In this document: piece by piece, positions 1 to 64,000 of the stretch
Position numbering within the stretch: the stretch's first letter is position 1
Layout of the letters: the number at the start of each line of letters is the position of its first letter
Notes under the pieces: model-generated
What the model saw: only the letters and a program-made list of their open reading frames with translations
Database searches by the model: none
Told to the model about the DNA's origin: nothing
Made by a program: the position numbers and the translations under genes
DNA from: Gordonia hankookensis
Lineage (GTDB): Bacteria; Actinomycetota; Actinomycetes; Mycobacteriales; Mycobacteriaceae
Direction of reading: 5' to 3'
Assembly (NCBI RefSeq): GCF_014673215.1
Contig: NZ_JACWMS010000001.1
Coordinates: 496,001-560,000, forward strand
Length of the DNA stretch: 64,000 nucleotides

Positions 1-159
1 GACCGGACACACCGGCTCACAGGCGCCACAGTCCACGCACTCGTCGGGCTGGATGTAGAGCATCCGACCGCCCTCGTAGATGCAGTCCACCGGGCATTCC
101 TCGACGCAGGCCCTGTCCAGGACATCCACGCAAGGCTCCGCGATGATGTAGGTCACCAC
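1..159 (-). CDS. fdxC: 7Fe ferredoxin, N-terminal part (runs off the window)
   Basis: This is a small electron carrier with Fe-S clusters in the cytoplasm. Only the first 53 or so residues are visible, and the gene continues beyond position 1. The frame reads VVTYIIAEPC, then CVEECPVDCIYEG, then CVDCGACEPVCPV. This gives the cysteine spacing of a seven-iron or two-cluster bacterial ferredoxin. The start is GTG at 159 or 156, placed by the Shine-Dalgarno GAAGGAGAG just upstream (161-169). Its position beside the fbiC-like, mshB, lpqW and typA block matches Rv1177 (fdxC) of M. tuberculosis. The symbol rests on that synteny and is less certain than the ferredoxin call. Confidence 0.9.
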   Translation of the reverse strand, partial: MVTYIIAEPCVDVLDRACVEECPVDCIYEGGRMLYIQPDECVDCGACEPVCPV

Positions 160-543
160 ACTCTCCTTCGCTGCAAACTCGGGTCGACGACGATCGCACG
201 TGCGGCAGAGTCATCGTCGAACGGCGCGTGGGCTGGACGCACCGCATTGCGGACCGCCTGGCCAGGCCGTCGAGGGCCGGTCGCAAGAGAGTCCACCGTC
301 AATCGTATCCGTCGCGGGCGCGGCCCCTCGACACCCGCCCCATGCTCACGACCTGGGAGTAACCGGGATCACATCCGGCCGAGATGTTGCGATCAACGCG
401 CGTCCAACCCTCGACGTCGTCACTGCTCCGCGCGACTGTTGTGCACGTGACCGAGTACGAACGCGACGGCGACGTCCCGCACGGGATGTGTCCGGGCTGT
501 CGAGACTGACCGCCCACCCTCATCCTTCGACTCGGAGACCACG
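160..543. other. Divergent intergenic region, no gene seen
   Basis: This 384-base stretch separates the ferredoxin gene (leftward) from the cysteine dioxygenase gene (rightward), so it must carry both promoters. I see the ferredoxin Shine-Dalgarno at 161-169 and GGAG before the dioxygenase start at about 535-538. Short open frames exist here but have no ribosome binding site and no family resemblance. I see no tRNA, no convincing hairpin and no repeat. Confidence 0.5.
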
Positions 544-1131
544 ATGACCACGACGTTACGCCGCCCCGATCCCCGCTTCGAACCCGCGCATGCGCGCTCA
601 GCCAACCTGCCGACGCGACTGCGCCCCGCCGATCTGCTGCGCATCACCGATCAGGGTGTCGCCGACGTCCTCGACGGCGTCTACGATCACCTCCTCCCCG
701 ACCGCTGGGATCCGGTGGAACGGTGGGCCGCCCGCCTGGAGACGACCGACGACCTCGACCTCTGGCTCATCAGTTGGACGCCGGACCGCTCGACCGAACT
801 CCATGATCACGCCGGTTCACTCGGAGCGCTGACGGTGCTCTCGGGCTCATTGCGCGAATACCGCTGGATCGGGAACGAATTGGCCCTGCGCATCCTCGAT
901 TCGGGCGACCAGGCCGCGTTCCCGCTGGGGTGGGTCCACGACGTGCAGCGGCACGACGCACTGGCGATCCGCTCCGACGACGCCGTCGACAACATTCCTC
1001 TCGACGCGGTGACGCCCACACTGAGCGTGCACGCCTATTCGCCGCCCCTGACCGCGATGTCGTTCTACGCTGTGACCGATCACGCCACCTTGCGGAGGAC
1101 GCGAACCGAACTCACCGACCAACCGGAGTGA
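544..1131 (+). CDS. Cysteine dioxygenase family protein
   Basis: This 195-residue cupin protein probably oxidises cysteine, or a related small thiol, to the sulfinate with non-haem iron in the cytoplasm. The iron-binding cupin motif is visible as ELHDHAGS (His87 and His89), with a third candidate ligand His132 in GWVHDV. The length matches bacterial type I cysteine dioxygenases. The ATG at 544 has GGAG about 7 bases upstream. A rhodanese-domain gene follows after 5 bases. That pairing is common in actinobacteria and fits handling of sulfur from thiol oxidation. The exact thiol cannot be read from the sequence; 3-mercaptopropionate dioxygenases share this fold. Confidence 0.85.
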   Translation: MTTTLRRPDPRFEPAHARSANLPTRLRPADLLRITDQGVADVLDGVYDHLLPDRWDPVERWAARLETTDDLDLWLISWTPDRSTELHDHAGSLGALTVLSGSLREYRWIGNELALRILDSGDQAAFPLGWVHDVQRHDALAIRSDDAVDNIPLDAVTPTLSVHAYSPPLTAMSFYAVTDHATLRRTRTELTDQPE

Positions 1132-1136
1132 CCGAT

Positions 1137-1514
1137 ATGCCGACGATCGACGATCTGCTGCTCGATGCACGTGACCGGCTCGAACGGCTCGCTCCGACCG
1201 AGGTGGCCGAGGAGATCGAGCACGGTGGCGTACTCGTCGACATCCGCCCCGCGGCCCAGCGCGCCGTCGAGGGTGAGGCGCCCGGCGCACTCGTCATCGA
1301 ACGCAACGTGCTCGAATGGCGATGTGATCCGGCCAGCGACGCCAGGGTGGCCGAAGCAGTCGATCACGATGTGCGATGGATCGTGTTGTGCTCGCAGGGA
1401 TTCACCTCCAGCCTCGCCGCGGCCGCCCTGCAACAACTCGGCCTGCACCGCGCCACCGACGTCGTCGGCGGGTGGGAGGCACTGCGGGCCGTCGACGCAC
1501 ACCCAAGCGCCTGA
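1137..1514 (+). CDS. Rhodanese-like domain protein
   Basis: This is a single-domain rhodanese of 125 residues that probably carries or transfers sulfane sulfur on a cysteine. The active-site loop is WIVLCSQGFTSS with catalytic Cys85, preceded by the LVDIRP motif near residue 33 that is typical of the fold. It starts 5 bases after the cysteine dioxygenase stop, and the Shine-Dalgarno GGAG lies inside the end of that gene, so the two are almost certainly one transcript. The likely role is dealing with sulfur released by, or entering, cysteine catabolism. The substrate is not shown by the sequence. Confidence 0.85.
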   Translation: MPTIDDLLLDARDRLERLAPTEVAEEIEHGGVLVDIRPAAQRAVEGEAPGALVIERNVLEWRCDPASDARVAEAVDHDVRWIVLCSQGFTSSLAAAALQQLGLHRATDVVGGWEALRAVDAHPSA

Positions 1515-1581
1515 CCCCAGGCCATGTCCCGTCCCCACCTTCGGGGATCGTGCACGGGCGACTGCGGAACGGTCGGGCCGG

Positions 1582-2826
1582 TCAGGCGACGGCCGGCCAA
1601 GGACGACCGCGGGGGGTCACCTCGGCGGCGAGGCCCGTGGCGGGGTCGGCGACGGCGGCGACGTGCCCGGCGAGTGACGGGTCGATCCAGCCGTCGCCGA
1701 GGACATACGGCGGCTGAGCGGTGATGCGTTCGGTGAGGGTGTGACCCGCCGCGGCGGTGATCTCCGCGAGCACGTCGAGATTCGGCCACGGACGCTCGGG
1801 ATTCACGTGATCGGGGGTCAGCGGCGACACCCCACCCCAGTCGTCGATGCCCGAGGCGATCAGGGCAGCGCACTCCTGCGATGACACCAGATTCGGCGGC
1901 GCCTGGACGCGCATCGCCGGCCCGAGCACGATCCGGGCCACCGCGACAGCCGCGAGGAACTCGGTCATCGCCGCGTCGGGAGTACCCCGCATCGCGGTAT
2001 CGGGCTTGGCCCGGAAGTTCTGGACGATCACTTCCTGGATGTGACCGTGGGCCCGATGGATGTCGGCCATCGCGAGGATCGATTCGGCACGTTCGGTGAG
2101 AGTCTCGCCGATACCGACCAGGATGCCGGTGGTGAACGGGACGCGGACGGCACCGGCGTCGCGCAGCACCTGCAGGCGCACGAGCGGGTCCTTGTCCGGA
2201 CTCCCGTAGTGCGGCTGGCCCTTCTCGGTGAACAAGCGGCGGGACGTGGTCTCGAGCATCATCCCCATCGACGGCGCGACCGGCCGCAGCAGGCGCATCT
2301 CCTCGACGCTCATGACACCGGGATTGAGGTGCGGCAACAGCCCGGTATCCTCGAGGACCGCCACCGCTGCGGTACGCACATAATCCAGTGTCGAGCTGTA
2401 CCCGCGTGCCGCGAGCCATTCGCCCGCCTGCGTCCATCGCTCCTCGGGACGATCCCCGAGGGTGAACAACGCCTCTTTGCAACCGAGTTCGGCGCCCTTG
2501 CGGGCGATGTCGACGACCTCGTCGAGGTCGAGGTACATCCCGTGTCCCTCGCGGGCCAGTTTTCCCGGCACCGTGACGAACGTGCAGTAATGGCAGCGAT
2601 CACGACACAGTCGGGTGAGCGGGATGAACACCTTGCGCGAGTATGTGATCTGACGTTCGCGGCCGATCGCCGCGAGGCCGGTGTCGCGGATCCGGCCCGC
2701 GATCTCCTGCAACGCGAGCAGGTCGTCACCGGCGCACGCCAGCAACGTGGTCGCCTGTTCGAGGTCGATCGGTTCTCCGGATCGCGCCGCCGCCAGGGCG
2801 GTCGACGTGGTTCCCGCGTCGGTCAT
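1582..2826 (-). CDS. cofG: CofG, FO synthase subunit 1 (radical SAM)
   Basis: CofG makes 7,8-didemethyl-8-hydroxy-5-deazariboflavin (FO), the chromophore of coenzyme F420, from the adduct made by CofH. The 414-residue protein keeps the radical-SAM cluster motif CX3CX2C at Cys74, Cys78 and Cys81 ([12 protein letters not shown]). It also keeps long FbiC/CofG signatures such as [40 protein letters not shown] and [20 protein letters not shown]. The ATG at 2826 overlaps the upstream monooxygenase stop by ATGA, with a GGAGGTCC Shine-Dalgarno. In mycobacteria this half is fused to CofH as FbiC. Here it stands alone and is the last gene of a three-gene operon. All expected active-site cysteines are present, so I infer it is functional. 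Confidence 0.93.
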
Positions 2827-4328
2827 CGTGACGGACCTCCTCTGTCCTGGGGTCGGGTTTCGGTCAGATACGGTTGCGGGTCGAAGGTGCCGTTGCGTTC
2901 TCGGAACGACACCGCGGTACCCGGCCACAGCAGTGTGAGCCGCCCGCTTCTCGGGTCGACGTACCAGCTCTCGCAGCCGGTCAACCACACCGTGGCCGCG
3001 CTGCGCTCGTCGATCTCCCGGGTGTAGTCCTCCTCGGCCTGTGCAGTGACCTCCAGTGAACGACTTCCGTTGTGCGCCAAGAAGTCCAGAGCGCCCACCA
3101 CGTAGTCGAGCTGGGTCTCGATCATGTAGATCGCGGAGTTGTGCCCGAGTGCCGCGTTGGGGCCGTCGAGGACGAACATGTTCGGGAACCCACTGACCGT
3201 GGTGGAGGCGTAGGAGACCATGCCGTCGGACCAGTGGTCGGCGAGCACCCGCCCGCCGCGTCCGCGGATACGCGTCGCGGCAGGGGGTCTGGTCGCCTCG
3301 AACCCGGTGGCCATCACGAGAATGTCCAGATCGTAGGTGTTGCCGCTGACGGCGCGCGCCTTGCACTCGACCACCGAATCCAGCGCACTCGACTCGAACA
3401 CCACGTTCGGACGCTCCAACGCCGGGTAGAAGTCGTCGCTCAGCAGTATTCGCTTACAACCGATCTCGTACTCGGGCGTGAGCTCGGCGCGCAACGTCGG
3501 GCTGGCGACCTGGCGGTTCAGATGCCCGAGCGCGCGGTCGCGGATGTCATCGATATCAGGATGGAGGCCGAGGCGCTGCCGGAAACCCTTGTCGGCGTCG
3601 TGGAGCAGTCGTTCACGAAGCGCCTGAGCGTTCTCCGGCACCTGCAGCTCGGCTCGTTCGGAGTCCGAGAGTCGACGATCCTCCCGCGGGACCACGTAGG
3701 GAGGAGTCCGTGAGAAGACCACCAGCTCTTCGGCGTTCTCGGCAAGGTGCGGGATCACCTGGACGGCTGATGCACCCGTGCCGACCACTCCGATCCGCTC
3801 TCCTCCGGAGAGCAGGCCCTCTCGCCATGAAGCCGTGTGGACGACTGTGCCGGTGAATGATTCGAGGCCTTCGACATCGGGCAGGTGCGGCTCGGACAGG
3901 CGACCGACGGCCATCACCAGGACCCGGGCACGGATCGGTCCCGACCCGGTGACGAGTGACCAGTATGCGCCGTCGTCGTCCCACCGGGCTTGCCGCAGTT
4001 CACAACCCAGACGTATGTGCGGCGCGAGGCCCTCGTCGTCGACGGTGCGCTGGAGATACCGCTGGATGTCGGCCCCCCGCGGATACAGGGTCGCCCAGTC
4101 GGTCGGCGGGCGGAACGAGAACGAGTACAGATGTGCCGGGATGTCGCAGGCGATCCCGGGATAGGTGTTGTCGCGCCAGGTGCCACCGACCGCGTCGGCG
4201 CGCTCGAGAACCACGAAGGATTCCGTTGCGCGTCTTGCCAACTGCGTGGCCATCCCGATCCCGGCAAATCCGGCGCCGACGATCGCGACGTCCACCGAGG
4301 TGGGCGTGACGGGACCGGGGGTGGTCAT
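2823..4328 (-). CDS. Baeyer-Villiger-type flavin monooxygenase
   Basis: This 501-residue FAD- and NADPH-dependent monooxygenase belongs to the family that oxidises ketones to esters or lactones. An N-terminal FAD Rossmann motif GAGFAG lies at residues 18-23. The Baeyer-Villiger fingerprint FXGXXXHXXXW lies at 158-168 (F158, G160, H164, W168). A second nucleotide motif GTGASA lies at 183-188, and an ATG motif (VMATGFE) sits near the C terminus. It overlaps the upstream CofH-like gene and the downstream cofG by four bases each (ATGA), so all three are translationally coupled. No flavin monooxygenase belongs to the known F420 pathway. Either it acts in a side branch or the operon was assembled by insertion. 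The substrate is unknown. Confidence 0.88.
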
Positions 4329-5449
4329 CGACGCACCTGCGGGATCGACACGAGACGGTCGGCAGGCGGATCGGTATGGGCGGTGGTGCGTTGGCGCGGT
4401 GTGCGGCCGACTCGTGCCGCGATGTCGACGAGGTCATCGACATCGAGGACCCGACCGGCCTCCTGACCTGCCGCCGGCATCAGCTCGCCGTCGAGCAGGA
4501 GGCCACCGATGTCGTCGACGCCGCCGCGCAACACCTGCTCCACCACCTCGCGGTCGAGTTTCGTCCACGCCACCTGCAGATGGTCGAACCGGCCGAGGGT
4601 GAGCAACCGGGCGACGGCGTGGACGGCGCGGGTCTCACGTTCGGAGACGGTCGTGGTCGCGATCCCGGACAGGTGCGGTCCGGCATTCGCCGGCAGCATG
4701 GGCATGACGATCAACTCGCTGAAACCGGCAGTACGGCTCTGGATCTCGGTGAGCAGGCGCAGGTGCGCGACCTGGTGGCGCGGCGTCTCGACATGGCCGT
4801 AGAGCATGGTGGCCGTGGAGAACAGACCGACCCCGTGCGCGGCCTCGATGACCTCGATCCAGTCCTCCACCGCCGGTGCGCGACCACCCCCGAGACGGGA
4901 CCGTACCTCGTCGTCGAGGATCTGCGCGGCGGTGCCGGGCACCGATCCGAGCCCTGCATCGCGGGCGGTCCGCAGGAAGTCGGCGATCGGCACGTCCATC
5001 CGCCTCGCCGCATCGCGTACCTCGGGCGGGCGGAAGGCATGCAGGTGCAGATCCGGCGCCGCACGATGGATTCGCTCGATGAGACGCAGATACCCGTCGG
5101 GCGGGGCATCGGCGGGCACCGGCCCCTGCAGACAGATCTCCGTGGCACCGAGCCGCCACGCCTCGTCGACCAACGCCTCCACCGCCGGTACGTCCGCACG
5201 TCCTGCGGCGACCACCGCGGTGTCGAGATTGCGATTGACCACGAAGGTCACCGTGTCGGGATCGGTCACCTCACGGCGCGCGGCGTCGGCGAGCGCACAC
5301 AGTGCCTCGAGTTCGGGTCCCGACGCGCCGAGCAGGGCGACCCACTCGTCGTCGGTCAGCGACGCCGGATCGTCGGCGACGTGACGCAATGCTTCCCGGG
5401 CTTCGTCCACCGCGGCGTGCGCGTCCCGAGCCCACTCCCGCAGGACCAT
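4325..5449 (-). CDS. CofH-like protein lacking the radical-SAM cysteine loop
   Basis: This protein aligns along nearly its whole length with CofH, the C-terminal half of FbiC. Recognisable stretches are TFVVNRN (residues 68-74), GATEICLQGP, HLHAFRPPEV, GSVPGTAAQILDDEVR, TMLYGHVETPRH, GGVDDIGGLL and RTPRQRTT. In CofH the VNRN motif is followed by a loop with CX3CX2C that holds the catalytic 4Fe-4S cluster. Here that loop of about 20 residues is missing, and VNRNLDTAVVAAGRADVP leads directly into the next helix, with no cysteine. The frame is otherwise intact and coupled by ATGA to the next gene. ATG 5449 is preferred; the frame stays open to 5536. It cannot do CofH chemistry as known. It may be a structural or binding pseudoenzyme, or a decaying copy. 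Confidence 0.82.
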   Translation of the reverse strand: MVLREWARDAHAAVDEAREALRHVADDPASLTDDEWVALLGASGPELEALCALADAARREVTDPDTVTFVVNRNLDTAVVAAGRADVPAVEALVDEAWRLGATEICLQGPVPADAPPDGYLRLIERIHRAAPDLHLHAFRPPEVRDAARRMDVPIADFLRTARDAGLGSVPGTAAQILDDEVRSRLGGGRAPAVEDWIEVIEAAHGVGLFSTATMLYGHVETPRHQVAHLRLLTEIQSRTAGFSELIVMPMLPANAGPHLSGIATTTVSERETRAVHAVARLLTLGRFDHLQVAWTKLDREVVEQVLRGGVDDIGGLLLDGELMPAAGQEAGRVLDVDDLVDIAARVGRTPRQRTTAHTDPPADRLVSIPQVRR

Positions 5450-5525
5450 TCCCTCACTGTAACCGCACGCGGCGCGGCCCCGACGTCGCGTCGATCCGGG
5501 CCGCGGCACACCCATCTCGACGTGG

Positions 5526-5900
5526 TCAGACGTCATCGGGTGTGGGCAGCCGCCCCGACCACGCGACGACTGCAGGCAGGCCCGCCCCGATGGCGAGCAG
5601 CGCCAGGGTGGGCAGCATCAGCACGCCGTCCGGGAGCAGCTCGACGTCGCCGCCCGGACCGGGCAGCGCACCGATCACCAGGGCGAGGAGCCACGCCAGC
5701 AACGGAAAGTAGCGCACCGGACCGTCGGTGTAGGTCGAGGCGAGCCAGAGCAGCACGGAGTTCACGATCCCGGCGAGTACCGCGGCCACCGGGATGGCGA
5801 CGCCACCGAATCGCAGATATGCGAACGCCACGGACATCACGCCGACCACGAACCCGTCGACGACGAGGAAGGCCAGCAGGATTCGGTCGGACCAGCGCAT
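5526..5900 (-). CDS. Small membrane protein, position of Rv1171
   Basis: This is a 124-residue protein with four predicted hydrophobic segments: ILLAFLVVDGFVVGVMSVAF, the VAAVLAGIVNSVLLWLA region, YFPLLAWLLALVIGALPG, and LPTLALLAIGAGLPAVVAW. I know no function for the family. The start ATG overlaps the mshB stop by one base (TGATG), so it is probably translated from the mshB transcript. A small membrane protein holds the same place next to mshB in mycobacteria (Rv1171), which supports the call. It ends 76 bases upstream of the chosen start of the CofH-like gene. Confidence 0.75.
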   Translation of the reverse strand: MRWSDRILLAFLVVDGFVVGVMSVAFAYLRFGGVAIPVAAVLAGIVNSVLLWLASTYTDGPVRYFPLLAWLLALVIGALPGPGGDVELLPDGVLMLPTLALLAIGAGLPAVVAWSGRLPTPDDV

Positions 5901-6787
5901 CAGACGACCCCGGCGAACAGATCGATCTCACGGCCCGGCCCGACACCGTCACCGGGGTGGCCTGCCGTCCGGACGAAGTGCTCACGGTCGAGGATGGGCT
6001 GCACGATGTTGTTGGACAGGGCGTACTCGGTGCCGGAGGCGGCGACGGTCACCTGCGTGGCATGTGCAGCCAGTGCTGCCGCCTTCAGGTGCAACTGGGG
6101 ACGGACGTCGATCTCGGTGGTGATCGTCTCGTCCGGATAGCTCGGCAGCTCATCGGTTCCGGGCATGCGCCAGCCCTGCGGGACGCGGCCGGATGCCGCG
6201 GTGAGACCGACCGCGAGCGCCGACTGCTCGGTCACCGACTCGTACACCTTGAGGTGCGCGCCGCCGAGACGTTCGGCGGCCTCCGGCACAGCCGCGACCG
6301 TCGTCGCATGGACCAGTTTGTGGTCGGGGTGACCGTAGGTACCGGCGTCGTCGTAGGTCACGATCACCTGCGGCGCGAAATCCACGATCTCGGCGACGAG
6401 TGCGGCCACCAGGTCGTCGAACGGCGCTCCGACGAGGGCGCGCGGGTGGTCGGCCGACGGGGCACCGGCCATCCCCGAATCGCGCCAGCGTCCCGCGCCG
6501 CCGAGGAACCGCGGACGCACCGGTGCGCTACCCGCAGGGGTGAGCGCGGCGAGGGCGCGGGTGAGTTCGAGGATGCGGTAACCGCCCAGTTGGTCGGCGC
6601 CGCCGTCGGCGGCCAGCTGCGACCACTCCTCACCGATCACCTCGCCCTCCTCACCGAGGGTGAAGGTCAGGACGCGTACGTCGACGCCCTCGGCGAGATA
6701 GCGGGCGATGGTGCCGCCGGTCATGATCGATTCGTCGTCGGGATGCGCGTGCAACAGCAGCAGCCGCCGACCCTCAGGTGCCGTCAC
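5900..6787 (-). CDS. mshB: MshB, GlcNAc-Ins deacetylase
   Basis: MshB removes the acetyl group from GlcNAc-inositol, the second committed step of mycothiol biosynthesis in the cytoplasm. The 295-residue protein has the zinc-binding LmbE-type motif AHPDDE at residues 14-19. Another metal/catalytic motif, YGHPDHK, follows VIVTYDDAGT in the middle of the protein. Its length is close to the 303 residues of the M. tuberculosis enzyme. The GTG start overlaps the lpqW stop as GTGA, while the stop overlaps the next gene by one base. Mycothiol is the main actinobacterial low-molecular-weight thiol, so this gene also supports the taxonomic reading. Confidence 0.93.
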   Translation of the reverse strand: MTAPEGRRLLLLHAHPDDESIMTGGTIARYLAEGVDVRVLTFTLGEEGEVIGEEWSQLAADGGADQLGGYRILELTRALAALTPAGSAPVRPRFLGGAGRWRDSGMAGAPSADHPRALVGAPFDDLVAALVAEIVDFAPQVIVTYDDAGTYGHPDHKLVHATTVAAVPEAAERLGGAHLKVYESVTEQSALAVGLTAASGRVPQGWRMPGTDELPSYPDETITTEIDVRPQLHLKAAALAAHATQVTVAASGTEYALSNNIVQPILDREHFVRTAGHPGDGVGPGREIDLFAGVV

Positions 6788-8724
6788 GACAGCTCCCACG
6801 AGACAGCGTCGCCGTAGATCCCCACCTGGATCGGCCCCGACAGCGGCACGTTCTTGACCTGACCGGTCCGGCCGACGAGCGTGCTGTCCTGGTAGAGCGG
6901 CAGGTAGACCGCTTGTGCGGCCAGGAGCGGCTCGGCCTGGGTCAGTTGCGGGATGGGGTCGGCCGCCGACAACGCGCCGCGCGCGAGCGCTATCAGCGCC
7001 GGGTCGCACACGCCCGAGATGTTGCTGGCGTAGCTGTCGCCCGGACCGGCGCTGGTCTCTCCGGGTGCCACACTGGTCGGCGTCGGCGGCGTCGAGAGCG
7101 ACGGCGCGGTGCCCGGCTTCGGCTGATCGCAATCGACCTGCGACGCCAGGGATGCCGCGGGCGGCACCCCGAGTCCGGTCCAGCCGACGACGAGATCGAC
7201 CCGGGCGTTGGTCAATGCGACGCCGTACAGCTCGTTGTTGGGCAGGGCCACGACGGATGCGCGCACACCCTGGCCGCGCAACTGATCGACGATGTTGGCC
7301 GCCGCGGATGTGGATCGCGGGTCACCGCTGATCGCGCCGACCCGCACGACGAGATCCTGGCCGTCCTTGCGGTAGGGCGCGACACCCTCCGGCAACGGTT
7401 GGGTGTCGGGACTCGCGCCGGGTGCCTGGGACGGACTCGTCGCAGCACCCGGTGGGGATGAACTCGGCGAGGACGAGTTCTGCGACGACGAGCCCTGCGT
7501 CGGGCTCGTCCCCGTGGTGCTCGGGGTGCCTGCGGCCGGCGTGGCGCTGTCGCCCTCGGCGCGTCGGTAGCCTGCGTCGGCCAGCAGACCGGTGATCGCA
7601 CCGGCCGACGGTCTCGCCCGGTCGACCGGGAAGTAGCCGCGGTCCGTCGGGGCGAAAACGGTGTTGGCGTATGGCGTCACGATGTCGTCGCCCGCGCCGG
7701 CGAGAGAGACCAGACCCGGATCGACCATGCCGAGGACCGCCTGGCGCACCTGCAACGAACGCATCGTCGACGTCCGGGCATTGACGCCGATCGACAGGGC
7801 GCGCGACGTCGGGTTGCGCTGCGTCTGCACTCCCGGCACCGCGGCGAGTTCTGCGGTGGTCGCCGGCCCGGTGCTGAGGTTGACGATCGACGAATCTCCC
7901 GATCGCACGGTCTCGACCATCTGCGACGCCGTGCCAGCCCGACGCAGGACCACCTGGTCCAACGACGGCGGCTTCATCCAGTACCGGTCGTTGCGTACCA
8001 GACGCACCTCGTCGCGGGTCTGGTCGATGGACACAACCGAATACGGACCGGCCGAGACGGGCTTCCCGCTGTCCATGCCGGTCTGGAACCCCGCGGGCGC
8101 GCCCCGCAGGACGTGGCTCGGCAGCAGGTCCGTGAAGAGTTCACGCCAGGCCGGATACGGCCGCGCGAACGTCACCGCCACCTCCTTGCCGCCTGCCCGC
8201 GACTGCACCGAGTCGATCAGGCGATAGCCTGCGGGCGCGACGACGTTGGGTTGCCGCGACATCTGCTGCCAGAGGTACGAGAAATCGTCGCCGGTCACCG
8301 GGAGGCCGTCGGACCACTGCGCGTCGGTCTGGATGTGATAGGTGACGGTGAACGGCTCGGTCGAGGTGACCGCAGCCGAGGTGATCAGCGCGTTCTGGCG
8401 CTCCCACACGACCCCTGCCGGGGTGCTGACCGGCTGGAACGCACTCGGAAGGGTCATCGCGGCGATCGCCGTGGTGACCGAACCCTGATCGGCACCGAGG
8501 TGCGGGTTGAACCCGCCGCCCACGGAGTCGGTCGCGATGTAGACCGTCTTCTCGGTCGGATACTCGGTCGGGGTGGCCGGCGGCGCCGTCTCGCGTACCG
8601 GTGGCGGCGGATTGGCCGAGCACGCGGCACCCACCACCACGATCGCCGCGAGCAGGGCAGGCAATCGGCCGCGACGGCGGGCGGCGCGCACCGACGATCT
8701 CAGCTGCCAACGACTCACCAGCAC
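6784..8724 (-). CDS. lpqW: LpqW-type lipoprotein, peptide-binding-protein fold
   Basis: This is a secreted lipoprotein with the fold of family 5 extracellular solute-binding proteins. In mycobacteria LpqW acts at the membrane and influences lipoarabinomannan and phosphatidylinositol mannoside synthesis. A basic N terminus, a hydrophobic segment (LLAAIVVVGAAC) and a lipobox with cysteine are clear. The start is ambiguous. I chose GTG 8724 because GAGGTGG lies about 5 bases upstream; GTG 8718 and GTG 8766 are alternatives. A long low-complexity linker rich in Ser, Thr, Pro, Gln and Gly (roughly encoded by 7400-7560) interrupts the solute-binding fold. The gene is followed directly by mshB with a GTGA overlap, as part of the Rv1165-1177-like order. 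Confidence 0.87.
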   Translation of the reverse strand: MLVSRWQLRSSVRAARRRGRLPALLAAIVVVGAACSANPPPPVRETAPPATPTEYPTEKTVYIATDSVGGGFNPHLGADQGSVTTAIAAMTLPSAFQPVSTPAGVVWERQNALITSAAVTSTEPFTVTYHIQTDAQWSDGLPVTGDDFSYLWQQMSRQPNVVAPAGYRLIDSVQSRAGGKEVAVTFARPYPAWRELFTDLLPSHVLRGAPAGFQTGMDSGKPVSAGPYSVVSIDQTRDEVRLVRNDRYWMKPPSLDQVVLRRAGTASQMVETVRSGDSSIVNLSTGPATTAELAAVPGVQTQRNPTSRALSIGVNARTSTMRSLQVRQAVLGMVDPGLVSLAGAGDDIVTPYANTVFAPTDRGYFPVDRARPSAGAITGLLADAGYRRAEGDSATPAAGTPSTTGTSPTQGSSSQNSSSPSSSPPGAATSPSQAPGASPDTQPLPEGVAPYRKDGQDLVVRVGAISGDPRSTSAAANIVDQLRGQGVRASVVALPNNELYGVALTNARVDLVVGWTGLGVPPAASLASQVDCDQPKPGTAPSLSTPPTPTSVAPGETSAGPGDSYASNISGVCDPALIALARGALSAADPIPQLTQAEPLLAAQAVYLPLYQDSTLVGRTGQVKNVPLSGPIQVGIYGDAVSWELS

Positions 8725-8777
8725 TACCCCCACCTCATGGGTGCCCGGCGCATATCGTCCGGGCACTCGGCCTTGCC

Positions 8778-10688
<1,911 letters not shown>

Positions 10689-10894
10689 TGAGCTCTCTTT
10701 CACTGCGGTTCGTACTCGAGGTCTGGGCTTGTGGGGTCGATATGTCCCGCTCGCTCACTCCCGGCGCGGCGGGCGGCGGGGAAGCGTGGCGGCATGGCCG
10801 GCCGGTACCCGGCGATCGCCAGCGGACAGGTCAACCTGTACAGGGTATCGGTCGACCGCCTGAGACGGTGATCACATCACGCGGACAGCCCGAA

Positions 10895-10910
10895 GTTAGG
10901 GCATGCTAAC
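10895..10910. promoter_or_regulatory. Short palindrome in the promoter of the 58-residue gene
   Basis: The sequence GTTAG-GGCATG-CTAAC has perfect five-base arms around six bases. It ends 8 bases before the ATG of the small cysteine-rich gene. It may be an operator or simply overlap a promoter -10 element. There is no second copy to support it. Confidence 0.25.
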
Positions 10911-10918
10911 GTCCCGCT

Positions 10919-11095
10919 ATGGGCAAGGTGAAGCCGGCGGAAGTGTGCGATCTCAAGGCCAAGAAGACGTGCTGCCGGAAGTCCACGCGGTGTGTCCGTT
11001 GCCCGGTGGTGATCCACCGGATGCGCAAGCTCGACAACTCGCAGTTGTCCAAGAAACAGCTGGGTAAGGCGCTCAAGAAGGCCCGCGCCGCCTGA
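10919..11095 (+). CDS. Small cysteine-rich, lysine-rich conserved protein (58 aa)
   Basis: This short gene encodes 58 residues starting MGKVKPAEVCDLKAKKTCC. Five cysteines (residues 10, 18, 19, 25, 28) cluster in the pattern C-x7-CC-x5-C-x2-C, followed by a lysine-rich helical tail (SKKQLGKALKKARAA). The layout suggests a small zinc- or nucleic-acid-binding protein, but I do not recognise a characterised family. I recall similar short Cys-rich proteins with a CPVV motif in related actinobacteria. It lies between divergent typA and the convergent EamA gene, with third-position GC typical of real genes. It ends 19 bases from the stop of the EamA gene. The start ATG has no strong Shine-Dalgarno, so a short-leader or leaderless message is possible. 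Confidence 0.7.
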   Translation: MGKVKPAEVCDLKAKKTCCRKSTRCVRCPVVIHRMRKLDNSQLSKKQLGKALKKARAA

Positions 11096-11114
11096 TCGGG
11101 CCTTCTCGAGCCGA

Positions 11115-11984
11115 TCACGCCGTCGGCGGCGACTCCCCCTCATCGGCCGACCGGACCGCGACCGCCGCGGCCACCGCGACGATCCCCACGGCCTCCACCG
11201 GTGTCGGGATCTGTTGCAGCACCACCACCCCGATGATCGAGGCCGCCACCGGCAGCAGGGCCAGCAGGATGGCGAACCGGGCACGTCCCACCTGCCGCAA
11301 CACCACCTGATCGAGTGCATAGGGGACGGCCGTCGACGCGAGTCCGAGACCGAGTCCGAGCAGCAGTAGCCGCGCGGTCGGCGTGTCGCCGGCGAACGCC
11401 GGGCCGAGCGACAGTGCCAGGGGCGACGTGACGATCGCGGCGACGACGAACCCGGTCGCCAGATCCTCCATGCCGCGCCCCCGCTGCGCGACCCGCTTTC
11501 CCAGCACGATGTAACCCGCCCAGCAGGCCGCGGCCACCAGTGCGAGCAGCACCCCGACCGCGGTGCCCTCCCATCGGACATCCGCGATCAGCACCACGCC
11601 GGTCACCGCGAGCCCCAATGCGAGCACATCGCGGCGTGTGCGCGAGCCGAGCGCCGCGACCGCGACCGGGCCCAGGAATTCGAGCGCAACCGTGGTGCCC
11701 AGTGGCAGTCGGTCGAGCGCCTCGTAGAAGGCGATGTTCATGGCGGCCGTGATGAGGCCGAAGGCGGCCGCCAGGACAAGACGCCCCGGCCGCCACGCAG
11801 CCCGCCCGGGACGCACCCAGAGCACCAGCACGAGCGCTGCGCCTGCGATGCGCAGCCAGGCCACCGCCCCGGGCGACAACGTGTCGAAGAGGTCGACGGC
11901 GATCGCCGCGCCGAGGTACATCGAGACCGCGCCCACGATCATCAGCGCCGGGGCGGTCACGCGGGTGCTCGACCCGCGCATCAT
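11115..11984 (-). CDS. EamA/RhtA-type inner-membrane exporter
   Basis: This 289-residue, ten-helix transporter of the EamA (DMT) superfamily resembles RhtA, which exports threonine and homoserine. Two repeated EamA halves are visible: residues about 10-135 with GAVAWLRIAGAALVL and EALDRLPLGTTVALEFLGPV, and about 145-280 with STAVPYALDQVVLRQVGRARFAILLALLPV. The start ATG at 11984 overlaps the Nudix stop by ATGA, and a second ATG follows at once. It is the last gene of the thiB-thiP-thiQ-Nudix operon, which is an odd place for an amino-acid exporter. The substrate is unknown. Confidence 0.82.
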   Translation of the reverse strand: MMRGSSTRVTAPALMIVGAVSMYLGAAIAVDLFDTLSPGAVAWLRIAGAALVLVLWVRPGRAAWRPGRLVLAAAFGLITAAMNIAFYEALDRLPLGTTVALEFLGPVAVAALGSRTRRDVLALGLAVTGVVLIADVRWEGTAVGVLLALVAAACWAGYIVLGKRVAQRGRGMEDLATGFVVAAIVTSPLALSLGPAFAGDTPTARLLLLGLGLGLASTAVPYALDQVVLRQVGRARFAILLALLPVAASIIGVVVLQQIPTPVEAVGIVAVAAAVAVRSADEGESPPTA

Positions 11985-12403
11985 TCGAGTACGGCGAGGA
12001 GTTCGGGAACCCAGGCGGTGTCGGCGGGCACCAGCCGGCCGTCGTGGGTCAGCGCTCTCAGTGCGGCCGCATCCACCCACCGCAGGGCCTGGTGCTCGGC
12101 CGGATGTGGGGTTCCGGCGACGATGTGTGCCCACAGCGCCATCAGGGTGAGACCGGCAGGCAGATCCACCGTTTCGCGCAACCTGTCGCCCACCGAGACC
12201 TCGACCCCGAGTTCCTCCATGAGTTCACGCCCCAGGGCGGTCTCGGCACGCTCCCCCGGCTCTGCCTTGCCGCCGGGCAGCTCCCACAACCCGGCGACCT
12301 CGACCGGGTACCGCCGCTGCGCGAGCAACACGCGCCGACGACACGCGTCCACGATCGCGCCGGCGACCACCAGCCGTCGCCCGGCGCCCTGCGCCGCGCT
12401 CAC
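11981..12403 (-). CDS. Nudix (MutT-type) hydrolase
   Basis: This is a 140-residue Nudix hydrolase that cleaves a nucleoside diphosphate linked to another group. The full Nudix box GX5EX7REUXEEXGU is present as GGKAEPGERAETALG followed by RELMEELGVEV. The nearby LLAQRRYPVEVAGLWELPGG is typical of MutT/8-oxo-dGTPase-like members. The start GTG overlaps the transporter ATPase stop as GTGA, and its own stop overlaps the EamA start. The coupling suggests co-regulation with thiamine-type uptake. Some Nudix enzymes act on thiamine-pyrophosphate-related compounds, so a salvage role is possible but not shown. Confidence 0.9.
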   Translation of the reverse strand: MSAAQGAGRRLVVAGAIVDACRRRVLLAQRRYPVEVAGLWELPGGKAEPGERAETALGRELMEELGVEVSVGDRLRETVDLPAGLTLMALWAHIVAGTPHPAEHQALRWVDAAALRALTHDGRLVPADTAWVPELLAVLE

Positions 12404-13443
12404 GAGCCGATCACCGCGACCCGCTCGCCGACCATCAGCAGGCCGACCCGATCGCCCACCACGACCCGCTCGGAGGCCACCGCGTCGACCTCGCCGACGT
12501 CGGTGACCACCCGCAGCCGGCGACCGGCTGGCAGATCTGCGACCGCCGTGACCACGCCGACGACGTCGCCCTCGATGTGGTCACCGACGACATCGCCGTC
12601 GGTACCGGCCCGGACCGCCCGCATCGACTCGGGCCGAAGCCCCAGCAGTCGAGGGCCGTCGGGAACGGGGAGACCGACCGGTCCGATGGGGGTCTGCGCG
12701 GACCCGTCGGCGAACTCCGCCCCGATCACCGTGGTCACCCCCAGGAACCGGGCGGTCCACTCGTCGACGGGGCTGCTCCAGAGATGTTCGGGCACATCGG
12801 TTTGCACCAATTCACCTTCGCGCATCACCGAGATCGTGTCGGCCATCAACGCGGCCTCGTTGTGGTCGTGGGTCACCACGATCGTGGGCGTTGCCGCATC
12901 TCGGACGATCTCGGCGATCTCGATGGCCAGCTGATCCCTGAGCAGCCGATCGAGGGCCGCGAGGGGCTCGTCGAGCAACAGCAGCCGCGGTCGTGGCGCC
13001 AGCGCCCGTGCGAGCGCGACGCGCTGGGCCTGACCACCGGACAGCTCATCGACGCCGCGCCCCGCGAGATCGGGCAGACGCACCAGATCCAGCATCTCCG
13101 CCACCCGGGTCCGGATCGCCGCACGCGACCAGCGTCGCATCCGCAACCCGTAGGCGATGTTGGACGCGACGGTTCGACCGGGGAACAGCTGCCCGTCCTG
13201 GAACACCACTCCGAAGTCGCGGCGGTGCGCGGGCAATTCCGACAGGTCATCTCCGTCGAACCGGATCTGCCCGTGGCTCAACGGTTCCAGGCCCGCGACC
13301 GCACGGATCAGGGTCGACTTGCCGCACCCCGATGGGCCGAGCAGGGCGGTCACCACCGAACCCGACGTGCCCACCGTCCAACTCAGGCCGTCCAAGACCA
13401 CGGTCGATCCGTACCTGACCCCGACATCCTCGATCTGCAGCAT
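12400..13443 (-). CDS. thiQ: ABC transporter ATPase, ThiQ/PotA-like
   Basis: This 347-residue ATPase energises the permease encoded upstream. Visible motifs are Walker A GPSGCGKSTL, the signature LSGGQAQRVALARAL, Walker B LLLLDEPLAALD and the H-loop VVTHDHNEA. A C-terminal TOBE-type domain (about residues 240-347) may bind the substrate or regulate the complex. True ThiQ proteins are shorter, about 230 residues, and lack this domain. The architecture is nearer PotA/FbpC, and the thiamine assignment comes only from the linked ThiB-like binding protein. It starts one base after the permease stop. Confidence 0.85.
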   Translation of the reverse strand: MLQIEDVGVRYGSTVVLDGLSWTVGTSGSVVTALLGPSGCGKSTLIRAVAGLEPLSHGQIRFDGDDLSELPAHRRDFGVVFQDGQLFPGRTVASNIAYGLRMRRWSRAAIRTRVAEMLDLVRLPDLAGRGVDELSGGQAQRVALARALAPRPRLLLLDEPLAALDRLLRDQLAIEIAEIVRDAATPTIVVTHDHNEAALMADTISVMREGELVQTDVPEHLWSSPVDEWTARFLGVTTVIGAEFADGSAQTPIGPVGLPVPDGPRLLGLRPESMRAVRAGTDGDVVGDHIEGDVVGVVTAVADLPAGRRLRVVTDVGEVDAVASERVVVGDRVGLLMVGERVAVIGS

Positions 13444-13444
13444 G

Positions 13445-15052
13445 TCAGAGCAGCGCTCCCGTCCTGGGCCGCAGCGCTTCGATCACGACGACCGCCAGGG
13501 TCGTCACCGCGACCAGCAGCATCGAGGCCGCCATCGCCGTCGCCAGGTTGTCGGCGCCGGGCCGGTTGAGGGCCGATCCGATCAGCACCGGCAGCGTGGT
13601 CGTGTTCGCGCGGGCCAGGAAGCTCGTGGCCCCGAACTCGCCGAGCGCCATCACGAATGCGAAGCCGCCCGCTACGCAGAGCGCGCGCCCGATGAGTGGG
13701 AGGTCGACGGTGAGGAACACCCGCACCGGGCCGGCACCCAGGGTCGCCGCGGCCTCACGCAGCCTGCCGGGCACCGACGACAGGGCGGGCAGCGCGATCC
13801 GCACCACCACCGGGATGGCGATCAGGGCCTGCACACACGGGATCACCAGCCCCGACGAAGCGACGTCGGCGGGCAGTGACGCCAGCACGATGAGATACCC
13901 GAAACCCAGGGTCACCGCGCTGACTCCCAGGGGAATCGTCGCGACGACGTTGCCGGTCGCGGCCCACACGCCGTGGGAACGATGCATCGCGACCGCGGCC
14001 AGCAGTCCGACCACCAGCGCGATCGCCATCGCCAATGCCGCTGTGCCCAGCGAGTACCTCAAGGTGTCGAGGGGTGTGACGCCGTTGACGGATTCGGTCA
14101 GGGATCGGTATCCGTCGAGTGTCCAGGCACCGTCGGCGCCGGGACGCACCGAACGGAGTGCGAGAACCGCGATCGGTCCGACCAGAACCACCACGGTCCA
14201 GGCGACCGACGCCAGCACGGGCAGCCATTGCCTGCCGTGGGGCCGGAATCGGGTCTCTCTCGGACGGGCACCCGCACGCGATCCGGCGGGGTCGCTGAAC
14301 ACCCGGGTCAACAGCAGCGCCGCGACCACCACGACGATCTGCACCATCGACAGCGCCACCGCCTCAGGGATCCGGAAGTAGCCGATCGCCTGGGTGTAGA
14401 TCTCGGTCTCCAACGTCCGGATCTCGCCGTTGCCGAGGACCACGATCACGCCGAAACTGGTGGAGCAGAACAAGAACACCAGTGCCGCCGCCGCCCCCAC
14501 GGCCGGCATCAGGCGAGGCGCGACGACGGTCAGGAAGGCACGGATTCGCCCCGCCCCCAAGGTCTGCGCCGCCTCGGCCTGTCGCGGGTCCAGTGATCGC
14601 CACGCTGCGCCGACGACGCGCGCCACGACGGCGACGTTGAGGAATGCATGGGCGAGCAGGATCGGCCACAGCCCGGAGCCGACGTGTGCGAACTCGAGGG
14701 GCCCGTCGAGCAGCGCTCGGAACGCGACCCCGACGACGACCGTCGGAAGCACGAAGGGCACGGTCACGATCACCATCAGCACCGCCGATCCCGGGATGCG
14801 GACCCGGGCCACCAGCCACACCATCGGCGCCGCCACCACGAGTGCCAGCACGGTGGACGCGGCGGCCTGCCAGAGGGTGAACCCCAGCAGATCCAGGGCG
14901 TGCGTCCGCCGGAGGAGCTCACCGACCCCCACATCGGATCCGCTGTCGATCGCCCGCCGGACGAGTGCGCCCAGCGGCCAGATGAACAGGATCAGGATGA
15001 ATGCCGCCGGCACGACCCGCAGGGCGAGTCCACCCACTCGGCCCGCGGTCAC
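13445..15052 (-). CDS. thiP: Two-domain ABC permease, ThiP-like
   Basis: This permease of about 535 residues is a tandem fusion of two binding-protein-dependent transport domains, as in ThiP and FbpB/AfuB. Each half carries an EAA-type cytoplasmic loop: first around ARQAEAAQTLGAGRIRAFLTVV, second around LREAAATLGAGPVRVFLTVDLP. About twelve hydrophobic segments are seen. GTG at 15052 overlaps the thiB stop as GTGA with GAGG upstream, so I prefer it to the earlier GTG at 15085. Together with the binding protein and ATPase this forms a complete importer, most likely for thiamine or thiamine phosphates by analogy with ThiBPQ. Confidence 0.86.
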   Translation of the reverse strand: MTAGRVGGLALRVVPAAFILILFIWPLGALVRRAIDSGSDVGVGELLRRTHALDLLGFTLWQAAASTVLALVVAAPMVWLVARVRIPGSAVLMVIVTVPFVLPTVVVGVAFRALLDGPLEFAHVGSGLWPILLAHAFLNVAVVARVVGAAWRSLDPRQAEAAQTLGAGRIRAFLTVVAPRLMPAVGAAAALVFLFCSTSFGVIVVLGNGEIRTLETEIYTQAIGYFRIPEAVALSMVQIVVVVAALLLTRVFSDPAGSRAGARPRETRFRPHGRQWLPVLASVAWTVVVLVGPIAVLALRSVRPGADGAWTLDGYRSLTESVNGVTPLDTLRYSLGTAALAMAIALVVGLLAAVAMHRSHGVWAATGNVVATIPLGVSAVTLGFGYLIVLASLPADVASSGLVIPCVQALIAIPVVVRIALPALSSVPGRLREAAATLGAGPVRVFLTVDLPLIGRALCVAGGFAFVMALGEFGATSFLARANTTTLPVLIGSALNRPGADNLATAMAASMLLVAVTTLAVVVIEALRPRTGALL

Positions 15053-16128
15053 CGCCCGAGCGCCTCGCGCCACTGCTCGAGCCACTTCTCACGATTCTGC
15101 GCGATGTAGGCGGGCGGAAGGCTCACCGTCCACGGCGGCACCGGTGCCCGCTGTTGCCAGCCGTCCGGGAGCGGCGTGCCCTTCTGCACGGGATAGACAT
15201 ACATCGCCGACGGCAGCGCGGCCTGCACATCCGGGCCGAGCATGAAGTCGACGAGTTTGCGTGCGCCCGAAGGGTTCTTGGTGCCCTTGAGGACGCCGAC
15301 GTACTCGACCTGCCGGAAGCAGCTGTCGAGCAATGCCGAGGTGCCCGGGGTGGCGGCAGGCGACGACGCATAGGACACCACGATCGGCTTGTCGCCCTTG
15401 CCCTCGCCCGCACTGAACTTCTGGTTGTAGGCGATCTCCCAGCCCGACACGATGCTCGCGCCGCCCGCGGTCACGGTCTTCCAGTAGTCCTGCCATCCGT
15501 TGCCGAAGGCCCCGACGGTGCTGAGGAGAAACGACATCCCCGGTGACGACGTCCCCGGATCGAGCAGCACCGACTCCGACGCGTATTTCGGATCGCGGAG
15601 GTCGCGAAGGCTTTTCGGCGGTTCCTCGCCTCGGGACGAATACCAGGATTCGTCGACGTTGAGGCACACATCGCCGCGGTCGACGGCCGTCAGCTCGTTG
15701 TTCGAATCTGGGATGGCGAAGTCGGCTGCGCCGTTGGCGGCCAGCGGCGACGCGTACGGCTCGAGCGCGCCCGCCTGGATCGGCCGGGAGGCAAAGGTGT
15801 TGTCGATGCCGAAGACGGCGTCTGCCTTGGGCGACCCCGGTGTCAGCGACACGGTCGACGCCAGCTGACCCGCGTCCCCGGATTTCACCACCTTGAGGGT
15901 CAATCCGGTCTCCCGACGAAAGGCGTCGAAAACCGAGTCGGGCAGCGCGAACGAGTCGTGCGTCAGCAGGGTGACCTCGGCACCCTGCTCCGCATCGTCA
16001 CCGCATGCAGCGAGCATGGTTGCGGCAACCACCGCCACGACCGCCAGGGTGATGGTTCGCAACGCTCCGACGTGTCGGCGCGCACCGCTCGCGATGTCTC
16101 GGGCATCCTTCGCGCGTCGTCTCCCCAC
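15049..16128 (-). CDS. thiB: Thiamine-type ABC transporter lipoprotein (ThiB-like)
   Basis: This is the extracellular solute-binding lipoprotein of the importer, about 359 residues. A signal sequence ends in the lipobox TMLAAC followed by GDD. The mature part resembles ThiB: LLTHDSFALPDSVFDAFRRE near its start, then ADAVFGIDNTFA, and PSAMYVYPVQKGTPLPDGW near the end, a feature typical of thiamine-binding proteins. Iron(III)-binding proteins share the fold but lack these stretches. The GTG start at 16128 is weakly supported; TTG or another site closer to the hydrophobic segment is possible. I find no THI-box (TPP riboswitch) sequence in the upstream 280 bases. Confidence 0.84.
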   Translation of the reverse strand: MGRRRAKDARDIASGARRHVGALRTITLAVVAVVAATMLAACGDDAEQGAEVTLLTHDSFALPDSVFDAFRRETGLTLKVVKSGDAGQLASTVSLTPGSPKADAVFGIDNTFASRPIQAGALEPYASPLAANGAADFAIPDSNNELTAVDRGDVCLNVDESWYSSRGEEPPKSLRDLRDPKYASESVLLDPGTSSPGMSFLLSTVGAFGNGWQDYWKTVTAGGASIVSGWEIAYNQKFSAGEGKGDKPIVVSYASSPAATPGTSALLDSCFRQVEYVGVLKGTKNPSGARKLVDFMLGPDVQAALPSAMYVYPVQKGTPLPDGWQQRAPVPPWTVSLPPAYIAQNREKWLEQWREALGR

Positions 16129-16404
16129 ACGCTCGATCTAACCAGGTGCATCTCGACGGCACGACCGGTGGACGCAGCGTCACATGAGTAACAATTGAAT
16201 CAATAATCACAGGAGTCACACAGACCGGCGTTAGGCTCCCTGGACAGTGCCCGCCACCGGGGCGTGCATAGAATGACGCGCGACGCCATTCCGGCGTCCG
16301 AGTCACTGACAGCGGAGTGTGCGACCCCCACCGGCGCACACCGACGACCGATTGGACCGGAAACAGTGCGTTTGCCTGTACTCCAGAGCCTGCGTTCCCA
16401 CCGC

Positions 16405-17229
16405 ATGAACCGACCATCGAGCAGTACTGTCCGCCGGGTCGCGGTCGCCGCGATGAGCGTCGCCGCCGCGACCTCGCTGGCGATGCCCGCGGTCGCGCAG
16501 GCCGCACCGAAGGCGCCGGCCCCCAAGGTCGACCAGCGCACGCTCGATTCGATGAGCGCGTTCGCGCCGGCGATCATCGGCGCGGTCACCACCAAGGGCC
16601 CGGACGGCAAGATCAACCCGCAATTGATCAGCCAGGCCAAGGCCCTCGCCGCGACACCGGGCCTGCCGCCCCGCGCCAAGGACATCTGGCAGGACGTGAT
16701 CGACTTCCTCGGCGAGCCGGGACGGGCCGCACTGATCCGTCAGCACAAGGCCGCCGAGCACAAGCCGGGTGATCCGGAGATCCCGCAGGGCCCGGGCGCG
16801 CCGAAGATCCAGGAATTCCTCTATCCGACCATCGGTATCGGTTGCATGCCGAACGCCAGCCTGACGTCGGGCAATTCGCTCGGCCGCGCCCTGATGACCG
16901 CCGGGCCTCAGCAGGCCCCGGCACCGGGACCGAAGAAAGGTCAGGCCGGCTACGTCTACACCAGCCTCGGCACCGGACCCGCGATCAACAGCTCCGCGCG
17001 CAAGCTCTGGGTGACCTGGCTCAACATCGACACCGGCCGCTCGGGGCAGGTGCAGCTCAAGCGCAACCCGAAGATCAATGCGACCGACGGCCCTGGCACG
17101 TTCACCGGCATCGCGCCGACCGGCAAGGGCCGGATCGTGTCGACGATCTACGGCGACGTGACGACCAAGACCAAGGGGAAGGTCATCTCCTGCGGGATCG
17201 TCCCCACGATCGGCATCGGCATCGTCTGA
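16405..17229 (+). CDS. Secreted protein of unknown function (paralogue of 17505 gene)
   Basis: The likely start, ATG 16405, gives a typical Sec signal peptide (basic [11 protein letters not shown], then a hydrophobic Ala-rich stretch ending AVAQAAP). GTG 16369 and the frame from 16264 are alternatives. The mature part has an N-terminal helical region and a C-terminal half with two cysteines (IGCMPN and VISCGIV). It ends in TGKGRIVSTIYGDV, then VPTIGIGIV. The C-terminal half aligns with the protein encoded at 17505: LWVTWLNIDTG versus MQVAWFNTSTL, and TGKGRIVSTIYG versus TGKGTILSAVYG. I know no function. A perfect hairpin follows the stop. Confidence 0.75.
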   Translation: MNRPSSSTVRRVAVAAMSVAAATSLAMPAVAQAAPKAPAPKVDQRTLDSMSAFAPAIIGAVTTKGPDGKINPQLISQAKALAATPGLPPRAKDIWQDVIDFLGEPGRAALIRQHKAAEHKPGDPEIPQGPGAPKIQEFLYPTIGIGCMPNASLTSGNSLGRALMTAGPQQAPAPGPKKGQAGYVYTSLGTGPAINSSARKLWVTWLNIDTGRSGQVQLKRNPKINATDGPGTFTGIAPTGKGRIVSTIYGDVTTKTKGKVISCGIVPTIGIGIV

Positions 17230-17241
17230 TCCGTTCCGACT

Positions 17242-17280
17242 CGACGACACCCCCGGTCCTCACGACCGGGGGTGTCGTCG
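17242..17280 (+). terminator. Strong hairpin terminator after the secreted-protein gene
   Basis: A perfect 17-base stem (CGACGACACCCCCGGTC and its complement) surrounds a five-base loop CTCAC, starting 13 bases after the stop codon at 17229. There is no T run, which is common for actinobacterial terminators. It separates the two paralogous secreted-protein genes, so these are separate transcripts. Confidence 0.8.
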
Positions 17281-17504
17281 TATGCGCCAGGTTTCCCGCT
17301 GTGACGCGCGCCACAGGAGCGTGACCTGCGCGGATCGCCCTGGCGGCGCCACGGTTGCCCATCGGTCGCGGCGATGTCACAAGACGGCCTCACGACTTGA
17401 ACATTCGACACTCTTCGTGCTCTCTTTTAACTTGAGCAACATCTGTCACACCCGCAACAGGCGATCGCCGTGCGGGTGGATCGGTCGATGAAGGAGAAAA
17501 CATC

Positions 17505-18362
17505 ATGGTCGCCATCTCGAAGCGCGCCGCAGGCACTCGTCGCTTGTCGTTCCGTCTGCGCGCAGGCGTCCTCGGTGTCGCCGCAGCGGCCGCCACCGCA
17601 CTGTGCGCGCCGGGGCTTGTCGCACCCGGGGCCGCCACCGCCGAGCCTCTCGTCGGCGACAACACGATGACCCTGCCTGCAATCCCCTTCGACAGCGAGC
17701 TCGCCGCAGCCGTCCGGATGCTCCGTGACGCCGGCGTGGACCGGATGGCACTCGAGGCCGCCCAGGCCATCATGACCAGCGTCGGCCAGATGTCGTCAGA
17801 ACAGGTTGCCGCACGTGCCGCGGGCGTCCCCGTCGCGGACCGGGGCGTGGCCACGCCCGTCGCAGCCGATCCCCTGGCGCTCCTGCGCAGCCTCGGCATC
17901 CAGCCGCTGAGCCCGTCGGTCGCGCCCTTCTGCACCGATCCGACCGCCGACAACCCGCTCGGCCTCGTCACGGCAGGTGCCGGAGCGGTCGCGGGCCCGT
18001 GGCCGTTGGCGCAGGAACCCCTCGCGCCCCTGCAGCAACTCCTCGGCATCACGATGCCCAAGCTCAACCTCGTCGACAACGGTCAGACCGCCTACGCGTT
18101 CGTGCCCGCCGCGGCCTCCAACGGAACCGGCGGCGCGATGCAGGTCGCATGGTTCAACACCTCCACCCTGCAGGGCGGATTCGCCGACCTGAAGCCGATC
18201 TCGAACGCGCCGATCATGAAGGCATTGCCGCTGCTGTCCGGTGTCCGTCTCGCACCCGTCAAGACCGGCAAGGGGACGATTCTGTCAGCGGTGTACGGCA
18301 CCGCCCAGAACGGCAACCGCACCTGTTACTTCCTGCCCGCAGTCGGCGTGATCGACGCCTGA
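17505..18362 (+). CDS. Secreted protein of unknown function (paralogue of 16405 gene)
   Basis: This is a 285-residue exported protein with a long signal sequence (RLRAGVLGVAAAAATALCAP, then AATAEP). The ATG has a clear AAGGAG Shine-Dalgarno. The C-terminal half has two cysteines (PFCTDP and RTCYFLPAVG), probably forming a disulfide outside the cell. It shares the terminal signature TGKGTILSAVYG and the central MQVAWFNTSTLQGGF with the upstream paralogue. The middle region is mostly helical and carries repeated short Ala-rich stretches. I do not recognise a named domain. A secreted lipase-fold protein gene follows at 42 bases and may be cotranscribed. Confidence 0.78.
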   Translation: MVAISKRAAGTRRLSFRLRAGVLGVAAAAATALCAPGLVAPGAATAEPLVGDNTMTLPAIPFDSELAAAVRMLRDAGVDRMALEAAQAIMTSVGQMSSEQVAARAAGVPVADRGVATPVAADPLALLRSLGIQPLSPSVAPFCTDPTADNPLGLVTAGAGAVAGPWPLAQEPLAPLQQLLGITMPKLNLVDNGQTAYAFVPAAASNGTGGAMQVAWFNTSTLQGGFADLKPISNAPIMKALPLLSGVRLAPVKTGKGTILSAVYGTAQNGNRTCYFLPAVGVIDA

Positions 18363-18403
18363 GCCGTCACCCGACCCGAGCCGACGACGAGACCCTGACC
18401 ACA

Positions 18404-19606
18404 ATGCCCAATCGCATATCCGCACCGACCGGCCCGCACCACCGCGGGCCCGGACAACCGATCCCCCGCCGATCGGCGCTGCCGAGAATGATCACGTCGC
18501 TGATGGTCGCCGCGGTGATCGGCGGTGTCGCGCAAGCCGCCCCGGCCCATGCCGCACCGGCCGGGTCGGCGCCCGGCACGGTCTTCACCAATCGCGACCT
18601 GCCCGCCAAGAGCCTGGCCCGTGGGGCGGGTTCCGGCGACTCGTTCACCTACTGGACGACCGGCACCGACCGTGCCCCACGGCTGTCCACCAGCATCGTG
18701 CAGGTCCCGGGCGGCCGGGCACCCAGGGACGGATGGCCCATCGTCGTCTGGGCGCATGGCAGTCGCGGTATCGCCGACCAGTGCGCCCCGTCCAACCAGC
18801 CCACCAAGGCCGACCGGGACGAGATGGGACGCTGGCTCGACCGCGGTTACGCGGTCGTGGTGCCCGACTACGCAGGCCTCGGCACCCGGGGCACTCCCGA
18901 GTACTTCGACACCGACACCACCGCGAGCAACATCGTCGACGCGGTGCGCGCCAGCCGAGACGTCGCCTCGGGGCTGGCCCGGCGTTGGGCCGTGGTCGGC
19001 GAAGGGCAGGGCGCCGGTGCCGCGATCGAACTCGCGCGGCAGGCGACGCGTATCCAGGGACCGACCCTGGACTACCGCGGTTCGGCGGCCTCCTCGATCC
19101 CGGTCGAGTTCGACACCCTGATCGGCAGTCTCGGACCGTCGACCACCTCGATGCCGACCGGTGTCGCGGCCGACATCCTGTTCACCCTCAGTGCGATCCG
19201 CAATGCCCAGCCGTCGGTGCGACTCGATCCGTACCTGACCGATGCCGGGGTCGGTTGGCTCGATCGTGCCGCCCGGGTCTGCGCCGACGACCTCACGCGC
19301 GAGTTCGCCGGTCAGACGCTTGGTTCGTTGTTCCGCACCCCGCTGTCGGAGAATCGCGAACTGATCGAGGCCGTCTCGCGCACCCACATGATCCCCATCA
19401 AGGGCTTCACCCGCCCGGTGATGATGACGCAGAGCCTGTTCGATCAGAATGTCGTCGTGCCCCTCTCCCTCCGATATCTGAACGACGCCCGGGCGGCGGA
19501 TCGCCGGGTCACCGCCCGCACGTATCTCGCGGTCAATCAGCAACAGTCCGATGCCTTGTCCGACAACGACATCCGATGGTTCGTGTCCCGGTTGGCGAAT
19601 CGGTGA
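18404..19606 (+). CDS. Secreted lipase-fold protein lacking catalytic Ser and His
   Basis: This 400-residue exported protein resembles the secretory lipase (LIP) family of alpha/beta hydrolases. It has a signal peptide (hydrophobic MITSLMVAAVIGGVAQAAP region), the oxyanion-type VVWAHGS, the PDYAGLG motif and an acid-loop QSLFDQNVVVP. The nucleophile elbow, normally G-x-S-x-G, reads VVGEGQGAG (residues 197-205), so the serine is Gly201. The C-terminal region where the family has a histidine before a DI-W segment reads NQQQSDALSDNDIRWF, with glutamine. Two of three triad residues therefore appear lost. It may bind a ligand rather than hydrolyse it. A YhhN-like gene overlaps its stop by GTGA. 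Confidence 0.8.
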   Translation: MPNRISAPTGPHHRGPGQPIPRRSALPRMITSLMVAAVIGGVAQAAPAHAAPAGSAPGTVFTNRDLPAKSLARGAGSGDSFTYWTTGTDRAPRLSTSIVQVPGGRAPRDGWPIVVWAHGSRGIADQCAPSNQPTKADRDEMGRWLDRGYAVVVPDYAGLGTRGTPEYFDTDTTASNIVDAVRASRDVASGLARRWAVVGEGQGAGAAIELARQATRIQGPTLDYRGSAASSIPVEFDTLIGSLGPSTTSMPTGVAADILFTLSAIRNAQPSVRLDPYLTDAGVGWLDRAARVCADDLTREFAGQTLGSLFRTPLSENRELIEAVSRTHMIPIKGFTRPVMMTQSLFDQNVVVPLSLRYLNDARAADRRVTARTYLAVNQQQSDALSDNDIRWFVSRLANR

Positions 19607-20304
19607 GCCGGGCGCGGGTCCGGTCACGGCGACTCGCGACGAGGATGGGCCCGACGGTCCCGTATCTGGCCGCGGCCGCAGCCGCGACCATTGCCGGCGC
19701 CGCGCACCGGCGGCGGGCCGCGGAGATCACCAAACCTCTGCCGCTCCTCGTCCTGGCCGTCCACTCGGCGCGCGGAGCGCGACGGCGCGGTGGCGTCGAC
19801 AACGCACTTCTCGCAGGCGCGCTGGCATTCTCGGCCGCAGGCGACCGGGCCATGTTGCTCGAGGAGTTCACCGACGAACCATCGGCCAAAGACCGCCGAC
19901 TCCAGATCGGTGCGTCGCTGTTCGCCTGCGCCCAGTTGTGCCTGACCGGCATCATGTGGCGCCGAGGCGCTCGGCCACGGCGGGCCGGACTGGTCCTTCG
20001 GACCGCCATCCTGGCCGAATCCGCAACGGTGATGGCGCTGCGACGACCACGGCTTCTCCCGGTGCTGGGCGGCTACGGCAACACCCTCGCGCTGATGTCG
20101 TCGACGGCCGGGGCTGCCGAGCGCCCACAGCCCAGGCTCCGCACGGGCGGCTGGCTGTTCCTCGCGTCCGATCTCACGATCATCAACCGCCGGCATCTGA
20201 TCGGCGACAAACGTCTCGCCGCAGTGGCCGAAGCCTGGGTGCTCGCAAGCTATTTCGCAGCGCAGTGGCTGCTCGTGACGAGCCTGTCCGAATCCGACGG
20301 GTGA
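19603..20304 (+). CDS. YhhN/TMEM86-like membrane protein
   Basis: This 233-residue integral membrane protein has about seven or eight hydrophobic segments and motifs of the YhhN family. These are TKPLPLLVLA near residue 45, SAAGDRAMLL near 85 and GGWLFLASDL near 180. Animal TMEM86 members are lysoplasmalogenases, and bacterial members are mostly uncharacterised. The GTG start overlaps the stop of the lipase-fold gene, so they are translationally coupled. That link hints at a shared role in envelope lipids. It ends 16 bases from the convergent sugar porter. Confidence 0.72.
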   Translation: MSRARVRSRRLATRMGPTVPYLAAAAAATIAGAAHRRRAAEITKPLPLLVLAVHSARGARRRGGVDNALLAGALAFSAAGDRAMLLEEFTDEPSAKDRRLQIGASLFACAQLCLTGIMWRRGARPRRAGLVLRTAILAESATVMALRRPRLLPVLGGYGNTLALMSSTAGAAERPQPRLRTGGWLFLASDLTIINRRHLIGDKRLAAVAEAWVLASYFAAQWLLVTSLSESDG

Positions 20305-20320
20305 TCGTCGGCCCGGGCGG

Positions 20321-21811
20321 TCATGGGGCCTGGTGCGGGCCCTTCGCCGACCGAACCGCCTCGAACTCCGACAATCGCGTGGCGGCCACGCCGTCCATGT
20401 CCTCGAGTTCGAGCCCCTTGGTCTCCTGCACCTTGGCCCTGACGTAGAAGAACGACGCGGCGGCGCAGAACGCGAAGAAACCGTAAACCCATCCGAGTCC
20501 CAGCACCTTGCTGACCTGCGGGAACAGCATCGAGATCGTGAAGTTCGCCAGCCAGTTCGCGGCCGTGCAGACGCCGAGGGCCACACCGCGGATGCGATTG
20601 GGGAACATCTCCCCGAGCATCACCCACATCACCGGCCCCCAGGTCGCCGCGAAGAAGACGACGAAGAGGTTGGCACCGATCAGGGCGACCACGCCCCACT
20701 CGTCGGACAGCGTGACCTCGGCGACGCCGTCTTTCACCGTGGTCATCGCCTGGGTGAACGCGACACATGCCATCAGCAGTCCGATGAACATGCCGACGGA
20801 TCCGATGAGCAACAATCTGCGTCGGCCGAGCCGGTCCACGAACAGGATCGCGACAAAGGTCATGCCCACGTTGATCGCCGACGTGATGACCGACGTGGTG
20901 AACGCCTGATCGGTGTCGAAGCCAACGGACTTCCACAGTGTCGTCGAGTAATAGAAGATCGCGTTGATACCCACGAACTGTTGGAAGATCGCGATCCAGA
21001 TACCCACCCACACCAGCGGATGCAGACCGAACGATGGCCCGCGGATGTCGGCAAGCGACGTGCTGGCCTCGCGTTTCACCGTGATCTTGATCTCCCGGAC
21101 CCGCTCGAGCGGATTCGCCTCGCCGGTCACCTCCTGCAGGATGCGCGCCGCCTCCTCGTCACGGTTGCGACCCACGAGGTACCGCGGCGACTCCGGGATC
21201 ATCAACGCGAGCAGACCGTAGATCACGGCGGGCACCACTCCGACGAGGAACATCCAGCGCCATGCCTCGAGACCCCACCACAGCTCGTTGAGAGGATCGC
21301 CCGCGGCGTCCTGCAGCAGGGTGTCGGAGAGGAGTGCGGCGAAGATGCCCAGCGTGATCGCCAACTGCTGCATGGATGCCAGCGCGCCGCGATAGCGGGC
21401 CGGTGCGATCTCGGAGATGTACGCCGGCGCGATCACCGACGCGATACCGATGCCGATGCCGCCGAGCACGCGCCACAGCAGGAGATCCCAGACGGTCTGG
21501 GTGTACGCGGTCCCGATCGCCGAGATGACGAACAGCGCCGAGCCGAGCAGCATGACGCGCTTGCGCCCCCAGACGTCGGCCAGCCGCCCCGCGAACCACG
21601 CACCCAGAGCACACCCGAGGAGCGCGATGGCGACCGCGAATCCGGTGAAGAGGGCCCCGAGACCGAAGGTGTCCTGAATCGAGTCGACGGCGCCGTTGAC
21701 CACCGAACTGTCGAAACCGAACAGGAATCCGCCGACCGCCGCGGCCACCGTGACTCCGATGACCTTCGCCGTGTGCTGCTCGGCGATCTCCTGATGATGC
21801 TCTTGCGACAT
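20321..21811 (-). CDS. MFS sugar porter (SP family)
   Basis: This 496-residue, twelve-helix proton-sugar symporter belongs to the XylE/GalP/GLUT-like family. Signatures present are GGFLFGFDSSVVNGA in helix 1, the GRLADVWGRKR loop, PAYISEIAPARYRGA, VPESPRYL-type IPESPRYLVGRNRDEE after helix 6, and QQFVGINAIFYYSTTLW. ATG 21811 is preferred because GAGGA lies 9 bases upstream; the frame is open to 21826. The sugar cannot be decided; glucose, xylose or galactose are all possible. The gene stands alone. Confidence 0.9.
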   Translation of the reverse strand: MSQEHHQEIAEQHTAKVIGVTVAAAVGGFLFGFDSSVVNGAVDSIQDTFGLGALFTGFAVAIALLGCALGAWFAGRLADVWGRKRVMLLGSALFVISAIGTAYTQTVWDLLLWRVLGGIGIGIASVIAPAYISEIAPARYRGALASMQQLAITLGIFAALLSDTLLQDAAGDPLNELWWGLEAWRWMFLVGVVPAVIYGLLALMIPESPRYLVGRNRDEEAARILQEVTGEANPLERVREIKITVKREASTSLADIRGPSFGLHPLVWVGIWIAIFQQFVGINAIFYYSTTLWKSVGFDTDQAFTTSVITSAINVGMTFVAILFVDRLGRRRLLLIGSVGMFIGLLMACVAFTQAMTTVKDGVAEVTLSDEWGVVALIGANLFVVFFAATWGPVMWVMLGEMFPNRIRGVALGVCTAANWLANFTISMLFPQVSKVLGLGWVYGFFAFCAAASFFYVRAKVQETKGLELEDMDGVAATRLSEFEAVRSAKGPHQAP

Positions 21812-21958
21812 ATGCCGTGTCCTCATCGTCGAGTCCCACCGAATGACCGGCGGAGTTATGCGATTGCCAGGCTACTAGCCGAAACGCCTTGTTCCGCGGG
21901 ATTTCCGCGCAGTGCGTGGGGTCAAGATTCGGTATCGGAACCCGGAACCACGCCGGGG

Positions 21959-22480
21959 TCAGGCCGACGCGCGGCCTGCGCAGGTCGAGTTTCGCGCATT
22001 GACCATCGGGACGAACGCCATCAGCCCGACCTTCTGATGGATCCGGAACACCACCGGTCCTCGTCCGGGGTGCAGGTCCACCTGCCAGGTCACCACCCGG
22101 GCCCGACTCGGCACCGTCACCGACCCGGTTCGGCCACTCGCGAGATTGCGCCAGTCGACCCGGGTCTCGACGGTGTAGTCGAGGAGCGGTGACGGCTGCG
22201 CACGGTTCGATGCGATCAGCGATATGGCCGGTCCCGCAAGCCCGTCGGCGGGGAACGGTATGCCGTTGTACACGTCGACGCGGACCGGGATCGGCGGGCC
22301 AGGCAACGGATTGGGGCTGTCACAACGCAGTGTGGTGACGAGATTCGGCTCGGTGTACTCGGGGATCGCCTGCGCGACTCCGCTCCCCGCGGTCAGCGCG
22401 CATGCCGCCATCAGCGCGACGGCCACGACGCCGCCGACTCGCCGCCCGATCGACAGATGTCCCCTCCCACCGAACCCCAT
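21959..22480 (-). CDS. Small exported protein of unknown function
   Basis: This 173-residue protein has a signal peptide (hydrophobic VVAVALMAACALTAGSGVA, cleavage near AQAIPEY). The mature domain has two cysteines (TLRCDSP and NSTCAGR, probably a disulfide) and a beta-rich sequence. That sequence includes PIPVRVDVYNGIPF, TVETRVDWRNLASGRTG and VTWQVDLHPGRGPVVF, suggesting an immunoglobulin-like fold. I do not recognise a named family; similar short exported proteins occur in mycolate actinobacteria. It is divergent from the HhH-GPD gene with only 33 bases between starts, so the promoters must overlap. Confidence 0.72.
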   Translation of the reverse strand: MGFGGRGHLSIGRRVGGVVAVALMAACALTAGSGVAQAIPEYTEPNLVTTLRCDSPNPLPGPPIPVRVDVYNGIPFPADGLAGPAISLIASNRAQPSPLLDYTVETRVDWRNLASGRTGSVTVPSRARVVTWQVDLHPGRGPVVFRIHQKVGLMAFVPMVNARNSTCAGRASA

Positions 22481-22513
22481 GGAGCCGAGTCTAGGGGTTA
22501 CTAGGATGGGCCC

Positions 22514-23086
22514 ATGGCGAATCTCCAGATTGCCCAGGACCCGGCCGCCGACGCGTTGCTCTCGACCGACGCTTTCGCGTTGCTGACCGGGATGTTGCTC
22601 GACCAGCAGTTCCCGATGGAGCGGGCATTCGCAGGTCCGGCCAAGATCCGAGACCGTTTCGGCACGATGGACCCGGGCGCCATCGCCGCCGCCGAACCCG
22701 ATTCGTTCGCCGATCTGTGTGCGACACCGCCTGCCATCCACCGATACGGGCGGTCGATGGCCGGCCGAGTCCAAGGGTTGGCCCGGGTGGTCGTCGACGA
22801 GTACGGCGGTGACACCGAACGGATCTGGACGGAGGCGTCGTCGGGCGCCGATCTGTTCGCACGCGTGCGAGCACTTCCCGGTTTCGGGGACCAGAAGGCC
22901 AAGATCTTCACCGCCCTGTTGGCCAAACAACTCGGCGTGAAGCCCGCGGGATGGACAAAAGTGGTGGGCGACTACGGCAAGGCCGGGTATCGGTCGGTCG
23001 CCGATGTCACCGATCCGGAATCCCTGCAGAAGGTCCGTGACTTCAAGAAGGCTGCGAAAGCAGCCAAGGCCGCACAGCAGGCGTGA
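22514..23086 (+). CDS. HhH-GPD family base-excision repair-like protein
   Basis: This 190-residue protein belongs to the uncharacterised actinobacterial HhH-GPD group. It has the N-terminal LLTGMLLDQQFPMERAF stretch and the helix-hairpin-helix LPGFGDQKAKIFTALLAKQLG, followed by GYRSVADVTDP. This fold is found in DNA glycosylases of the endonuclease III/AlkA superfamily. The four cysteines of an iron-sulfur cluster are absent. The C-terminal tail is a lysine-alanine stretch (DFKKAAKAAKAAQQA), which may bind DNA non-specifically. Glycosylase activity is an inference from the fold. Confidence 0.85.
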   Translation: MANLQIAQDPAADALLSTDAFALLTGMLLDQQFPMERAFAGPAKIRDRFGTMDPGAIAAAEPDSFADLCATPPAIHRYGRSMAGRVQGLARVVVDEYGGDTERIWTEASSGADLFARVRALPGFGDQKAKIFTALLAKQLGVKPAGWTKVVGDYGKAGYRSVADVTDPESLQKVRDFKKAAKAAKAAQQA

Positions 23087-23176
23087 GGTCACACCGGGGG
23101 CGACGCCCGCCGTCCCGCTGACGCGGGCGACCCGGCGAAGCTGTGCCGCAGGCCGCCGGTGTCCTAGGGTCAGCAC

Positions 23177-24121
23177 ATGGACTCGAACAGCGTCGACACC
23201 CGCAGTGTCGTCGAACTGCCGTTTCGCCTCGGTTTCGCGGTCACCGGTGTGGTGCTGACCGCCGCCGAATCGGCCGTCGCCATCGCACGGATCACCGCGA
23301 GCAGCGTTCAGCACGAGGTGAATGTCGCGCTCGGCCTCTCCGGTGACGAACTCGGCAGCGCCCGCACCCCCATCGCGCTCCTGAACCAGCTCGCCGAGCT
23401 GCTCGGACCGGACCGGCCGTTCGGGCGGATTCTGGCTGCGGGTGGCCCCCTGGAACGTCTCCTCAACCCGGACGGCGTGATCGATCGGCTGACCGCTCCC
23501 GACGGACTCCTCGAGAAACTGACGACCAGCGGCGGACTGCTGGACCAGATGGCCGAGGACGGCGGCATCCTGGTGCGGCTCACCGCGAAGGACGGCCCGC
23601 TGGACCGGCTCACCCGGCCGGGTGGCGTTGTCGATCAGTTCACCGAGAGCGAGGGCATCCTCGAACGCCTCACCTCCGAGGGAGGCATCGTCGACAAGCT
23701 CACCTCGCCGGACGGCGTCCTGGAGAAGGTGACCGTGTCGGGAGGTGTCCTGGACCGCATGGCCGAGGACGGCGGACTGCTCGATCAGCTCGTCGGCGAG
23801 AACGGTGCGGTGGAACGCGCCATCGCCCCCGACGGGCCGCTGGACCGGATCACCGAACTGACCGAGGTGATCGGACAGCTCGCCCCCAATCTGCTCGCCA
23901 TGCAGGACACGGTGCACGAGCTCGCCGAGACCGTCGATCTGCTCAATCAGACCGTGGCGCCGCTCGGCGGGCTCGCCGACCGGCTCCCGAAGCGGCTCAC
24001 CCGTGGTTCCAAGAGCGGTTCCGGACATTCGTCGGGCACGCCGTCGATCACCGACGGTTCCGAACGCAACGGCTATCCGCGGTCGGGCTCGGGCGAATCG
24101 GGCGGCCCGGCCGAATCCTGA
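23177..24121 (+). CDS. Protein built of fourteen 10-residue repeats
   Basis: This 314-residue protein has three parts. Residues 1-80 include a hydrophobic stretch (LGFAVTGVVLTAAESAVAIA) that could insert in or lie on a membrane. Residues 81-230 are tandem decapeptides with a glycine at every tenth position from 90 to 220, consensus [LIVP][LIV][DE][RKQ][LMFVI][TA]xx[DGE]G. The rest is a heptad-like helix (PNLLAMQDTVHELAETVDLLNQTV) and a Ser/Gly-rich tail. I know no characterised family with this exact period. The regular pattern suggests a solenoid or a long amphipathic rod. Its last 49 bases overlap the end of the acyltransferase gene on the other strand. Confidence 0.8.
   Translation: MDSNSVDTRSVVELPFRLGFAVTGVVLTAAESAVAIARITASSVQHEVNVALGLSGDELGSARTPIALLNQLAELLGPDRPFGRILAAGGPLERLLNPDGVIDRLTAPDGLLEKLTTSGGLLDQMAEDGGILVRLTAKDGPLDRLTRPGGVVDQFTESEGILERLTSEGGIVDKLTSPDGVLEKVTVSGGVLDRMAEDGGLLDQLVGENGAVERAIAPDGPLDRITELTEVIGQLAPNLLAMQDTVHELAETVDLLNQTVAPLGGLADRLPKRLTRGSKSGSGHSSGTPSITDGSERNGYPRSGSGESGGPAES
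23435..23854 (+). repeat. Tandem 30-base repeats encoding decapeptides
   Basis: Fourteen consecutive 30-base units encode ten-residue repeats such as PDGVIDRLTA, PDGLLEKLTT and SGGLLDQMAE. The reading frame is kept perfectly and glycine recurs at exact 10-residue steps. DNA identity between units is moderate, so this is an old protein-level expansion rather than recent slippage. The pair QMAEDGG/RMAEDGG recurs 70 residues apart (units at about residues 124-130 and 194-200), hinting at a past duplication of a seven-unit block. Confidence 0.85.
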
Positions 24122-25416
24122 CGGCCGTCGATCGTGGCGACCAGCGCCAACGCGTCGGTGAGCAGTTCGACGTAGCGTTCCACGTCTGGCATCACCTCCG
24201 GACTCGTGGTCACCGAGATCGCGATCGCATTCCCGATGCCGTGAACGCCGTGGGTCAGGCCCTGCGCCGGCGACAGGGCGGGGAACCCGGTGGTGAACCG
24301 GACCGGCCCACTGCCGAGCGTGAGGTCGGCGGCGCCGCGGTACACCGACGACACCACCGTCACGCCGGTCACCTTCTCCGGCGGTGCAGCTGGGTCGAAT
24401 TGCCTTGTCCCCCAGTGCGCCAGGAAGGCCGGCGTGGCGTCGGAGGCCCGCCTCTCGGCCACCCGGGCGGGTTCATCGTCGGCATCGGCAGCACGAGCGA
24501 TCTCCCCCGCGATGAGTCGTGCGCGCCCGGACGGGTCGGCCACCTCGACATGGAGGTCGATACCCGCATTGCGAAAGTTGTTACGCGCCTTCGCCTGAGC
24601 GTTACGTCCCATGGTCAGTTCGGCCCCGATCGGCTCGGCACCGGTCCCCAGGTACCTCTCGAGCGCGATCGAGATGGCCGTGAGCGCACCGACCGTCACG
24701 GTGTGGCCTGCAGGCAACGTGGTCCGGTCGACCACCACCACCCGCAGCGTCCGCTGGGCACCGGGAGGTCTGTTGAGCCGCGTCAGTGCATATCCGGGTC
24801 TCGACGACGGCGGCCGGGCGCCGACCGCGCGGAAGGCCTCGAGACCCCACCACAGCATCCGGCCGACCCGGACCGGTGTCGCGAGCGCTCCCCCGGCGGC
24901 CGCCGACGGCCCGGCGAGGACGGGCGGGAGCGCGTCGGTCGGAGCCCTCGTGGCGGTGTGCAGGTCGTGCTCGCCGAAGAGATCACGGGCGATCTGAGAC
25001 GTACGGCGCCCGTCACCGAGCGAGTGGGTCACCTGCAACACCGCGACCACCCCGGGGCCTCGCGGGGCATCCTCGACGGGGCCGAGAAGATGTAACCGCC
25101 AACAGGTTCGGGAGGCGACGAGCTGGTCGGCCGTCAGCTCCCCGACCCTCTCGAGGCACCGCGACCAGGCGTCGATGCCGGGATGGACGACGACCTGATC
25201 TGCCGTCGTCGGCCGATGCACCCAGAGCGGATGGTCCAGCGACAACGGGACGTCGCACACCCGGAGACCCAGATCCGCCACCCGGCTCGCACGACGGCGC
25301 AATCCGTCCGCAAGATCGTCCATCGGAACCTGCTGATCGGCAAAGCAATACAGCAGGAACTGATCGTTGGGAATCGTGGCCGACAGCCAGTACATCCGGG
25401 AGTCGGCGGGCTCCAT
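24073..25416 (-). CDS. WS/DGAT-like acyltransferase
   Basis: This 447-residue protein is related to bacterial wax ester synthase/diacylglycerol acyltransferases. Those enzymes join acyl-CoA to an alcohol or diacylglycerol at the membrane and make storage lipid. Near residue 148 the family motif HHxxxDG appears as THSLGDG: the first His is Thr while the second His, Asp and Gly remain. Other family stretches are MYWLSATIPNDQFLL at the start, MGRNAQAKARNNFRNAGIDL and GVTVVSSVYRGAADLTLGSGP. The start ATG 25416 is preferred, with GTG 25425 possible. The C-terminal coding end overlaps the repeat-protein gene by 49 bases tail to tail. Activity with a changed motif is uncertain. Confidence 0.78.
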   Translation of the reverse strand: MEPADSRMYWLSATIPNDQFLLYCFADQQVPMDDLADGLRRRASRVADLGLRVCDVPLSLDHPLWVHRPTTADQVVVHPGIDAWSRCLERVGELTADQLVASRTCWRLHLLGPVEDAPRGPGVVAVLQVTHSLGDGRRTSQIARDLFGEHDLHTATRAPTDALPPVLAGPSAAAGGALATPVRVGRMLWWGLEAFRAVGARPPSSRPGYALTRLNRPPGAQRTLRVVVVDRTTLPAGHTVTVGALTAISIALERYLGTGAEPIGAELTMGRNAQAKARNNFRNAGIDLHVEVADPSGRARLIAGEIARAADADDEPARVAERRASDATPAFLAHWGTRQFDPAAPPEKVTGVTVVSSVYRGAADLTLGSGPVRFTTGFPALSPAQGLTHGVHGIGNAIAISVTTSPEVMPDVERYVELLTDALALVATIDGRQDSAGPPDSPEPDRG

Positions 25417-25459
25417 CCGCCTCACCCGCTCACGGTAACAAGTCGTCCCGATCCGCCGG

Positions 25460-26017
25460 TCAGGTCGCCCGCGGCTCCAGATGGACAAGGGCCTGAACGT
25501 GGATGTCGGCGCCGTCGAGCGCCTCTCGGATGTCCTCGACCGCCTCGCCGACCGACCCGGCGATCTCGGCATAGCTGTGCGTCGGCGCCGCGGTCACCGT
25601 CAGGCGGATGATCTTGCGACCGCGATCGTCCGTCGCCTTCGCGACCGCACGGTCCACCCTGGGGTCGGATGCCAGCTCGTCGGCAACGGCGGCTGCGATC
25701 AGTTTGGGCGCCACGGTCAGGCTGCCGGTCTCATCGGAGCCCTGCAGGACGAGGTCATCGACCTTTCCGGGCCGGATCGTCGCCGCGATGAGTCGCAGGC
25801 CCCAGATCACCGCGAGCAGCGCCGACCCGATCAGGACCACCGGCCACCAGCCCGTGTCCGCGAACCGCGCCACCCATCCCTGGTCGATCCGGTCGATCCG
25901 GTCCCGCACGGGGGTGACATCCGTGCGCCACAGGATGGCGCCGAGTCCCACCACGAGGAACAGCACGCCGAACAGTCCCACGGTCAGCCGGTGCCACGCG
26001 GCGGGTCCGCGGTTCAT
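25460..26017 (-). CDS. amaP: AmaP-like Asp23 membrane-anchor protein
   Basis: This 185-residue protein has two N-terminal membrane helices (about residues 10-30 and 58-80), followed by a soluble Asp23/Gls24-like domain. That layout is typical of AmaP, which anchors Asp23 to the cytoplasmic membrane in Gram-positive bacteria. Soluble-part signatures are SLTVAPKLIAAAVADELASDPRVDRA and AEIAGSVGEAVEDIREAL. Its ATG overlaps the stop of the DUF6286 gene by ATGA, making it the last gene of a six-gene operon transcribed leftward. The role is inferred from the family: organising Asp23-type proteins at the envelope. Confidence 0.8.
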   Translation of the reverse strand: MNRGPAAWHRLTVGLFGVLFLVVGLGAILWRTDVTPVRDRIDRIDQGWVARFADTGWWPVVLIGSALLAVIWGLRLIAATIRPGKVDDLVLQGSDETGSLTVAPKLIAAAVADELASDPRVDRAVAKATDDRGRKIIRLTVTAAPTHSYAEIAGSVGEAVEDIREALDGADIHVQALVHLEPRAT

Positions 26018-26610
26018 CCTCGATCACCGTCCCGCCGACCGACCGGCCGCACCTTCGCGCGCAACGGAGCGTGGATGTCTGCGAGCACGTCGCCGACGAC
26101 CCGGTCGATGTCCCCGAGGTCTGCAGCGTCGGTCACGGTGACCCGGAGCTTGACGGTTCGACGACCGACCACCGTGGTCGCGTGGTCGACGCCGGGTAGG
26201 CCCGATGCAGCGGTGCTGCACCGGCGGGCGAGGTCACCACGACGAGTCCACATGACCTCATAACCCTTGAGGCTCAGGTGCGTCCGGCGTCGCGGTTTCG
26301 CGGCGAGCCAGATCATCGCGAGGCCGACCACGATCAGCGCGACGGCCACCGGCCACATCCAGTCCGACCACCGGAGGTCGCCCACACCGTCCGCCGCGTC
26401 ACGGGTCCATTCGGAACCCGACAACCAGCCGACCTGGACCAGCAGATCGCGGACGGCCACCACCGCGAGACCCAGCAGCAGCAGACCGATCACGCAGCCG
26501 ACGATCGTCGCGGCCGGATTGGCCGCCGGCGCAAAGACCTTGGCGTCGTGGGTGTCTGCGGTCTTGGCCGTGGTCGATCGGTCGGAGCCGGTTGTCGTGG
26601 AGGCCGTCAT
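26014..26610 (-). CDS. DUF6286-like membrane protein of the Asp23 operon
   Basis: This 198-residue protein has two hydrophobic segments (TIVGCVIGLLLLGLAVVAV and WMWPVAVALIVVGLAMIWL). A cytoplasmic C-terminal domain follows, with an alternating pattern like Asp23 proteins (HATTVVGRRTVKLRVTVTDA). It has the architecture of the DUF6286-type proteins found beside Asp23/Gls24 genes in actinobacteria. It overlaps both neighbours by ATGA. A second AmaP-like protein in one operon suggests that more than one anchor serves the different Asp23 paralogues here. Confidence 0.75.
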   Translation of the reverse strand: MTASTTTGSDRSTTAKTADTHDAKVFAPAANPAATIVGCVIGLLLLGLAVVAVRDLLVQVGWLSGSEWTRDAADGVGDLRWSDWMWPVAVALIVVGLAMIWLAAKPRRRTHLSLKGYEVMWTRRGDLARRCSTAASGLPGVDHATTVVGRRTVKLRVTVTDAADLGDIDRVVGDVLADIHAPLRAKVRPVGRRDGDRG

Positions 26611-27056
26611 GACCGGACCTCCTCGTCGGCGGGAGCCGGTTGCGGTGCCGGCAGCTCGACGAAACCGGGACCCGTGCGGTCGGCGGAGACGACCGGACCC
26701 GACAACACCGCCGCCACCGTCACGTCCACCCGCCCGGGCCGGACACCGGTCAGTCGGGCCAGTTCGTCGGCCGTGACACCGCGCACCTGCCGGCAGACGT
26801 CGGTCAACCGGCACGGCCATCGGACTGCGATGGTCAGGCGAACCGACGGAGCGGTCACGGACATGTCGACCGACGCCTGTGGGTAGTCGCCGCCTGCAAC
26901 CGCTCGCCCAGGGGTGGCGCCCGACAGCATCGACCCGAGCGAGGTCTGATGGCGGACCACCCCGTCGACGTCGAGAGCGGCACGGACGGCGATCTTTTCA
27001 CCGACCCGGTCGGCGATGCTGAGCGTGCCGGGGTCGGTGGTGAGCGTCTCAGCCAC
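26607..27056 (-). CDS. Asp23/Gls24 family protein
   Basis: This 149-residue cytoplasmic protein belongs to the Asp23/Gls24 envelope-stress family. The N-terminal half reads LSIADRVGEKIAVRAALDVDGVVRHQ, which corresponds to the family start where a secondary element is followed by helix and turn. The middle part has the beta-strand region ASVDMSVTAPSVRLTIAVRW, and VCRQVRGVTADELARLTG forms the second helix. It carries a proline-rich end. It begins within the end of the small membrane protein gene (8-base overlap) and ends in an ATGA overlap with the DUF6286 gene. Confidence 0.8.
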   Translation of the reverse strand: MAETLTTDPGTLSIADRVGEKIAVRAALDVDGVVRHQTSLGSMLSGATPGRAVAGGDYPQASVDMSVTAPSVRLTIAVRWPCRLTDVCRQVRGVTADELARLTGVRPGRVDVTVAAVLSGPVVSADRTGPGFVELPAPQPAPADEEVRS

Positions 27057-27231
27057 GATTTCGACTCCGCAGCAGTGCGCCCAGATCCACCACCCCGTCG
27101 CGCTGCAGCCCGATCGCCAGGCCGACCGCCCCGAGGACCAGTGCGAGCACGAAGCCGCCGAATCCGCCCGTCGTGGCCGCGATGGCGAGGAGCAGACCGG
27201 CGATCAAACCTATTGTCGCGTTGTTGGCCAT
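27049..27231 (-). CDS. Small membrane protein (60 aa) of the Asp23 operon
   Basis: This 60-residue protein has two closely spaced hydrophobic helices (TIGLIAGLLLAIAATTGGF and GFVLALVLGAVGLAIGLQ) and a basic tail. It resembles the small DUF2273-type proteins that occur with Asp23 and AmaP genes. ATG 27231 is chosen because it follows GGAAAG by three bases. It sits between two Asp23 genes and overlaps the next one by 8 bases. The probable role is help in membrane anchoring. Confidence 0.7.
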   Translation of the reverse strand: MANNATIGLIAGLLLAIAATTGGFGGFVLALVLGAVGLAIGLQRDGVVDLGALLRSRNRG

Positions 27232-27244
27232 GTGCTTTCCGTCC

Positions 27245-27583
27245 TCAATCGTCTGTGGTGGAGCCGGCGGTGGGATCCGCACCGAGACGGTCGGTATGGA
27301 CACTGATGTCCTCGACGGTCACGGTGACCGGTAGGCCGGTGAGCTCCTCGATGCGGCGGCGGACCCGATCGGCGACGCCGCGGAGGTCATGGTCCATGTC
27401 GACGACGACATGGACGTGCGCGGAGTCGTCGTCGACGACCACCCCGCTCACGCGACCGCCGGGCAGGTAGGTGGCGATCTCGCCGAACGCCCCGCCGTAC
27501 AGACCGGTGACGCCGGGAACCGCCGTCACCGCGTCGGCGACCTCCCTGGCCCCGGTCGAAGCGGTGGTCACGTCATCGGACAT
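27245..27583 (-). CDS. Asp23/Gls24-like protein, short
   Basis: This 112-residue protein has a typical Asp23 C-terminal pattern: AHVHVVVDMDHDLRGVADRVRRRIEELTGLPVTVTVEDISV. The N-terminal part (AREVADAVTAVPGVTGLYGG) resembles the segment before the first conserved helix. The start ATG 27583 overlaps the stop of the preceding Asp23 gene by one base (TGATG). It is the second gene of the operon and is a partial-length member compared with the first one. Confidence 0.78.
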   Translation of the reverse strand: MSDDVTTASTGAREVADAVTAVPGVTGLYGGAFGEIATYLPGGRVSGVVVDDDSAHVHVVVDMDHDLRGVADRVRRRIEELTGLPVTVTVEDISVHTDRLGADPTAGSTTDD

Positions 27584-28083
27584 CACTGCACGCGCGGTTC
27601 CTCGTCGACGGATTCGTCGTCGTCGCCGAAGTGGATGTCGTGGACGGTGACGTTGACCTCGGTCACCTCGAGACCGGTCATCTGCTCGATGGCCGCGATG
27701 ACGTTGCGGCGGATGGCGGCGGCCAACTGATGGATGGCGACCCCGTAATCGGCGACGATCGACACGTCGACCGCGGCCTGGAGCTCACCGACCTCGACGT
27801 TGATGCCCTGAGTGGTGCTGGTGGCGGTTCCGGGCAACACGTCACGCACCTTCCCCACGACGCGCTCGGTCGCGCCGCCGACGTCGTACACGCCGTCGAT
27901 CTCACGGGTCGCGATCCCGGCGATCTTGGCCACCACGATGTCGGAGATGGCAGTCTTGCCCCGTTCGCCGACCAGCGAGGAGTCGTTCTTGGCCAGTGCC
28001 AGGCTCTTGCCGGACGATCCCGGGGAACCCGTCGAGACGGGCTCGGCCGTGGCGGCCTGCGGACGATTGGTCGTATCCGACAT
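27583..28083 (-). CDS. Asp23/Gls24 envelope-stress protein (first gene of operon)
   Basis: This 166-residue Asp23/Gls24 protein has the full family core: GKTAISDIVVAKIAGIATREIDGVYDVGG, then VNVEVGELQAAVDVSIVADYGVAIHQLAAAIRRNVIAAIEQMTGLEVTEVNVTVHDIHF-like strands and helices. The conserved start KIAGIATREI-x-GV is the family hallmark. It is acidic at its C terminus (DDDESVDEEP). ATG 28083 has AAGGGG upstream at a good distance. It is the first gene of a leftward operon divergent from the ECF sigma gene, so it may be a target of that factor. Asp23 proteins lie at the membrane and sense or buffer envelope stress. Confidence 0.87.
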   Translation of the reverse strand: MSDTTNRPQAATAEPVSTGSPGSSGKSLALAKNDSSLVGERGKTAISDIVVAKIAGIATREIDGVYDVGGATERVVGKVRDVLPGTATSTTQGINVEVGELQAAVDVSIVADYGVAIHQLAAAIRRNVIAAIEQMTGLEVTEVNVTVHDIHFGDDDESVDEEPRVQ

Positions 28084-28141
28084 ACGATCCCCTTCACTTT
28101 TCTGAACAGATCCTTGCGACCCGTGTATAGAGTCAGTCGCA

Positions 28142-28888
28142 GTGGACACCGAAAGCGCACGCATGGATTCGGGTGACGCCGATCACACCTCCGAGGTGAC
28201 GGTCCGTAGGACCGGCGGTGACGTCGCGGCCCTGGATCGTCGACGAGGCGCAGCGGCAGCCCTGCCCCTGAGCGAGATGTCCGACGACGAGCTGGCGGCC
28301 GCGGCGGCCGTCGGCGATCGCGAGGCGTTCGCCGTGCTGGTCGCCCGGGTCTCACCCGGACTCCTGCGGTATCTGCGCCGCATGGTCAGCGATCCCCCGA
28401 CAGCCGAGGATCTCGCCCAGGAGACCCTGCTTCACGCATGGAAGAGCCTGCCCGACTTCGGTTTCCGGAGCTCGTTTCGTACCTGGATGTTCTCCATCGC
28501 ACATCGCCGGACCGTCGACCACCATCGGCGCCGTCGTGACGTGCCCACCGACGAGGGCCGATTCGCGGAGCTGGCCGATCCCGCCCCCCTACCTGCCGAG
28601 CAGGCCGAGCACTCGTCGCTGGTCGATGCCCTTCGGCACGAGTTGACCAACCTCCCCCCGACGTCCCGGGCCGCCTGGTGGCTGCGCGAGGCCGAAGGAC
28701 TGTCCCTCGACGAGATCGCACGGGTGTTGCAGATCAGCACCGGCTCGGTCCGTGGCCACCTCCAGCGCAGCCGCCGATACCTGTCGGCGCGCTTGGCCCC
28801 CTGGCGCCCCGGCCCGCCGCCCGACACCGTTCATCGCGGCCGCGGGCCGAACGAGGCCGGACACCACCGGAAAGGAGCGCAACCGTGA
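28142..28888 (+). CDS. ECF-type RNA polymerase sigma factor
   Basis: This 248-residue protein is a sigma-70 family factor of the extracytoplasmic-function type. Region 2 is visible as DREAFAVLVARVSPGLLRYLRRMV, then PTAEDLAQETLLHAWKSL and FRTWMFSIAHRRTVDHHRRRR. Region 4 lies near residues 180-225 (LPPTSRAAWWLREAEGLSLDEIARVLQISTGSVRGHLQRSRRYL). The start GTG 28142 is near a TATAGA element (28126-28131), so leaderless translation is possible. The gene is divergent from the Asp23 operon and couples by GTGA to the next gene. It most likely controls the envelope-stress cluster. No clear anti-sigma factor with a zinc motif is visible. Confidence 0.9.
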   Translation: MDTESARMDSGDADHTSEVTVRRTGGDVAALDRRRGAAAALPLSEMSDDELAAAAAVGDREAFAVLVARVSPGLLRYLRRMVSDPPTAEDLAQETLLHAWKSLPDFGFRSSFRTWMFSIAHRRTVDHHRRRRDVPTDEGRFAELADPAPLPAEQAEHSSLVDALRHELTNLPPTSRAAWWLREAEGLSLDEIARVLQISTGSVRGHLQRSRRYLSARLAPWRPGPPPDTVHRGRGPNEAGHHRKGAQP

Positions 28889-29352
28889 ACGATCTACACG
28901 TCGACGACGAGCACTCCGACGAGACCGACGCCTGGCTGGTGGAGGCAGGCCGTCGGCTCGACGAGCCGACCGGCGACGTCCAACGCCTGATCGATGCGAT
29001 CTCGGCAGACCTCAGCCGTGTGCGTCGACCCGCACGAACGCTGACCAGTGACACCCCGGGCGTCGCGGTGAGCGACCGGATCATCAAGCAGCTCTTGTCG
29101 ATCCGCATCCGGTCGACCCTCGGGCGGCTCGTCGTGTTCGTCGCGGTCGACGGCGAGGCCGACCTGATCGACGGCATCCGGATAGGCCTGATCGCCCGGT
29201 ACCACGACGAATTGCCCGCGCGCTCCGAGGATGTCCGGGATGTGGTGGACGACGTCCTCGTCGCCGCGCTCGGTCGGCATACGACCGCCACCGCACGGCA
29301 GAACATCACCGTGCGGTGGCAGGACGTCTACACCCGGGAATGGCTCACCTGA
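28885..29352 (+). CDS. Asp23/Gls24-like protein coupled to the ECF sigma gene
   Basis: The 155-residue product starts with GTG overlapping the sigma stop (GTGA). An acidic N terminus is followed by an Asp23/Gls24-like core: VAVSDRIIKQLLSIRIRSTLGRLV, then LIDGIRIGLIARYHDELPA and DVRDVVDDVLVAALGRH. It ends in ITVRWQDVYTREWLT. It lacks a membrane helix. The strict coupling to the sigma gene suggests it binds or modulates the factor, perhaps as an unusual anti-sigma or stress-sensing partner. That role is an inference from position only. Confidence 0.75.
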   Translation: MNDLHVDDEHSDETDAWLVEAGRRLDEPTGDVQRLIDAISADLSRVRRPARTLTSDTPGVAVSDRIIKQLLSIRIRSTLGRLVVFVAVDGEADLIDGIRIGLIARYHDELPARSEDVRDVVDDVLVAALGRHTTATARQNITVRWQDVYTREWLT

Positions 29353-29371
29353 CAATCGGTCGAGTGAACTG

Positions 29372-30586
29372 TCAGCGGCGGCCTGCACTCCACGCGTACG
29401 GCAGATCGGCACCGTTGAGTACGTGATCGCCGATGGCCTGCAGCTTGTAGATCAGGGGATTGTGCACCGAGATGGTGCGCGCGTTGCGCCAGTGCCGATC
29501 AAGACGCAGCGACTCGGACGTGATCGACGCTCCCCCGACCTCGAACAGCTGCGTCGTCGCATCGAGGACCGTGGAGATCACGGCCTGCTGCGCGCGCGCC
29601 ACATCGAATTCGACTCGATCCAGGAGCTGCTCGTCCTGCCCGCCTGCGGCGAGGAGTTCGTCGAGCTCCGCGGCGATGTCCAGGACGAGCGTGCGCGCCG
29701 TGTAGGCCGACGACGACAGCCGACCGATCACCTGCTGCACCAGCGGATCGTGCCGGGGCCGGTCGGCGGGCGCATGGGTGTACGTGCGCGTGCGATCACG
29801 CACCCAGGCGGTGGTGTCGTCGAGGGCGCGCTGGGCGATCCCGGCCAGCACGGCGAGCTGCACCAACTGGAGATACGAGGTCGCGTAGGTCCGGCCCCCG
29901 ACTCCGTAACCAGGACCGAGGATCTGGTCGGCCGAGACCGCGACACCGGCGAACTCCGTTGTGCCGCTGGCCGTCAGACGCTGGCCGAAGCCTTCCCAGT
30001 CGTCATGCTGGGTGACCCCCTCCGCATCGCCTGCGACGAGCACCGAGACCCGCTCCCCGTCCCGGTCGGCAGCGACCAGGATGTGGTCGGCGTACAGACT
30101 GCCGGTGCTGTAGTACTTGGTGCCGTCGAGTCGCCAGGAGTCACCGTCGGCGGTGAGCCTGGTCTGATAGCGATCGATCGCGCCGACGCCCGGTTCGGTG
30201 ATGGCATTGCCCACGAGCGTCCCGTCGGCGACCGCCCGCAGCCACCGTTCACGGGTGACCGCGTCCGAGGACAACAGCTGATCCTCGACGAACGACCAGT
30301 GCACCCGCAGAGCCTGCGGCAGATTCGATTCGGCACCGGCCAGATCGATGAGCAGACGGAACAACTGGCGCACCGATGCGCCGAGGCCGCCGAACTCGAC
30401 GGGCACCCGAAGTGCGCCGAACCCGGCCTCGTTCAGCCATCCGACCTCGTCATGGGCCAGACGTCGATCCACCTCGCGCGCCACCGCGCCCTCGGCGATC
30501 CGTGCAAAAACGGGCGAGAAGATTTCATCGAGCTCGGCATCTGTATACGAGCTCCGGTCGGCAGTCGCGGTCACATGCGCGGTCAC
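29372..30586 (-). CDS. DszC/SfnB-like flavin-dependent monooxygenase (acyl-CoA dehydrogenase fold)
   Basis: This 404-residue protein has the acyl-CoA dehydrogenase fold. Its C-terminal signature RLDRHWRNARTISVHNPLIYK is typical of reduced-flavin-dependent monooxygenases such as DszC and SfnB, not of true dehydrogenases. Other family stretches are ERWLRAVADGTLVGNAITEP and RLDGTKYYSTGSLYADH. GTG 30586 is preferred, with GGAAAGG 6 or more bases upstream. The substrate may be an aromatic sulfur or nitrogen compound or a sulfone, but this cannot be read from sequence. A reduced-flavin supplier is not adjacent. The uncharacterised gene at 30755 lies upstream on the same strand. Confidence 0.82.
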   Translation of the reverse strand: MTAHVTATADRSSYTDAELDEIFSPVFARIAEGAVAREVDRRLAHDEVGWLNEAGFGALRVPVEFGGLGASVRQLFRLLIDLAGAESNLPQALRVHWSFVEDQLLSSDAVTRERWLRAVADGTLVGNAITEPGVGAIDRYQTRLTADGDSWRLDGTKYYSTGSLYADHILVAADRDGERVSVLVAGDAEGVTQHDDWEGFGQRLTASGTTEFAGVAVSADQILGPGYGVGGRTYATSYLQLVQLAVLAGIAQRALDDTTAWVRDRTRTYTHAPADRPRHDPLVQQVIGRLSSSAYTARTLVLDIAAELDELLAAGGQDEQLLDRVEFDVARAQQAVISTVLDATTQLFEVGGASITSESLRLDRHWRNARTISVHNPLIYKLQAIGDHVLNGADLPYAWSAGRR

Positions 30587-30754
30587 AGGGGTACCTTTCC
30601 TCGGTGCAGGTCGATCGGCGTGCACAGTCTGGTCGCCGACGACCCGCACGAGAAGTCTTCCGCGCTGCGTGACCTGAATCCGAGGCCGTCTCACCGGCCC
30701 GCCGAGAACGACGCACCGCGACACGACGCGCCGAGGCTCTCCCGGCCGGCAGGT

Positions 30755-31273
30755 TCAGTCGACAGCCGGGCCGGCGTCCCGGATCTCGTCCACCTTGCTC
30801 ATGGCTTCGCGCAGCTCGTCGAGCCACGAATCCGTGTGCTGCCCGACGAGTTTCACGCACCACGACAAGGCGTCCGCGCGACTCCTGGCCACCCCGGCGG
30901 CAACGAGCGTGTCCAGAACCTGCCGTTGCGGTTGGCGCAGCCTGGTCATCACCGGCACTGCGAGATGGGTGAACAGTTGCGATGTCTCGCCACACCGAAC
31001 TCCCCACGCCACCTTGCGGTCGAACCGATGCTCGGCCTCCCGGGCCACCTCGATCCGTTGATCGCGCGTCGATTCCCGGAATCGGGCGATACGGCCGGCC
31101 TCCGCCTGCCGCACCGCCGCCGGGTCGGCCCCATCGTCGACGTCGGGCGGGCCGATCGTGCCGATGACAGTGATCTCCTCACGATCAACCCGCACCTCAG
31201 GCGCCGCGGTGAAGAGGCCGTCGGGAAGTCGTCCCGTCAGCCAGCCGGCCACGGAGGTCTCGGTCTCGGTCAT
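30755..31273 (-). CDS. Conserved actinobacterial protein of unknown function
   Basis: The 172-residue product starts at ATG 31273 with GAGGGAG upstream. The N-terminal part (AGWLTGRLPDGLFTAAPEVRVDREEITVIGTI) is followed by an arginine-rich middle (RIARFRESTRDQRIEVAREAEHRF). A C-terminal helical region, RQVLDTLVAAGVARSRADALSWCVKLV, looks like a short helix-turn-helix or ribbon-type element. I recall similar proteins across actinobacteria without a known role. A palindrome (31306-31321) lies 33 bases upstream, so the gene is likely regulated at its promoter. The DszC-like gene follows on the same strand after 168 bases. Confidence 0.65.
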   Translation of the reverse strand: MTETETSVAGWLTGRLPDGLFTAAPEVRVDREEITVIGTIGPPDVDDGADPAAVRQAEAGRIARFRESTRDQRIEVAREAEHRFDRKVAWGVRCGETSQLFTHLAVPVMTRLRQPQRQVLDTLVAAGVARSRADALSWCVKLVGQHTDSWLDELREAMSKVDEIRDAGPAVD

Positions 31274-31305
31274 GTCGACTCCCTCGTCAAGCGCTGCCAC
31301 GATGG

Positions 31306-31321
31306 TGATTACTTGTAATCA
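31306..31321. promoter_or_regulatory. Candidate operator between 31273 gene and thiolase-crotonase gene
   Basis: TGATTAC-TT-GTAATCA is a perfect inverted repeat with seven-base arms and a two-base centre. A further half site CGTAATCA follows at 31331-31338. It sits 33 bases upstream of the leftward gene and about 160 bases before the rightward one. It is AT-rich against a GC-rich background and has the form of a TetR- or GntR-type operator. Confidence 0.6.
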
Positions 31322-31479
31322 ACGTTAGCTCGTAATCATCGCCGTGTCACCGGAGTGGAACATGTTCGGGGGTCGGTGCACCGACCGACGACAACGGGTG
31401 GATTAATGGATCCCGCACACTGCCATCGATCAATGGTCAGATGGCCCGTCGTCCGAACGTTGTCCCGGAAGGTCATCCG

Positions 31480-33867
31480 ATGCCACGATCCGCTCACCTG
31501 TCCGAACTCGACCCGAACACCCCGGTGATCGTGGGTGTCGGTCAGGCCTCCGAGCGGTTGAGCGACACCGGCTACGAAGGGTTGAGCGAGGCCGACCTCG
31601 CCGCCCGCGCGGTCCAGGTGGCACTGACCGACTCCGGGGTCGCGGCACCAACCATCGCGGCCGAGATCGACACGGTGGTCGCTGTGCGAACCTTCGAGGA
31701 GTCGAGTCCGCTCTCCACCTCGCCACTCGGCCGACACGACAACATGCCGCGCGCAGTCGCCAAGCGGATCGGGATGGACCCCCGACGCGCGGTCGTCGGG
31801 GTGACCGGCGGGCAGAGCCCCCAGAGTCTGCTGACCGAGTTCGCGGCGGAGATCCAGGCCGGACGGTCCACGGCCGCAGTACTCTTCGGCGCCGAGATCA
31901 TGTCGACTGTCCGCCATCTCATGTCGACCACCCCGGAGGACCGACGACCCGATCTCTCCGAACAAGTGGGCGGTCAACTCGAGGACCGCGGCTACGCGAT
32001 CGCGGGCCTCACCTCACACCAGGAGGCCAAGCACGGACTCATCGCGCCGATGACGCAATATGCCGTCCTGGAGAACGCGCGCCGCCATCGACTCGGTCTC
32101 GGCCGCGAGGAGTATGCGCGCACCATGGGCGAGTTGTTTGCGCCCTTGTCACGGATCGCGGCCGGTAACCCCCATGCCGCCGCGCCGACGGCGCGCAGCG
32201 CCGACGAACTGGTCACCGTGGGCGATGACAACCGCGTGGTGGCTGATCCGTTCACGCGCCTGCTGGTCGCTCGCGACCAGGTCAATCAGGCCGCCGCCGC
32301 CGTGATCCTGTCGGTCGGCCAGGCCCGGGCGCTCGGCGTCGACCCATCGCGGTGGGTGTTCCTGCACGGGCACGCCGACGTCCGCGAGCAGACCCTGATG
32401 AAGCGCCCGGACCTCAGCACCGGGCCGGCTGCCGCGGCCGCGGTCCGCCACGCCCTCGACGTCGCCGAGATCGGCCTCGACGACGTCTCGTTCGTCGACA
32501 TCTACAGTTGCTTCCCGATCGCGGTCTCCAACGTGATCGACCCACTCGGGATCACCGCGGACGATGCCCGCGGGCTGACCCTGACCGGCGGCCTCCCGTT
32601 CTTCGGTGGCCCAGGGAACAATTACTCGCTGCACGCGATCGCCGAGGCCGTGGATCGGGTCCGTTCGGCGCCCGAGACGTACGCGTTGGTCGTCGCCAAC
32701 GGCGGCATCCTCAGCAAGACCTCGGTCGGCGTCTACAGCGCGCGGCCCGCTGCGTGGCATCCGGCGGATTCGGCCGGTGTGCAGGAAGAGGTCGACAGCG
32801 CGCCGACGGTCCGGCCCGTCGACTACGCCGACGGTCCCGCGACCATCGAGACCTACACGGTTGTCCCGGGCAAGGACGGCCGCCGGAAGGGCATCGTGAT
32901 CGGTCGCGTGGCCGACGGCGCGCGATTCGTCGCGAACGTCGATGACGACGACGACGCGATGTTCGACGCGCTGGCCGCCGACGATCCGGTGGGTACGGAG
33001 GTCTACGTCCGATCGTCGGCGAGCGGCAACCGGGTCTTCACCAGCCGCGCCGCGATGGTCCGCCGCCACCCGCCGACGGCGCCGGCATTCCGTGCTCAGT
33101 ACGAACATGTCGAGATCCGACGCGATGGTCACCTCCTCGAGGTCACAATCAATCGGCCCGACGCCCGCAATGCGCTGAATCCGGCCGCCAACGCCGAGCT
33201 CGACGCGGTCTTCGACGCCTACTTCGCCGACCCCGAACTGTGGGTGGCCATCCTGACCGGCGCAGGCGACAAGGCGTTCTCCGCGGGCAACGATCTCGCC
33301 CAGACATCCGGCGCGGGACTGGAGGTACCGAAGAACGGATTCGCCGGCCTCACCTCGCGACGCCATCGGCCCAAGCCGGTCATCGCGGCCGTCAACGGCC
33401 ATGCGCTGGGCGGCGGGTGCGAGATCGTGCTCGCATGTCACATCGCCGTGGCCGATGAGCGCGCCACCTTCGGGCTGCCGGAGGTCAAGGTCGGTCTCGC
33501 GGCGGTCGCCGGTGGCCTGGTCCGGCTGCCCGCGGCGGTCGGCGGCGCCCTTGCCCGCGACATGATCCTGACCGGACGACGTCTCGACGCATCCGAGGCC
33601 ATGTCGGCCGGATTGGTGAGCAGGGTCGCGCCTGCCGGCGGGGTGATGACGCTGGCCCGCGCGGTCGCCGACGAATTGCTGACGAGTTCGCCCACGGCAG
33701 TGCGCGAATCATTGCGGGCCATGGAGTCCGCCGCGGTGATCCCTGACGAGATCGACGCCATCGACGCCACCTCGACCGCCCTCGACAGTCTCCTGGTCAG
33801 CCAGGACACCATCGAGGGCATCACCGCCTTCGTGTCGAAACGATCGCCGCGCTGGACGGGTCGCTGA
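31480..33867 (+). CDS. Fused thiolase-like (TLP1-type) and crotonase protein
   Basis: This protein of about 795 residues joins two enzyme types. Residues 1-430 or so are a thiolase-like domain. Residues about 435-525 are the extra C-terminal OB-type domain seen in thiolase-like protein type 1 (ATIETYTVVPGKDGR, then GIVIGRVADGARFVANV). Residues about 540-795 are an enoyl-CoA hydratase/isomerase. The position of the thiolase nucleophile, normally Cys-x-Ser-Gly, reads GVTGGQSPQS, so Claisen chemistry is unlikely. The crotonase keeps NGHALGGGCEIVLA and ATFGLPEVKVGL with both usual acidic residues, and FSAGNDL for the oxyanion hole. ATG 31480 has GGAAGG upstream. A hydratase linked to a retro-aldolase or binding step is a possible role. 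Confidence 0.85.
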   Translation: MPRSAHLSELDPNTPVIVGVGQASERLSDTGYEGLSEADLAARAVQVALTDSGVAAPTIAAEIDTVVAVRTFEESSPLSTSPLGRHDNMPRAVAKRIGMDPRRAVVGVTGGQSPQSLLTEFAAEIQAGRSTAAVLFGAEIMSTVRHLMSTTPEDRRPDLSEQVGGQLEDRGYAIAGLTSHQEAKHGLIAPMTQYAVLENARRHRLGLGREEYARTMGELFAPLSRIAAGNPHAAAPTARSADELVTVGDDNRVVADPFTRLLVARDQVNQAAAAVILSVGQARALGVDPSRWVFLHGHADVREQTLMKRPDLSTGPAAAAAVRHALDVAEIGLDDVSFVDIYSCFPIAVSNVIDPLGITADDARGLTLTGGLPFFGGPGNNYSLHAIAEAVDRVRSAPETYALVVANGGILSKTSVGVYSARPAAWHPADSAGVQEEVDSAPTVRPVDYADGPATIETYTVVPGKDGRRKGIVIGRVADGARFVANVDDDDDAMFDALAADDPVGTEVYVRSSASGNRVFTSRAAMVRRHPPTAPAFRAQYEHVEIRRDGHLLEVTINRPDARNALNPAANAELDAVFDAYFADPELWVAILTGAGDKAFSAGNDLAQTSGAGLEVPKNGFAGLTSRRHRPKPVIAAVNGHALGGGCEIVLACHIAVADERATFGLPEVKVGLAAVAGGLVRLPAAVGGALARDMILTGRRLDASEAMSAGLVSRVAPAGGVMTLARAVADELLTSSPTAVRESLRAMESAAVIPDEIDAIDATSTALDSLLVSQDTIEGITAFVSKRSPRWTGR

Positions 33868-33936
33868 GCACCCGCGTGCTCCCCGCCTCCCCGCTCTCCG
33901 AGGGTTAGGATCAGCGCGACCGACGAGAGGCTGGCA

Positions 33937-35130
33937 ATGACAGTTGAGCAATCCGACGCCGATCAGACGCAGAGGTGGTCGATGCCCCGCGGCACAATCG
34001 TGCTGCTCTCGATCACCGGGCTGATCGTCACCGTCGGCGGGATGAAGGTGGTCTCCGGCCTCGTCGGCCCGGTCTTCCTCGCGCTGATGCTGACCGTCGC
34101 CGTCCAGCCGATCCCCGCATGGCTACGCCGCAAGGGATGCCCGGCGTGGCTCGCCTTCATGGCAACGCTGCTGGCTGTCTACGGAATCTTGTTGGTGCTC
34201 TTCGGTTCTCTGGTCTTCTCCATCGCCAGACTCGCGACGATCCTGCCCGAGTACTCCGACAAGTTCCAACACCTGCTCGACAACTTCCAGAAGTTCCTCA
34301 CCGACCACGGGGTCAGCCAGGAACAAGTACACAACATGATCTCGCACATCGACCCGGGGAAGGCGATCGGCTACATCGGCGATGTGCTGGAGAGCACGCT
34401 GTCGGTCGCGTCGGCGTTGATCCTGGTGATCACCGTGTTGCTGTTCATGGCGGCGGATGCGATCTCGTTCGACAAGCGGATCGCGGTGTTGCGCGGTCAA
34501 CGTGCCGACATCGCAATGGCTTTCAGCAGCTTCGCACGGGGGACGCGCAGCTATCTGCTGGTGTCGACGGTGTTCGGCCTGATCGTGGCGGTCCTCGACA
34601 CCGGCGCGCTGTGGCTGCTCGGGGTACCGCTGCCGATCCTATGGGGTCTGCTGTCGTTCATCACCAACTACATCCCCAACATCGGGTTCGTCATCGGTGT
34701 CATACCACCTGCCCTGCTCGCCCTGCTCGACGGTGGCGTGGGACAGATGCTGCTGGTGATCGTCGTGTACAGCGCGATCAACATCGTGATCCAGTCGGTG
34801 ATCCAGCCGAAGTTCGTCGGTGACGCAGTCGGTCTGTCCACCACGCTCACCTTCCTGTCATTGGTGTTCTGGGCGTGGGTGATCGGACCGCTCGGTGCCA
34901 TTCTCGCCGTCCCGCTGACCCTGATGTCGAAGGCCCTGCTGATCGACATCGACCCTTCCACGCGCTGGGTGGATGTCCTGCTCGCGTCGTCGGCGCCGAA
35001 GGATCAGCCGACACCTGCCGACGAATCCCCCGACCCGCCCGACGAGCCCACCGGCTCCGCAGGCCCCGGGACGAGCGGTCCCGACGATCCCGGAAGCGCC
35101 GATTCCAGCGGGACTACTCAGCCCGCCTGA
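33937..35130 (+). CDS. AI-2E family transporter (PerM-like membrane protein)
   Basis: This 397-residue membrane protein belongs to the AI-2E/PerM family, whose members export small molecules or act as Na+/H+ exchangers. About seven to eight hydrophobic segments are seen. The family stretch LPLPILWGLLSFITNYIPNIGFVIG is visible as GVPLPILWGLLSFI and NYIPNIGFVIGVIPP, followed by VIQPKFVGDAVGLSTTLTFLSLVFWAWVIGPLGAILAVPLTL. The cytoplasmic tail is rich in Pro, Asp, Ser and Gly (DESPDPPDEPTGSAGPG). The start ATG 33937 has GAGAGG upstream. The substrate is unknown. Confidence 0.88.
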   Translation: MTVEQSDADQTQRWSMPRGTIVLLSITGLIVTVGGMKVVSGLVGPVFLALMLTVAVQPIPAWLRRKGCPAWLAFMATLLAVYGILLVLFGSLVFSIARLATILPEYSDKFQHLLDNFQKFLTDHGVSQEQVHNMISHIDPGKAIGYIGDVLESTLSVASALILVITVLLFMAADAISFDKRIAVLRGQRADIAMAFSSFARGTRSYLLVSTVFGLIVAVLDTGALWLLGVPLPILWGLLSFITNYIPNIGFVIGVIPPALLALLDGGVGQMLLVIVVYSAINIVIQSVIQPKFVGDAVGLSTTLTFLSLVFWAWVIGPLGAILAVPLTLMSKALLIDIDPSTRWVDVLLASSAPKDQPTPADESPDPPDEPTGSAGPGTSGPDDPGSADSSGTTQPA

Positions 35131-35178
35131 GTAATCACACGCATCCGCCCGGGCTCGACTGCTGGGAATCTGATCGTC

Positions 35179-35475
35179 ATGAGCACCTCGAACGAGATCC
35201 CCCAGACCGTCACCACCGCCGCGTTCTACGCCCAGGCCGCCATCGCCTTCGGGGTCAGCCTCGCGACCGCGATCGTCGGCATCCTCTACCTCCCCCTCGA
35301 CCCGTGGCAGCGGGGCTTTCTCGCAATCACGCTTCTGTTCCTCACCTCGAGCACGTTCACGCTCGCGAAGGTCGTCCGCGATCGGCAGGAACAGACGACG
35401 GTCCGCGCCCGCCTCGACGAGGCGCGGATGGACAAGATCATGGCCGACCACGACCCCTTCAACCGCGTCGCCTGA
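35179..35475 (+). CDS. YiaA/B two-helix membrane protein
   Basis: This 98-residue protein has two membrane helices (AAIAFGVSLATAIVGILYL and GFLAITLLFLTSSTFTLAKV) followed by a charged helix. It shows the YiaAB two-helix domain motifs FYAQAAIAFGVS and FTLAKVVRDRQE. The function of the family is unknown. The gene lies between the AI-2E transporter (48 bases away) and an inverted repeat that may end the transcript. Confidence 0.85.
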   Translation: MSTSNEIPQTVTTAAFYAQAAIAFGVSLATAIVGILYLPLDPWQRGFLAITLLFLTSSTFTLAKVVRDRQEQTTVRARLDEARMDKIMADHDPFNRVA

Positions 35476-35493
35476 GCATCACCCCGCCCACCG

Positions 35494-35537
35494 CCCGGAT
35501 CCCGTCTCCGACCTCGCGTCGCGACACGGGATCCGGG
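35494..35537 (+). terminator. Probable terminator after the YiaAB gene
   Basis: CCCGGATCCCGT and its perfect complement (12-base arms) enclose 20 bases, starting 18 bases after the stop codon. No T run follows. The next gene lies 107 bases downstream on the same strand. Confidence 0.55.
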
Positions 35538-35644
35538 CATCCGGCTTTCCTGGCACGGGCGCCCTGACGTACATTCGACTGAGAACATATATTTGATAGG
35601 CGGCGCCCACGGAGTGGTGCAGCGCAGACAGGGGTGACACTTCG

Positions 35645-36880
35645 ATGGACATGACGTGGTCGGATGCCGACATCGCGTTCCGCGACGAGGTACGGGAGTT
35701 CCTCGAAGCCAACCTCACGCCCGAGTTGCGTGCCGCAGGTCGTTTGAGGACCAGCGTGTATGCCGATCACGAGGCGTCCATGGCCTGGCAGGCCATCCTG
35801 CACGAACGTGGCTGGGCCGCACCTGCGTGGCCCGTCGAGTACGGCGGCTGCGACTGGACCCTCACCCAGCACTACATCTTCAGCCGGGAGTCCGTCCTCG
35901 CCGGCGCACCTGCCCTGTCCCCCATGGGTATTCGCATGGTCTCCCACGCGATCATGGCCTTCGGTACGCAGGAGCAGAAGGATCACTTCCTGCCCGGCAT
36001 CCTCGACGGCAGCGTCTTCTTCTGTCAGGGCTACTCCGAGCCGGAGGCAGGCTCGGATCTCGCGTCCCTGTCCATGGCCGCGGTCAGCGACGGCGACGAC
36101 CTGGTGGTCACCGGCAGCAAGATCTGGACCACCCACGCGGCAGAGGCCAATTGGATCTTCTGCCTGGTCCGGACGTCGCGGCAGGAGCGCAAGCAGCAGG
36201 GCATCACCTTCGTGCTCATCGACATGCGCTCGCCGGGTATCGAGATCCAGCCGTTGGTGATGGCGTCGGGCGAACAGATCCAAGCACAGGTGTTCTTCGA
36301 CGGCGTGCGAGTGCCGAAGGCCAACGTGCTGGGCAGCATCGACGACGGCTGGACCGTCGCCAAGTACCTCCTCATCTTCGAACGCGGCGGTGGCGCGGTC
36401 GCGCCTGCACTCCAGGTGATGTGCGAGCACATCTCCGAGCGTGCCGCCACCGTGACCGGACCGTCGGGGGTGCCGCTCATCGAGGAGCCGGCGTTCGCGG
36501 CCAAACTCGCGGACGCACAGATCCGGGCCAAGGTCCTCGAGGTGCTCGAGTACCGTGCCCTCGCCGCGATGAGTTCGGGCGGCGACGCCGGTTCGGTGGC
36601 GTCGATGCTGAAGATCCTGGGAACCGAACTCAGTCAGCACATCACCGAACTCGACCTCGAGGCGGCCGGTCCACACGGCCGGGTCTACCAGCCACACGCG
36701 GCGGTACCCGGTGGGCCGATCGCGCAATACGAGGCACCTGCCGACGGCTACGTCAGCGGAGAGACCTGGCAGGCGGTGGCTCCGTTGCACTACCTCAACG
36801 ACCGTGCGGGATCGATCTACGCGGGCAGCAACGAGATCCAGCGCAACATCCTCGCCAAAGCCGCCCTCGGACTCGGTTAG
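35645..36880 (+). CDS. Acyl-CoA dehydrogenase, subunit 1 of pair
   Basis: This is a 411-residue FAD-dependent acyl-CoA dehydrogenase. Family motifs are RDEVREFLEANLTPELR near the start, FFCQGYSEPEAGSDLASL in the FAD/substrate region, VTGSKIWTTHA, and the C-terminal YAGSNEIQRNILAKAALGLG. It is followed by a second dehydrogenase gene after 23 bases. Such neighbouring pairs in actinobacteria often form heterotetramers (FadE-type) that act on bulky CoA esters such as steroid side chains. The first gene has a leader with possible -10 TATATT near 35586. Confidence 0.9.
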   Translation: MDMTWSDADIAFRDEVREFLEANLTPELRAAGRLRTSVYADHEASMAWQAILHERGWAAPAWPVEYGGCDWTLTQHYIFSRESVLAGAPALSPMGIRMVSHAIMAFGTQEQKDHFLPGILDGSVFFCQGYSEPEAGSDLASLSMAAVSDGDDLVVTGSKIWTTHAAEANWIFCLVRTSRQERKQQGITFVLIDMRSPGIEIQPLVMASGEQIQAQVFFDGVRVPKANVLGSIDDGWTVAKYLLIFERGGGAVAPALQVMCEHISERAATVTGPSGVPLIEEPAFAAKLADAQIRAKVLEVLEYRALAAMSSGGDAGSVASMLKILGTELSQHITELDLEAAGPHGRVYQPHAAVPGGPIAQYEAPADGYVSGETWQAVAPLHYLNDRAGSIYAGSNEIQRNILAKAALGLG

Positions 36881-36903
36881 AAAGCAACGGAGCAACTCAC
36901 GTC

Positions 36904-38052
36904 ATGGACTTCACACTCACCCCCGAACAGCAACTGCTCCGCGACGGCCTGACCAAATACCTGGCCGCCCGCTACGACCTCGCGACGAGCCGGGAGGTCG
37001 CCAAGGTCGGCGCCGGTTGGCAACCCGAGATCTGGCGTTCCTTCGCCGATGAACTCGGCGTCATCGGCGCCTGCCTGCCCGAATCGGTCGGCGGTGACGA
37101 CGGCGGCCCGGAGGAACTCATGGTGGTCACCGAGGCGCTCGGATATGCCCTCGTCATCGAGCCGTTCGTCGATTCGGTTGTCCTCGGCGCCCGTCTGCTC
37201 GCACGTACCGGTTCCGACCGTGCGCTCGCCGTCGCAGCGACGATCGCTGCCGGGACAGGAGTCTCGGCACTCGCGACGATCGAGGACGGCTCGGGCGGAA
37301 TGCTCCATCATGTCGCCACCCACGCCGAACGGTCCGGGGACGGCTGGATCCTCAACGGCGCCAAGGCAGTGGTCACGTCGGCACCGATCGCCGACCACCT
37401 GATCATCACGGCACGGACCTCGGGTGACGTCCGCGACCGCGACGGTTTGTCACTGTTCCTCGTCGACCTCGGCGGCGACGCGGTGCCCGACGGCCTGTCC
37501 ATGAACACGGTGCGCACGATCGACGATCGGCGAGCCGCCGACATCACCCTGACCGATCTGCGGCTCGACGCCGACTCACTCATCGGGCCAGAGGGCGCGG
37601 CTCTCCCCCTCCTCGAGCGGGCGTGGGACGAGGCGACCGCGGCGGTCGTCTCGGAGGCCGTCGGCGCGATGCGAAAGGTCCTCGACGACACGGTCGAGTA
37701 CGCAAAGCAGCGACAACAGTTCGGGGCCCCGATCGGAAGCTTCCAGGCACTGCAGCACCGGATGGTCGACATGTACATCGAGCTCGAACAGGCAGTGGCC
37801 GCACAGTATTACGCGATCCTCACGCTCGATGCACCGCCGGCCGAGCGAGCGGCCGCGGTATCGGCGGCGAAGGTGACGATCAGCCGGGCGGCCCGCTTCA
37901 TCGGACAGAACGCCGTCCAGCTGCACGGGGGCATGGGCATGACCGAGGAGCTGGCCATCGGCCACTTCTTCCGCCGACTCACCGCGATCGAGTACGAATT
38001 CGGTACGGCCGATGCGCATGTGGCCCGCTTCGCCGCCGCGACGCGCGGCTGA
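36904..38052 (+). CDS. Acyl-CoA dehydrogenase, subunit 2 of pair
   Basis: This 382-residue acyl-CoA dehydrogenase family protein is the likely partner of the preceding one. It starts MDFTLTPEQQLLRDGLTKYLA. The middle has DGWILNGAKAVVTSAPIADHLIITARTS, and the C-terminal half has EAVGAMRKVLDDTVEYAKQRQQFG and the FIGQNAVQLHGGMGMTEE loop. This layout resembles FadE28/FadE-beta subunits, in which the FAD binding is shared between two proteins. It starts 23 bases after the first subunit's stop. The substrate is probably a large acyl-CoA, but this is inference. A strong hairpin follows at 38081. Confidence 0.9.
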   Translation: MDFTLTPEQQLLRDGLTKYLAARYDLATSREVAKVGAGWQPEIWRSFADELGVIGACLPESVGGDDGGPEELMVVTEALGYALVIEPFVDSVVLGARLLARTGSDRALAVAATIAAGTGVSALATIEDGSGGMLHHVATHAERSGDGWILNGAKAVVTSAPIADHLIITARTSGDVRDRDGLSLFLVDLGGDAVPDGLSMNTVRTIDDRRAADITLTDLRLDADSLIGPEGAALPLLERAWDEATAAVVSEAVGAMRKVLDDTVEYAKQRQQFGAPIGSFQALQHRMVDMYIELEQAVAAQYYAILTLDAPPAERAAAVSAAKVTISRAARFIGQNAVQLHGGMGMTEELAIGHFFRRLTAIEYEFGTADAHVARFAAATRG

Positions 38053-38080
38053 TCACTCGATCGCCCTACGCAGCAACAGA

Positions 38081-38123
38081 CCTCGCGGCCGCCGCCCTGA
38101 TCATCGGGGCGGCGGCCGCGAGG
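38081..38123. terminator. Bidirectional hairpin between convergent genes
   Basis: CCTCGCGGCCGCCGCCC and its perfect complement (17-base arms) enclose nine bases. It lies between the end of the acyl-CoA dehydrogenase pair and the end of the leftward membrane protein gene, so it can stop transcription from both sides. Confidence 0.75.
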
Positions 38124-38142
38124 TTGCGATCGTGGTCGGCGA

Positions 38143-38847
38143 TCACCCGGGCCGACGCGATCGCAGCATCAGCACCCCGATGGCGATGATCGCGATCCCG
38201 CGGGGCGCTTCGTAGAGGAATCCCGAGAGCCCTTCCACCGCGGGAATCGGAAGCATGAAACCGACCATGCCGACCAGCGTGAGCACTCCGATCCACAGCG
38301 GGACCGCCCGGTTCCGGATCAGGCTGGCGCCCAGCAAGCCCATGCCGGCGAGCATCACCAGACCTCCGACGGTGTTCAGCAACTCGAAGGCGGTTGTCCC
38401 CAGCATCGAGTCGTCGTCGGCGATGAGCCTCGCCGTATCCGGATCGTGCGCAAACGGGTAGGCGACGAAGAGTTCGACGATGAGGTGGCCGGTGGCCGTG
38501 ACCAGGTTGCCGATGAAGTAGGCGACGACTCCCACGAATCCGCCGACGCCGACACGGGGTGCGAGCCACGCGTACATGCCCGGCAGACCCAGTAGCAGGA
38601 GCGTCGTCCCCACACCCAGGAGAATCTGCGCCCAGGGCGCACCGGCACCGTGGAGCGCGTCCACCGAGTGTGCGTTGCCATCGACGATCGGATGCAGTGT
38701 GCCGCCGACGATGCAGGCGGCGCCACCGGTCGCCAACGCGGCGCCGGTGAGTCGGCGCAGGGTCGGCCAGGTCGGTGACCGGAACGGGCCGGGCGTATCG
38801 AACGCCTCGACGTGATGTGGTGCATGAAGGTGAGTTGTATCTGTCAT
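38143..38847 (-). CDS. Multi-spanning membrane protein of unknown function
   Basis: This 234-residue protein has about six hydrophobic segments: near residue 30 (LTGAALATGGAACIVGG), 70 (ILLGVGTTLLLLGLPGMYAW), 95 (GGFVGVVAYFIGNLVTATGH), 145, 175 and 200. ATG 38847 is preferred; the frame is open further to 38916 without support. I recognise no named domain. It lies divergent from the large SARP regulator with 126 bases between starts, which suggests that it may be controlled by, or linked to, that regulator. Confidence 0.75.
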   Translation of the reverse strand: MTDTTHLHAPHHVEAFDTPGPFRSPTWPTLRRLTGAALATGGAACIVGGTLHPIVDGNAHSVDALHGAGAPWAQILLGVGTTLLLLGLPGMYAWLAPRVGVGGFVGVVAYFIGNLVTATGHLIVELFVAYPFAHDPDTARLIADDDSMLGTTAFELLNTVGGLVMLAGMGLLGASLIRNRAVPLWIGVLTLVGMVGFMLPIPAVEGLSGFLYEAPRGIAIIAIGVLMLRSRRPG

Positions 38848-38973
38848 GACATCGAGCTTTCCGGGCACGCCTGGTGTTAGCCTTGTGTCCGGCTGGTGCG
38901 CATATCGGCACCACATCGGACCAGGTCAAGCCGCTTCTCGACGAACTCGGCCGACCCCGGAACCATCGGGACG

Positions 38974-41900
38974 GTGTACGTGGGAGCTAGTGATCCGCAC
39001 ATCCCGATCCGCGTTCTCGGTCCACTGTCGGTCACCGCCGCGGACGGCACCCCGATCGCCATGACCGCTCGTAAACACGCGGAACTCGTGACCATCCTCA
39101 CGGTCGAACGCAGTGCGTGCTCCCCCGAGCGCATCGCCGATGCCCTCTGGCGTGGGAAACCTCCGCGCTCGGCAGCCGGGACCCTGCAGGGCTACATCTC
39201 GCGACTCCGAAAGCAGCTCGCCCCCACCGGGTCGGTTCGCATCGACACCGAGCCCGCCGGCTACGTCCTGCGGTGCGACGGCGCCGCCACCGACCTCGAC
39301 GTCCTCGACAAACTCGGCCAAGAAGGTCTGCAAGCGATCCGTTCCGACCCGGCCGTCGGCGCCGACCTGCTGCGCCGGGCCCTCGATCTCTGGCGCGGCG
39401 AGCCACTGGCCGAGATCGCGGACATCGCCGACTACGAACCAGAACTCGTGCGGCTCGACGAGATGCGTTCCGAACTCACCGAATCCGCTGCCGACGCGTT
39501 TCGGACGGTCGGCGAGCACCGTCGGGCCGTTGCGATGCTGACCCCGCTGTGCACACGTCACCCCTATCGAGAAGGCGCCGCGCGGTCACTGGCGCGCGCT
39601 CTGCGCGAGGACGGCCGGACCGCCGACGCCCTCGCCGCGATCCGCAGACTGCGACGAATGCTCGCCGACGATCTCGGTCTCGACCCGAGTGACGAAACCA
39701 TCGCGCTCGAATCCGAACTGCTCGACCCGTCCCGGTCCATCACCGGTGAGGGTGCCACCGAACGACCCGCTCCCGACCGGCCCCGCCTGATCGGGAGGGC
39801 CTCCGAAGCCGCTGTGCTCGACCGGGTCTGGGATTCCGGTGCAACACGGCCCGCCGGAGTGCTCGTGTTCGGTCCGTCGGGAATCGGGAAGACCGCGCTC
39901 GTCGAGGACCTCATCTCCCGTCACCACGCGGCCGCACGCCGATTCATCGGCAGGCCGGTGGGCGGAGGCCGGGTCTTCGCAGCGATCGACGACCTGTTCG
40001 GCCTGCAGGTGGCAGGGGCGGGTGCGCACACGGTTGCCGGCGACATGTCGTCACAGATCTGGTCGGACATCCATACCCACGGGCGGTCGGTCCTGCTGCT
40101 CGACGACCTGCAATGGCTCGACGTCGACTCCGCACAGCTGCTGGCCCGGGTCTTGTCCGGCATGCCGAAGACACCGATCACAGTGGTCGCCACCGGCCGC
40201 ATGTCCGACGACACGTGCGCGCAGATCATCCGGGCAGCCATCGGCCGCCACGGGCTCGTGACGGATCTGACGGTAGGCGAACTGAGCGGCGCCGACCTCC
40301 GCAGACTCGTGGACGAGAGATTCGAGAATCTCGGCGTGGCGCCGACAGTCGACCGGGACGACCTCGCCGCGCAGAGTCTCGGCAGCCCGTTGATCGCGAA
40401 CCAGATCTGTGACGCAGTCGCGCTCGGCGCCACCCTGGACCCTCGACATCCTGCCCGCACCGCGGTGGCCGCCCGCCTCGACGAGCTCACCCCGGAGGCA
40501 CGAACCCTGATGACGGTCCTCGCCGTCGCGGGCGGCCGTCTGTCGGCCTCCGTACTCGCCGAGATCGGTGGTGGCGTCCCGGCCTCGGTCGTCGACGAGC
40601 CGCGTGGCCTGGGACTGGTCGAGATGTCCACGGATGCGACGCTCACCGTCGCCCACGACGGGGTGCGCGAGGCAACGCTGGCGAGATCCTCACGAACGGA
40701 GCAGGTCGACGCCCACGCCTCGCTTGCGGCCGCCCTGGAAGCCGCAAGTCCGGAGGATCGGGAGTCGATCGCCGTGCACCTCGCCGAATCTGCCACCGAT
40801 GTGCAGACCACCGAACGCGCCGCGCGAGCCTGTCGGGATGCCGCGCGGGCGGCGATGGATTCGGATGCCGACCACCGGGCCCTCGAACTCGCGCGGCGAG
40901 GTCTCGCCCTGAGCACCACCGACGACCTTGTCGTCGATCTCAATCGGATCGCCGGGACGGCGGCGATCCGCGTCGGCGATTTCGACAGTGCCACGGCCTC
41001 ATTCGATACCGCCGCACACGTGAGCCGAGGTCACCGGGACTGGCCCGCTCTCGCCGACACGGCACTCCTGTCGTCTCCCCAAGGGGTGGCGGGCTACTGG
41101 TCCGGGTTCGGCGTCATCCAGTCCGCGTATCCACCACTTGTGCGAGAAGCATTGGCGCACAGCGAGAATCTCGATCCTGCCATTGCGGCCCGACTACAGG
41201 CGGGTGAGGCGGCACGGCTGAGCGTTCTCGGGATGCCGGGTGCCCAGGACCACCTGGCCGCCGCTCAACTCGCGACCGGCTGCGATCCGTCGGTCGACTA
41301 CGAGATCGCGCTCGCCGATTTCCTGCTCCGGTGGGAACCCACCATGCTCGAGGAAAGGCGCAAGATCGCAGCGACGCTCGACACGCTCTCGGGCGGAGAT
41401 GTGAACCGACGTGCGACCGCACTGCATCTTCAACGCGTCTGCGCGCTCGAGGCCGGGGATCTCCGCATGACTCGCAGACTCTCGCTCGATTTCGCGCGGC
41501 TGGTCGACAGCCGCGACGGCACCGATCTGCACACCATGCAACTGTGGTGGCAAGTGATGCTCGCACTCCTCCGCGGCGACTACGCCGCCAGTCGATCACT
41601 CACCGAACGGTTCTCCACCGTCGTCGGCGACCTCTCCGAGCGTGCGCGCATGCTCGGAGAGGCCTCGATGGCGACCAGCCGCTCCATCGAGGCATGGCAC
41701 CACGGCGCCCTCGCCTCGATGCTGGGCACATTCGACACGCTGGTCGACGAAGTCGACGACGACTTCGCCCTGGTCATCGCGCTCGGCTCGGCCGAGGCAG
41801 GTGACCACGAGCGGGCGCTCCGCGTCGCAGGCGAGCTCACCTCCGACGCCGCGTACTGGAGTGGTTCTCGCATCGTCGCCCGCGTACCCCTGCTCATCGA

Positions 41901-42192
41901 AGCCCTGTTCGCGATCTCGAGGGATCCCGACCACGTGTCAGCGGCACGCGAGATCTGCGGCCGCCTGAACCATCTCGTGTCGGACTGGTCATCGGGGCTG
42001 ATCGTCCAGTGGCCAGGACTCGTGTGTCTCGGACCTGCCGTGTTGTACCGCGGGACAGCCGAGGCGATCCTCGACCGGGACGGCACGCCTGACCTCCGCG
42101 AGGCGGTGCGGGTGGCCCGTGACGCGGGGGCACTGCCCTACCAGGCACGTGCCCAGCGGCGACTCGATCAACTGACGGCCACCCGGCCGTGA
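38974..42192 (+). CDS. SARP-type regulator with AAA+ ATPase domain
   Basis: This protein of about 1070 residues has the layout of large AfsR/SARP regulators. The N-terminal winged-helix (IRVLGPLSVTAADGTPIAMTARKHAELV and ADALWRGKPPRSAAGTLQGYISRLRKQL) is followed by a bacterial transcriptional activator domain (ADLLRRALDLWRGEPLAEIADIADYEPELVRL, then PYREGAARSLARALREDGRTADAL). An ATPase module follows with Walker A GPSGIGKTAL and Walker B VLLLDDLQWLD. The C-terminal half is helical, TPR-like, and carries no LuxR-type HTH. The start is uncertain: GTG 38974 fits the domain start best, with the frame open from 38896. It would bind DNA by its winged helix and use ATP or a ligand as signal. The target genes are unknown. 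Confidence 0.88.
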   Translation: MYVGASDPHIPIRVLGPLSVTAADGTPIAMTARKHAELVTILTVERSACSPERIADALWRGKPPRSAAGTLQGYISRLRKQLAPTGSVRIDTEPAGYVLRCDGAATDLDVLDKLGQEGLQAIRSDPAVGADLLRRALDLWRGEPLAEIADIADYEPELVRLDEMRSELTESAADAFRTVGEHRRAVAMLTPLCTRHPYREGAARSLARALREDGRTADALAAIRRLRRMLADDLGLDPSDETIALESELLDPSRSITGEGATERPAPDRPRLIGRASEAAVLDRVWDSGATRPAGVLVFGPSGIGKTALVEDLISRHHAAARRFIGRPVGGGRVFAAIDDLFGLQVAGAGAHTVAGDMSSQIWSDIHTHGRSVLLLDDLQWLDVDSAQLLARVLSGMPKTPITVVATGRMSDDTCAQIIRAAIGRHGLVTDLTVGELSGADLRRLVDERFENLGVAPTVDRDDLAAQSLGSPLIANQICDAVALGATLDPRHPARTAVAARLDELTPEARTLMTVLAVAGGRLSASVLAEIGGGVPASVVDEPRGLGLVEMSTDATLTVAHDGVREATLARSSRTEQVDAHASLAAALEAASPEDRESIAVHLAESATDVQTTERAARACRDAARAAMDSDADHRALELARRGLALSTTDDLVVDLNRIAGTAAIRVGDFDSATASFDTAAHVSRGHRDWPALADTALLSSPQGVAGYWSGFGVIQSAYPPLVREALAHSENLDPAIAARLQAGEAARLSVLGMPGAQDHLAAAQLATGCDPSVDYEIALADFLLRWEPTMLEERRKIAATLDTLSGGDVNRRATALHLQRVCALEAGDLRMTRRLSLDFARLVDSRDGTDLHTMQLWWQVMLALLRGDYAASRSLTERFSTVVGDLSERARMLGEASMATSRSIEAWHHGALASMLGTFDTLVDEVDDDFALVIALGSAEAGDHERALRVAGELTSDAAYWSGSRIVARVPLLIEALFAISRDPDHVSAAREICGRLNHLVSDWSSGLIVQWPGLVCLGPAVLYRGTAEAILDRDGTPDLREAVRVARDAGALPYQARAQRRLDQLTATRP

Positions 42193-42237
42193 TCACCGAC
42201 ACACCGGGCGATCGGTGCCCTCCGGCGGGAATCTCTC

Positions 42238-43353
42238 GTGAAGTTCTCGGCGTTCTTCTCTCACGTGACCATCAGTCCCGCTCTCTTCAACCCGCTGACC
42301 ATCCGCGATCTCGAGATCCCCAACCGCATCTGGCTCGCCCCGATGTGCCAGTACAGTTGCTTCGCCGGTGACGGCGTACCAACCGACTGGCACCTCGTGC
42401 ACCTGGGCGCCCGGGCGACCGGCGGTTTCGGGCTCGTCCTGAGCGAAGCGGCGGCCGTGACGCCGGACGGACGCATCAGCGCTCAGGACGCGGGGATCTG
42501 GAACGACGCCCAGGCCGGGGCGTGGCGACGGATCACCGATTTCGTGCACGCGCAGGGCGCCACGGTCGGCATCCAACTCGCACACGCCGGCCGCAAGGCG
42601 TCGGTGTATTCGCCGTTCGCCAAGCAGTCGGGCAGCGTGCCCGCAGCCGAGGGCGGCTGGACCACGGTGGGACCGTCGCCGATCGCCTTCGACGGATTCG
42701 CCGAGCCGGTCGCGCTGAGCACCGACCAGATCGCCGGGGTGGTCGATGCGTTCGCCAACGCGGCCCGCCGCGCCGATGCCGCCGGTTTCGACGTTGTCGA
42801 GATCCATGCGGCGCACGGCTACCTGCTGCACCAGTTCCTGTCACCGCTGTCGAACGAGCGGAACGACTCGTATGGCGGAAGTTTCGACAACCGCGTCCGA
42901 ATCGTGCTCGAGGTTGCCGAGGCGGTCCGACAGGCGTGGCCGGAAGGCAAGCCGCTGTTCGTCCGCATCTCCGCCACGGACTGGACCGACGGCGGATGGA
43001 CTCCCGCCGACAGTGGCCGGCTCGCCCGGTTGCTCGGTGACCGCGGTGTCGACCTCATCGACGTGTCGACCGGCGGCAACGTGCAGGCCGACATCCCGGT
43101 GGGGCCCGGGTACCAGGTGGAGTTCGCGCGCTCGGTACACCGTGAGTCCGGGATCGCCACGGCTGCAGTCGGGCTCATCACGCAACCCGATCAGGCCGAG
43201 AAGGTCGCGGGCGACGACGACGTCACGGCGGTGTTGCTCGCACGCGCTGCGCTCCGTGAACCCGCCTGGCCGTTACGGGCCGCATACGAACTCGGGGTCT
43301 CACATCGCGACGCTCCGTACCCCGCCCAGTACACCCGAGGCGCCTGGCGATAG
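42238..43353 (+). CDS. NADH:flavin oxidoreductase, Old Yellow Enzyme family (YqjM-like)
   Basis: This FMN-dependent ene-reductase of about 371 residues reduces activated C=C bonds with NAD(P)H. Key motifs are RIWLAPMCQYSC with the YqjM-type cysteine in PMCQYS, LAHAGRKAS, and the FMN/substrate stretch EIHAAHGYLLHQFLSPLSNER followed by YGGSFDNRVR. AVGLITQP near the end binds the phosphate. The GTG at 42238 follows GGCGGGAA; GTG 42265 would also remove the odd extra N terminus. The gene follows the SARP regulator by 45 bases on the same strand and may be cotranscribed. The substrate is unknown. Confidence 0.9.
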   Translation: MKFSAFFSHVTISPALFNPLTIRDLEIPNRIWLAPMCQYSCFAGDGVPTDWHLVHLGARATGGFGLVLSEAAAVTPDGRISAQDAGIWNDAQAGAWRRITDFVHAQGATVGIQLAHAGRKASVYSPFAKQSGSVPAAEGGWTTVGPSPIAFDGFAEPVALSTDQIAGVVDAFANAARRADAAGFDVVEIHAAHGYLLHQFLSPLSNERNDSYGGSFDNRVRIVLEVAEAVRQAWPEGKPLFVRISATDWTDGGWTPADSGRLARLLGDRGVDLIDVSTGGNVQADIPVGPGYQVEFARSVHRESGIATAAVGLITQPDQAEKVAGDDDVTAVLLARAALREPAWPLRAAYELGVSHRDAPYPAQYTRGAWR

Positions 43354-43356
43354 CGG

Positions 43357-45084
43357 TCAGCGCGCTCGGACCACGCCGTCGGCGTCGGCGAGCACCTGGG
43401 TCTTCAGTACCTTCTTGGCGACCTTGCCGGTCGCGGTCCTGGGCATGTCGGATGTGAGATACAGCGCCTCAGGGCATTTGAAGGTGGCCAGGCGCAGGTC
43501 GGCGAAGGCACGCAACTCGGCCAGGTCGGGCGTCGCCCCAGGTCTGGGCACGATGACCGCGCACACCCGCTCCCCCATCGCCCGGTCCGGTATGCCCACC
43601 GCGGCGACGTCGAGAACGGCCGGATGCTCGTAGAGAACCGCCTCGACCTCGGCGCAGTAGACGTTCTCGCCGCCCCGGATGATGACGTCCTTCACCCGGT
43701 CGACGACGTAGACGAATCCGTCGTCGTCGACGTATCCGAGGTCGCCACTGCGAAACCATCCGTCCACGAACGATTCTGCGGTCGCCTCGGGATTGCGCCA
43801 GTACCCCGTGGCGACCTGCGGTGAACGGAAGCACAGCTGGCCGGTCTCCCCGACGCCGAGCGGTTCGCCTGCCGGCCCCTCCACACGCAGGTCTGCGGTC
43901 GGGTTGAGGCGGCCGACACTGTCGGGATGGGCCGCATATTCGTCCCCGACGTTGCTCACCATCGCCGACGTCGTCTCGGTGAGCCCGTAGCCGTTCACGA
44001 TCTGGACCGATTCGCCGAGCACCTCGCGCACCAGTCGTGGCAGCTCGGAGGGGACGTTGGCGGCTCCGCAGGTGAACGACGCCACCAACCCGTTGAACTC
44101 CTTCGCGCGGGGGTGCTCGAGAAACTCCCGAGCCATCGCCGGCACCCCACCCAGGCCACTGACCTGTTCTTCGTGGGCCCGCCGGATGAAGTCATCGACA
44201 TCCCATTTGGGCAGCAGCACAGTCTTGCTGCCGCCCATGGCACTGCCGACGATCGCCGCGATGCCACCGATGTGGAACAGCGGCGCGACCATGATCCCGG
44301 CCATCTGACCGGACCGTGGCGGCGACTGGCGGCCGGAGATGAGGACATCGCGGAGCGCCATGAACCCCATGTTCATCACATTGGTGATGATGCCGCGGTG
44401 GGTGATCACCACCCCTTTGGGTCGTCCGGTGGTCCCTGACGTGTACAGGATCGCCGCGACATCGTCCGTCTCGACAACGGCGAAGTCGTCGCCGCCCAAC
44501 GGGTCTCCGTGGATGAGGGCGTCGAACGCGACCTCACCCGGATGGCCCCCGCCGTCGGTGCGGACACCGATGATCGGGACCGACAGCTCACCGAGCGCGG
44601 CGAGACGCTCGACCCGTTCGGCATCTGCGATGATCACCGCCGGCTCCGCCTCGGTGATCGCCGAACCGAGCTCCGGACCTTTCCACCACGAGTTCATCGG
44701 GACCGCAACGGCTCCGAGCACCACCGACGCCCACCAGCTGGTGACGAACTCGGGGCAGTTCCGCATGACGATGGCGACGCGATCTCCCCGGCGCACACCG
44801 AAGTCCCGGGCCAGTCGTGCGGCGAGCGCACCTGCCTGCGCGCGCACCTCGCGGACGGTCAGCCGATTGTCCTCGTGGACGAGATGCGTCGTGTCGTCGT
44901 GTGCCCGCATCGCCTCGAAGATCTCGATCAGGGTCCCGGGGATGTTCGCGTACGCGCGAACGGGGTGGCCGTCGATGATCACCTCGGTGGTCTCGAACGG
45001 GGCCCCGGGCCCCATCAAGCCGGCGAGCGCAGGGTCATCGGCGTAGTCGGCGGTGAAGGTACCGAAAGTCGGGCTGAGCGTCAC
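43357..45084 (-). CDS. Acyl-CoA synthetase (FadD-type, ANL superfamily)
   Basis: This 575-residue AMP-forming ligase makes acyl-CoA, or acyl-AMP, from a carboxylic acid with ATP. Visible are the P-loop YTSGTTGRPKGVV, the adenine region NGYGLTETTS, and WFRSGDLGYVDDDGF. The hinge VDRVKDVIIRGGENVYCAEVE and the catalytic lysine in TATGKVAKK are also present. The start GTG 45084 lies 8 bases after the amidohydrolase stop, so the two form an operon. The linked amidohydrolase suggests a ring-cleavage or decarboxylation substrate before CoA activation, but the acid is unknown. Confidence 0.9.
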   Translation of the reverse strand: MTLSPTFGTFTADYADDPALAGLMGPGAPFETTEVIIDGHPVRAYANIPGTLIEIFEAMRAHDDTTHLVHEDNRLTVREVRAQAGALAARLARDFGVRRGDRVAIVMRNCPEFVTSWWASVVLGAVAVPMNSWWKGPELGSAITEAEPAVIIADAERVERLAALGELSVPIIGVRTDGGGHPGEVAFDALIHGDPLGGDDFAVVETDDVAAILYTSGTTGRPKGVVITHRGIITNVMNMGFMALRDVLISGRQSPPRSGQMAGIMVAPLFHIGGIAAIVGSAMGGSKTVLLPKWDVDDFIRRAHEEQVSGLGGVPAMAREFLEHPRAKEFNGLVASFTCGAANVPSELPRLVREVLGESVQIVNGYGLTETTSAMVSNVGDEYAAHPDSVGRLNPTADLRVEGPAGEPLGVGETGQLCFRSPQVATGYWRNPEATAESFVDGWFRSGDLGYVDDDGFVYVVDRVKDVIIRGGENVYCAEVEAVLYEHPAVLDVAAVGIPDRAMGERVCAVIVPRPGATPDLAELRAFADLRLATFKCPEALYLTSDMPRTATGKVAKKVLKTQVLADADGVVRAR

Positions 45085-45092
45085 GGTGGGCC

Positions 45093-46346
45093 TCAGACCG
45101 CGATGCCGAGGAAATCGAGGACATTGGTACGCATGATCTGATCGACCTCCTGGTCGTCGAACTCGCCGAGTTCGTTCTCGAAGTCGGTTGGTTCACTGAG
45201 GCCTTCACCGTGCGGCCAATCCGAACCGAACATGACACGCTCGATCCCGATGAGGTCGGCCAGAGCCCCGATGTCTTCCTCGTAGTACGGCGAGACCCAC
45301 ACGTGCCTGCGCAACGTGTCGAGCGGGTCCTCGACGAATGACCACGGAGTTTGATTGGCCTGCTTACGAAGTCGCTTGAGCAGCAGCGCGAGCCAGTCGG
45401 AGCCGTTCTCGATGCTCGCAACACGCAGCGTGGGGTGCCGCTCGAAGACCCCGTCGACGACGAGGGAGGCGACCGTGTCGTGGATGGCGCGGTCGGCGAC
45501 GACGATGGTGGCGAGGACACTCGGATTGCGGAACGGGACGAAGCGGTCGGGGGCACCCCAGGCCCGCGCGACCGTGCCGTTGTAACCACTGTCGCTGAGG
45601 TGGAAGGCGACCCCGACGTCGGCGTCGGCGAGTCGGGCCCAGACCTTGTCGAACACCTTGTCGCCCAACGATCTGCCGGTGCCGTGTCCGGCAGGCACCG
45701 GGGCCGGACGGACATAGACAACTCTCACATCACGTTCGACGAGCCGATCGATCTCCCGCACGGCGTCGTCGGGGTCCGCGAACGACAGCATCGGTGCGGC
45801 GAAGATGCGGCCCCGATACGCGTACCCCCACTCGTCGTCGAGCCATCGGTTGAAAGCGGTGATACTCGCCATCAAGGCCGGGATGTCATCCTTGAGCGCC
45901 TCCTCGACCCCGCAGGCGAGCGTGGGCAGCAGGATGGCGGCCGACATCTCCTGCCGCGCGATCGTGTTGATCCGGACATCACGGTCCTGGTAGGCGGGGT
46001 GGAGTGGCTCCACCGCCATCAGACTTCGCGGGTCGACGCCGTCGGGGACCTGACCCCGGAAGAGCAGATCCAGACAACCCGGCACGACGACCGGATCGAA
46101 GGTCGGGTTGGGCACGAACTCGAAGAGGGTCCCCCCGGCCAGGAGTTCCGTGTGGGTGCCTCGACTGATCACCTCGATGCCCCGGTGGGTGAACGCGGCG
46201 TCCAGATGCCGCGTGAACGCATCGATCGTCTCGTAATAGTGGTTGTCGCAGTCGACCGGCCGGTCGTACGTGACCTCGGTGCCGCTGGTTCGCGCCCGGG
46301 AATCGATCCGCAATCTCCCCGCCTCCTCGTGGACTCCGGTCGACAT
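45093..46346 (-). CDS. Amidohydrolase 2 family protein (metal-dependent hydrolase/decarboxylase type)
   Basis: This 417-residue protein belongs to the amidohydrolase-2 group that includes decarboxylases and ring-cleaving hydrolases such as ACMSD-type enzymes. The N-terminal metal site is PVDCDNHYYE, where the usual DxHxxE is altered to DxNHYYE. Later residues are GVAFHLSDSG with a probable metal-binding histidine, and the C-terminal VMFGSDWPHGEGLSEP with the conserved Asp. ATG 46346 is preferred, with the frame open to 46358. It leads a two-gene operon with the acyl-CoA synthetase. The operon may degrade an aromatic or cyclic acid, but the substrate is unknown. Confidence 0.8.
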   Translation of the reverse strand: MSTGVHEEAGRLRIDSRARTSGTEVTYDRPVDCDNHYYETIDAFTRHLDAAFTHRGIEVISRGTHTELLAGGTLFEFVPNPTFDPVVVPGCLDLLFRGQVPDGVDPRSLMAVEPLHPAYQDRDVRINTIARQEMSAAILLPTLACGVEEALKDDIPALMASITAFNRWLDDEWGYAYRGRIFAAPMLSFADPDDAVREIDRLVERDVRVVYVRPAPVPAGHGTGRSLGDKVFDKVWARLADADVGVAFHLSDSGYNGTVARAWGAPDRFVPFRNPSVLATIVVADRAIHDTVASLVVDGVFERHPTLRVASIENGSDWLALLLKRLRKQANQTPWSFVEDPLDTLRRHVWVSPYYEEDIGALADLIGIERVMFGSDWPHGEGLSEPTDFENELGEFDDQEVDQIMRTNVLDFLGIAV

Positions 46347-46370
46347 TGCCGACCACACTACGGGTCAGCT

Positions 46371-46389
46371 TACTGTTGGTCTAACAGTA
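46371..46389. promoter_or_regulatory. Candidate operator upstream of the amidohydrolase operon
   Basis: TACTGTT-GGTCT-AACAGTA is an inverted repeat with perfect seven-base arms. It lies 25 bases upstream of the amidohydrolase start and is AT-rich relative to the surroundings. It could bind the nearby TetR protein or another regulator. Confidence 0.6.
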
Positions 46390-46464
46390 TTTGTCGCCGT
46401 ATTGACGAACCGAGCCCGGTGACATCACCGGGCCGACAACACGTCGGCCGCGATCACCGGATGC

Positions 46465-47253
46465 TCAGAGGGCGAACGAGTACCCGCCGTTGACCGGGAT
46501 CGTCTGTCCGGTGATCCACGAACCCTGATCGCCGGCAAGGAGAACCGCGAGGTGGGCCAGGTCGTCGGCGGTTCCGGGACGGCGGATCTGATAGTTGTGC
46601 AACACCGCCTTGGCACGCGGCGAGTCAGGGTCATCCCAGAGCGCCGCGGTGAGCGGCGTACGCATCGTGCCGAGCGCGATGCTGTTCACCGTGATCCCGT
46701 GGCGCCCACCCTCCATGGCCATCGATCGCATGAAGCCGGCCGCACCGGCCTTCGACGCGGCGTACACGGCGCTGTTGCGATCGCCGGTGCGTGCCGCGTC
46801 GGAGACGATGGTGATGATGCGGCCCCACCCCCGGGCGATCATGTCCGGCATCACCGCGTGCGTGCAGTGCATCACGCCGTAGAGATTGACCTGGATGAAC
46901 GGCTCCCAGTCGACCGGATCGGTCTCGTGGAAGCGACGACCCACTGTGAACTGGCCTGCACCGGCGTTGCCGGCATTGTTCACCAGGATGTCGATCGTCC
47001 CCGACGCGGCGACCGTATCCGCGACGGCATGATGATCGGTCACGTCGAACGCGGCCGCAGTGGCCGCGCCCCCCGCGGATCGGATCTCGTCGACGACGGC
47101 ATCAGCGCGCTCCCGATCGAGATCATTCACCAGAACCTCGGCCCCTGCCTCGGCGAAGGCAAGGGCCAGCCCTCTGCCCACGCCCTGCCCGGCCCCGGTG
47201 ATCAGGACCCGTCGACCGTCCAACTGCAGATGTATCGCCACCGTCGACAACAT
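46465..47253 (-). CDS. Short-chain dehydrogenase/reductase
   Basis: This 262-residue NAD(P)-dependent oxidoreductase has the glycine-rich motif TGAGQGVGRG near residue 20, VNDLDRERAD (an acidic residue that suggests NAD), NNAG near 92, the catalytic YAASK and a Ser in IVSDAARTGD, and the C-terminal PVNGGYSFAL. The start ATG 47253 follows no strong Shine-Dalgarno; a GTG five codons later is also possible. It lies directly after the TetR gene on the same strand (21 bases) and so is probably controlled by it. Confidence 0.88.
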   Translation of the reverse strand: MLSTVAIHLQLDGRRVLITGAGQGVGRGLALAFAEAGAEVLVNDLDRERADAVVDEIRSAGGAATAAAFDVTDHHAVADTVAASGTIDILVNNAGNAGAGQFTVGRRFHETDPVDWEPFIQVNLYGVMHCTHAVMPDMIARGWGRIITIVSDAARTGDRNSAVYAASKAGAAGFMRSMAMEGGRHGITVNSIALGTMRTPLTAALWDDPDSPRAKAVLHNYQIRRPGTADDLAHLAVLLAGDQGSWITGQTIPVNGGYSFAL

Positions 47254-47274
47254 AGTATGGATTTCGGTGGTCGA

Positions 47275-47931
47275 TCAACCTTCGATGTTCGCACCCACCA
47301 ACGCGATACACGCGGCGACCGCCGGCTCGACGATGGTGTGGAGCGAGCGATTCTCTTCCAGCGCCGAGGCCGCGAGCTCACGGATGCCACCCCAGATCAT
47401 CACGCCGATCTCGCGGCTCATCGGGGCGATGCCCGCCGCGCGCATCTGCGGATTGTCTGTCAACGGCACCAGTACCTCGATCAGCGACTCCATCGCCTCG
47501 ACCTGCACCCGCCGCGCCGACTCGCCGAGTGCCGGCAGCTCACGAATCCAGCTCCATGCGATCTCCGGATGTTCGTCGGTCACGGACACGTACACCTCGA
47601 CGGCCTGCCGGATCTGCGTTCGCCATTCGGCCGCCGGGTCGACCGCACCGGCGATGGCTTTGACCATGCTGTCATTGGTCGTCTGCAACAGGTCGACGAA
47701 ACACGCTTGCTTGTCACTGAATTCCTGATAGAAGGACCGGCGGGACGTGCGCGCCACCCGCACCACATCGGCCACCGTGGTCGCCCGATATCCGTGCTCC
47801 ATCAGGCACATGGCCATGGCATCGAGCAGGCGTTGCCGCAGCGGCGACACCCTCTCGCCGCCGGGGCCGGTCGACCCCGTCCCGGCGTGGGCCACCGTCG
47901 GGGCCACCTGGGACACAGCTGTATCGGACAC
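47275..47931 (-). CDS. TetR-family transcriptional regulator
   Basis: This 218-residue repressor has an N-terminal helix-turn-helix (RLLDAMAMCLMEHGYRATTVADVVRVARTSRRSFYQEFSDKQACFVDL, residues about 30-75) and a C-terminal ligand-binding domain. The GTG start at 47931 is inferred by family length; the frame continues upstream. The gene is divergent from a P450 gene. The SDR gene downstream and the P450 divergent to it are likely targets. The palindrome GGCGTACC-(8 bases)-GGTACGCC lies between the two genes. Confidence 0.87.
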   Translation of the reverse strand: MSDTAVSQVAPTVAHAGTGSTGPGGERVSPLRQRLLDAMAMCLMEHGYRATTVADVVRVARTSRRSFYQEFSDKQACFVDLLQTTNDSMVKAIAGAVDPAAEWRTQIRQAVEVYVSVTDEHPEIAWSWIRELPALGESARRVQVEAMESLIEVLVPLTDNPQMRAAGIAPMSREIGVMIWGGIRELAASALEENRSLHTIVEPAVAACIALVGANIEG

Positions 47932-47975
47932 CCCCCAACCATACGACGCCGCCCCTTGCGACAACGCGGAACGCG

Positions 47976-48007
47976 GGCGTACCGTGGTGGCGGTACGCCG
48001 CTGTACC
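47976..48007. promoter_or_regulatory. Overlapping palindromes between TetR and P450 genes
   Basis: GGCGTACC (47976-47983) and GGTACGCC (47992-47999) form perfect eight-base arms with eight bases between. A further GTACC at 48003-48007 pairs with GGTAC at 47992-47996. Three arms in 32 bases suggest a TetR-type double operator controlling both divergent genes. Confidence 0.62.
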
Positions 48008-48047
48008 AGCCGTCGCCGCCACCGGACACCCGGGAAGGGAACCGCAC

Positions 48048-49406
48048 ATGGTCGCCGCACAACCCGTCGGAGGATCCGTCGCCGACTCGATCACCTCGAC
48101 CGGCCCGTCACCGGTGCTGCCACCGGGACCGCATCTGCCCGCGTTCGTGCAGGGGCTCGGGTTCGTGACGCGGCGCCGACAGACACTCGCCGCGTTCGCC
48201 CGTCGGTACGGCCCGGCGTTCACACTCCGAATCCCGTTGTTCGGCAAGGTTGTCGTCATCGCCGATCCGACCATGGCCAAGCAACTGTTCACCACGCCGA
48301 CCGACCAGGTGGCCAACGTCCGGCCGAATCTGGGCCGCATCCTCGGCGACGGATCGATGTTCGCACTCGAGGGCACCGACCACCGCCGCCGCCGCAAACT
48401 CCTCACTCCTCCGCTGCACGGACGGAGAATCAAACAATACGAAGCCGTGGTCGCCGAAGAGTTCGACGCCGAGGCACGGACCTGGCGAATGGGCACCGAG
48501 TTCGCCACCCTCGAACCGATGATGCGCGTGACGCTCAACGTCATCCTTCGGACGGTATTCGGCGCAGACGGGCGCGAGCTCGACACCCTGCGCGACATCA
48601 TCCCGCCGCTGGTGACGGTCGGCTCCCGCCTTGCATCCACCCCCGACATCCCGTTCTCTCTGGGCCGTCTGGATCCACGGCGCAGTTTCGTGACCCGCAG
48701 GCAGATCTACGTCGACACCCTCGCGGCGCTGATCACCAAGGCACGCGAGGACCCCCGGCTCCACGAGCGCGACGACATCCTTGCGCTGATGCTGCAGAGC
48801 ACCTACGACGACGGTTCGTCGATGACCGACGCCGAGATCGGCGACGAGTTGCTCACGCTCCTGGTGGCCGGCCACGAGACCACCGCGACCACGTTGGCCT
48901 GGGCAATCGAACGGCTGCAACGCAATCCGGACGTTCTTCGCAGACTGGTCGACGAGGCCGACGAGGGTGGCAGCGAGCTCCGGATGGCCACCATCATGGA
49001 GATCCAGCGCAGTCGCCCGGTCATCGATCTGGCCGGCCGCCACGTCGTCACCGATCTCCTCGAGCTCGGCCAGTACCGGATTCCCCAGGGCTACAACGTC
49101 CTGGTCGCCATCTCCCTCCTCCATGACGACAGCCGCCAATTCGCCGACCCGGAACGCTTCGATCCCGACCGTTTCGTCGGGAGCCAGCCGGGCCAGGCCT
49201 GGCTCCCGTTCGGCGGCGGGACCCGCCGGTGTATCGGCGCGGCATTCGCCCACATGGAGATGGACGTCGTCCTGCGAAGCATGCTGCGGGACTTCGTGAT
49301 CGAACCGACCGCGAACAACGGCGAGGCGTGGCACAGCCGTGGCGTCGCCTATTCCCCCCGCCGTGGTGGTCGCGTCACTCTCCGGCGCCGCACGACCGCG
49401 GTCTAG
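48048..49406 (+). CDS. Cytochrome P450
   Basis: This 452-residue haem monooxygenase hydroxylates an organic substrate with NAD(P)H-derived electrons from a ferredoxin system. The I-helix is LLVAGHETTATT (274-283), the ExxR motif is EIQR (318-321) and the haem-binding loop is FGGGTRRCIGAAFA with ligand Cys395. The N-terminal signal-like region is not a membrane anchor. The ATG follows GGGAAGGG. The gene is divergent from a TetR gene, with operator-like palindromes between. The subfamily and substrate are not determined. Its stop TAG lies in the palindrome CTAG shared with the beta-glucosidase stop. Confidence 0.94.
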   Translation: MVAAQPVGGSVADSITSTGPSPVLPPGPHLPAFVQGLGFVTRRRQTLAAFARRYGPAFTLRIPLFGKVVVIADPTMAKQLFTTPTDQVANVRPNLGRILGDGSMFALEGTDHRRRRKLLTPPLHGRRIKQYEAVVAEEFDAEARTWRMGTEFATLEPMMRVTLNVILRTVFGADGRELDTLRDIIPPLVTVGSRLASTPDIPFSLGRLDPRRSFVTRRQIYVDTLAALITKAREDPRLHERDDILALMLQSTYDDGSSMTDAEIGDELLTLLVAGHETTATTLAWAIERLQRNPDVLRRLVDEADEGGSELRMATIMEIQRSRPVIDLAGRHVVTDLLELGQYRIPQGYNVLVAISLLHDDSRQFADPERFDPDRFVGSQPGQAWLPFGGGTRRCIGAAFAHMEMDVVLRSMLRDFVIEPTANNGEAWHSRGVAYSPRRGGRVTLRRRTTAV

Positions 49407-51667
49407 GCAAGCAGGTCGTCGAGCGCGGCGGCGTCGAGGCCAAGCATCGGCGAGATCCGGCCGATCGGGAACGACGAGACCATCATCAGGATGGCCGGGT
49501 CGAGTTCGTCGACGCCCATCGTCGCCGCGATCCGGGAACGGAATTCGGGGCCCGCGACGGGATGATCCAGCACCTCCCCGACCGTCGACGACGGGCCGAC
49601 CGGTGCGGTTCGTTCGTCGCCGGCCACCTCGACGGCGCCCGACACCCGGATGTCGCGGCTCGAAGCACCGACCTCCACCCGGTAGGTGCCGGCCTCCACG
49701 ACCCAGTCGCCGGCCACCCGATCCCAATATGCCAGTTCAGATCTCGGTATCCGGAGTCCGAGACGCCGGGACCCTCCCGGTTCGAGGTCGGCGATGCCGA
49801 CCGCCTTCAGCTCCCGGGGCGGACGGGCGACCACCGAGTCGTCCAGGCCGAGATAGACCTGCGCCACCGCCCGTCCCGCACGGCCGCCCGCATTCGACAC
49901 CGTGACGTCGAGCTCGAGGCCCGCCTCGGTCGCCCTCACCTCGAGATCGTCGAATTCCATCGTGGTGTAGGACAATCCGTGTCCGAACGGATAGCGCACC
50001 GGGAGATCGCGAGCGTCGTACCATCGATACCCGACGAAGATCCCCTCGCCGTAACGCACATGCAGCTGTTCGCCGGGAAAGTCCAGGAAGGACGGACTGT
50101 CGGCGAGGCGTACGGGGATCGTCTCCGCCAGTCGCCCGGACGGATCGGCCACGCCATAGAGAATGTCGGCGATCGCTCCGCCACCGGCCTGCCCGAGCAG
50201 CCAGCCCTCGAGCACGGCAGGAGCTGCATCGACCTCGGTCAGGTCGACCACACTGCCGTTGGAGAGCACCACGACCGTCCGGGGATTCTCCTCGACGACC
50301 CGCCCGAGCAGCTCGAGCTGCGGCGCGGGCAGACGCCAGTCCGTGCGGTCGAAACCCTCGGATTCGTCGTCGTCGCCGAGCCCGAGGAAGACCACCGCGA
50401 CCTCGGCACGGCGAGCGGCTTCGAGGGCCTCCCGGATCAGGACGTCGTCGGATTCCGTTGCGCCGACCACGAATCCCGGAGCGAACGACACTGCGTCCGG
50501 GTCTGCGAGCAATCGCATCTCATCGAGCGCGACGTCGAGGCGGAAGGGATTGATCTTCGAACTCCCGCCGCCCTGGTAACGCGGTGTACGCGCGAACTCG
50601 CCGATCACCGCGACCGACGTCGACCGGGCGAGCGGCAGCACCGGACCGAGGCCTTCGACGGCGTCGTTCTTCAGCAGGACCGGACAGCGCCTCGCCACCT
50701 CCCGCGCCAGGCTGTGGTGCGCCTCGCGGTCGTAGGGCGTGACATCGGCGCCGTGCTCCGCGGCGGCCAACGCCAGCTCGACCACTCGGCAGGCCGCGGC
50801 ATCGAGCACCGCCCCGGCCACCTCGCCCCGGTCGACTGCCGCCCGCACCGCGCCCGGCCCGACGTCCCCGCTCGAGGGCATCTCCAGATCGAGTCCGGCA
50901 CTGAGCGCGGCGACCCGGTCATCGACCGCCATCCAGTCGGAGACCACCAGCCCGTCGAATCCCCATCGCCCACGCAGGGTCTCGGTGAGCAGCCAGGTGT
51001 TCTCGGTCGCGTACACCCCGTTGATCTTGTTGTACGACGCCATGATCGTCCACGGCTGTTCGGTACGGACGATGTACTCGAACGCCCGGAGATAGATCTC
51101 GTGCAACGGCCGGTCATCCACATCCGCACTGACCCGGAGACGTTCGTGTTCCTGGTTGTTCACCGCGAAGTGTTTGACCGATGTGCCGATTCCGTGATGT
51201 TGCACGCCGCGCACGAGGGCGGCACCGATGCGGCCGGTCAGATATGGGTCCTCGGACAGGTACTCGAAGTTCCGCCCGCCCAGCAGGGACCGCTTGATGT
51301 TGACACCCGGCCCGAGGATCACCCCGACCCGTTCGGCGATGCACTCGGCGCCGAGCGCATCCCCGACTCGCTCGATCGCGGCGGTATCGAACGATGAGGC
51401 CATCGCCACCGCAGGCGGGAAGCACACCGCCGGGACCGAGTCGTTGATGCCGAGGGCGTCGGCATCGCCCGCCTGCTTGCGAATCCCGTGCGGCCCATCG
51501 GTGAGCATCAGCGGCTCGACACCGTGGTCGGCGAATCCCACGGTGTGCCAGAACGATGCTCCGGACGTGAGGGCAGCTTTCTGCGCCGTCGAGAGGTCGG
51601 CGACGATCTCGACGGCTCGCCGGTGATGGTCACCGGGCCGCGACGGGAAGGGCGTTTGAGTCGGCAT
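49403..51667 (-). CDS. GH3 beta-glucosidase
   Basis: This 754-residue glycoside hydrolase family 3 enzyme hydrolyses beta-linked glucosides. Residues 1-300 or so form the TIM barrel with LTDGPHGIRKQ, GVNIKRSLLGGRNFEYLSEDP, KHFAVNNQE (165-173) and the nucleophile Asp244 in LVVSDWMAV. A sandwich domain follows with the acid-base candidate in GLGDDDESEGFDRTDW. Then come a fibronectin type III-like domain and the PFGHGLSYTTMEFDDL motif. There is no signal peptide, so the enzyme is likely cytoplasmic. ATG 51667 is preferred over the open frame to 51754. The stop overlaps the P450 stop by four bases. Confidence 0.93.
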   Translation of the reverse strand: MPTQTPFPSRPGDHHRRAVEIVADLSTAQKAALTSGASFWHTVGFADHGVEPLMLTDGPHGIRKQAGDADALGINDSVPAVCFPPAVAMASSFDTAAIERVGDALGAECIAERVGVILGPGVNIKRSLLGGRNFEYLSEDPYLTGRIGAALVRGVQHHGIGTSVKHFAVNNQEHERLRVSADVDDRPLHEIYLRAFEYIVRTEQPWTIMASYNKINGVYATENTWLLTETLRGRWGFDGLVVSDWMAVDDRVAALSAGLDLEMPSSGDVGPGAVRAAVDRGEVAGAVLDAAACRVVELALAAAEHGADVTPYDREAHHSLAREVARRCPVLLKNDAVEGLGPVLPLARSTSVAVIGEFARTPRYQGGGSSKINPFRLDVALDEMRLLADPDAVSFAPGFVVGATESDDVLIREALEAARRAEVAVVFLGLGDDDESEGFDRTDWRLPAPQLELLGRVVEENPRTVVVLSNGSVVDLTEVDAAPAVLEGWLLGQAGGGAIADILYGVADPSGRLAETIPVRLADSPSFLDFPGEQLHVRYGEGIFVGYRWYDARDLPVRYPFGHGLSYTTMEFDDLEVRATEAGLELDVTVSNAGGRAGRAVAQVYLGLDDSVVARPPRELKAVGIADLEPGGSRRLGLRIPRSELAYWDRVAGDWVVEAGTYRVEVGASSRDIRVSGAVEVAGDERTAPVGPSSTVGEVLDHPVAGPEFRSRIAATMGVDELDPAILMMVSSFPIGRISPMLGLDAAALDDLLA

Positions 51668-51737
51668 GAAGCCAGCCTGCCCGAGGCGATATCTCGATTC
51701 AATGTCCCCGCCGAGCGGGTCCCGACACGGGCTGTAT

Positions 51738-51753
51738 AGTGACCCGGGCCACA
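51738..51753. promoter_or_regulatory. Crp/GlxR-like site upstream of cstA
   Basis: AGTGA-CCCGGG-CCACA matches 8 of 10 bases of the Crp/GlxR consensus TGTGA-N6-TCACA. It ends 24 bases before the cstA start. E. coli cstA is Crp-activated, so the link is plausible. The site overlaps a TATAGT element (51735-51740), which would suit repression. Chance occurrence cannot be ruled out. Confidence 0.3.
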
Positions 51754-51777
51754 CTCGTGACGAGGAAGGTAGCGCCG

Positions 51778-54093
51778 ATGACGGTTACCGACGAACGCGC
51801 GGACGACCCGAACTTCGAGTACGTCAGAACCGATCCCGACCGGCCGCCCGTGGCGATCATCGATCGCTCGCCGATGACGACCGGCAAGAAGATCCTGTTC
51901 GCCGTCATCGGGTTGATAGGTGCGGTCTCCTGGGCGATCGTCGCCTTCGTCCGCGGCGAGACCGTGAACGCGGTGTGGTTCGTCCTGGCCGCGGTCTGCA
52001 CGTACGTCATCGCGTACCGCTTCTACGCCCGGATGATCGAGATGAAGGTCGTCAAGCCACGCGACGATCACGCAACTCCCGCCGAGGTTCTCGACAACGC
52101 CCGCGACTACATGCCCACCGACCGGCGCGTGCTGTTCGGACACCACTTCGCGGCGATCGCCGGGGCGGGACCTCTCGTCGGTCCGGTGCTGGCCGCCCAG
52201 ATGGGTTATCTGCCGGGCACGATCTGGATCATCATCGGCGCGGTGTTCGCCGGCTGTGTACAGGACTATCTGGTCCTGTCCATCTCGACGCGTCGTCGGG
52301 GACGGAGCCTGGGCCAGATGGCCCGCGACGAACTCGGCGCCATCGGCGGGACGGCGGCCATCGTCGCCGTGTTCGTCATCATGATCATCTTGATCGCCGT
52401 CCTCGCGCTGGTGGTCGTCAACGCGCTGGCCGAGAGTCCGTGGGGCGTGTTCTCGATCGCGATGACCATCCCGATCGCCCTGTTCATGGGTGTCTACCTG
52501 CGCTACCTCCGGCCGGGTCGGGTCAGCGAGGTCTCTCTCATCGGCGTCGTGCTGCTGCTGGGCGCGATCGTCGCCGGGCGCTATGTCGGCGAATCATCCT
52601 GGGGCAACGACTGGTTCAGTCTCTCGCCGGTCTTCCTGAGCTGGGCCATCATCATCTACGGCGTCGCGGCGGCCGTCCTGCCGGTGTGGTTGCTGCTGGC
52701 GCCGCGCGACTATCTGTCCACCTTCATGAAGGTGGGCACCATCGCGCTGCTCGCCCTTGGCATCCTGCTGGTCCGCCCGGTGATGGAGGCGCCTGCGGTC
52801 AGTGACTTCGCCTGGAACGGAAAGGGCCCGGCCTTCGCGGGTGCGCTGTTCCCGTTCCTGTTCATCACGATCGCCTGTGGTGCCCTGTCCGGATTCCACT
52901 CGCTGATCGCCTCGGGCACCACACCGAAGATGCTGGCGAAAGAGGGCCAGGCCCGGATCATCGGATACGGCGGCATGCTGACCGAATCCTTCGTCGCGAT
53001 CATGGCGCTGATCACCGCGTGCATCCTCGACCAGCACCTCTATTTCGCGATGAACGCCCCGAAGTCGGTCACCGGCGGCACCGCCGAAGGGGCCGCGGAC
53101 TACGTCAACGGCCTCGGCCTGGGTGGCACACCGGCGACCGCCGAGCATCTCCAGCAGGCCGCCGATGGCGTCGGCGAGTCGTCGATCGTGTCCAAGACCG
53201 GTGGCGCGCCGACGCTCGCGATGGGTATGGCCGACACCCTCCAGGACGCGATCGGCGGCGAATCGCTGCGGTCGTTCTGGTATCACTTCGCGATCATGTT
53301 CGAGGCCCTGTTCATCCTGACGACAGTCGATGCCGGCACGCGGGTCGCGCGATTCATGCTCTCCGACGGCATCGGGAACCTGCCCGGCGCAAAGCGATTC
53401 AAGGATCCGTCGTGGCGACCCGGTGCGTGGCTGTGCACGCTCATCGTCTGCGCGCTCTGGGGATCGATCCTCCTGATGGGTGTCACCGACCCGCTCGGCG
53501 GCATCAACACGCTGTTCCCGCTGTTCGGCATCGCCAACCAATTGCTCGCGGCGGTCGCGCTCACAGTGGTCACGGTCGTCCTGTTCAAACGAGGCCAGGT
53601 CAAGTGGGCGTGGATCCCGGGAGTGCCGCTGATCTGGGATCTGGTCGTCACGATGTCCGCGTCGTGGCAGAAGATCTTCTCCGACAACCCCTCCATCGGG
53701 TACTGGTCACAGCACAAGGCGTTCGTCGATGCCAAGGACCAGGGGCTGACGACGTTCAAGACGGCGAAATCCGCGGACGAGATCGACGCGGTCATCCGGA
53801 ACACCTTCATCCAGGGCACGCTGTCGATCATCTTCGCCGTCCTGGTGTTGATCGTCGCCGTCGTCGGCGCCTACATCTGCTTCCGGGCGCTGCGGCTGGG
53901 TGGCATGCCGACCACCGAGGAGGAACCGGTGCCGTCGACGATCTTCGGTCCACGCGGACTGATCACGACACCCACCGAGAAACGGGTCCAGCGGGAATGG
54001 GACGAGTACCTCGCGGCCCATCCGGCGACGGAGTCACCGTCGAGTGGGTCACCGTCGAGCGGGTCACCGTCGAGCGAGACGAGATCGCCATGA
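51778..54093 (+). CDS. cstA: CstA, carbon-starvation peptide/pyruvate transporter
   Basis: This 771-residue membrane protein of the CstA family imports peptides or pyruvate during carbon starvation. Two CstA domains are visible: residues about 60-440 (FGHHFAAIAGAGPLVGPVLAAQMGYLPG, then GAVFAGCVQDYLVLSISTRRRGRSLGQMARDELG) and about 480-640 (FEALFILTTVDAGTRVARFMLSD, then FPLFGIANQLLAAVAL). About sixteen helices are seen. ATG 51778 has GAGGAAGG upstream. The C-terminal tail ends in a tandem Ser-Pro-Gly repeat that looks recent at the DNA level. The next gene is coupled by ATGA. Confidence 0.95.
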   Translation: MTVTDERADDPNFEYVRTDPDRPPVAIIDRSPMTTGKKILFAVIGLIGAVSWAIVAFVRGETVNAVWFVLAAVCTYVIAYRFYARMIEMKVVKPRDDHATPAEVLDNARDYMPTDRRVLFGHHFAAIAGAGPLVGPVLAAQMGYLPGTIWIIIGAVFAGCVQDYLVLSISTRRRGRSLGQMARDELGAIGGTAAIVAVFVIMIILIAVLALVVVNALAESPWGVFSIAMTIPIALFMGVYLRYLRPGRVSEVSLIGVVLLLGAIVAGRYVGESSWGNDWFSLSPVFLSWAIIIYGVAAAVLPVWLLLAPRDYLSTFMKVGTIALLALGILLVRPVMEAPAVSDFAWNGKGPAFAGALFPFLFITIACGALSGFHSLIASGTTPKMLAKEGQARIIGYGGMLTESFVAIMALITACILDQHLYFAMNAPKSVTGGTAEGAADYVNGLGLGGTPATAEHLQQAADGVGESSIVSKTGGAPTLAMGMADTLQDAIGGESLRSFWYHFAIMFEALFILTTVDAGTRVARFMLSDGIGNLPGAKRFKDPSWRPGAWLCTLIVCALWGSILLMGVTDPLGGINTLFPLFGIANQLLAAVALTVVTVVLFKRGQVKWAWIPGVPLIWDLVVTMSASWQKIFSDNPSIGYWSQHKAFVDAKDQGLTTFKTAKSADEIDAVIRNTFIQGTLSIIFAVLVLIVAVVGAYICFRALRLGGMPTTEEEPVPSTIFGPRGLITTPTEKRVQREWDEYLAAHPATESPSSGSPSSGSPSSETRSP
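54031..54075 (+). repeat. Three tandem 15-base repeats in the 3' end of cstA
   Basis: Three copies of GGGTCACCGTCGAGC (first copy GAGTCACCGTCGAGT) stand in a row and encode the Ser-Pro-Ser-Ser-Gly tail. Near identity of the copies points to a recent slippage expansion; copy number may vary between strains. Confidence 0.85.
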
Positions 54094-54284
54094 TCGACAC
54101 CGTCCGCCGCGGCTGGCACGCCGTCAGTTGGTACGTCGGCAGCGTGATGGGTGACCGCGACTATGCGCGCTATCTCGAACACGCCGCACGCACTCATCCG
54201 GATCGGCCTCCACTCTCCGAGAGGGAATACTGGCGGCGCCGGTACGCCGAACAAGACCGCAATCCCGGCGCCCGCTGCTGCTGA
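54090..54284 (+). CDS. YbdD/YjiX-type small partner of CstA
   Basis: This 64-residue protein belongs to the YbdD/YjiX (DUF466) family, which is found next to cstA-like genes in many bacteria. Typical motifs are WHAVSWYVGSVMGDRDYARYL, then HPDRPPLSEREYWRRRYAEQ. The start ATG overlaps the cstA stop by ATGA, so both are made together. In E. coli the equivalent YjiX/BtsT and YbdD/CstA pairs support pyruvate uptake. The C terminus ends in GARCC with two cysteines that may be lipidated or bind metal. Confidence 0.88.
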   Translation: MIDTVRRGWHAVSWYVGSVMGDRDYARYLEHAARTHPDRPPLSEREYWRRRYAEQDRNPGARCC

Positions 54285-54350
54285 CGGGTAGCTGACACCG
54301 GACAGGCTCCGTGTGGTTGATCCGTTCCCGGGGCGGGTAGTACTGGATTC

Positions 54351-55481
54351 ATGGATCATCCCGAACAGACCGTCGGCGACGCGGGCCGTCGCGACGTGGC
54401 CGACCGTGCCGACGCCGACTCATGGTCGGTGCGGATCGTCGCCGATCCAGGTCCGCCGACTGCCACCGTCGACCGTATCCGCACACGGCTGGACAAACGC
54501 CTCAGTGAGGCCGCGGGGATCGGGTCACTGACGGCTGACACCGAGACTCTCGCGCTGAATCCGGATGGCGGGCTCCTCATCCCCGAGCGGGGACACGCCC
54601 TACACGACGATGCGTCGGTGGTCGTGGTGATCACCGAGTTCCCGCGCACGGACCGCCGACGAGGTTTGATCGCCGAGGTCGACCACCGGCAGTCCACAGT
54701 CGTCGTGTCTCTACCGGCGCTCGGTCTCGCCACACATCGCCTGTTGCCCGTCCTCGTTGCCGCGGTCACCCGCATTCGCACACCTGCCGAGTCGAAAGCG
54801 CCTCACGGCACTCGTTGGCAGCCCGGCGAACGGGATGACATCGAATTCCTCGCCGGCAGAAGGTTGTTGAGCCGCACCAGGATGGTGGCCGGAATGGTCC
54901 GCGGCAATCGTCCGTGGCGGCTCATCCCGACACTGACCGGACTGATGGCCGCGGCCGCCGCCACTGCCAGTTTCGGCGTCTTCTACTCGTCGATATGGGC
55001 GATGGCCAACGCACTCAGCCCCTGGCGGTTGGCCGGCCTTTCCGTGCTCTCCGTTGTCGTGATGACGGTCTGGCTGATCGCCAACAACAGATTGTGGGAA
55101 CGCGGTGGCTCCTTGCCGTCTGCACGCGCCCGGCTCTACAACGCGGCGACCGCGACGACGGTGCTGCTCAACGCCGCAGTGCTGTATGTCGGCCTGTTCG
55201 TCGCCACGGCGTGTGCGGCACTCGCCGTGATCGACTCCGGCTTCCTGGCACAGGAGCTGGGCCGCCCCAGCGCCTCATATCGCGATTACGGGTATCTGGC
55301 CTGGCTGGCCACCTCCATGGGTACGGTCGCCGGCGCGGTCGGATCCAGCGCCGACAGCTACGAGGACATCCTCTCCGCGACCTACGGATATCGCGAACGC
55401 GGCCGAAGGAGAGCCGAGGATGACCACGAACGCCGGATCGAGGCTTCGCGCGAGACGACCAGAGATGAGCAGGAAACATGA
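54351..55481 (+). CDS. Membrane protein of unknown function coupled to a HhH-GPD gene
   Basis: This 376-residue protein has a soluble N-terminal domain of about 180 residues (with DRIRTRLDKRLSEAAG, then VVVVITEFPRTDRRRG). About four hydrophobic segments follow (near residues 195-215, 225-245, 265-290 and 310-330) and then a charged tail. I know no named domain. Its stop overlaps the ATG of the next gene by four bases. The link between a membrane protein and a DNA-repair-like protein is odd and may only reflect transcription. Confidence 0.7.
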   Translation: MDHPEQTVGDAGRRDVADRADADSWSVRIVADPGPPTATVDRIRTRLDKRLSEAAGIGSLTADTETLALNPDGGLLIPERGHALHDDASVVVVITEFPRTDRRRGLIAEVDHRQSTVVVSLPALGLATHRLLPVLVAAVTRIRTPAESKAPHGTRWQPGERDDIEFLAGRRLLSRTRMVAGMVRGNRPWRLIPTLTGLMAAAAATASFGVFYSSIWAMANALSPWRLAGLSVLSVVVMTVWLIANNRLWERGGSLPSARARLYNAATATTVLLNAAVLYVGLFVATACAALAVIDSGFLAQELGRPSASYRDYGYLAWLATSMGTVAGAVGSSADSYEDILSATYGYRERGRRRAEDDHERRIEASRETTRDEQET

Positions 55482-56113
55482 CCGCGAAGCCGCAACAGAT
55501 CGCCACCACACTCCTCGAGCGTGCCGGTCGCACCTACGCCGACGAGGCCGGCATCACCCTGAGGGACAAACCGGCTCCACTGTTCCAAGTCCTCGTCCTC
55601 TCCCTCCTGCTCAGCTCCCGCATCTCCGCCGACATCGCCGTCGCGGCAGCGCGTGAACTCTTCGCCGCCGGCTACCGCACGCCTGAGAAGATGGCCGGCG
55701 CACCCTGGCAGTCACTCGTCGACGCCTTGGGACGCGGCCGCTACGTGCGCTACGACGAGAGCACGGCCACCCGGCTCGGCCAAGCGGGCCAGAAAGTCCT
55801 CGATGATCACCACGGTGATCTGCGTGTGCTGGCGAAGAAGGCGGACGGCGACGTCGCTCGGGCCGACGCGCTGTTGCAGGAGTTCACCGGGATCGGCCCG
55901 GTCGGCGCGGACATCTTCCTGCGCGAGGTTCAGGCGGTCTGGGAGTGGGCCGCCCCCTATTTCGACAAGCGAGCGCTCACGGCGGCGGCAGACCTCGGTC
56001 TGCCCGGCGATCCCGCCGAATTGGGCCGGCTCGCCGACGGCCGCCCGGCAGTCCTCGCGGCCGCCCTCGTGCGGGCATCCCTCGACGACGATCTCCGCAC
56101 GGATCTGGGCTGA
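55478..56113 (+). CDS. HhH-GPD (endonuclease III-like) protein without Fe-S cluster
   Basis: This 211-residue protein has the endonuclease III fold: VLVLSLLLSSRISADIAVAAARELF, then the helix-hairpin-helix LLQEFTGIGPVGADIFLREVQ, and YFDKRALTAA with an aspartate where the family has the catalytic one. The catalytic Lys of endonuclease III is absent at the hairpin, so it may act as a monofunctional glycosylase or a DNA-binding relative. The four-cysteine cluster is absent. It is coupled by ATGA to the membrane protein gene before it. Confidence 0.8.
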   Translation: MTAKPQQIATTLLERAGRTYADEAGITLRDKPAPLFQVLVLSLLLSSRISADIAVAAARELFAAGYRTPEKMAGAPWQSLVDALGRGRYVRYDESTATRLGQAGQKVLDDHHGDLRVLAKKADGDVARADALLQEFTGIGPVGADIFLREVQAVWEWAAPYFDKRALTAAADLGLPGDPAELGRLADGRPAVLAAALVRASLDDDLRTDLG

Positions 56114-56124
56114 CCCCAGAGCCA

Positions 56125-56140
56125 CATTTCGGCCGAAATG
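56125..56140. promoter_or_regulatory. Perfect palindrome upstream of rpf
   Basis: CATTTCGGCCGAAATG is a 16-base perfect palindrome, 12 bases after the HhH-GPD stop. It lies directly before the first Crp-like site and may be a binding site for another regulator. Confidence 0.4.
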
Positions 56141-56141
56141 C

Positions 56142-56180
56142 TGTGACGCACCACACAGTTCAAGTGTGTTCTTCGTCACC
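56142..56180 (+). promoter_or_regulatory. Pair of Crp/GlxR-like sites upstream of rpf
   Basis: TGTGA-CGCACC-ACACA (56142-56157) matches 9 of 10 and TGTGT-TCTTCG-TCACC (56165-56180) matches 8 of 10 bases of TGTGA-N6-TCACA. Their centres are 23 bases apart. Crp (Rv3676) and GlxR control rpf genes in Mycobacterium and Corynebacterium, so activity here is plausible. The sites lie over 200 bases before the rpf ATG. Confidence 0.55.
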
Positions 56181-56305
56181 GTGGATTTGATTGCGGAAAG
56201 TGATTGTCGGTCACCAAAACGCCGCGATGCGCAGGGAATTCACAGGAATCCCTGCCGTGTTATCTGAGCGTTATCGAAATGCCGCAGGTCATCGTGTCGG
56301 CGTGA

Positions 56306-56713
<408 letters not shown>

Positions 56714-56740
56714 CCTCAGAGCAGAGCTGAACGTCTGACC

Positions 56741-56792
56741 CGTGAGCCGGGTCGAGGAGTGTCGATGTCGACACCTCTCGGCCCGGTTCACG
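56741..56792. terminator. Bidirectional terminator between rpf and the antiporter gene
   Basis: A 25-base arm (starting CGTGAGCCGGG) pairs with a near-perfect complement with a two-base loop; only a few positions mismatch. It follows the rpf stop by 28 bases and overlaps the last codons of the convergent antiporter gene. Confidence 0.75.
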
Positions 56793-58014
56793 TCGTCACG
56801 TCACTCCGATGCCGGGCTCCGATGAGCCGTGCCACCATCGGGAAGAGCAGGACCGTCGTCGCGCCTGCGGCGACCAGGGTCGACGCCACCCCGATCGACA
56901 TCAGATCCGACGCCGTCGCAACCTGTGTCACCGCGACGATGATCGGCAGTCCCGTCGCGGCGTAGAGCGCCAGCTGTGCACGCTCATGGCCGAATTCGAG
57001 ATTCGCCCCGTGCTCGATGTATCGCTCGCTCAGCCACACCGGTAGCCCTCGGGCGACCGCGATCGCTGCGACCAGGGCTGCCCACATACCCGGGTGTCCG
57101 AGAACCGCGGTCACGTCGATACCCATCCCCGACGTCACGAAGAAGACCGGGATGAAGACGCCGAACCCGATGACCTCGAGAGACTTCCCCACTTCTTGCT
57201 GTTCGGGCCCGATCAGGCGCCGCAAGATCAGGCCGGCCGCGAACGCACCGAGCACAACGTCGAGATCGAACACGGCCGCCACCGTCATCAGTGACACGAG
57301 CAGCAGGATGACGATCCGCACCGGCAACTGAATGGTGCCGCCGCGCATGACGGTCACGGCCCGTCGCACGCCTGGCACACGCGTGATGAGCCGTTGCGGC
57401 ACAGCGCCGATGATCACCGCGGCAACGCCGAAGAGCACCAGCACCACCAGAGCTCCCACCAGGTCTCGGCTGGTCAGCAGGAGCGACATCGCCAGGATCG
57501 GCCCCAACTCCCCCACGGCACCGTGCGCCATCACCGAGCGCCCCAGTGGTGTGTCGAGAACACCGGCCTCCCGGATGATCGGCAGCAGAGTGCCGAGCGC
57601 AGTGGAGGTGAGGGCGATGGCCACGGCGATGTGGGTGGAGAAGCCCTCGCCCGGAACCGTCAGCGTGACGACGACCAGCGCGGACCCCAGGCCGATCAAC
57701 CAGGTCAACCGGGCAACGCGCCCCGATTTGCCGCTCAGCAATTGCGGATCCAGCTCGTAGCCGGCCAGCAGGAAGAGCAGTCCGAGACCCATCTGGCTCA
57801 AGATCGCGACACTGTCGTTGTCGGCCCAGCCCAGCATGTTCGGTCCGACGACCATGCCCGCGATCAGCAGCACCACCGCATCGGGCACATAGCCCCGAGT
57901 GACCCGGGAGATCAGTGGCGAGGCCACCGCAGCTGCCGCGATCCAGAAGAGCGATTCGATCGCCGTCGTGTCCATCTCGGACGACGCCTCGGCCAGCAGC
58001 ATCATGTGGAACAT
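56788..58014 (-). CDS. CPA2-type monovalent cation/proton antiporter
   Basis: This 408-residue membrane protein with about twelve helices belongs to the CPA2 (KefB/Na+/H+) family. Characteristic stretches are DAVVLLIAGMVVGPNMLG, GLGLLFLLAGYELDP near residue 75 and ALTSTALGTLLPIIREAG near 140. Later come VMAHGAVGELGPILAMSLLL and LDVVLGAFAAGLIL with the acidic residues. No TrkA-N domain is attached, unlike KefB. ATG 58014 is chosen, but ATG 58005 is also possible and has AGGA at good distance. The ion is unknown (K+ or Na+). Confidence 0.86.
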   Translation of the reverse strand: MFHMMLLAEASSEMDTTAIESLFWIAAAAVASPLISRVTRGYVPDAVVLLIAGMVVGPNMLGWADNDSVAILSQMGLGLLFLLAGYELDPQLLSGKSGRVARLTWLIGLGSALVVVTLTVPGEGFSTHIAVAIALTSTALGTLLPIIREAGVLDTPLGRSVMAHGAVGELGPILAMSLLLTSRDLVGALVVLVLFGVAAVIIGAVPQRLITRVPGVRRAVTVMRGGTIQLPVRIVILLLVSLMTVAAVFDLDVVLGAFAAGLILRRLIGPEQQEVGKSLEVIGFGVFIPVFFVTSGMGIDVTAVLGHPGMWAALVAAIAVARGLPVWLSERYIEHGANLEFGHERAQLALYAATGLPIIVAVTQVATASDLMSIGVASTLVAAGATTVLLFPMVARLIGARHRSDVTT

Positions 58015-58148
58015 CCTGGCACAGCGCGGTTCGGGACCGATCCCGTCATGTGCGAGCCGATCGGGGACTCGACCAATCCGCTCACGAGCACCACGCGAAT
58101 GCTCGATAGAAGGACCACTTCTCGACGACAAGCCGGAGGTTAGAACGC

Positions 58149-59021
58149 ATGAGCAATCGCACACGAGGCCGTCACCGCGCACCGAACCAGCACCGCCGCA
58201 TGGCAACATTCGTCGCCGCAGGATCCGCACCTGTGGTGTTCGCGTTCGCCGCAGCCGGGGCCGCGTCGGCGGCGCCGGCAGTGCCGCCGTCGCATGACCG
58301 TGCGCCCATGCCATCAATTCCCACGCTGCCCGCGATGCCGGCCCTGTCCGCGCCGTCGCTGCCCATGCCGCCACTGCCCGCACTGGCACAACATGTCCCG
58401 CCGCCGCCGGTGGACTCGGAGGCCGCCGCGCCGCGCGCCGCGATCAGTCCGCCGTCGGGTGGCGCCGAGACCGGAGCCCAGCGCACCGGACGAGGCACCC
58501 GGGTCCAGCGGACGCAGCCATTGGGACCACTCGATCTGAGTTCACTCCATGCACCGATGCCGGTGGCACCGGTCAAGCCGATCACGCCGACCCCCGGAAC
58601 CGTGCGCGCCGGTGACCTACAGGCACCCGCACCCGAGTGGCTCTCGCCTCAACAGACGCGGCAGGTGAACGACGCCGCCGCAGGGGCCGAGGCCCAGGTC
58701 GCGGCCGCAGGTGACTCGATGGGCCTCGACCCGGCACGTTCTGACCGAGTAGCGGCCGCGACCGTCGGCGACGCGACCGCAGGCGCAGCGATCGCGACCG
58801 TGACCGTCGGCGCACCCCTCGCCGCGGCCGGCGGGGTGGTCGGCGGGGTCGCCGGGCTGGTCGCCGGTGTGCCCTTCCTGCCCGCAGGGCTGGTGGTCGG
58901 CCCGGTCGCAGGCGCCGCCATCGGGGCCGCGGTCACCGCGGCGCCGTTCACCGCCATGGGTGCCGGAATCGGCGCGGGCGTCGGGATGGCACGGGGACTC
59001 GCCGAGCCCCCGCACCGGTAG
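58149..59021 (+). CDS. Exported Pro/Ala/Gly-rich protein
   Basis: This 290-residue protein has a signal sequence (PVVFAFAAAGAASAAPAVPP) followed by a proline-rich region of short repeats (PALSAPSLPMPPLPALAQ) up to about residue 150. A C-terminal helical region of alternating Ala, Gly and Val follows (GAPLAAAGGVVGGVAGLVAG, then VAGAAIGAAVTAAPFTAMGAGIGAGVGMARG). This last part has the glycine-zipper spacing of membrane-inserted or pore-forming proteins. I know no function. It is divergent from the antiporter gene, with 134 bases between them. Confidence 0.72.
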   Translation: MSNRTRGRHRAPNQHRRMATFVAAGSAPVVFAFAAAGAASAAPAVPPSHDRAPMPSIPTLPAMPALSAPSLPMPPLPALAQHVPPPPVDSEAAAPRAAISPPSGGAETGAQRTGRGTRVQRTQPLGPLDLSSLHAPMPVAPVKPITPTPGTVRAGDLQAPAPEWLSPQQTRQVNDAAAGAEAQVAAAGDSMGLDPARSDRVAAATVGDATAGAAIATVTVGAPLAAAGGVVGGVAGLVAGVPFLPAGLVVGPVAGAAIGAAVTAAPFTAMGAGIGAGVGMARGLAEPPHR

Positions 59022-59131
59022 GCGCGACCGGCACCACCACACGTCGTGCAACGACACCAACAGCCCGACCTGACCGTCGGGTAGGTGACAGGGTTGGAGA
59101 CCAGACCCGCACCCGCGATTGGAGTCGCACG

Positions 59132-59629
59132 ATGGAAACCCTCGACGACCCGGAGGCCGTCGGCAGTTCCGACGACGAGTTGTCCGACCGCATCAGTCTG
59201 TCGATGTCGCTGTTGATGACCCCCGACATGGCGAACTTCGCCGGGAACGTCCACGGCGGCACGCTGCTCAAGCTGCTCGATCAGGTCGCGTACGCGTGCG
59301 CGAGCCGCTATTCGCGGAGGTACGCGGTGACGCTCTCGGTCGACCGGGTGATCTTCCGGGAACCGATCCGGGTCGGCGAGGTCCTCACCCTCACCGCGTC
59401 CGTCAACTACACCGGTCGTACGTCGATGGAGGTCGGCATCCGGGTCGACACCGAGGATGTGCACACCGGACAACGACGCCATACCAACAGTTGCTACTTC
59501 ACGATGGTCGCGACCGACGACAACGGACGGCCACACGAGGTGCCGCAACTCACCCCACGAACAGAGGTCCAGAAACGTCGCTTCCGCGAGGCACAGGACC
59601 GGCGTGCGGCGTTACGGTCGGCGCAATGA
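59132..59629 (+). CDS. Acyl-CoA thioesterase (hotdog fold, YciA/BACH-like)
   Basis: This 165-residue hotdog-fold protein hydrolyses acyl-CoA. The typical N-terminal catalytic segment is ANFAGNVHGGTLLKLLDQVAYACASRYS, with the Asn/His/Asp group of the YciA/BACH family, and the strand VDRVIFREPIRVGEVLTLTASVNYTGRTSMEVGIRV follows. The C-terminal tail is basic and probably disordered. The ATG 59132 follows a GGAG-like element. The chain length preference is unknown. Confidence 0.9.
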   Translation: METLDDPEAVGSSDDELSDRISLSMSLLMTPDMANFAGNVHGGTLLKLLDQVAYACASRYSRRYAVTLSVDRVIFREPIRVGEVLTLTASVNYTGRTSMEVGIRVDTEDVHTGQRRHTNSCYFTMVATDDNGRPHEVPQLTPRTEVQKRRFREAQDRRAALRSAQ

Positions 59630-59633
59630 TCGG

Positions 59634-59948
59634 TCAGCCCGCCACCTTGAGGCCGATCACGCCGCCGACGATGGCCACGATGCAGACGACCTTGACCACG
59701 CTGACCGCCTCCTCGCCGGTTGCCATCGCATAGACGACGGTGAGCGTTGCGCCGATGCCGACCCAGACGGCGTATGCGGTTCCGGTGGGCAGACTGCGCA
59801 TCGCATAGGCGAGACCGGCCATGCTCGCAATCAGTGCGACGCCGAAAACCGCGCTGGGTCCGAGTCGGCTGAAGCCCTCGGACTTGCCCATCGCGGTCGC
59901 CCAGACAGCTTCCAGGACACCCGAGACGACCAGAACGAGCCAGGACAT
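59634..59948 (-). CDS. sugE: SugE/Gdx-type small multidrug resistance exporter (guanidinium)
   Basis: This 104-residue, four-helix SMR protein has a conserved Glu in the first helix (SGVLEAVWATAMGKSEG) and family motifs GLAYAMRSLPTGTAYAVWVGIGA and VVCIVAIVGGVIGLKVAG. The SugE/Gdx subtype exports guanidinium ions with proton exchange. The call is strongly supported by the guanidine-III riboswitch just upstream (59965-60006). ATG 59948 follows GGAGGT at 59956-59961. The gene is convergent with the thioesterase, with only 4 bases between stops. Confidence 0.93.
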   Translation of the reverse strand: MSWLVLVVSGVLEAVWATAMGKSEGFSRLGPSAVFGVALIASMAGLAYAMRSLPTGTAYAVWVGIGATLTVVYAMATGEEAVSVVKVVCIVAIVGGVIGLKVAG

Positions 59949-59964
59949 GACAGTGACCTCCAGA

Positions 59965-60006
59965 GCCACCGTCTTGTCGTCTGCCGGGTACGGCGGGCTC
60001 GTCCGG
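59965..60006 (-). promoter_or_regulatory. Guanidine-III (ykkC-III) riboswitch
   Basis: On the minus strand the 42 bases begin CCGGACGAG, then CCCGCCGTACCCGG, then CAGACGACAAGACGGTGGC. This follows the guanidine-III consensus closely: the CCGG helix pairs with the second CCGG. CCGCCGU pairs with ACGGUGG (one G-U), and the conserved ACGAG and GACAAG strands are in place. Its end lies only 3 bases from the Shine-Dalgarno GGAGGT of sugE, so it can control translation start directly. Guanidine binding should switch the exporter on. Confidence 0.92.
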
Positions 60007-60080
60007 TTGTCATCATCGACCGATCCAGGCTAGCAAACCGGAGATCGGGCCCCGCCGATCTCGGGGCCCTGGGACGGCGG

Positions 60081-60464
60081 TCAGTCCTCTGCGACGTCGT
60101 CCTCGTCGAGGGCACTCACCGCGATCCCGTACGGCAGGAACCGCACCTTCCGCTTCGGATCGGTGTTGTGCTTGTTCGCGCGCAGGGCATCGAGTTCGGT
60201 GGCATAGACCTGTTCGACGCGGGCTCCGCCTTCGTCATCCACGACGAACACCGCCCAGACACCGGTGCCGGTGTCACCGGTTGTCTCCGGCTCGCGGCGG
60301 GTGCGGCGCCCGGTGTCCTCGAAGATCGCCGACCACGTGCCGCCCGGTGCGCCGGGACTGGCCAGGAACCTGCCGACCATGTCGCGGACCCCGTCGGTGG
60401 CCTCGCGTGCGAACCGGTCGAAATCCTCCGGGCTCATCCCGAATGGTCCGTTGTTGTCCGCCAT
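60081..60464 (-). CDS. Conserved acidic protein of unknown function
   Basis: The 127-residue product starts MADNNGPFGMSPEDFDRFAREATDGVRDMVG. After a linker, a beta-rich part follows: WAVFVVDDEGGARVEQVYATELDALRANKHNTDPKRKVRFLPYGIAVSALDEDD. The VYATELDALRANKHN region and the acidic C terminus recur in actinobacterial hypothetical proteins. There is no domain I can name. ATG 60464 is preferred over the open frame to 60545. The upstream gene on this strand is the response regulator, about 100 bases away. Confidence 0.7.
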   Translation of the reverse strand: MADNNGPFGMSPEDFDRFAREATDGVRDMVGRFLASPGAPGGTWSAIFEDTGRRTRREPETTGDTGTGVWAVFVVDDEGGARVEQVYATELDALRANKHNTDPKRKVRFLPYGIAVSALDEDDVAED

Positions 60465-60565
60465 GTGAGCCTCCTGATGCAGCGGGCCGCGGCAGTTGTG
60501 CCGTGTCCATCCAGTCTCCACAGGTTCGGCGCTCTCCGCCACCATCTCCCGCGGTCGACGGGGCC

Positions 60566-61222
60566 TCAGGCCAGGTCCGCGTCATGCATGATGATCGCGA
60601 CCTGGACCCGATTCGAGGTCCCGAGCTTGCCGAAGATGTGCGAGATGTGCGCCTTCACGGTTGCCACGCTCATGTAGAGCTGCTCGGCGATCTCGGCGTT
60701 CGACGCACCTTTCGCCAGGCACACCGCGACCTCGCGTTCCCGCTCGGTCAGACTGCCGAGGGAGGCGCGCTCGGGCGACGAACGGCCGGCGACACCACCG
60801 TTGTGCACCACCTGCTTGATCAGGGCGGCGGTCACCGACGGACTCAGCGCCGGCTCACCGCGAAGCACATTCTTGATCGCGGCGACGATGTCCTGCGGTG
60901 CCGTGTCTTTCAGCAGGAATCCGTCTGCGCCGACGGCCAGCGCGCGGACCACGTAGTCGTCGGCATCGAAAGTCGTCAGGACGATGACCGACGGGGGACG
61001 CTCGGTGGCCTTGAGTGACGCCGTCGCGGCGATCCCGTCCATCACGGGCATCCGGAGATCCATCAAGACCATGTCGACCGGCTCGGCGCGATGCCGATCG
61101 ACGGCCTCCTGGCCGTTGGATGCCTCGGCCGCGACGTCCAGCTCGGGATCGCCACCGAGCAGCAGCCGCAGACCGGATCGGACAAGCGGATCGTCGTCGA
61201 CGATCATGATGTGCGCGCTCAT
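60566..61222 (-). CDS. LuxR/NarL-family response regulator
   Basis: This 218-residue response regulator has a receiver domain (residues 1-120: IMIVDDDPLVRSGLRLLL, phosphoacceptor Asp in MVLMDLRMPVMDG, LTTFDADDYVVRAL) and a LuxR-type helix-turn-helix (about 150-210: LTEREREVAVCLAKGASNAEIAEQLYMSVATVKAHISHIFGKLG). ATG 61222 overlaps the histidine kinase stop as ATGA, so kinase and regulator are translated together. The likely target is the divergent ABC exporter operon. Confidence 0.93.
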   Translation of the reverse strand: MSAHIMIVDDDPLVRSGLRLLLGGDPELDVAAEASNGQEAVDRHRAEPVDMVLMDLRMPVMDGIAATASLKATERPPSVIVLTTFDADDYVVRALAVGADGFLLKDTAPQDIVAAIKNVLRGEPALSPSVTAALIKQVVHNGGVAGRSSPERASLGSLTEREREVAVCLAKGASNAEIAEQLYMSVATVKAHISHIFGKLGTSNRVQVAIIMHDADLA

Positions 61223-62424
61223 GTCTGCCACGGTAGCCAGACATGTAGGACGAAATGTCGGTCGTCGGTGCGCACCGCCGAGTGTCGGCCCCCGCTCAAC
61301 GCGACCCGCTCCGCGACGCCGACGAGACCCAGACCCGAATGCGGTGGCGCGGTGGTGGGTTCGTGCCGCAGCGGGAGCGGGTTGTCGACCAGAAGGTCGA
61401 CGCCCGAATCGGGGTCGCCCTTGATCCGTACCGCGACGGTGGCCGCGGGCGCGTGTTTGCGCGCATTCGTCAGCGCCTCCTGGAGGCATCGGTACAGAGT
61501 CCGGAATCGCGCCGGAGCGATGGCGGTCAGGTCCGCGGCGCAGACATATTCGATCCGCATCCCGCCTGCGCGGTTCTCCTCGATCAACGCATCGAGGTCT
61601 TCGGGAAGTGCCTGCGGCAGTTCCGGATCGGCGTCCCCGGGCCCCTCCCGGAGGACCCCGAGCACCTCGCGTAGCTCGGTCAGGGCGAGGTGGGAGGTCT
61701 CCTGGATCGTCTGCGCGGTCTCCCGTACCTGCCGCCGATCGAGGTCATCGCGATACGCCAGTGCGCCCGCGTACATGCTGACCGTTGAAATCCTATGGGC
61801 GAGAACATCATGCATTTCACGGGCGATCCGCGCCCGCTCGACCGACCGGGCTCGGCGCACCTCAGCCTCCTGCTCGGCCTCGGCAAGTGTGGCCCGCAGG
61901 CGCCAACTCGCCAGCAACTCCCGGCGGGAGCCGATGTACATCCCCCACGCGATCATCGTCGCGATGGCCGCCAGCATGGTGCCGTAGCGCACGAGCAGTG
62001 GCTCTTCGACATCGGGCACATTGAAGAATTCCTCGGCGAGGACCCCACATCCGACCGCGAGGACGGCCTGCGGAATGATCTCCCGCCACTTCCGCCTGGT
62101 CGACAACGACACCATCGCCAACGTGCTCGGCCCGAGCGAACTCGCCGACAGGATCCCGGCCAGATTGGTGAGGGTCGCGACTGCCACCGGATGCGAACGC
62201 CGCCACCACACGAGGATGTAGCTGACGATCCCGACGGCGAGGTCGGCCGCGAACCACCAGCGGACATGCTCCCACTGATAGCCGACCCGCGAACCCCAGG
62301 CGATCCCGGTTATCAGGAGCATCAACGCCAGGCGCCATCCGTGACTCCACCAGGTCAACGGTGGCTGATAATCCTCGGGACGCACACCCTCACGGTAGTC
62401 GGGGTGTTCCCGGGGGCACCTCAT
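61219..62424 (-). CDS. Sensor histidine kinase (HisKA_3, NarL-type partner)
   Basis: This membrane kinase of about 401 residues has five or six N-terminal hydrophobic segments (up to about residue 170) and then a dimerisation/phosphoacceptor helix ARIAREMHDVLAHRISTVSMYA with the phosphorylated His. The HATPase region includes LYRCLQEALTNARKHAPAATVAVRIKG and SGLGLVGVAERVALSGG. It resembles DesK-type intramembrane sensors with no large outside domain. ATG 62424 gives the natural start; the frame is open to 62562. It couples to the response regulator. The neighbouring ABC operon is transcribed divergently and is probably its target. Confidence 0.91.
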   Translation of the reverse strand: MRCPREHPDYREGVRPEDYQPPLTWWSHGWRLALMLLITGIAWGSRVGYQWEHVRWWFAADLAVGIVSYILVWWRRSHPVAVATLTNLAGILSASSLGPSTLAMVSLSTRRKWREIIPQAVLAVGCGVLAEEFFNVPDVEEPLLVRYGTMLAAIATMIAWGMYIGSRRELLASWRLRATLAEAEQEAEVRRARSVERARIAREMHDVLAHRISTVSMYAGALAYRDDLDRRQVRETAQTIQETSHLALTELREVLGVLREGPGDADPELPQALPEDLDALIEENRAGGMRIEYVCAADLTAIAPARFRTLYRCLQEALTNARKHAPAATVAVRIKGDPDSGVDLLVDNPLPLRHEPTTAPPHSGLGLVGVAERVALSGGRHSAVRTDDRHFVLHVWLPWQT

Positions 62425-62518
62425 ACTCGCGGCCACGGCGATATCCGACTTTGGTCGCACCCGGTGATGGCCACGAGCCCGATGCGCGCGATCCCCTGTG
62501 TCGCGAACGATGGACACC

Positions 62519-63433
62519 ATGATCACCGTCGAGAACCTCACCAAGAGATACGGCGACCACATCGCCGTCGATGACGTGTCCTTCGCCTGTAAGCCCGGTC
62601 AGGTCACCGGATTTCTGGGACCGAACGGCGCAGGCAAATCCACCACGATGCGAATCATCGCCGGCCTGACGCCTGCCTCCTCGGGCACCGCGACCGTCGG
62701 CGGCACGGCGTTTCGGGACATCCCGAATCCGGCGACCCAGGTCGGGGTGCTCCTCGACGCGTCGGCCCAACACGCCGGACGCACGGGAGCCGAGATCCTG
62801 CGGTTGAGTGCGATGACTCTGGGTATCCCGAAGTCGCGTGTCGCGGAGATGCTCGAGATGGTGAGTCTGACGCCCGACGAGGCCGACCGCCGTGTCCGCA
62901 ACTACTCCCTCGGCATGCGTCAGCGCCTCGGGATCGCGAACGCGCTGCTCGGCGATCCGCACATCCTGATCCTCGACGAACCGGCCAACGGCCTCGATCC
63001 TGCGGGTATCCACTGGATGCGAACTCTGTTGCGGGACTATGCGAATCGGGGTGGCACCGTCTTGCTGTCGTCGCACCTGCTGCATGAGATCGAGATCATC
63101 GCCGACGAGATCCTGGTGATCGGACACGGCCGAATCGTCGCCGAGGGCACCAAGGACGAACTCCTCGCCGGAAACGGTGCCCGGGTCCGCTCACTCGACG
63201 ACACCGCGCTGGCTGCGGCCCTGTCGCGCGCCGACATCCATGCCCGACCGGCGGACGGGGGCGGTCTGACCGCCGACGCCGCCCCCGAAGACGTGGGCCG
63301 GGTCGCCGCCGCCTCCGGCATCGTGTTGGTGGAACTGCGGCCGGGCGACGGTGCGCAACTCGAAGAGATGTTCCTGCAACTCACGCAACAGACCCAACGC
63401 GAACAACCAGTCCTCCAGGGAGCACAGCCATGA
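62519..63433 (+). CDS. ABC exporter ATP-binding protein
   Basis: This ATPase of about 304 residues belongs to the drug/peptide export type (DrrA/BcrA-like). Walker A is GPNGAGKSTT, the signature YSLGMRQRLGIANALLG, Walker B HILILDEPANGLD and the H-loop LLSSHLLHE. The C-terminal 90 residues carry an extra domain. The start is uncertain: ATG 62519 gives the typical MITVENLTKRYG, and ATG 62510 or 62498 are possible. It couples by ATGA to the permease gene. Such two-gene systems next to a DesK-type sensor often export peptides, antibiotics or lipids, or give resistance to cell-wall active compounds. Confidence 0.91.
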   Translation: MITVENLTKRYGDHIAVDDVSFACKPGQVTGFLGPNGAGKSTTMRIIAGLTPASSGTATVGGTAFRDIPNPATQVGVLLDASAQHAGRTGAEILRLSAMTLGIPKSRVAEMLEMVSLTPDEADRRVRNYSLGMRQRLGIANALLGDPHILILDEPANGLDPAGIHWMRTLLRDYANRGGTVLLSSHLLHEIEIIADEILVIGHGRIVAEGTKDELLAGNGARVRSLDDTALAAALSRADIHARPADGGGLTADAAPEDVGRVAAASGIVLVELRPGDGAQLEEMFLQLTQQTQREQPVLQGAQP

Positions 63434-64000
63434 CCGTCCCAGTGCAGAACGCGCCCGCCGACGACACGGTCGCCGTCGACCGGCGAACGGTGCCGATTCC
63501 GTTGACGCGCCTGACCATCGTCGAACTCCGCAAACTCGTCGACACGCGCGCAGGCTTCTGGCTCACCGCGTCTATCGGGCTGATCTCGGTGGTCGTCGTG
63601 GTGGCCATGCTCATCGCGAACCGCGACAACCCCGCCGACCTCACGTTCGGTCAGTTCTTCGGGATGATGAACATCCCCACCGGGATCATCCTGCCCATCC
63701 TCGCGATCCTGCTGGTGACCGGCGAGTGGAGCCAGCGGACCGCACTCACCACGTTCACGATGGAACCGCGCCGCGAGCGCATCGTCGCGGCCAAACTCCT
63801 CGCCGCACTGGCCGCAGGCATCGGCGCCGTGGTCCTCTCGCTCGTCCTCGGCGCCGTCGGAAACGTGATCGCGGGCATCGCCTTCACCGATCCGGCGGGT
63901 GCCTGGTCGTTCACCGCGGCCGGACTGGTCAACTCGTTCCTCCTGCAGATGTTCGGCCTGCTCCTCGGCTTCGCCTTTGCCGCGCTGATCCTGAACACCC
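63430..64000 (+). CDS. ABC exporter permease, N-terminal part (runs off the window)
   Basis: The frame is open from ATG 63430 to the end of the window, giving 190 residues. A soluble N terminus (PLTRLTIVELRKLVDTRAGFW) is followed by helices SIGLISVVVVVAMLIAN, MNIPTGIILPILAILLVTGEW, LLAALAAGIGAVVLSLVLG and a further one in the region SFLLQMFGLLLGFAFA. This is the ABC-2-type membrane component partnered with the ATPase, and it overlaps that gene by ATGA. The real end is outside the window. Confidence 0.88.
   Translation, partial: MTVPVQNAPADDTVAVDRRTVPIPLTRLTIVELRKLVDTRAGFWLTASIGLISVVVVVAMLIANRDNPADLTFGQFFGMMNIPTGIILPILAILLVTGEWSQRTALTTFTMEPRRERIVAAKLLAALAAGIGAVVLSLVLGAVGNVIAGIAFTDPAGAWSFTAAGLVNSFLLQMFGLLLGFAFAALILNT

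Follow-up and report, generated by a model that had tools for sequence, protein, structure and literature searches.

The window analysed here is a 64,000-nt stretch of Gordonia hankookensis DNA. On its minus strand, four genes that we take, from their resemblance to M. tuberculosis genes, to be typA, lpqW, mshB, and an Rv1171-like gene are followed by cofH*, a gene for a type I Baeyer-Villiger monooxygenase (BVMO), and cofG (Table 1). This trio occupies the position held by fbiC in relatives. The order of the four neighbours is identical in all 15 CofH* Gordonia loci compared, and mshB-lpqW-typA lies at the same place in each of the five fused-FbiC Gordonia loci compared, four of which have a recognisable Rv1171-like gene. 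An FbiC-type fusion is absent from the window, CofG and CofH* being separate genes with the BVMO gene between them. The initial annotation had described cofH* as translationally coupled to cofG. The two are not directly coupled, since the 501-aa BVMO gene (4328-2823) separates the two and overlaps each by 4 bp. The BVMO gene itself, which we regard as the key to the locus, was absent from that annotation.

Table 1. Features of the cofH*-BVMO-cofG locus (window positions)
Feature	Position	Strand	Basis or remark
cofH*	4325..5449	-	ATG-start frame, 374 aa, no internal stop; CofH-like TIM-barrel protein
Cysteine-free short stretch after VVNRN (CofH* residues 75-90)	5180..5227	-	Alignments; canonical CofH has the CX3CX2C loop here
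BVMO gene, 501 aa	2823..4328	-	Pfam/NCBIfam, PDB relatives, fold
BVMO fingerprint GGxWxxxxYPGxxxD (residues 48-62)	4143..4187	-	Invariant columns in 38 aligned BVMOs
BVMO fingerprint FxGxxxHxxxW (residues 158-168)	3825..3857	-	Invariant columns in 38 aligned BVMOs
cofG, stand-alone radical-SAM CofG, 414 aa, intact	1582..2826	-	TIGR03550 over cut-off
CofG radical-SAM motif CRDRCHYC (residues 74-81)	2584..2607	-	From translation
Rv1171-like, mshB, lpqW, typA	5526..10703	-	Conserved neighbours marking the ancestral fbiC place

CofH* is homologous over most of its length to CofH, the C-terminal domain of FbiC (TIGR03551; 5-amino-6-(D-ribitylamino)uracil--L-tyrosine 4-hydroxyphenyl transferase). 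It scores 293.7 bits against this profile (E = 1.5e-87), below the family cut-off of 374.1 bits. CofH* proteins from two genomes of a second family (see below) reach 284 and 291 bits, and two fused Gordonia FbiC proteins run as controls reach 577 and 578 bits. After VVNRN, the segment of about 20 residues that bears CX3CX2C in normal CofH is swapped for a short stretch without cysteine. All 55 canonical CofH domains carry the motif and none of the 54 aligned CofH* sequences does (a 55th, cut off by a contig end, was left out), so its loss is attributable neither to chance nor to sequencing error. Two further stretches differ: QGG, which replaces the SAM-binding motif in the CofH family, has turned into QGP in 93% of CofH*, and LDGxLxP stands where CofH has its C-terminal MEETISR. 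Residues that are invariant (95% or more) in both groups include R73, N74, G101-A102-T103-E104, C106, Q108, G109, H135, H137, E143, G172-T173-A174-A175, L178, D179, D180, Y217-G218-H219, and W295, and a GG is also held in common. Overall, CofH* retains just 68 of the 156 invariant columns of canonical CofH, which makes a different substrate possible, and has specific invariants of its own (R140, E221, D320, G321, and P325).

Judged from its substitution pattern, cofH* is a maintained protein under purifying selection and not a remnant. Its dN/dS ranges from 0.10 to 0.24 across ten close pairs, the gene is full length (372-394 aa) in all 36 Gordonia loci, and the same cysteine-less form recurs in four genera. 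These observations rule out a decaying gene, an assembly error, or a mis-called frame, an explanation to which the deleted loop and a BVMO frame broken in one of the 36 Gordonia loci (L042) would lend themselves and which we consider extremely improbable. The initial annotation had reported an intact, CofH-aligned frame whose loop after VNRN is shortened by about 20 residues and devoid of cysteine, and this description is confirmed. Its conclusion against simple decay is borne out by the selection values and by the uniform absence of the motif. Likewise, its suggestion of a pseudoenzyme or of a novel reaction pointed in the right direction, as the protein is intact, selected, and without the cluster motif. 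Neither the cysteine motif nor a frameshifted remnant came to light among the 54 aligned sequences and the 36 Gordonia frames, respectively.

An AlphaFold model of CofH*, the structure prediction that the initial annotation had called for, gave a confident barrel (mean pLDDT, 89.2; pTM, 0.90). Its best PDB match and closest solved fold is the aminofutalosine synthase MqnE (6xi9, 6xig; TM-score, 0.77; 26% identity), a radical-SAM enzyme; a sequence search found no solved structure of CofH. According to the model, CofH* keeps the CofH/MqnE-type barrel. The CofH* profile aligns with MqnE solely on the C-terminal side of the cluster loop. By cluster motif and cut-off, CofH* is a CofH homologue that falls outside the CofH family at the sequence level. 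In Gordonia, it nonetheless shares with CofH the genomic place and a CofG partner.

CofG scores 462 bits against TIGR03550 (cut-off, 213) and exceeds the cut-off in 54 of the 55 CofH* genomes. The exception is G630, a 59%-complete genome in which cofG was not found. All 52 aligned split CofG proteins carry CX3CX2C, and they are of ordinary length and retain 137 of 173 canonical invariant columns. The dN/dS of cofG is 0.07 to 0.14 (ten close pairs). Profile cross-matches indicate that CofG and CofH are homologous.

By sequence and predicted fold, the middle gene is a type I BVMO. Its relatives in the PDB are cyclohexanone (CHMO), steroid (STMO), and phenylacetone (PAMO) monooxygenases, on which the model superposes with TM-scores of about 0.8, although the model is less sure than that of CofH* (mean pLDDT, 81; residues 52-59, inside a fingerprint, below 50). 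The fingerprints of type I BVMOs are FxGxxxHxxxW and GGxWxxxxYPGxxxD. Both are present, as are both nucleotide-binding glycine motifs, and in 38 aligned orthologues G48, G49, T50, W51, R52, D53, N54, Y56, P57, G58, C61, and D62 of the one and F158, G160, H164, and W168 of the other are invariant. K292 and R293, equally invariant, align with the KR of CHMO chains, and the Arg sits at the place of CHMO R329 and presumably of PAMO R337. The dN/dS of the gene is 0.09-0.20 (ten close pairs). It differs from other type I BVMOs in forming its own group of orthologues, linked to cofH*, the Gordonia paralogues being only about 40% identical. Genome-wide searches of 25 of 59 Gordonia genomes found orthologues (69-100% identity) in 16 of 16 CofH* genomes and in none of nine fused-FbiC genomes, where the best matches were paralogues at 37-40%. 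Around the fused fbiC, a BVMO-like match (E ≤ 1e-20) was found at none of 23 loci (6.5-15.1 kb examined at each). Conversely, the BVMO gene is the immediate, co-oriented neighbour of cofH* at all 55 CofH* loci, and the two overlap by 4 bp in 33 of these, with starts placed by us.

Across the 59 Gordonia genomes, 36 have a stand-alone CofH*, 23 have a fused FbiC, and none has both. This pattern of one type per genome, which holds for 59 of 59, suggests functional substitution rather than the gain of a new pathway. The order cofH*-BVMO-cofG on one strand is seen in all 36 loci (the window and 35 others). It recurs, together with the lack of the cysteine motif, in nine of nine named Gordonia loci, among them those of G. 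rhizosphera, G. amarae, G. desulfuricans, G. soli, G. jinhuaensis, and G. tangerina; eight of the nine are not independent of the 59-genome counts. CofH* is not restricted to Gordonia, as a trio was also found outside the genus. Among the best matches listed for 397 sampled genomes of the order, one CofH* genome (G322) was non-Gordonia; an apparent TGA inside its match turned out to be the stop codon of the gene itself, the match having run past it. In the family of G322, which is the second family and at a guess Pseudonocardiaceae, at least 19 of 297 genomes encode CofH* at a search threshold of E ≤ 1e-90, 17 of them in one genus and one each in two others. The BVMO gene directly follows cofH* in all 19, and cofG precedes cofH* in 16, giving the order cofG-cofH*-BVMO. 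G620 and G668 each have a stand-alone cofG on a separate contig, with neither the BVMO gene nor cofH* in the surrounding 6.0 and 4.4 kb, respectively. The cofG of G620 is more than 55 kb from the ends of its contig, and cofH* and the BVMO gene are still together in this genome. Both pieces in G668, cofG and cofH*-BVMO, lie close to the ends of contigs, which leaves room for distant linkage. A wide spread in the phylum was not seen at the strict threshold of E ≤ 1e-85, which returned two of 396 sampled genomes, both Gordonia.

The initial annotation had expected a true CofH to be encoded elsewhere if the organism makes F420, and had proposed a whole-genome search for a second cofH or a fused fbiC. 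This expectation is not supported. The genome of the strain, estimated to be 100% complete, yields a single CofH-like match, the CofH* of the window, and no CofH over the family cut-off was found in any of the 55 CofH* genomes, with Gordonia FbiC as the positive control. A second CofH elsewhere is thereby ruled out. Other F420 genes are kept: FbiA exceeds its cut-off in all 55 CofH* genomes (36 Gordonia and 19 others), and Fgd does so in 25 of 25 Gordonia genomes, 16 of which have CofH*. In the strain's own genome, a full FbiB directly follows FbiA, Fgd is intact, and all three are far over their cut-offs. With FbiA, CofG, FbiB (own genome), and Fgd present, the next step, later steps, and a user of F420 are retained. 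This retention is genetic evidence for the pathway in CofH* species; the accessible text of open-licence papers (bioRxiv preprints excluded) yielded no F420 measurement in Gordonia.

To trace the origin of the trio, we compared its parts with canonical sequences in trees that are quick searches with some long branches. In the CofH tree (82 rows), the CofH* sequences of Gordonia fall together with those of the second family in a single clade (support, 100) apart from all 44 canonical domains, Gordonia FbiC included, and an approximately unbiased (AU) test rejected a single clade of Gordonia CofH* and Gordonia FbiC (p-AU = 1.7e-5). Long-branch attraction could draw CofH* sequences together. This caveat is limited by the loop deletion, QGP, and the BVMO partner, which are shared independently of it. 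In the CofG tree (79 rows), the split CofG of Gordonia groups with the CofG part of Gordonia FbiC (support, 90), and that of the second family is placed elsewhere, with weak support for its place. However, the rival topology, in which the split CofGs of both families group together, was not rejected (p = 0.325), which weakens this tree as decisive proof of vertical descent. The CofG of the window shares 72-76% identity with Gordonia FbiC (23 loci), 57-62% with the linked CofG of the second family (16 loci), and 61 and 66% with the two unlinked CofGs of that family. From the trees, the operon at the fbiC place, and the identity of CofG to Gordonia FbiC, we infer that cofH* and the BVMO gene travelled between families as a two-gene unit, which, in an ancestor of Gordonia, displaced the CofH half of FbiC. 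In the simplest story, the native CofG half would have stayed when the pair arrived. If this account is true, evolution itself ran a complementation test, in which the pair substitutes for CofH.

The constant pairing of the cysteine-less CofH* with an oxygen-using flavin enzyme suggests an as yet undescribed route to F420. Our preferred reading, which we regard as probable, is that CofH* and the BVMO jointly take the place of CofH in the synthesis of the deazaflavin FO and, without SAM-radical chemistry, supply the substrate of the retained radical-SAM CofG. It builds on the lack of the cluster cysteines in a protein under purifying selection, the constancy of the BVMO neighbour, the absence of canonical CofH, and the retention of other F420 genes. 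With the BVMO partner and the recurrence in a second family, the finding goes beyond what the initial annotation had anticipated.

Other roles for the trio can be weighed against this reading. CofH* could be a non-catalytic scaffold or carrier, with CofG performing both radical steps and the BVMO serving a side reaction such as tailoring or the detoxification of a by-product. The intact CofG over its cut-off in 54 of 55 genomes, its homology to CofH, and the barrel and 68 canonical invariant columns kept by CofH* would all fit. We nevertheless consider this unlikely: the split CofG has the length and most of the invariant columns of the canonical enzyme, the required change would have had to occur in two CofG lineages that are separate in the best tree (their joint grouping is not rejected), and the constant BVMO neighbour would be left without a reason.

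It is also conceivable that FO is taken up from other bacteria and that the trio makes another molecule from ribitylaminouracil. Given an operon at the fbiC place in Gordonia, a strongly conserved CofG, and the functional substitution indicated by one type per genome, such an arrangement seems quite unlikely, even though uptake would equally explain why the downstream genes are kept and would suit the strong divergence of CofH* from CofH. Finally, CofH* and the BVMO might make a modified FO, for example with another aromatic unit in place of tyrosine, leading to an F420 variant. The BVMO could handle a different aromatic carbonyl, the CofH*-specific invariant residues suggest an altered pocket, and a variant with another linker, 3PG-F420, is described in a review (PMC8498797). 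Against this very unlikely option, the high scores of FbiA, FbiB, and Fgd in the strain's own genome suggest a standard head group.

How CofH* and the BVMO would jointly replace CofH can be sketched only tentatively. We propose, as one possibility, a radical-free, O2- and flavin-dependent first F420 step via a 4-hydroxybenzyl ester, carried out by a pair that would have evolved once and spread as a two-gene unit. Phenylacetone monooxygenase converts phenylacetone into benzyl acetate, and the 4-hydroxy analogue of this ester would expel its carboxylate, which would make a BVMO suited to forming a quinone-methide precursor. With NADPH, FAD, and O2, the BVMO would insert an oxygen beside the benzylic carbon of 4-hydroxyphenylpyruvate, which arises from tyrosine by transamination, or of a similar tyrosine-derived carbonyl. 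The product would be a 4-hydroxybenzyl ester (from 4-hydroxyphenylpyruvate, 4-hydroxybenzyl oxalate), and carboxylate loss would convert it into p-quinone methide. The CofH* barrel would bind 5-amino-6-ribitylaminouracil, exclude water, and steer C5 of this substrate onto the quinone methide, so that the adduct would be identical to that of radical CofH; CofG would then close the ring to yield FO. By our own count, ribitylaminouracil and p-quinone methide add up to C16H22N4O7, which is also the formula of the CofH product; their coupling would involve no net change in redox state. Taken alone, the BVMO substrate and the quinone-methide chemistry come from chemical reasoning and are plausible guesses rather than probable assignments.

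In the canonical route, as reviewed in PMC8498797, CofH generates a p-hydroxybenzyl radical from tyrosine that adds to ribitylaminouracil, the adduct is oxidised, and CofG closes the ring. An older view held that FO derives from 4-hydroxyphenylpyruvate, for which tyrosine was later substituted in the case of FbiC, according to PMC12855090. In CofH* species, 4-hydroxyphenylpyruvate might be an FO precursor. Among the neighbours of the trio at four second-family loci (GC-bias gene calls), no tyrosine-metabolism gene was recognisable by eye. HemF/HemN and AcsF/BchE are oxygen-dependent/radical-SAM isofunctional pairs. By analogy, the BVMO would be an aerobic enzyme standing in for the radical-SAM enzyme that catalyses the step in other organisms; it would differ from these pairs in that a cluster-less radical-SAM relative stays as the partner of the oxygenase.

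The same body of open-licence papers, again to the extent of its accessible text and excluding bioRxiv preprints, yielded neither a CofH without cysteines nor a BVMO in FO synthesis, and the accessible parts of PMC8498797, PMC6477052, PMC11917521, and PMC12855090 contain nothing on either. According to a 2021 review, FO synthesis follows a universal mechanism in all F420 producers studied and involves two SAM-radical domains (PMC8498797). If our preferred reading is true, two-radical-SAM FO synthesis is not universal, as a different first step would operate in 36 of 59 Gordonia genomes and in members of a further family, and a radical-SAM fold would have been turned into the cluster-less partner of an oxygenase. 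In production hosts, the sensitivity of FO synthase to oxygen may be limiting, as has been suggested (PMC11917521), and CofH* with its BVMO could, under this reading, give oxygen-tolerant FO production. In addition, the lack of CofH could then not be taken as a sign that a genome is without F420.

Two genes that adjoin cofG in the window have counterparts at most of the CofH* Gordonia loci compared. The cysteine-dioxygenase-like gene lies close by in 14 of 15 and the rhodanese-like gene in 13 of 15, and neither was seen in the five fused-FbiC Gordonia loci within the locus stretch compared.

Genes beside cofG in the window, or apparently near the trio in the second family
Feature	Position	Strand	Basis
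Cysteine-dioxygenase-like gene and rhodanese-like gene	window 544-1514	+	named by eye; adjoin cofG
Putative luciferase-like (LLM) oxidoreductase	L144:12794-13903	+	recognised by eye
Putative luciferase-like (LLM) oxidoreductase	L177:154-525	-	recognised by eye

At locus L042 of genome G022 (1277-1761 and 5582-7044), the BVMO gene and the cysteine-dioxygenase-like gene are each divided over two frames. The double split suggests assembly frameshifts in this genome. In genome G599 (contig C71, 323-2541), the CofG and CofH* matches each fall in two pieces yet within one open frame, which suggests that these copies contain insertions; the CofG match of genome G534 looks similar. The fused-type Gordonia genome G008 shows the same FbiC match on two contigs (C2 and C10), perhaps a duplicated assembly piece.

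In the second family, alignment revealed VANRN in place of VVNRN in the CofH* of loci L172, L175, L181, and L183, as well as a longer stretch ahead of RETRA in those of L181 and L183. Putative luciferase-like oxidoreductases seem to lie close to the trio of this family at loci L144 and L177; these enzymes are possibly F420 dependent.
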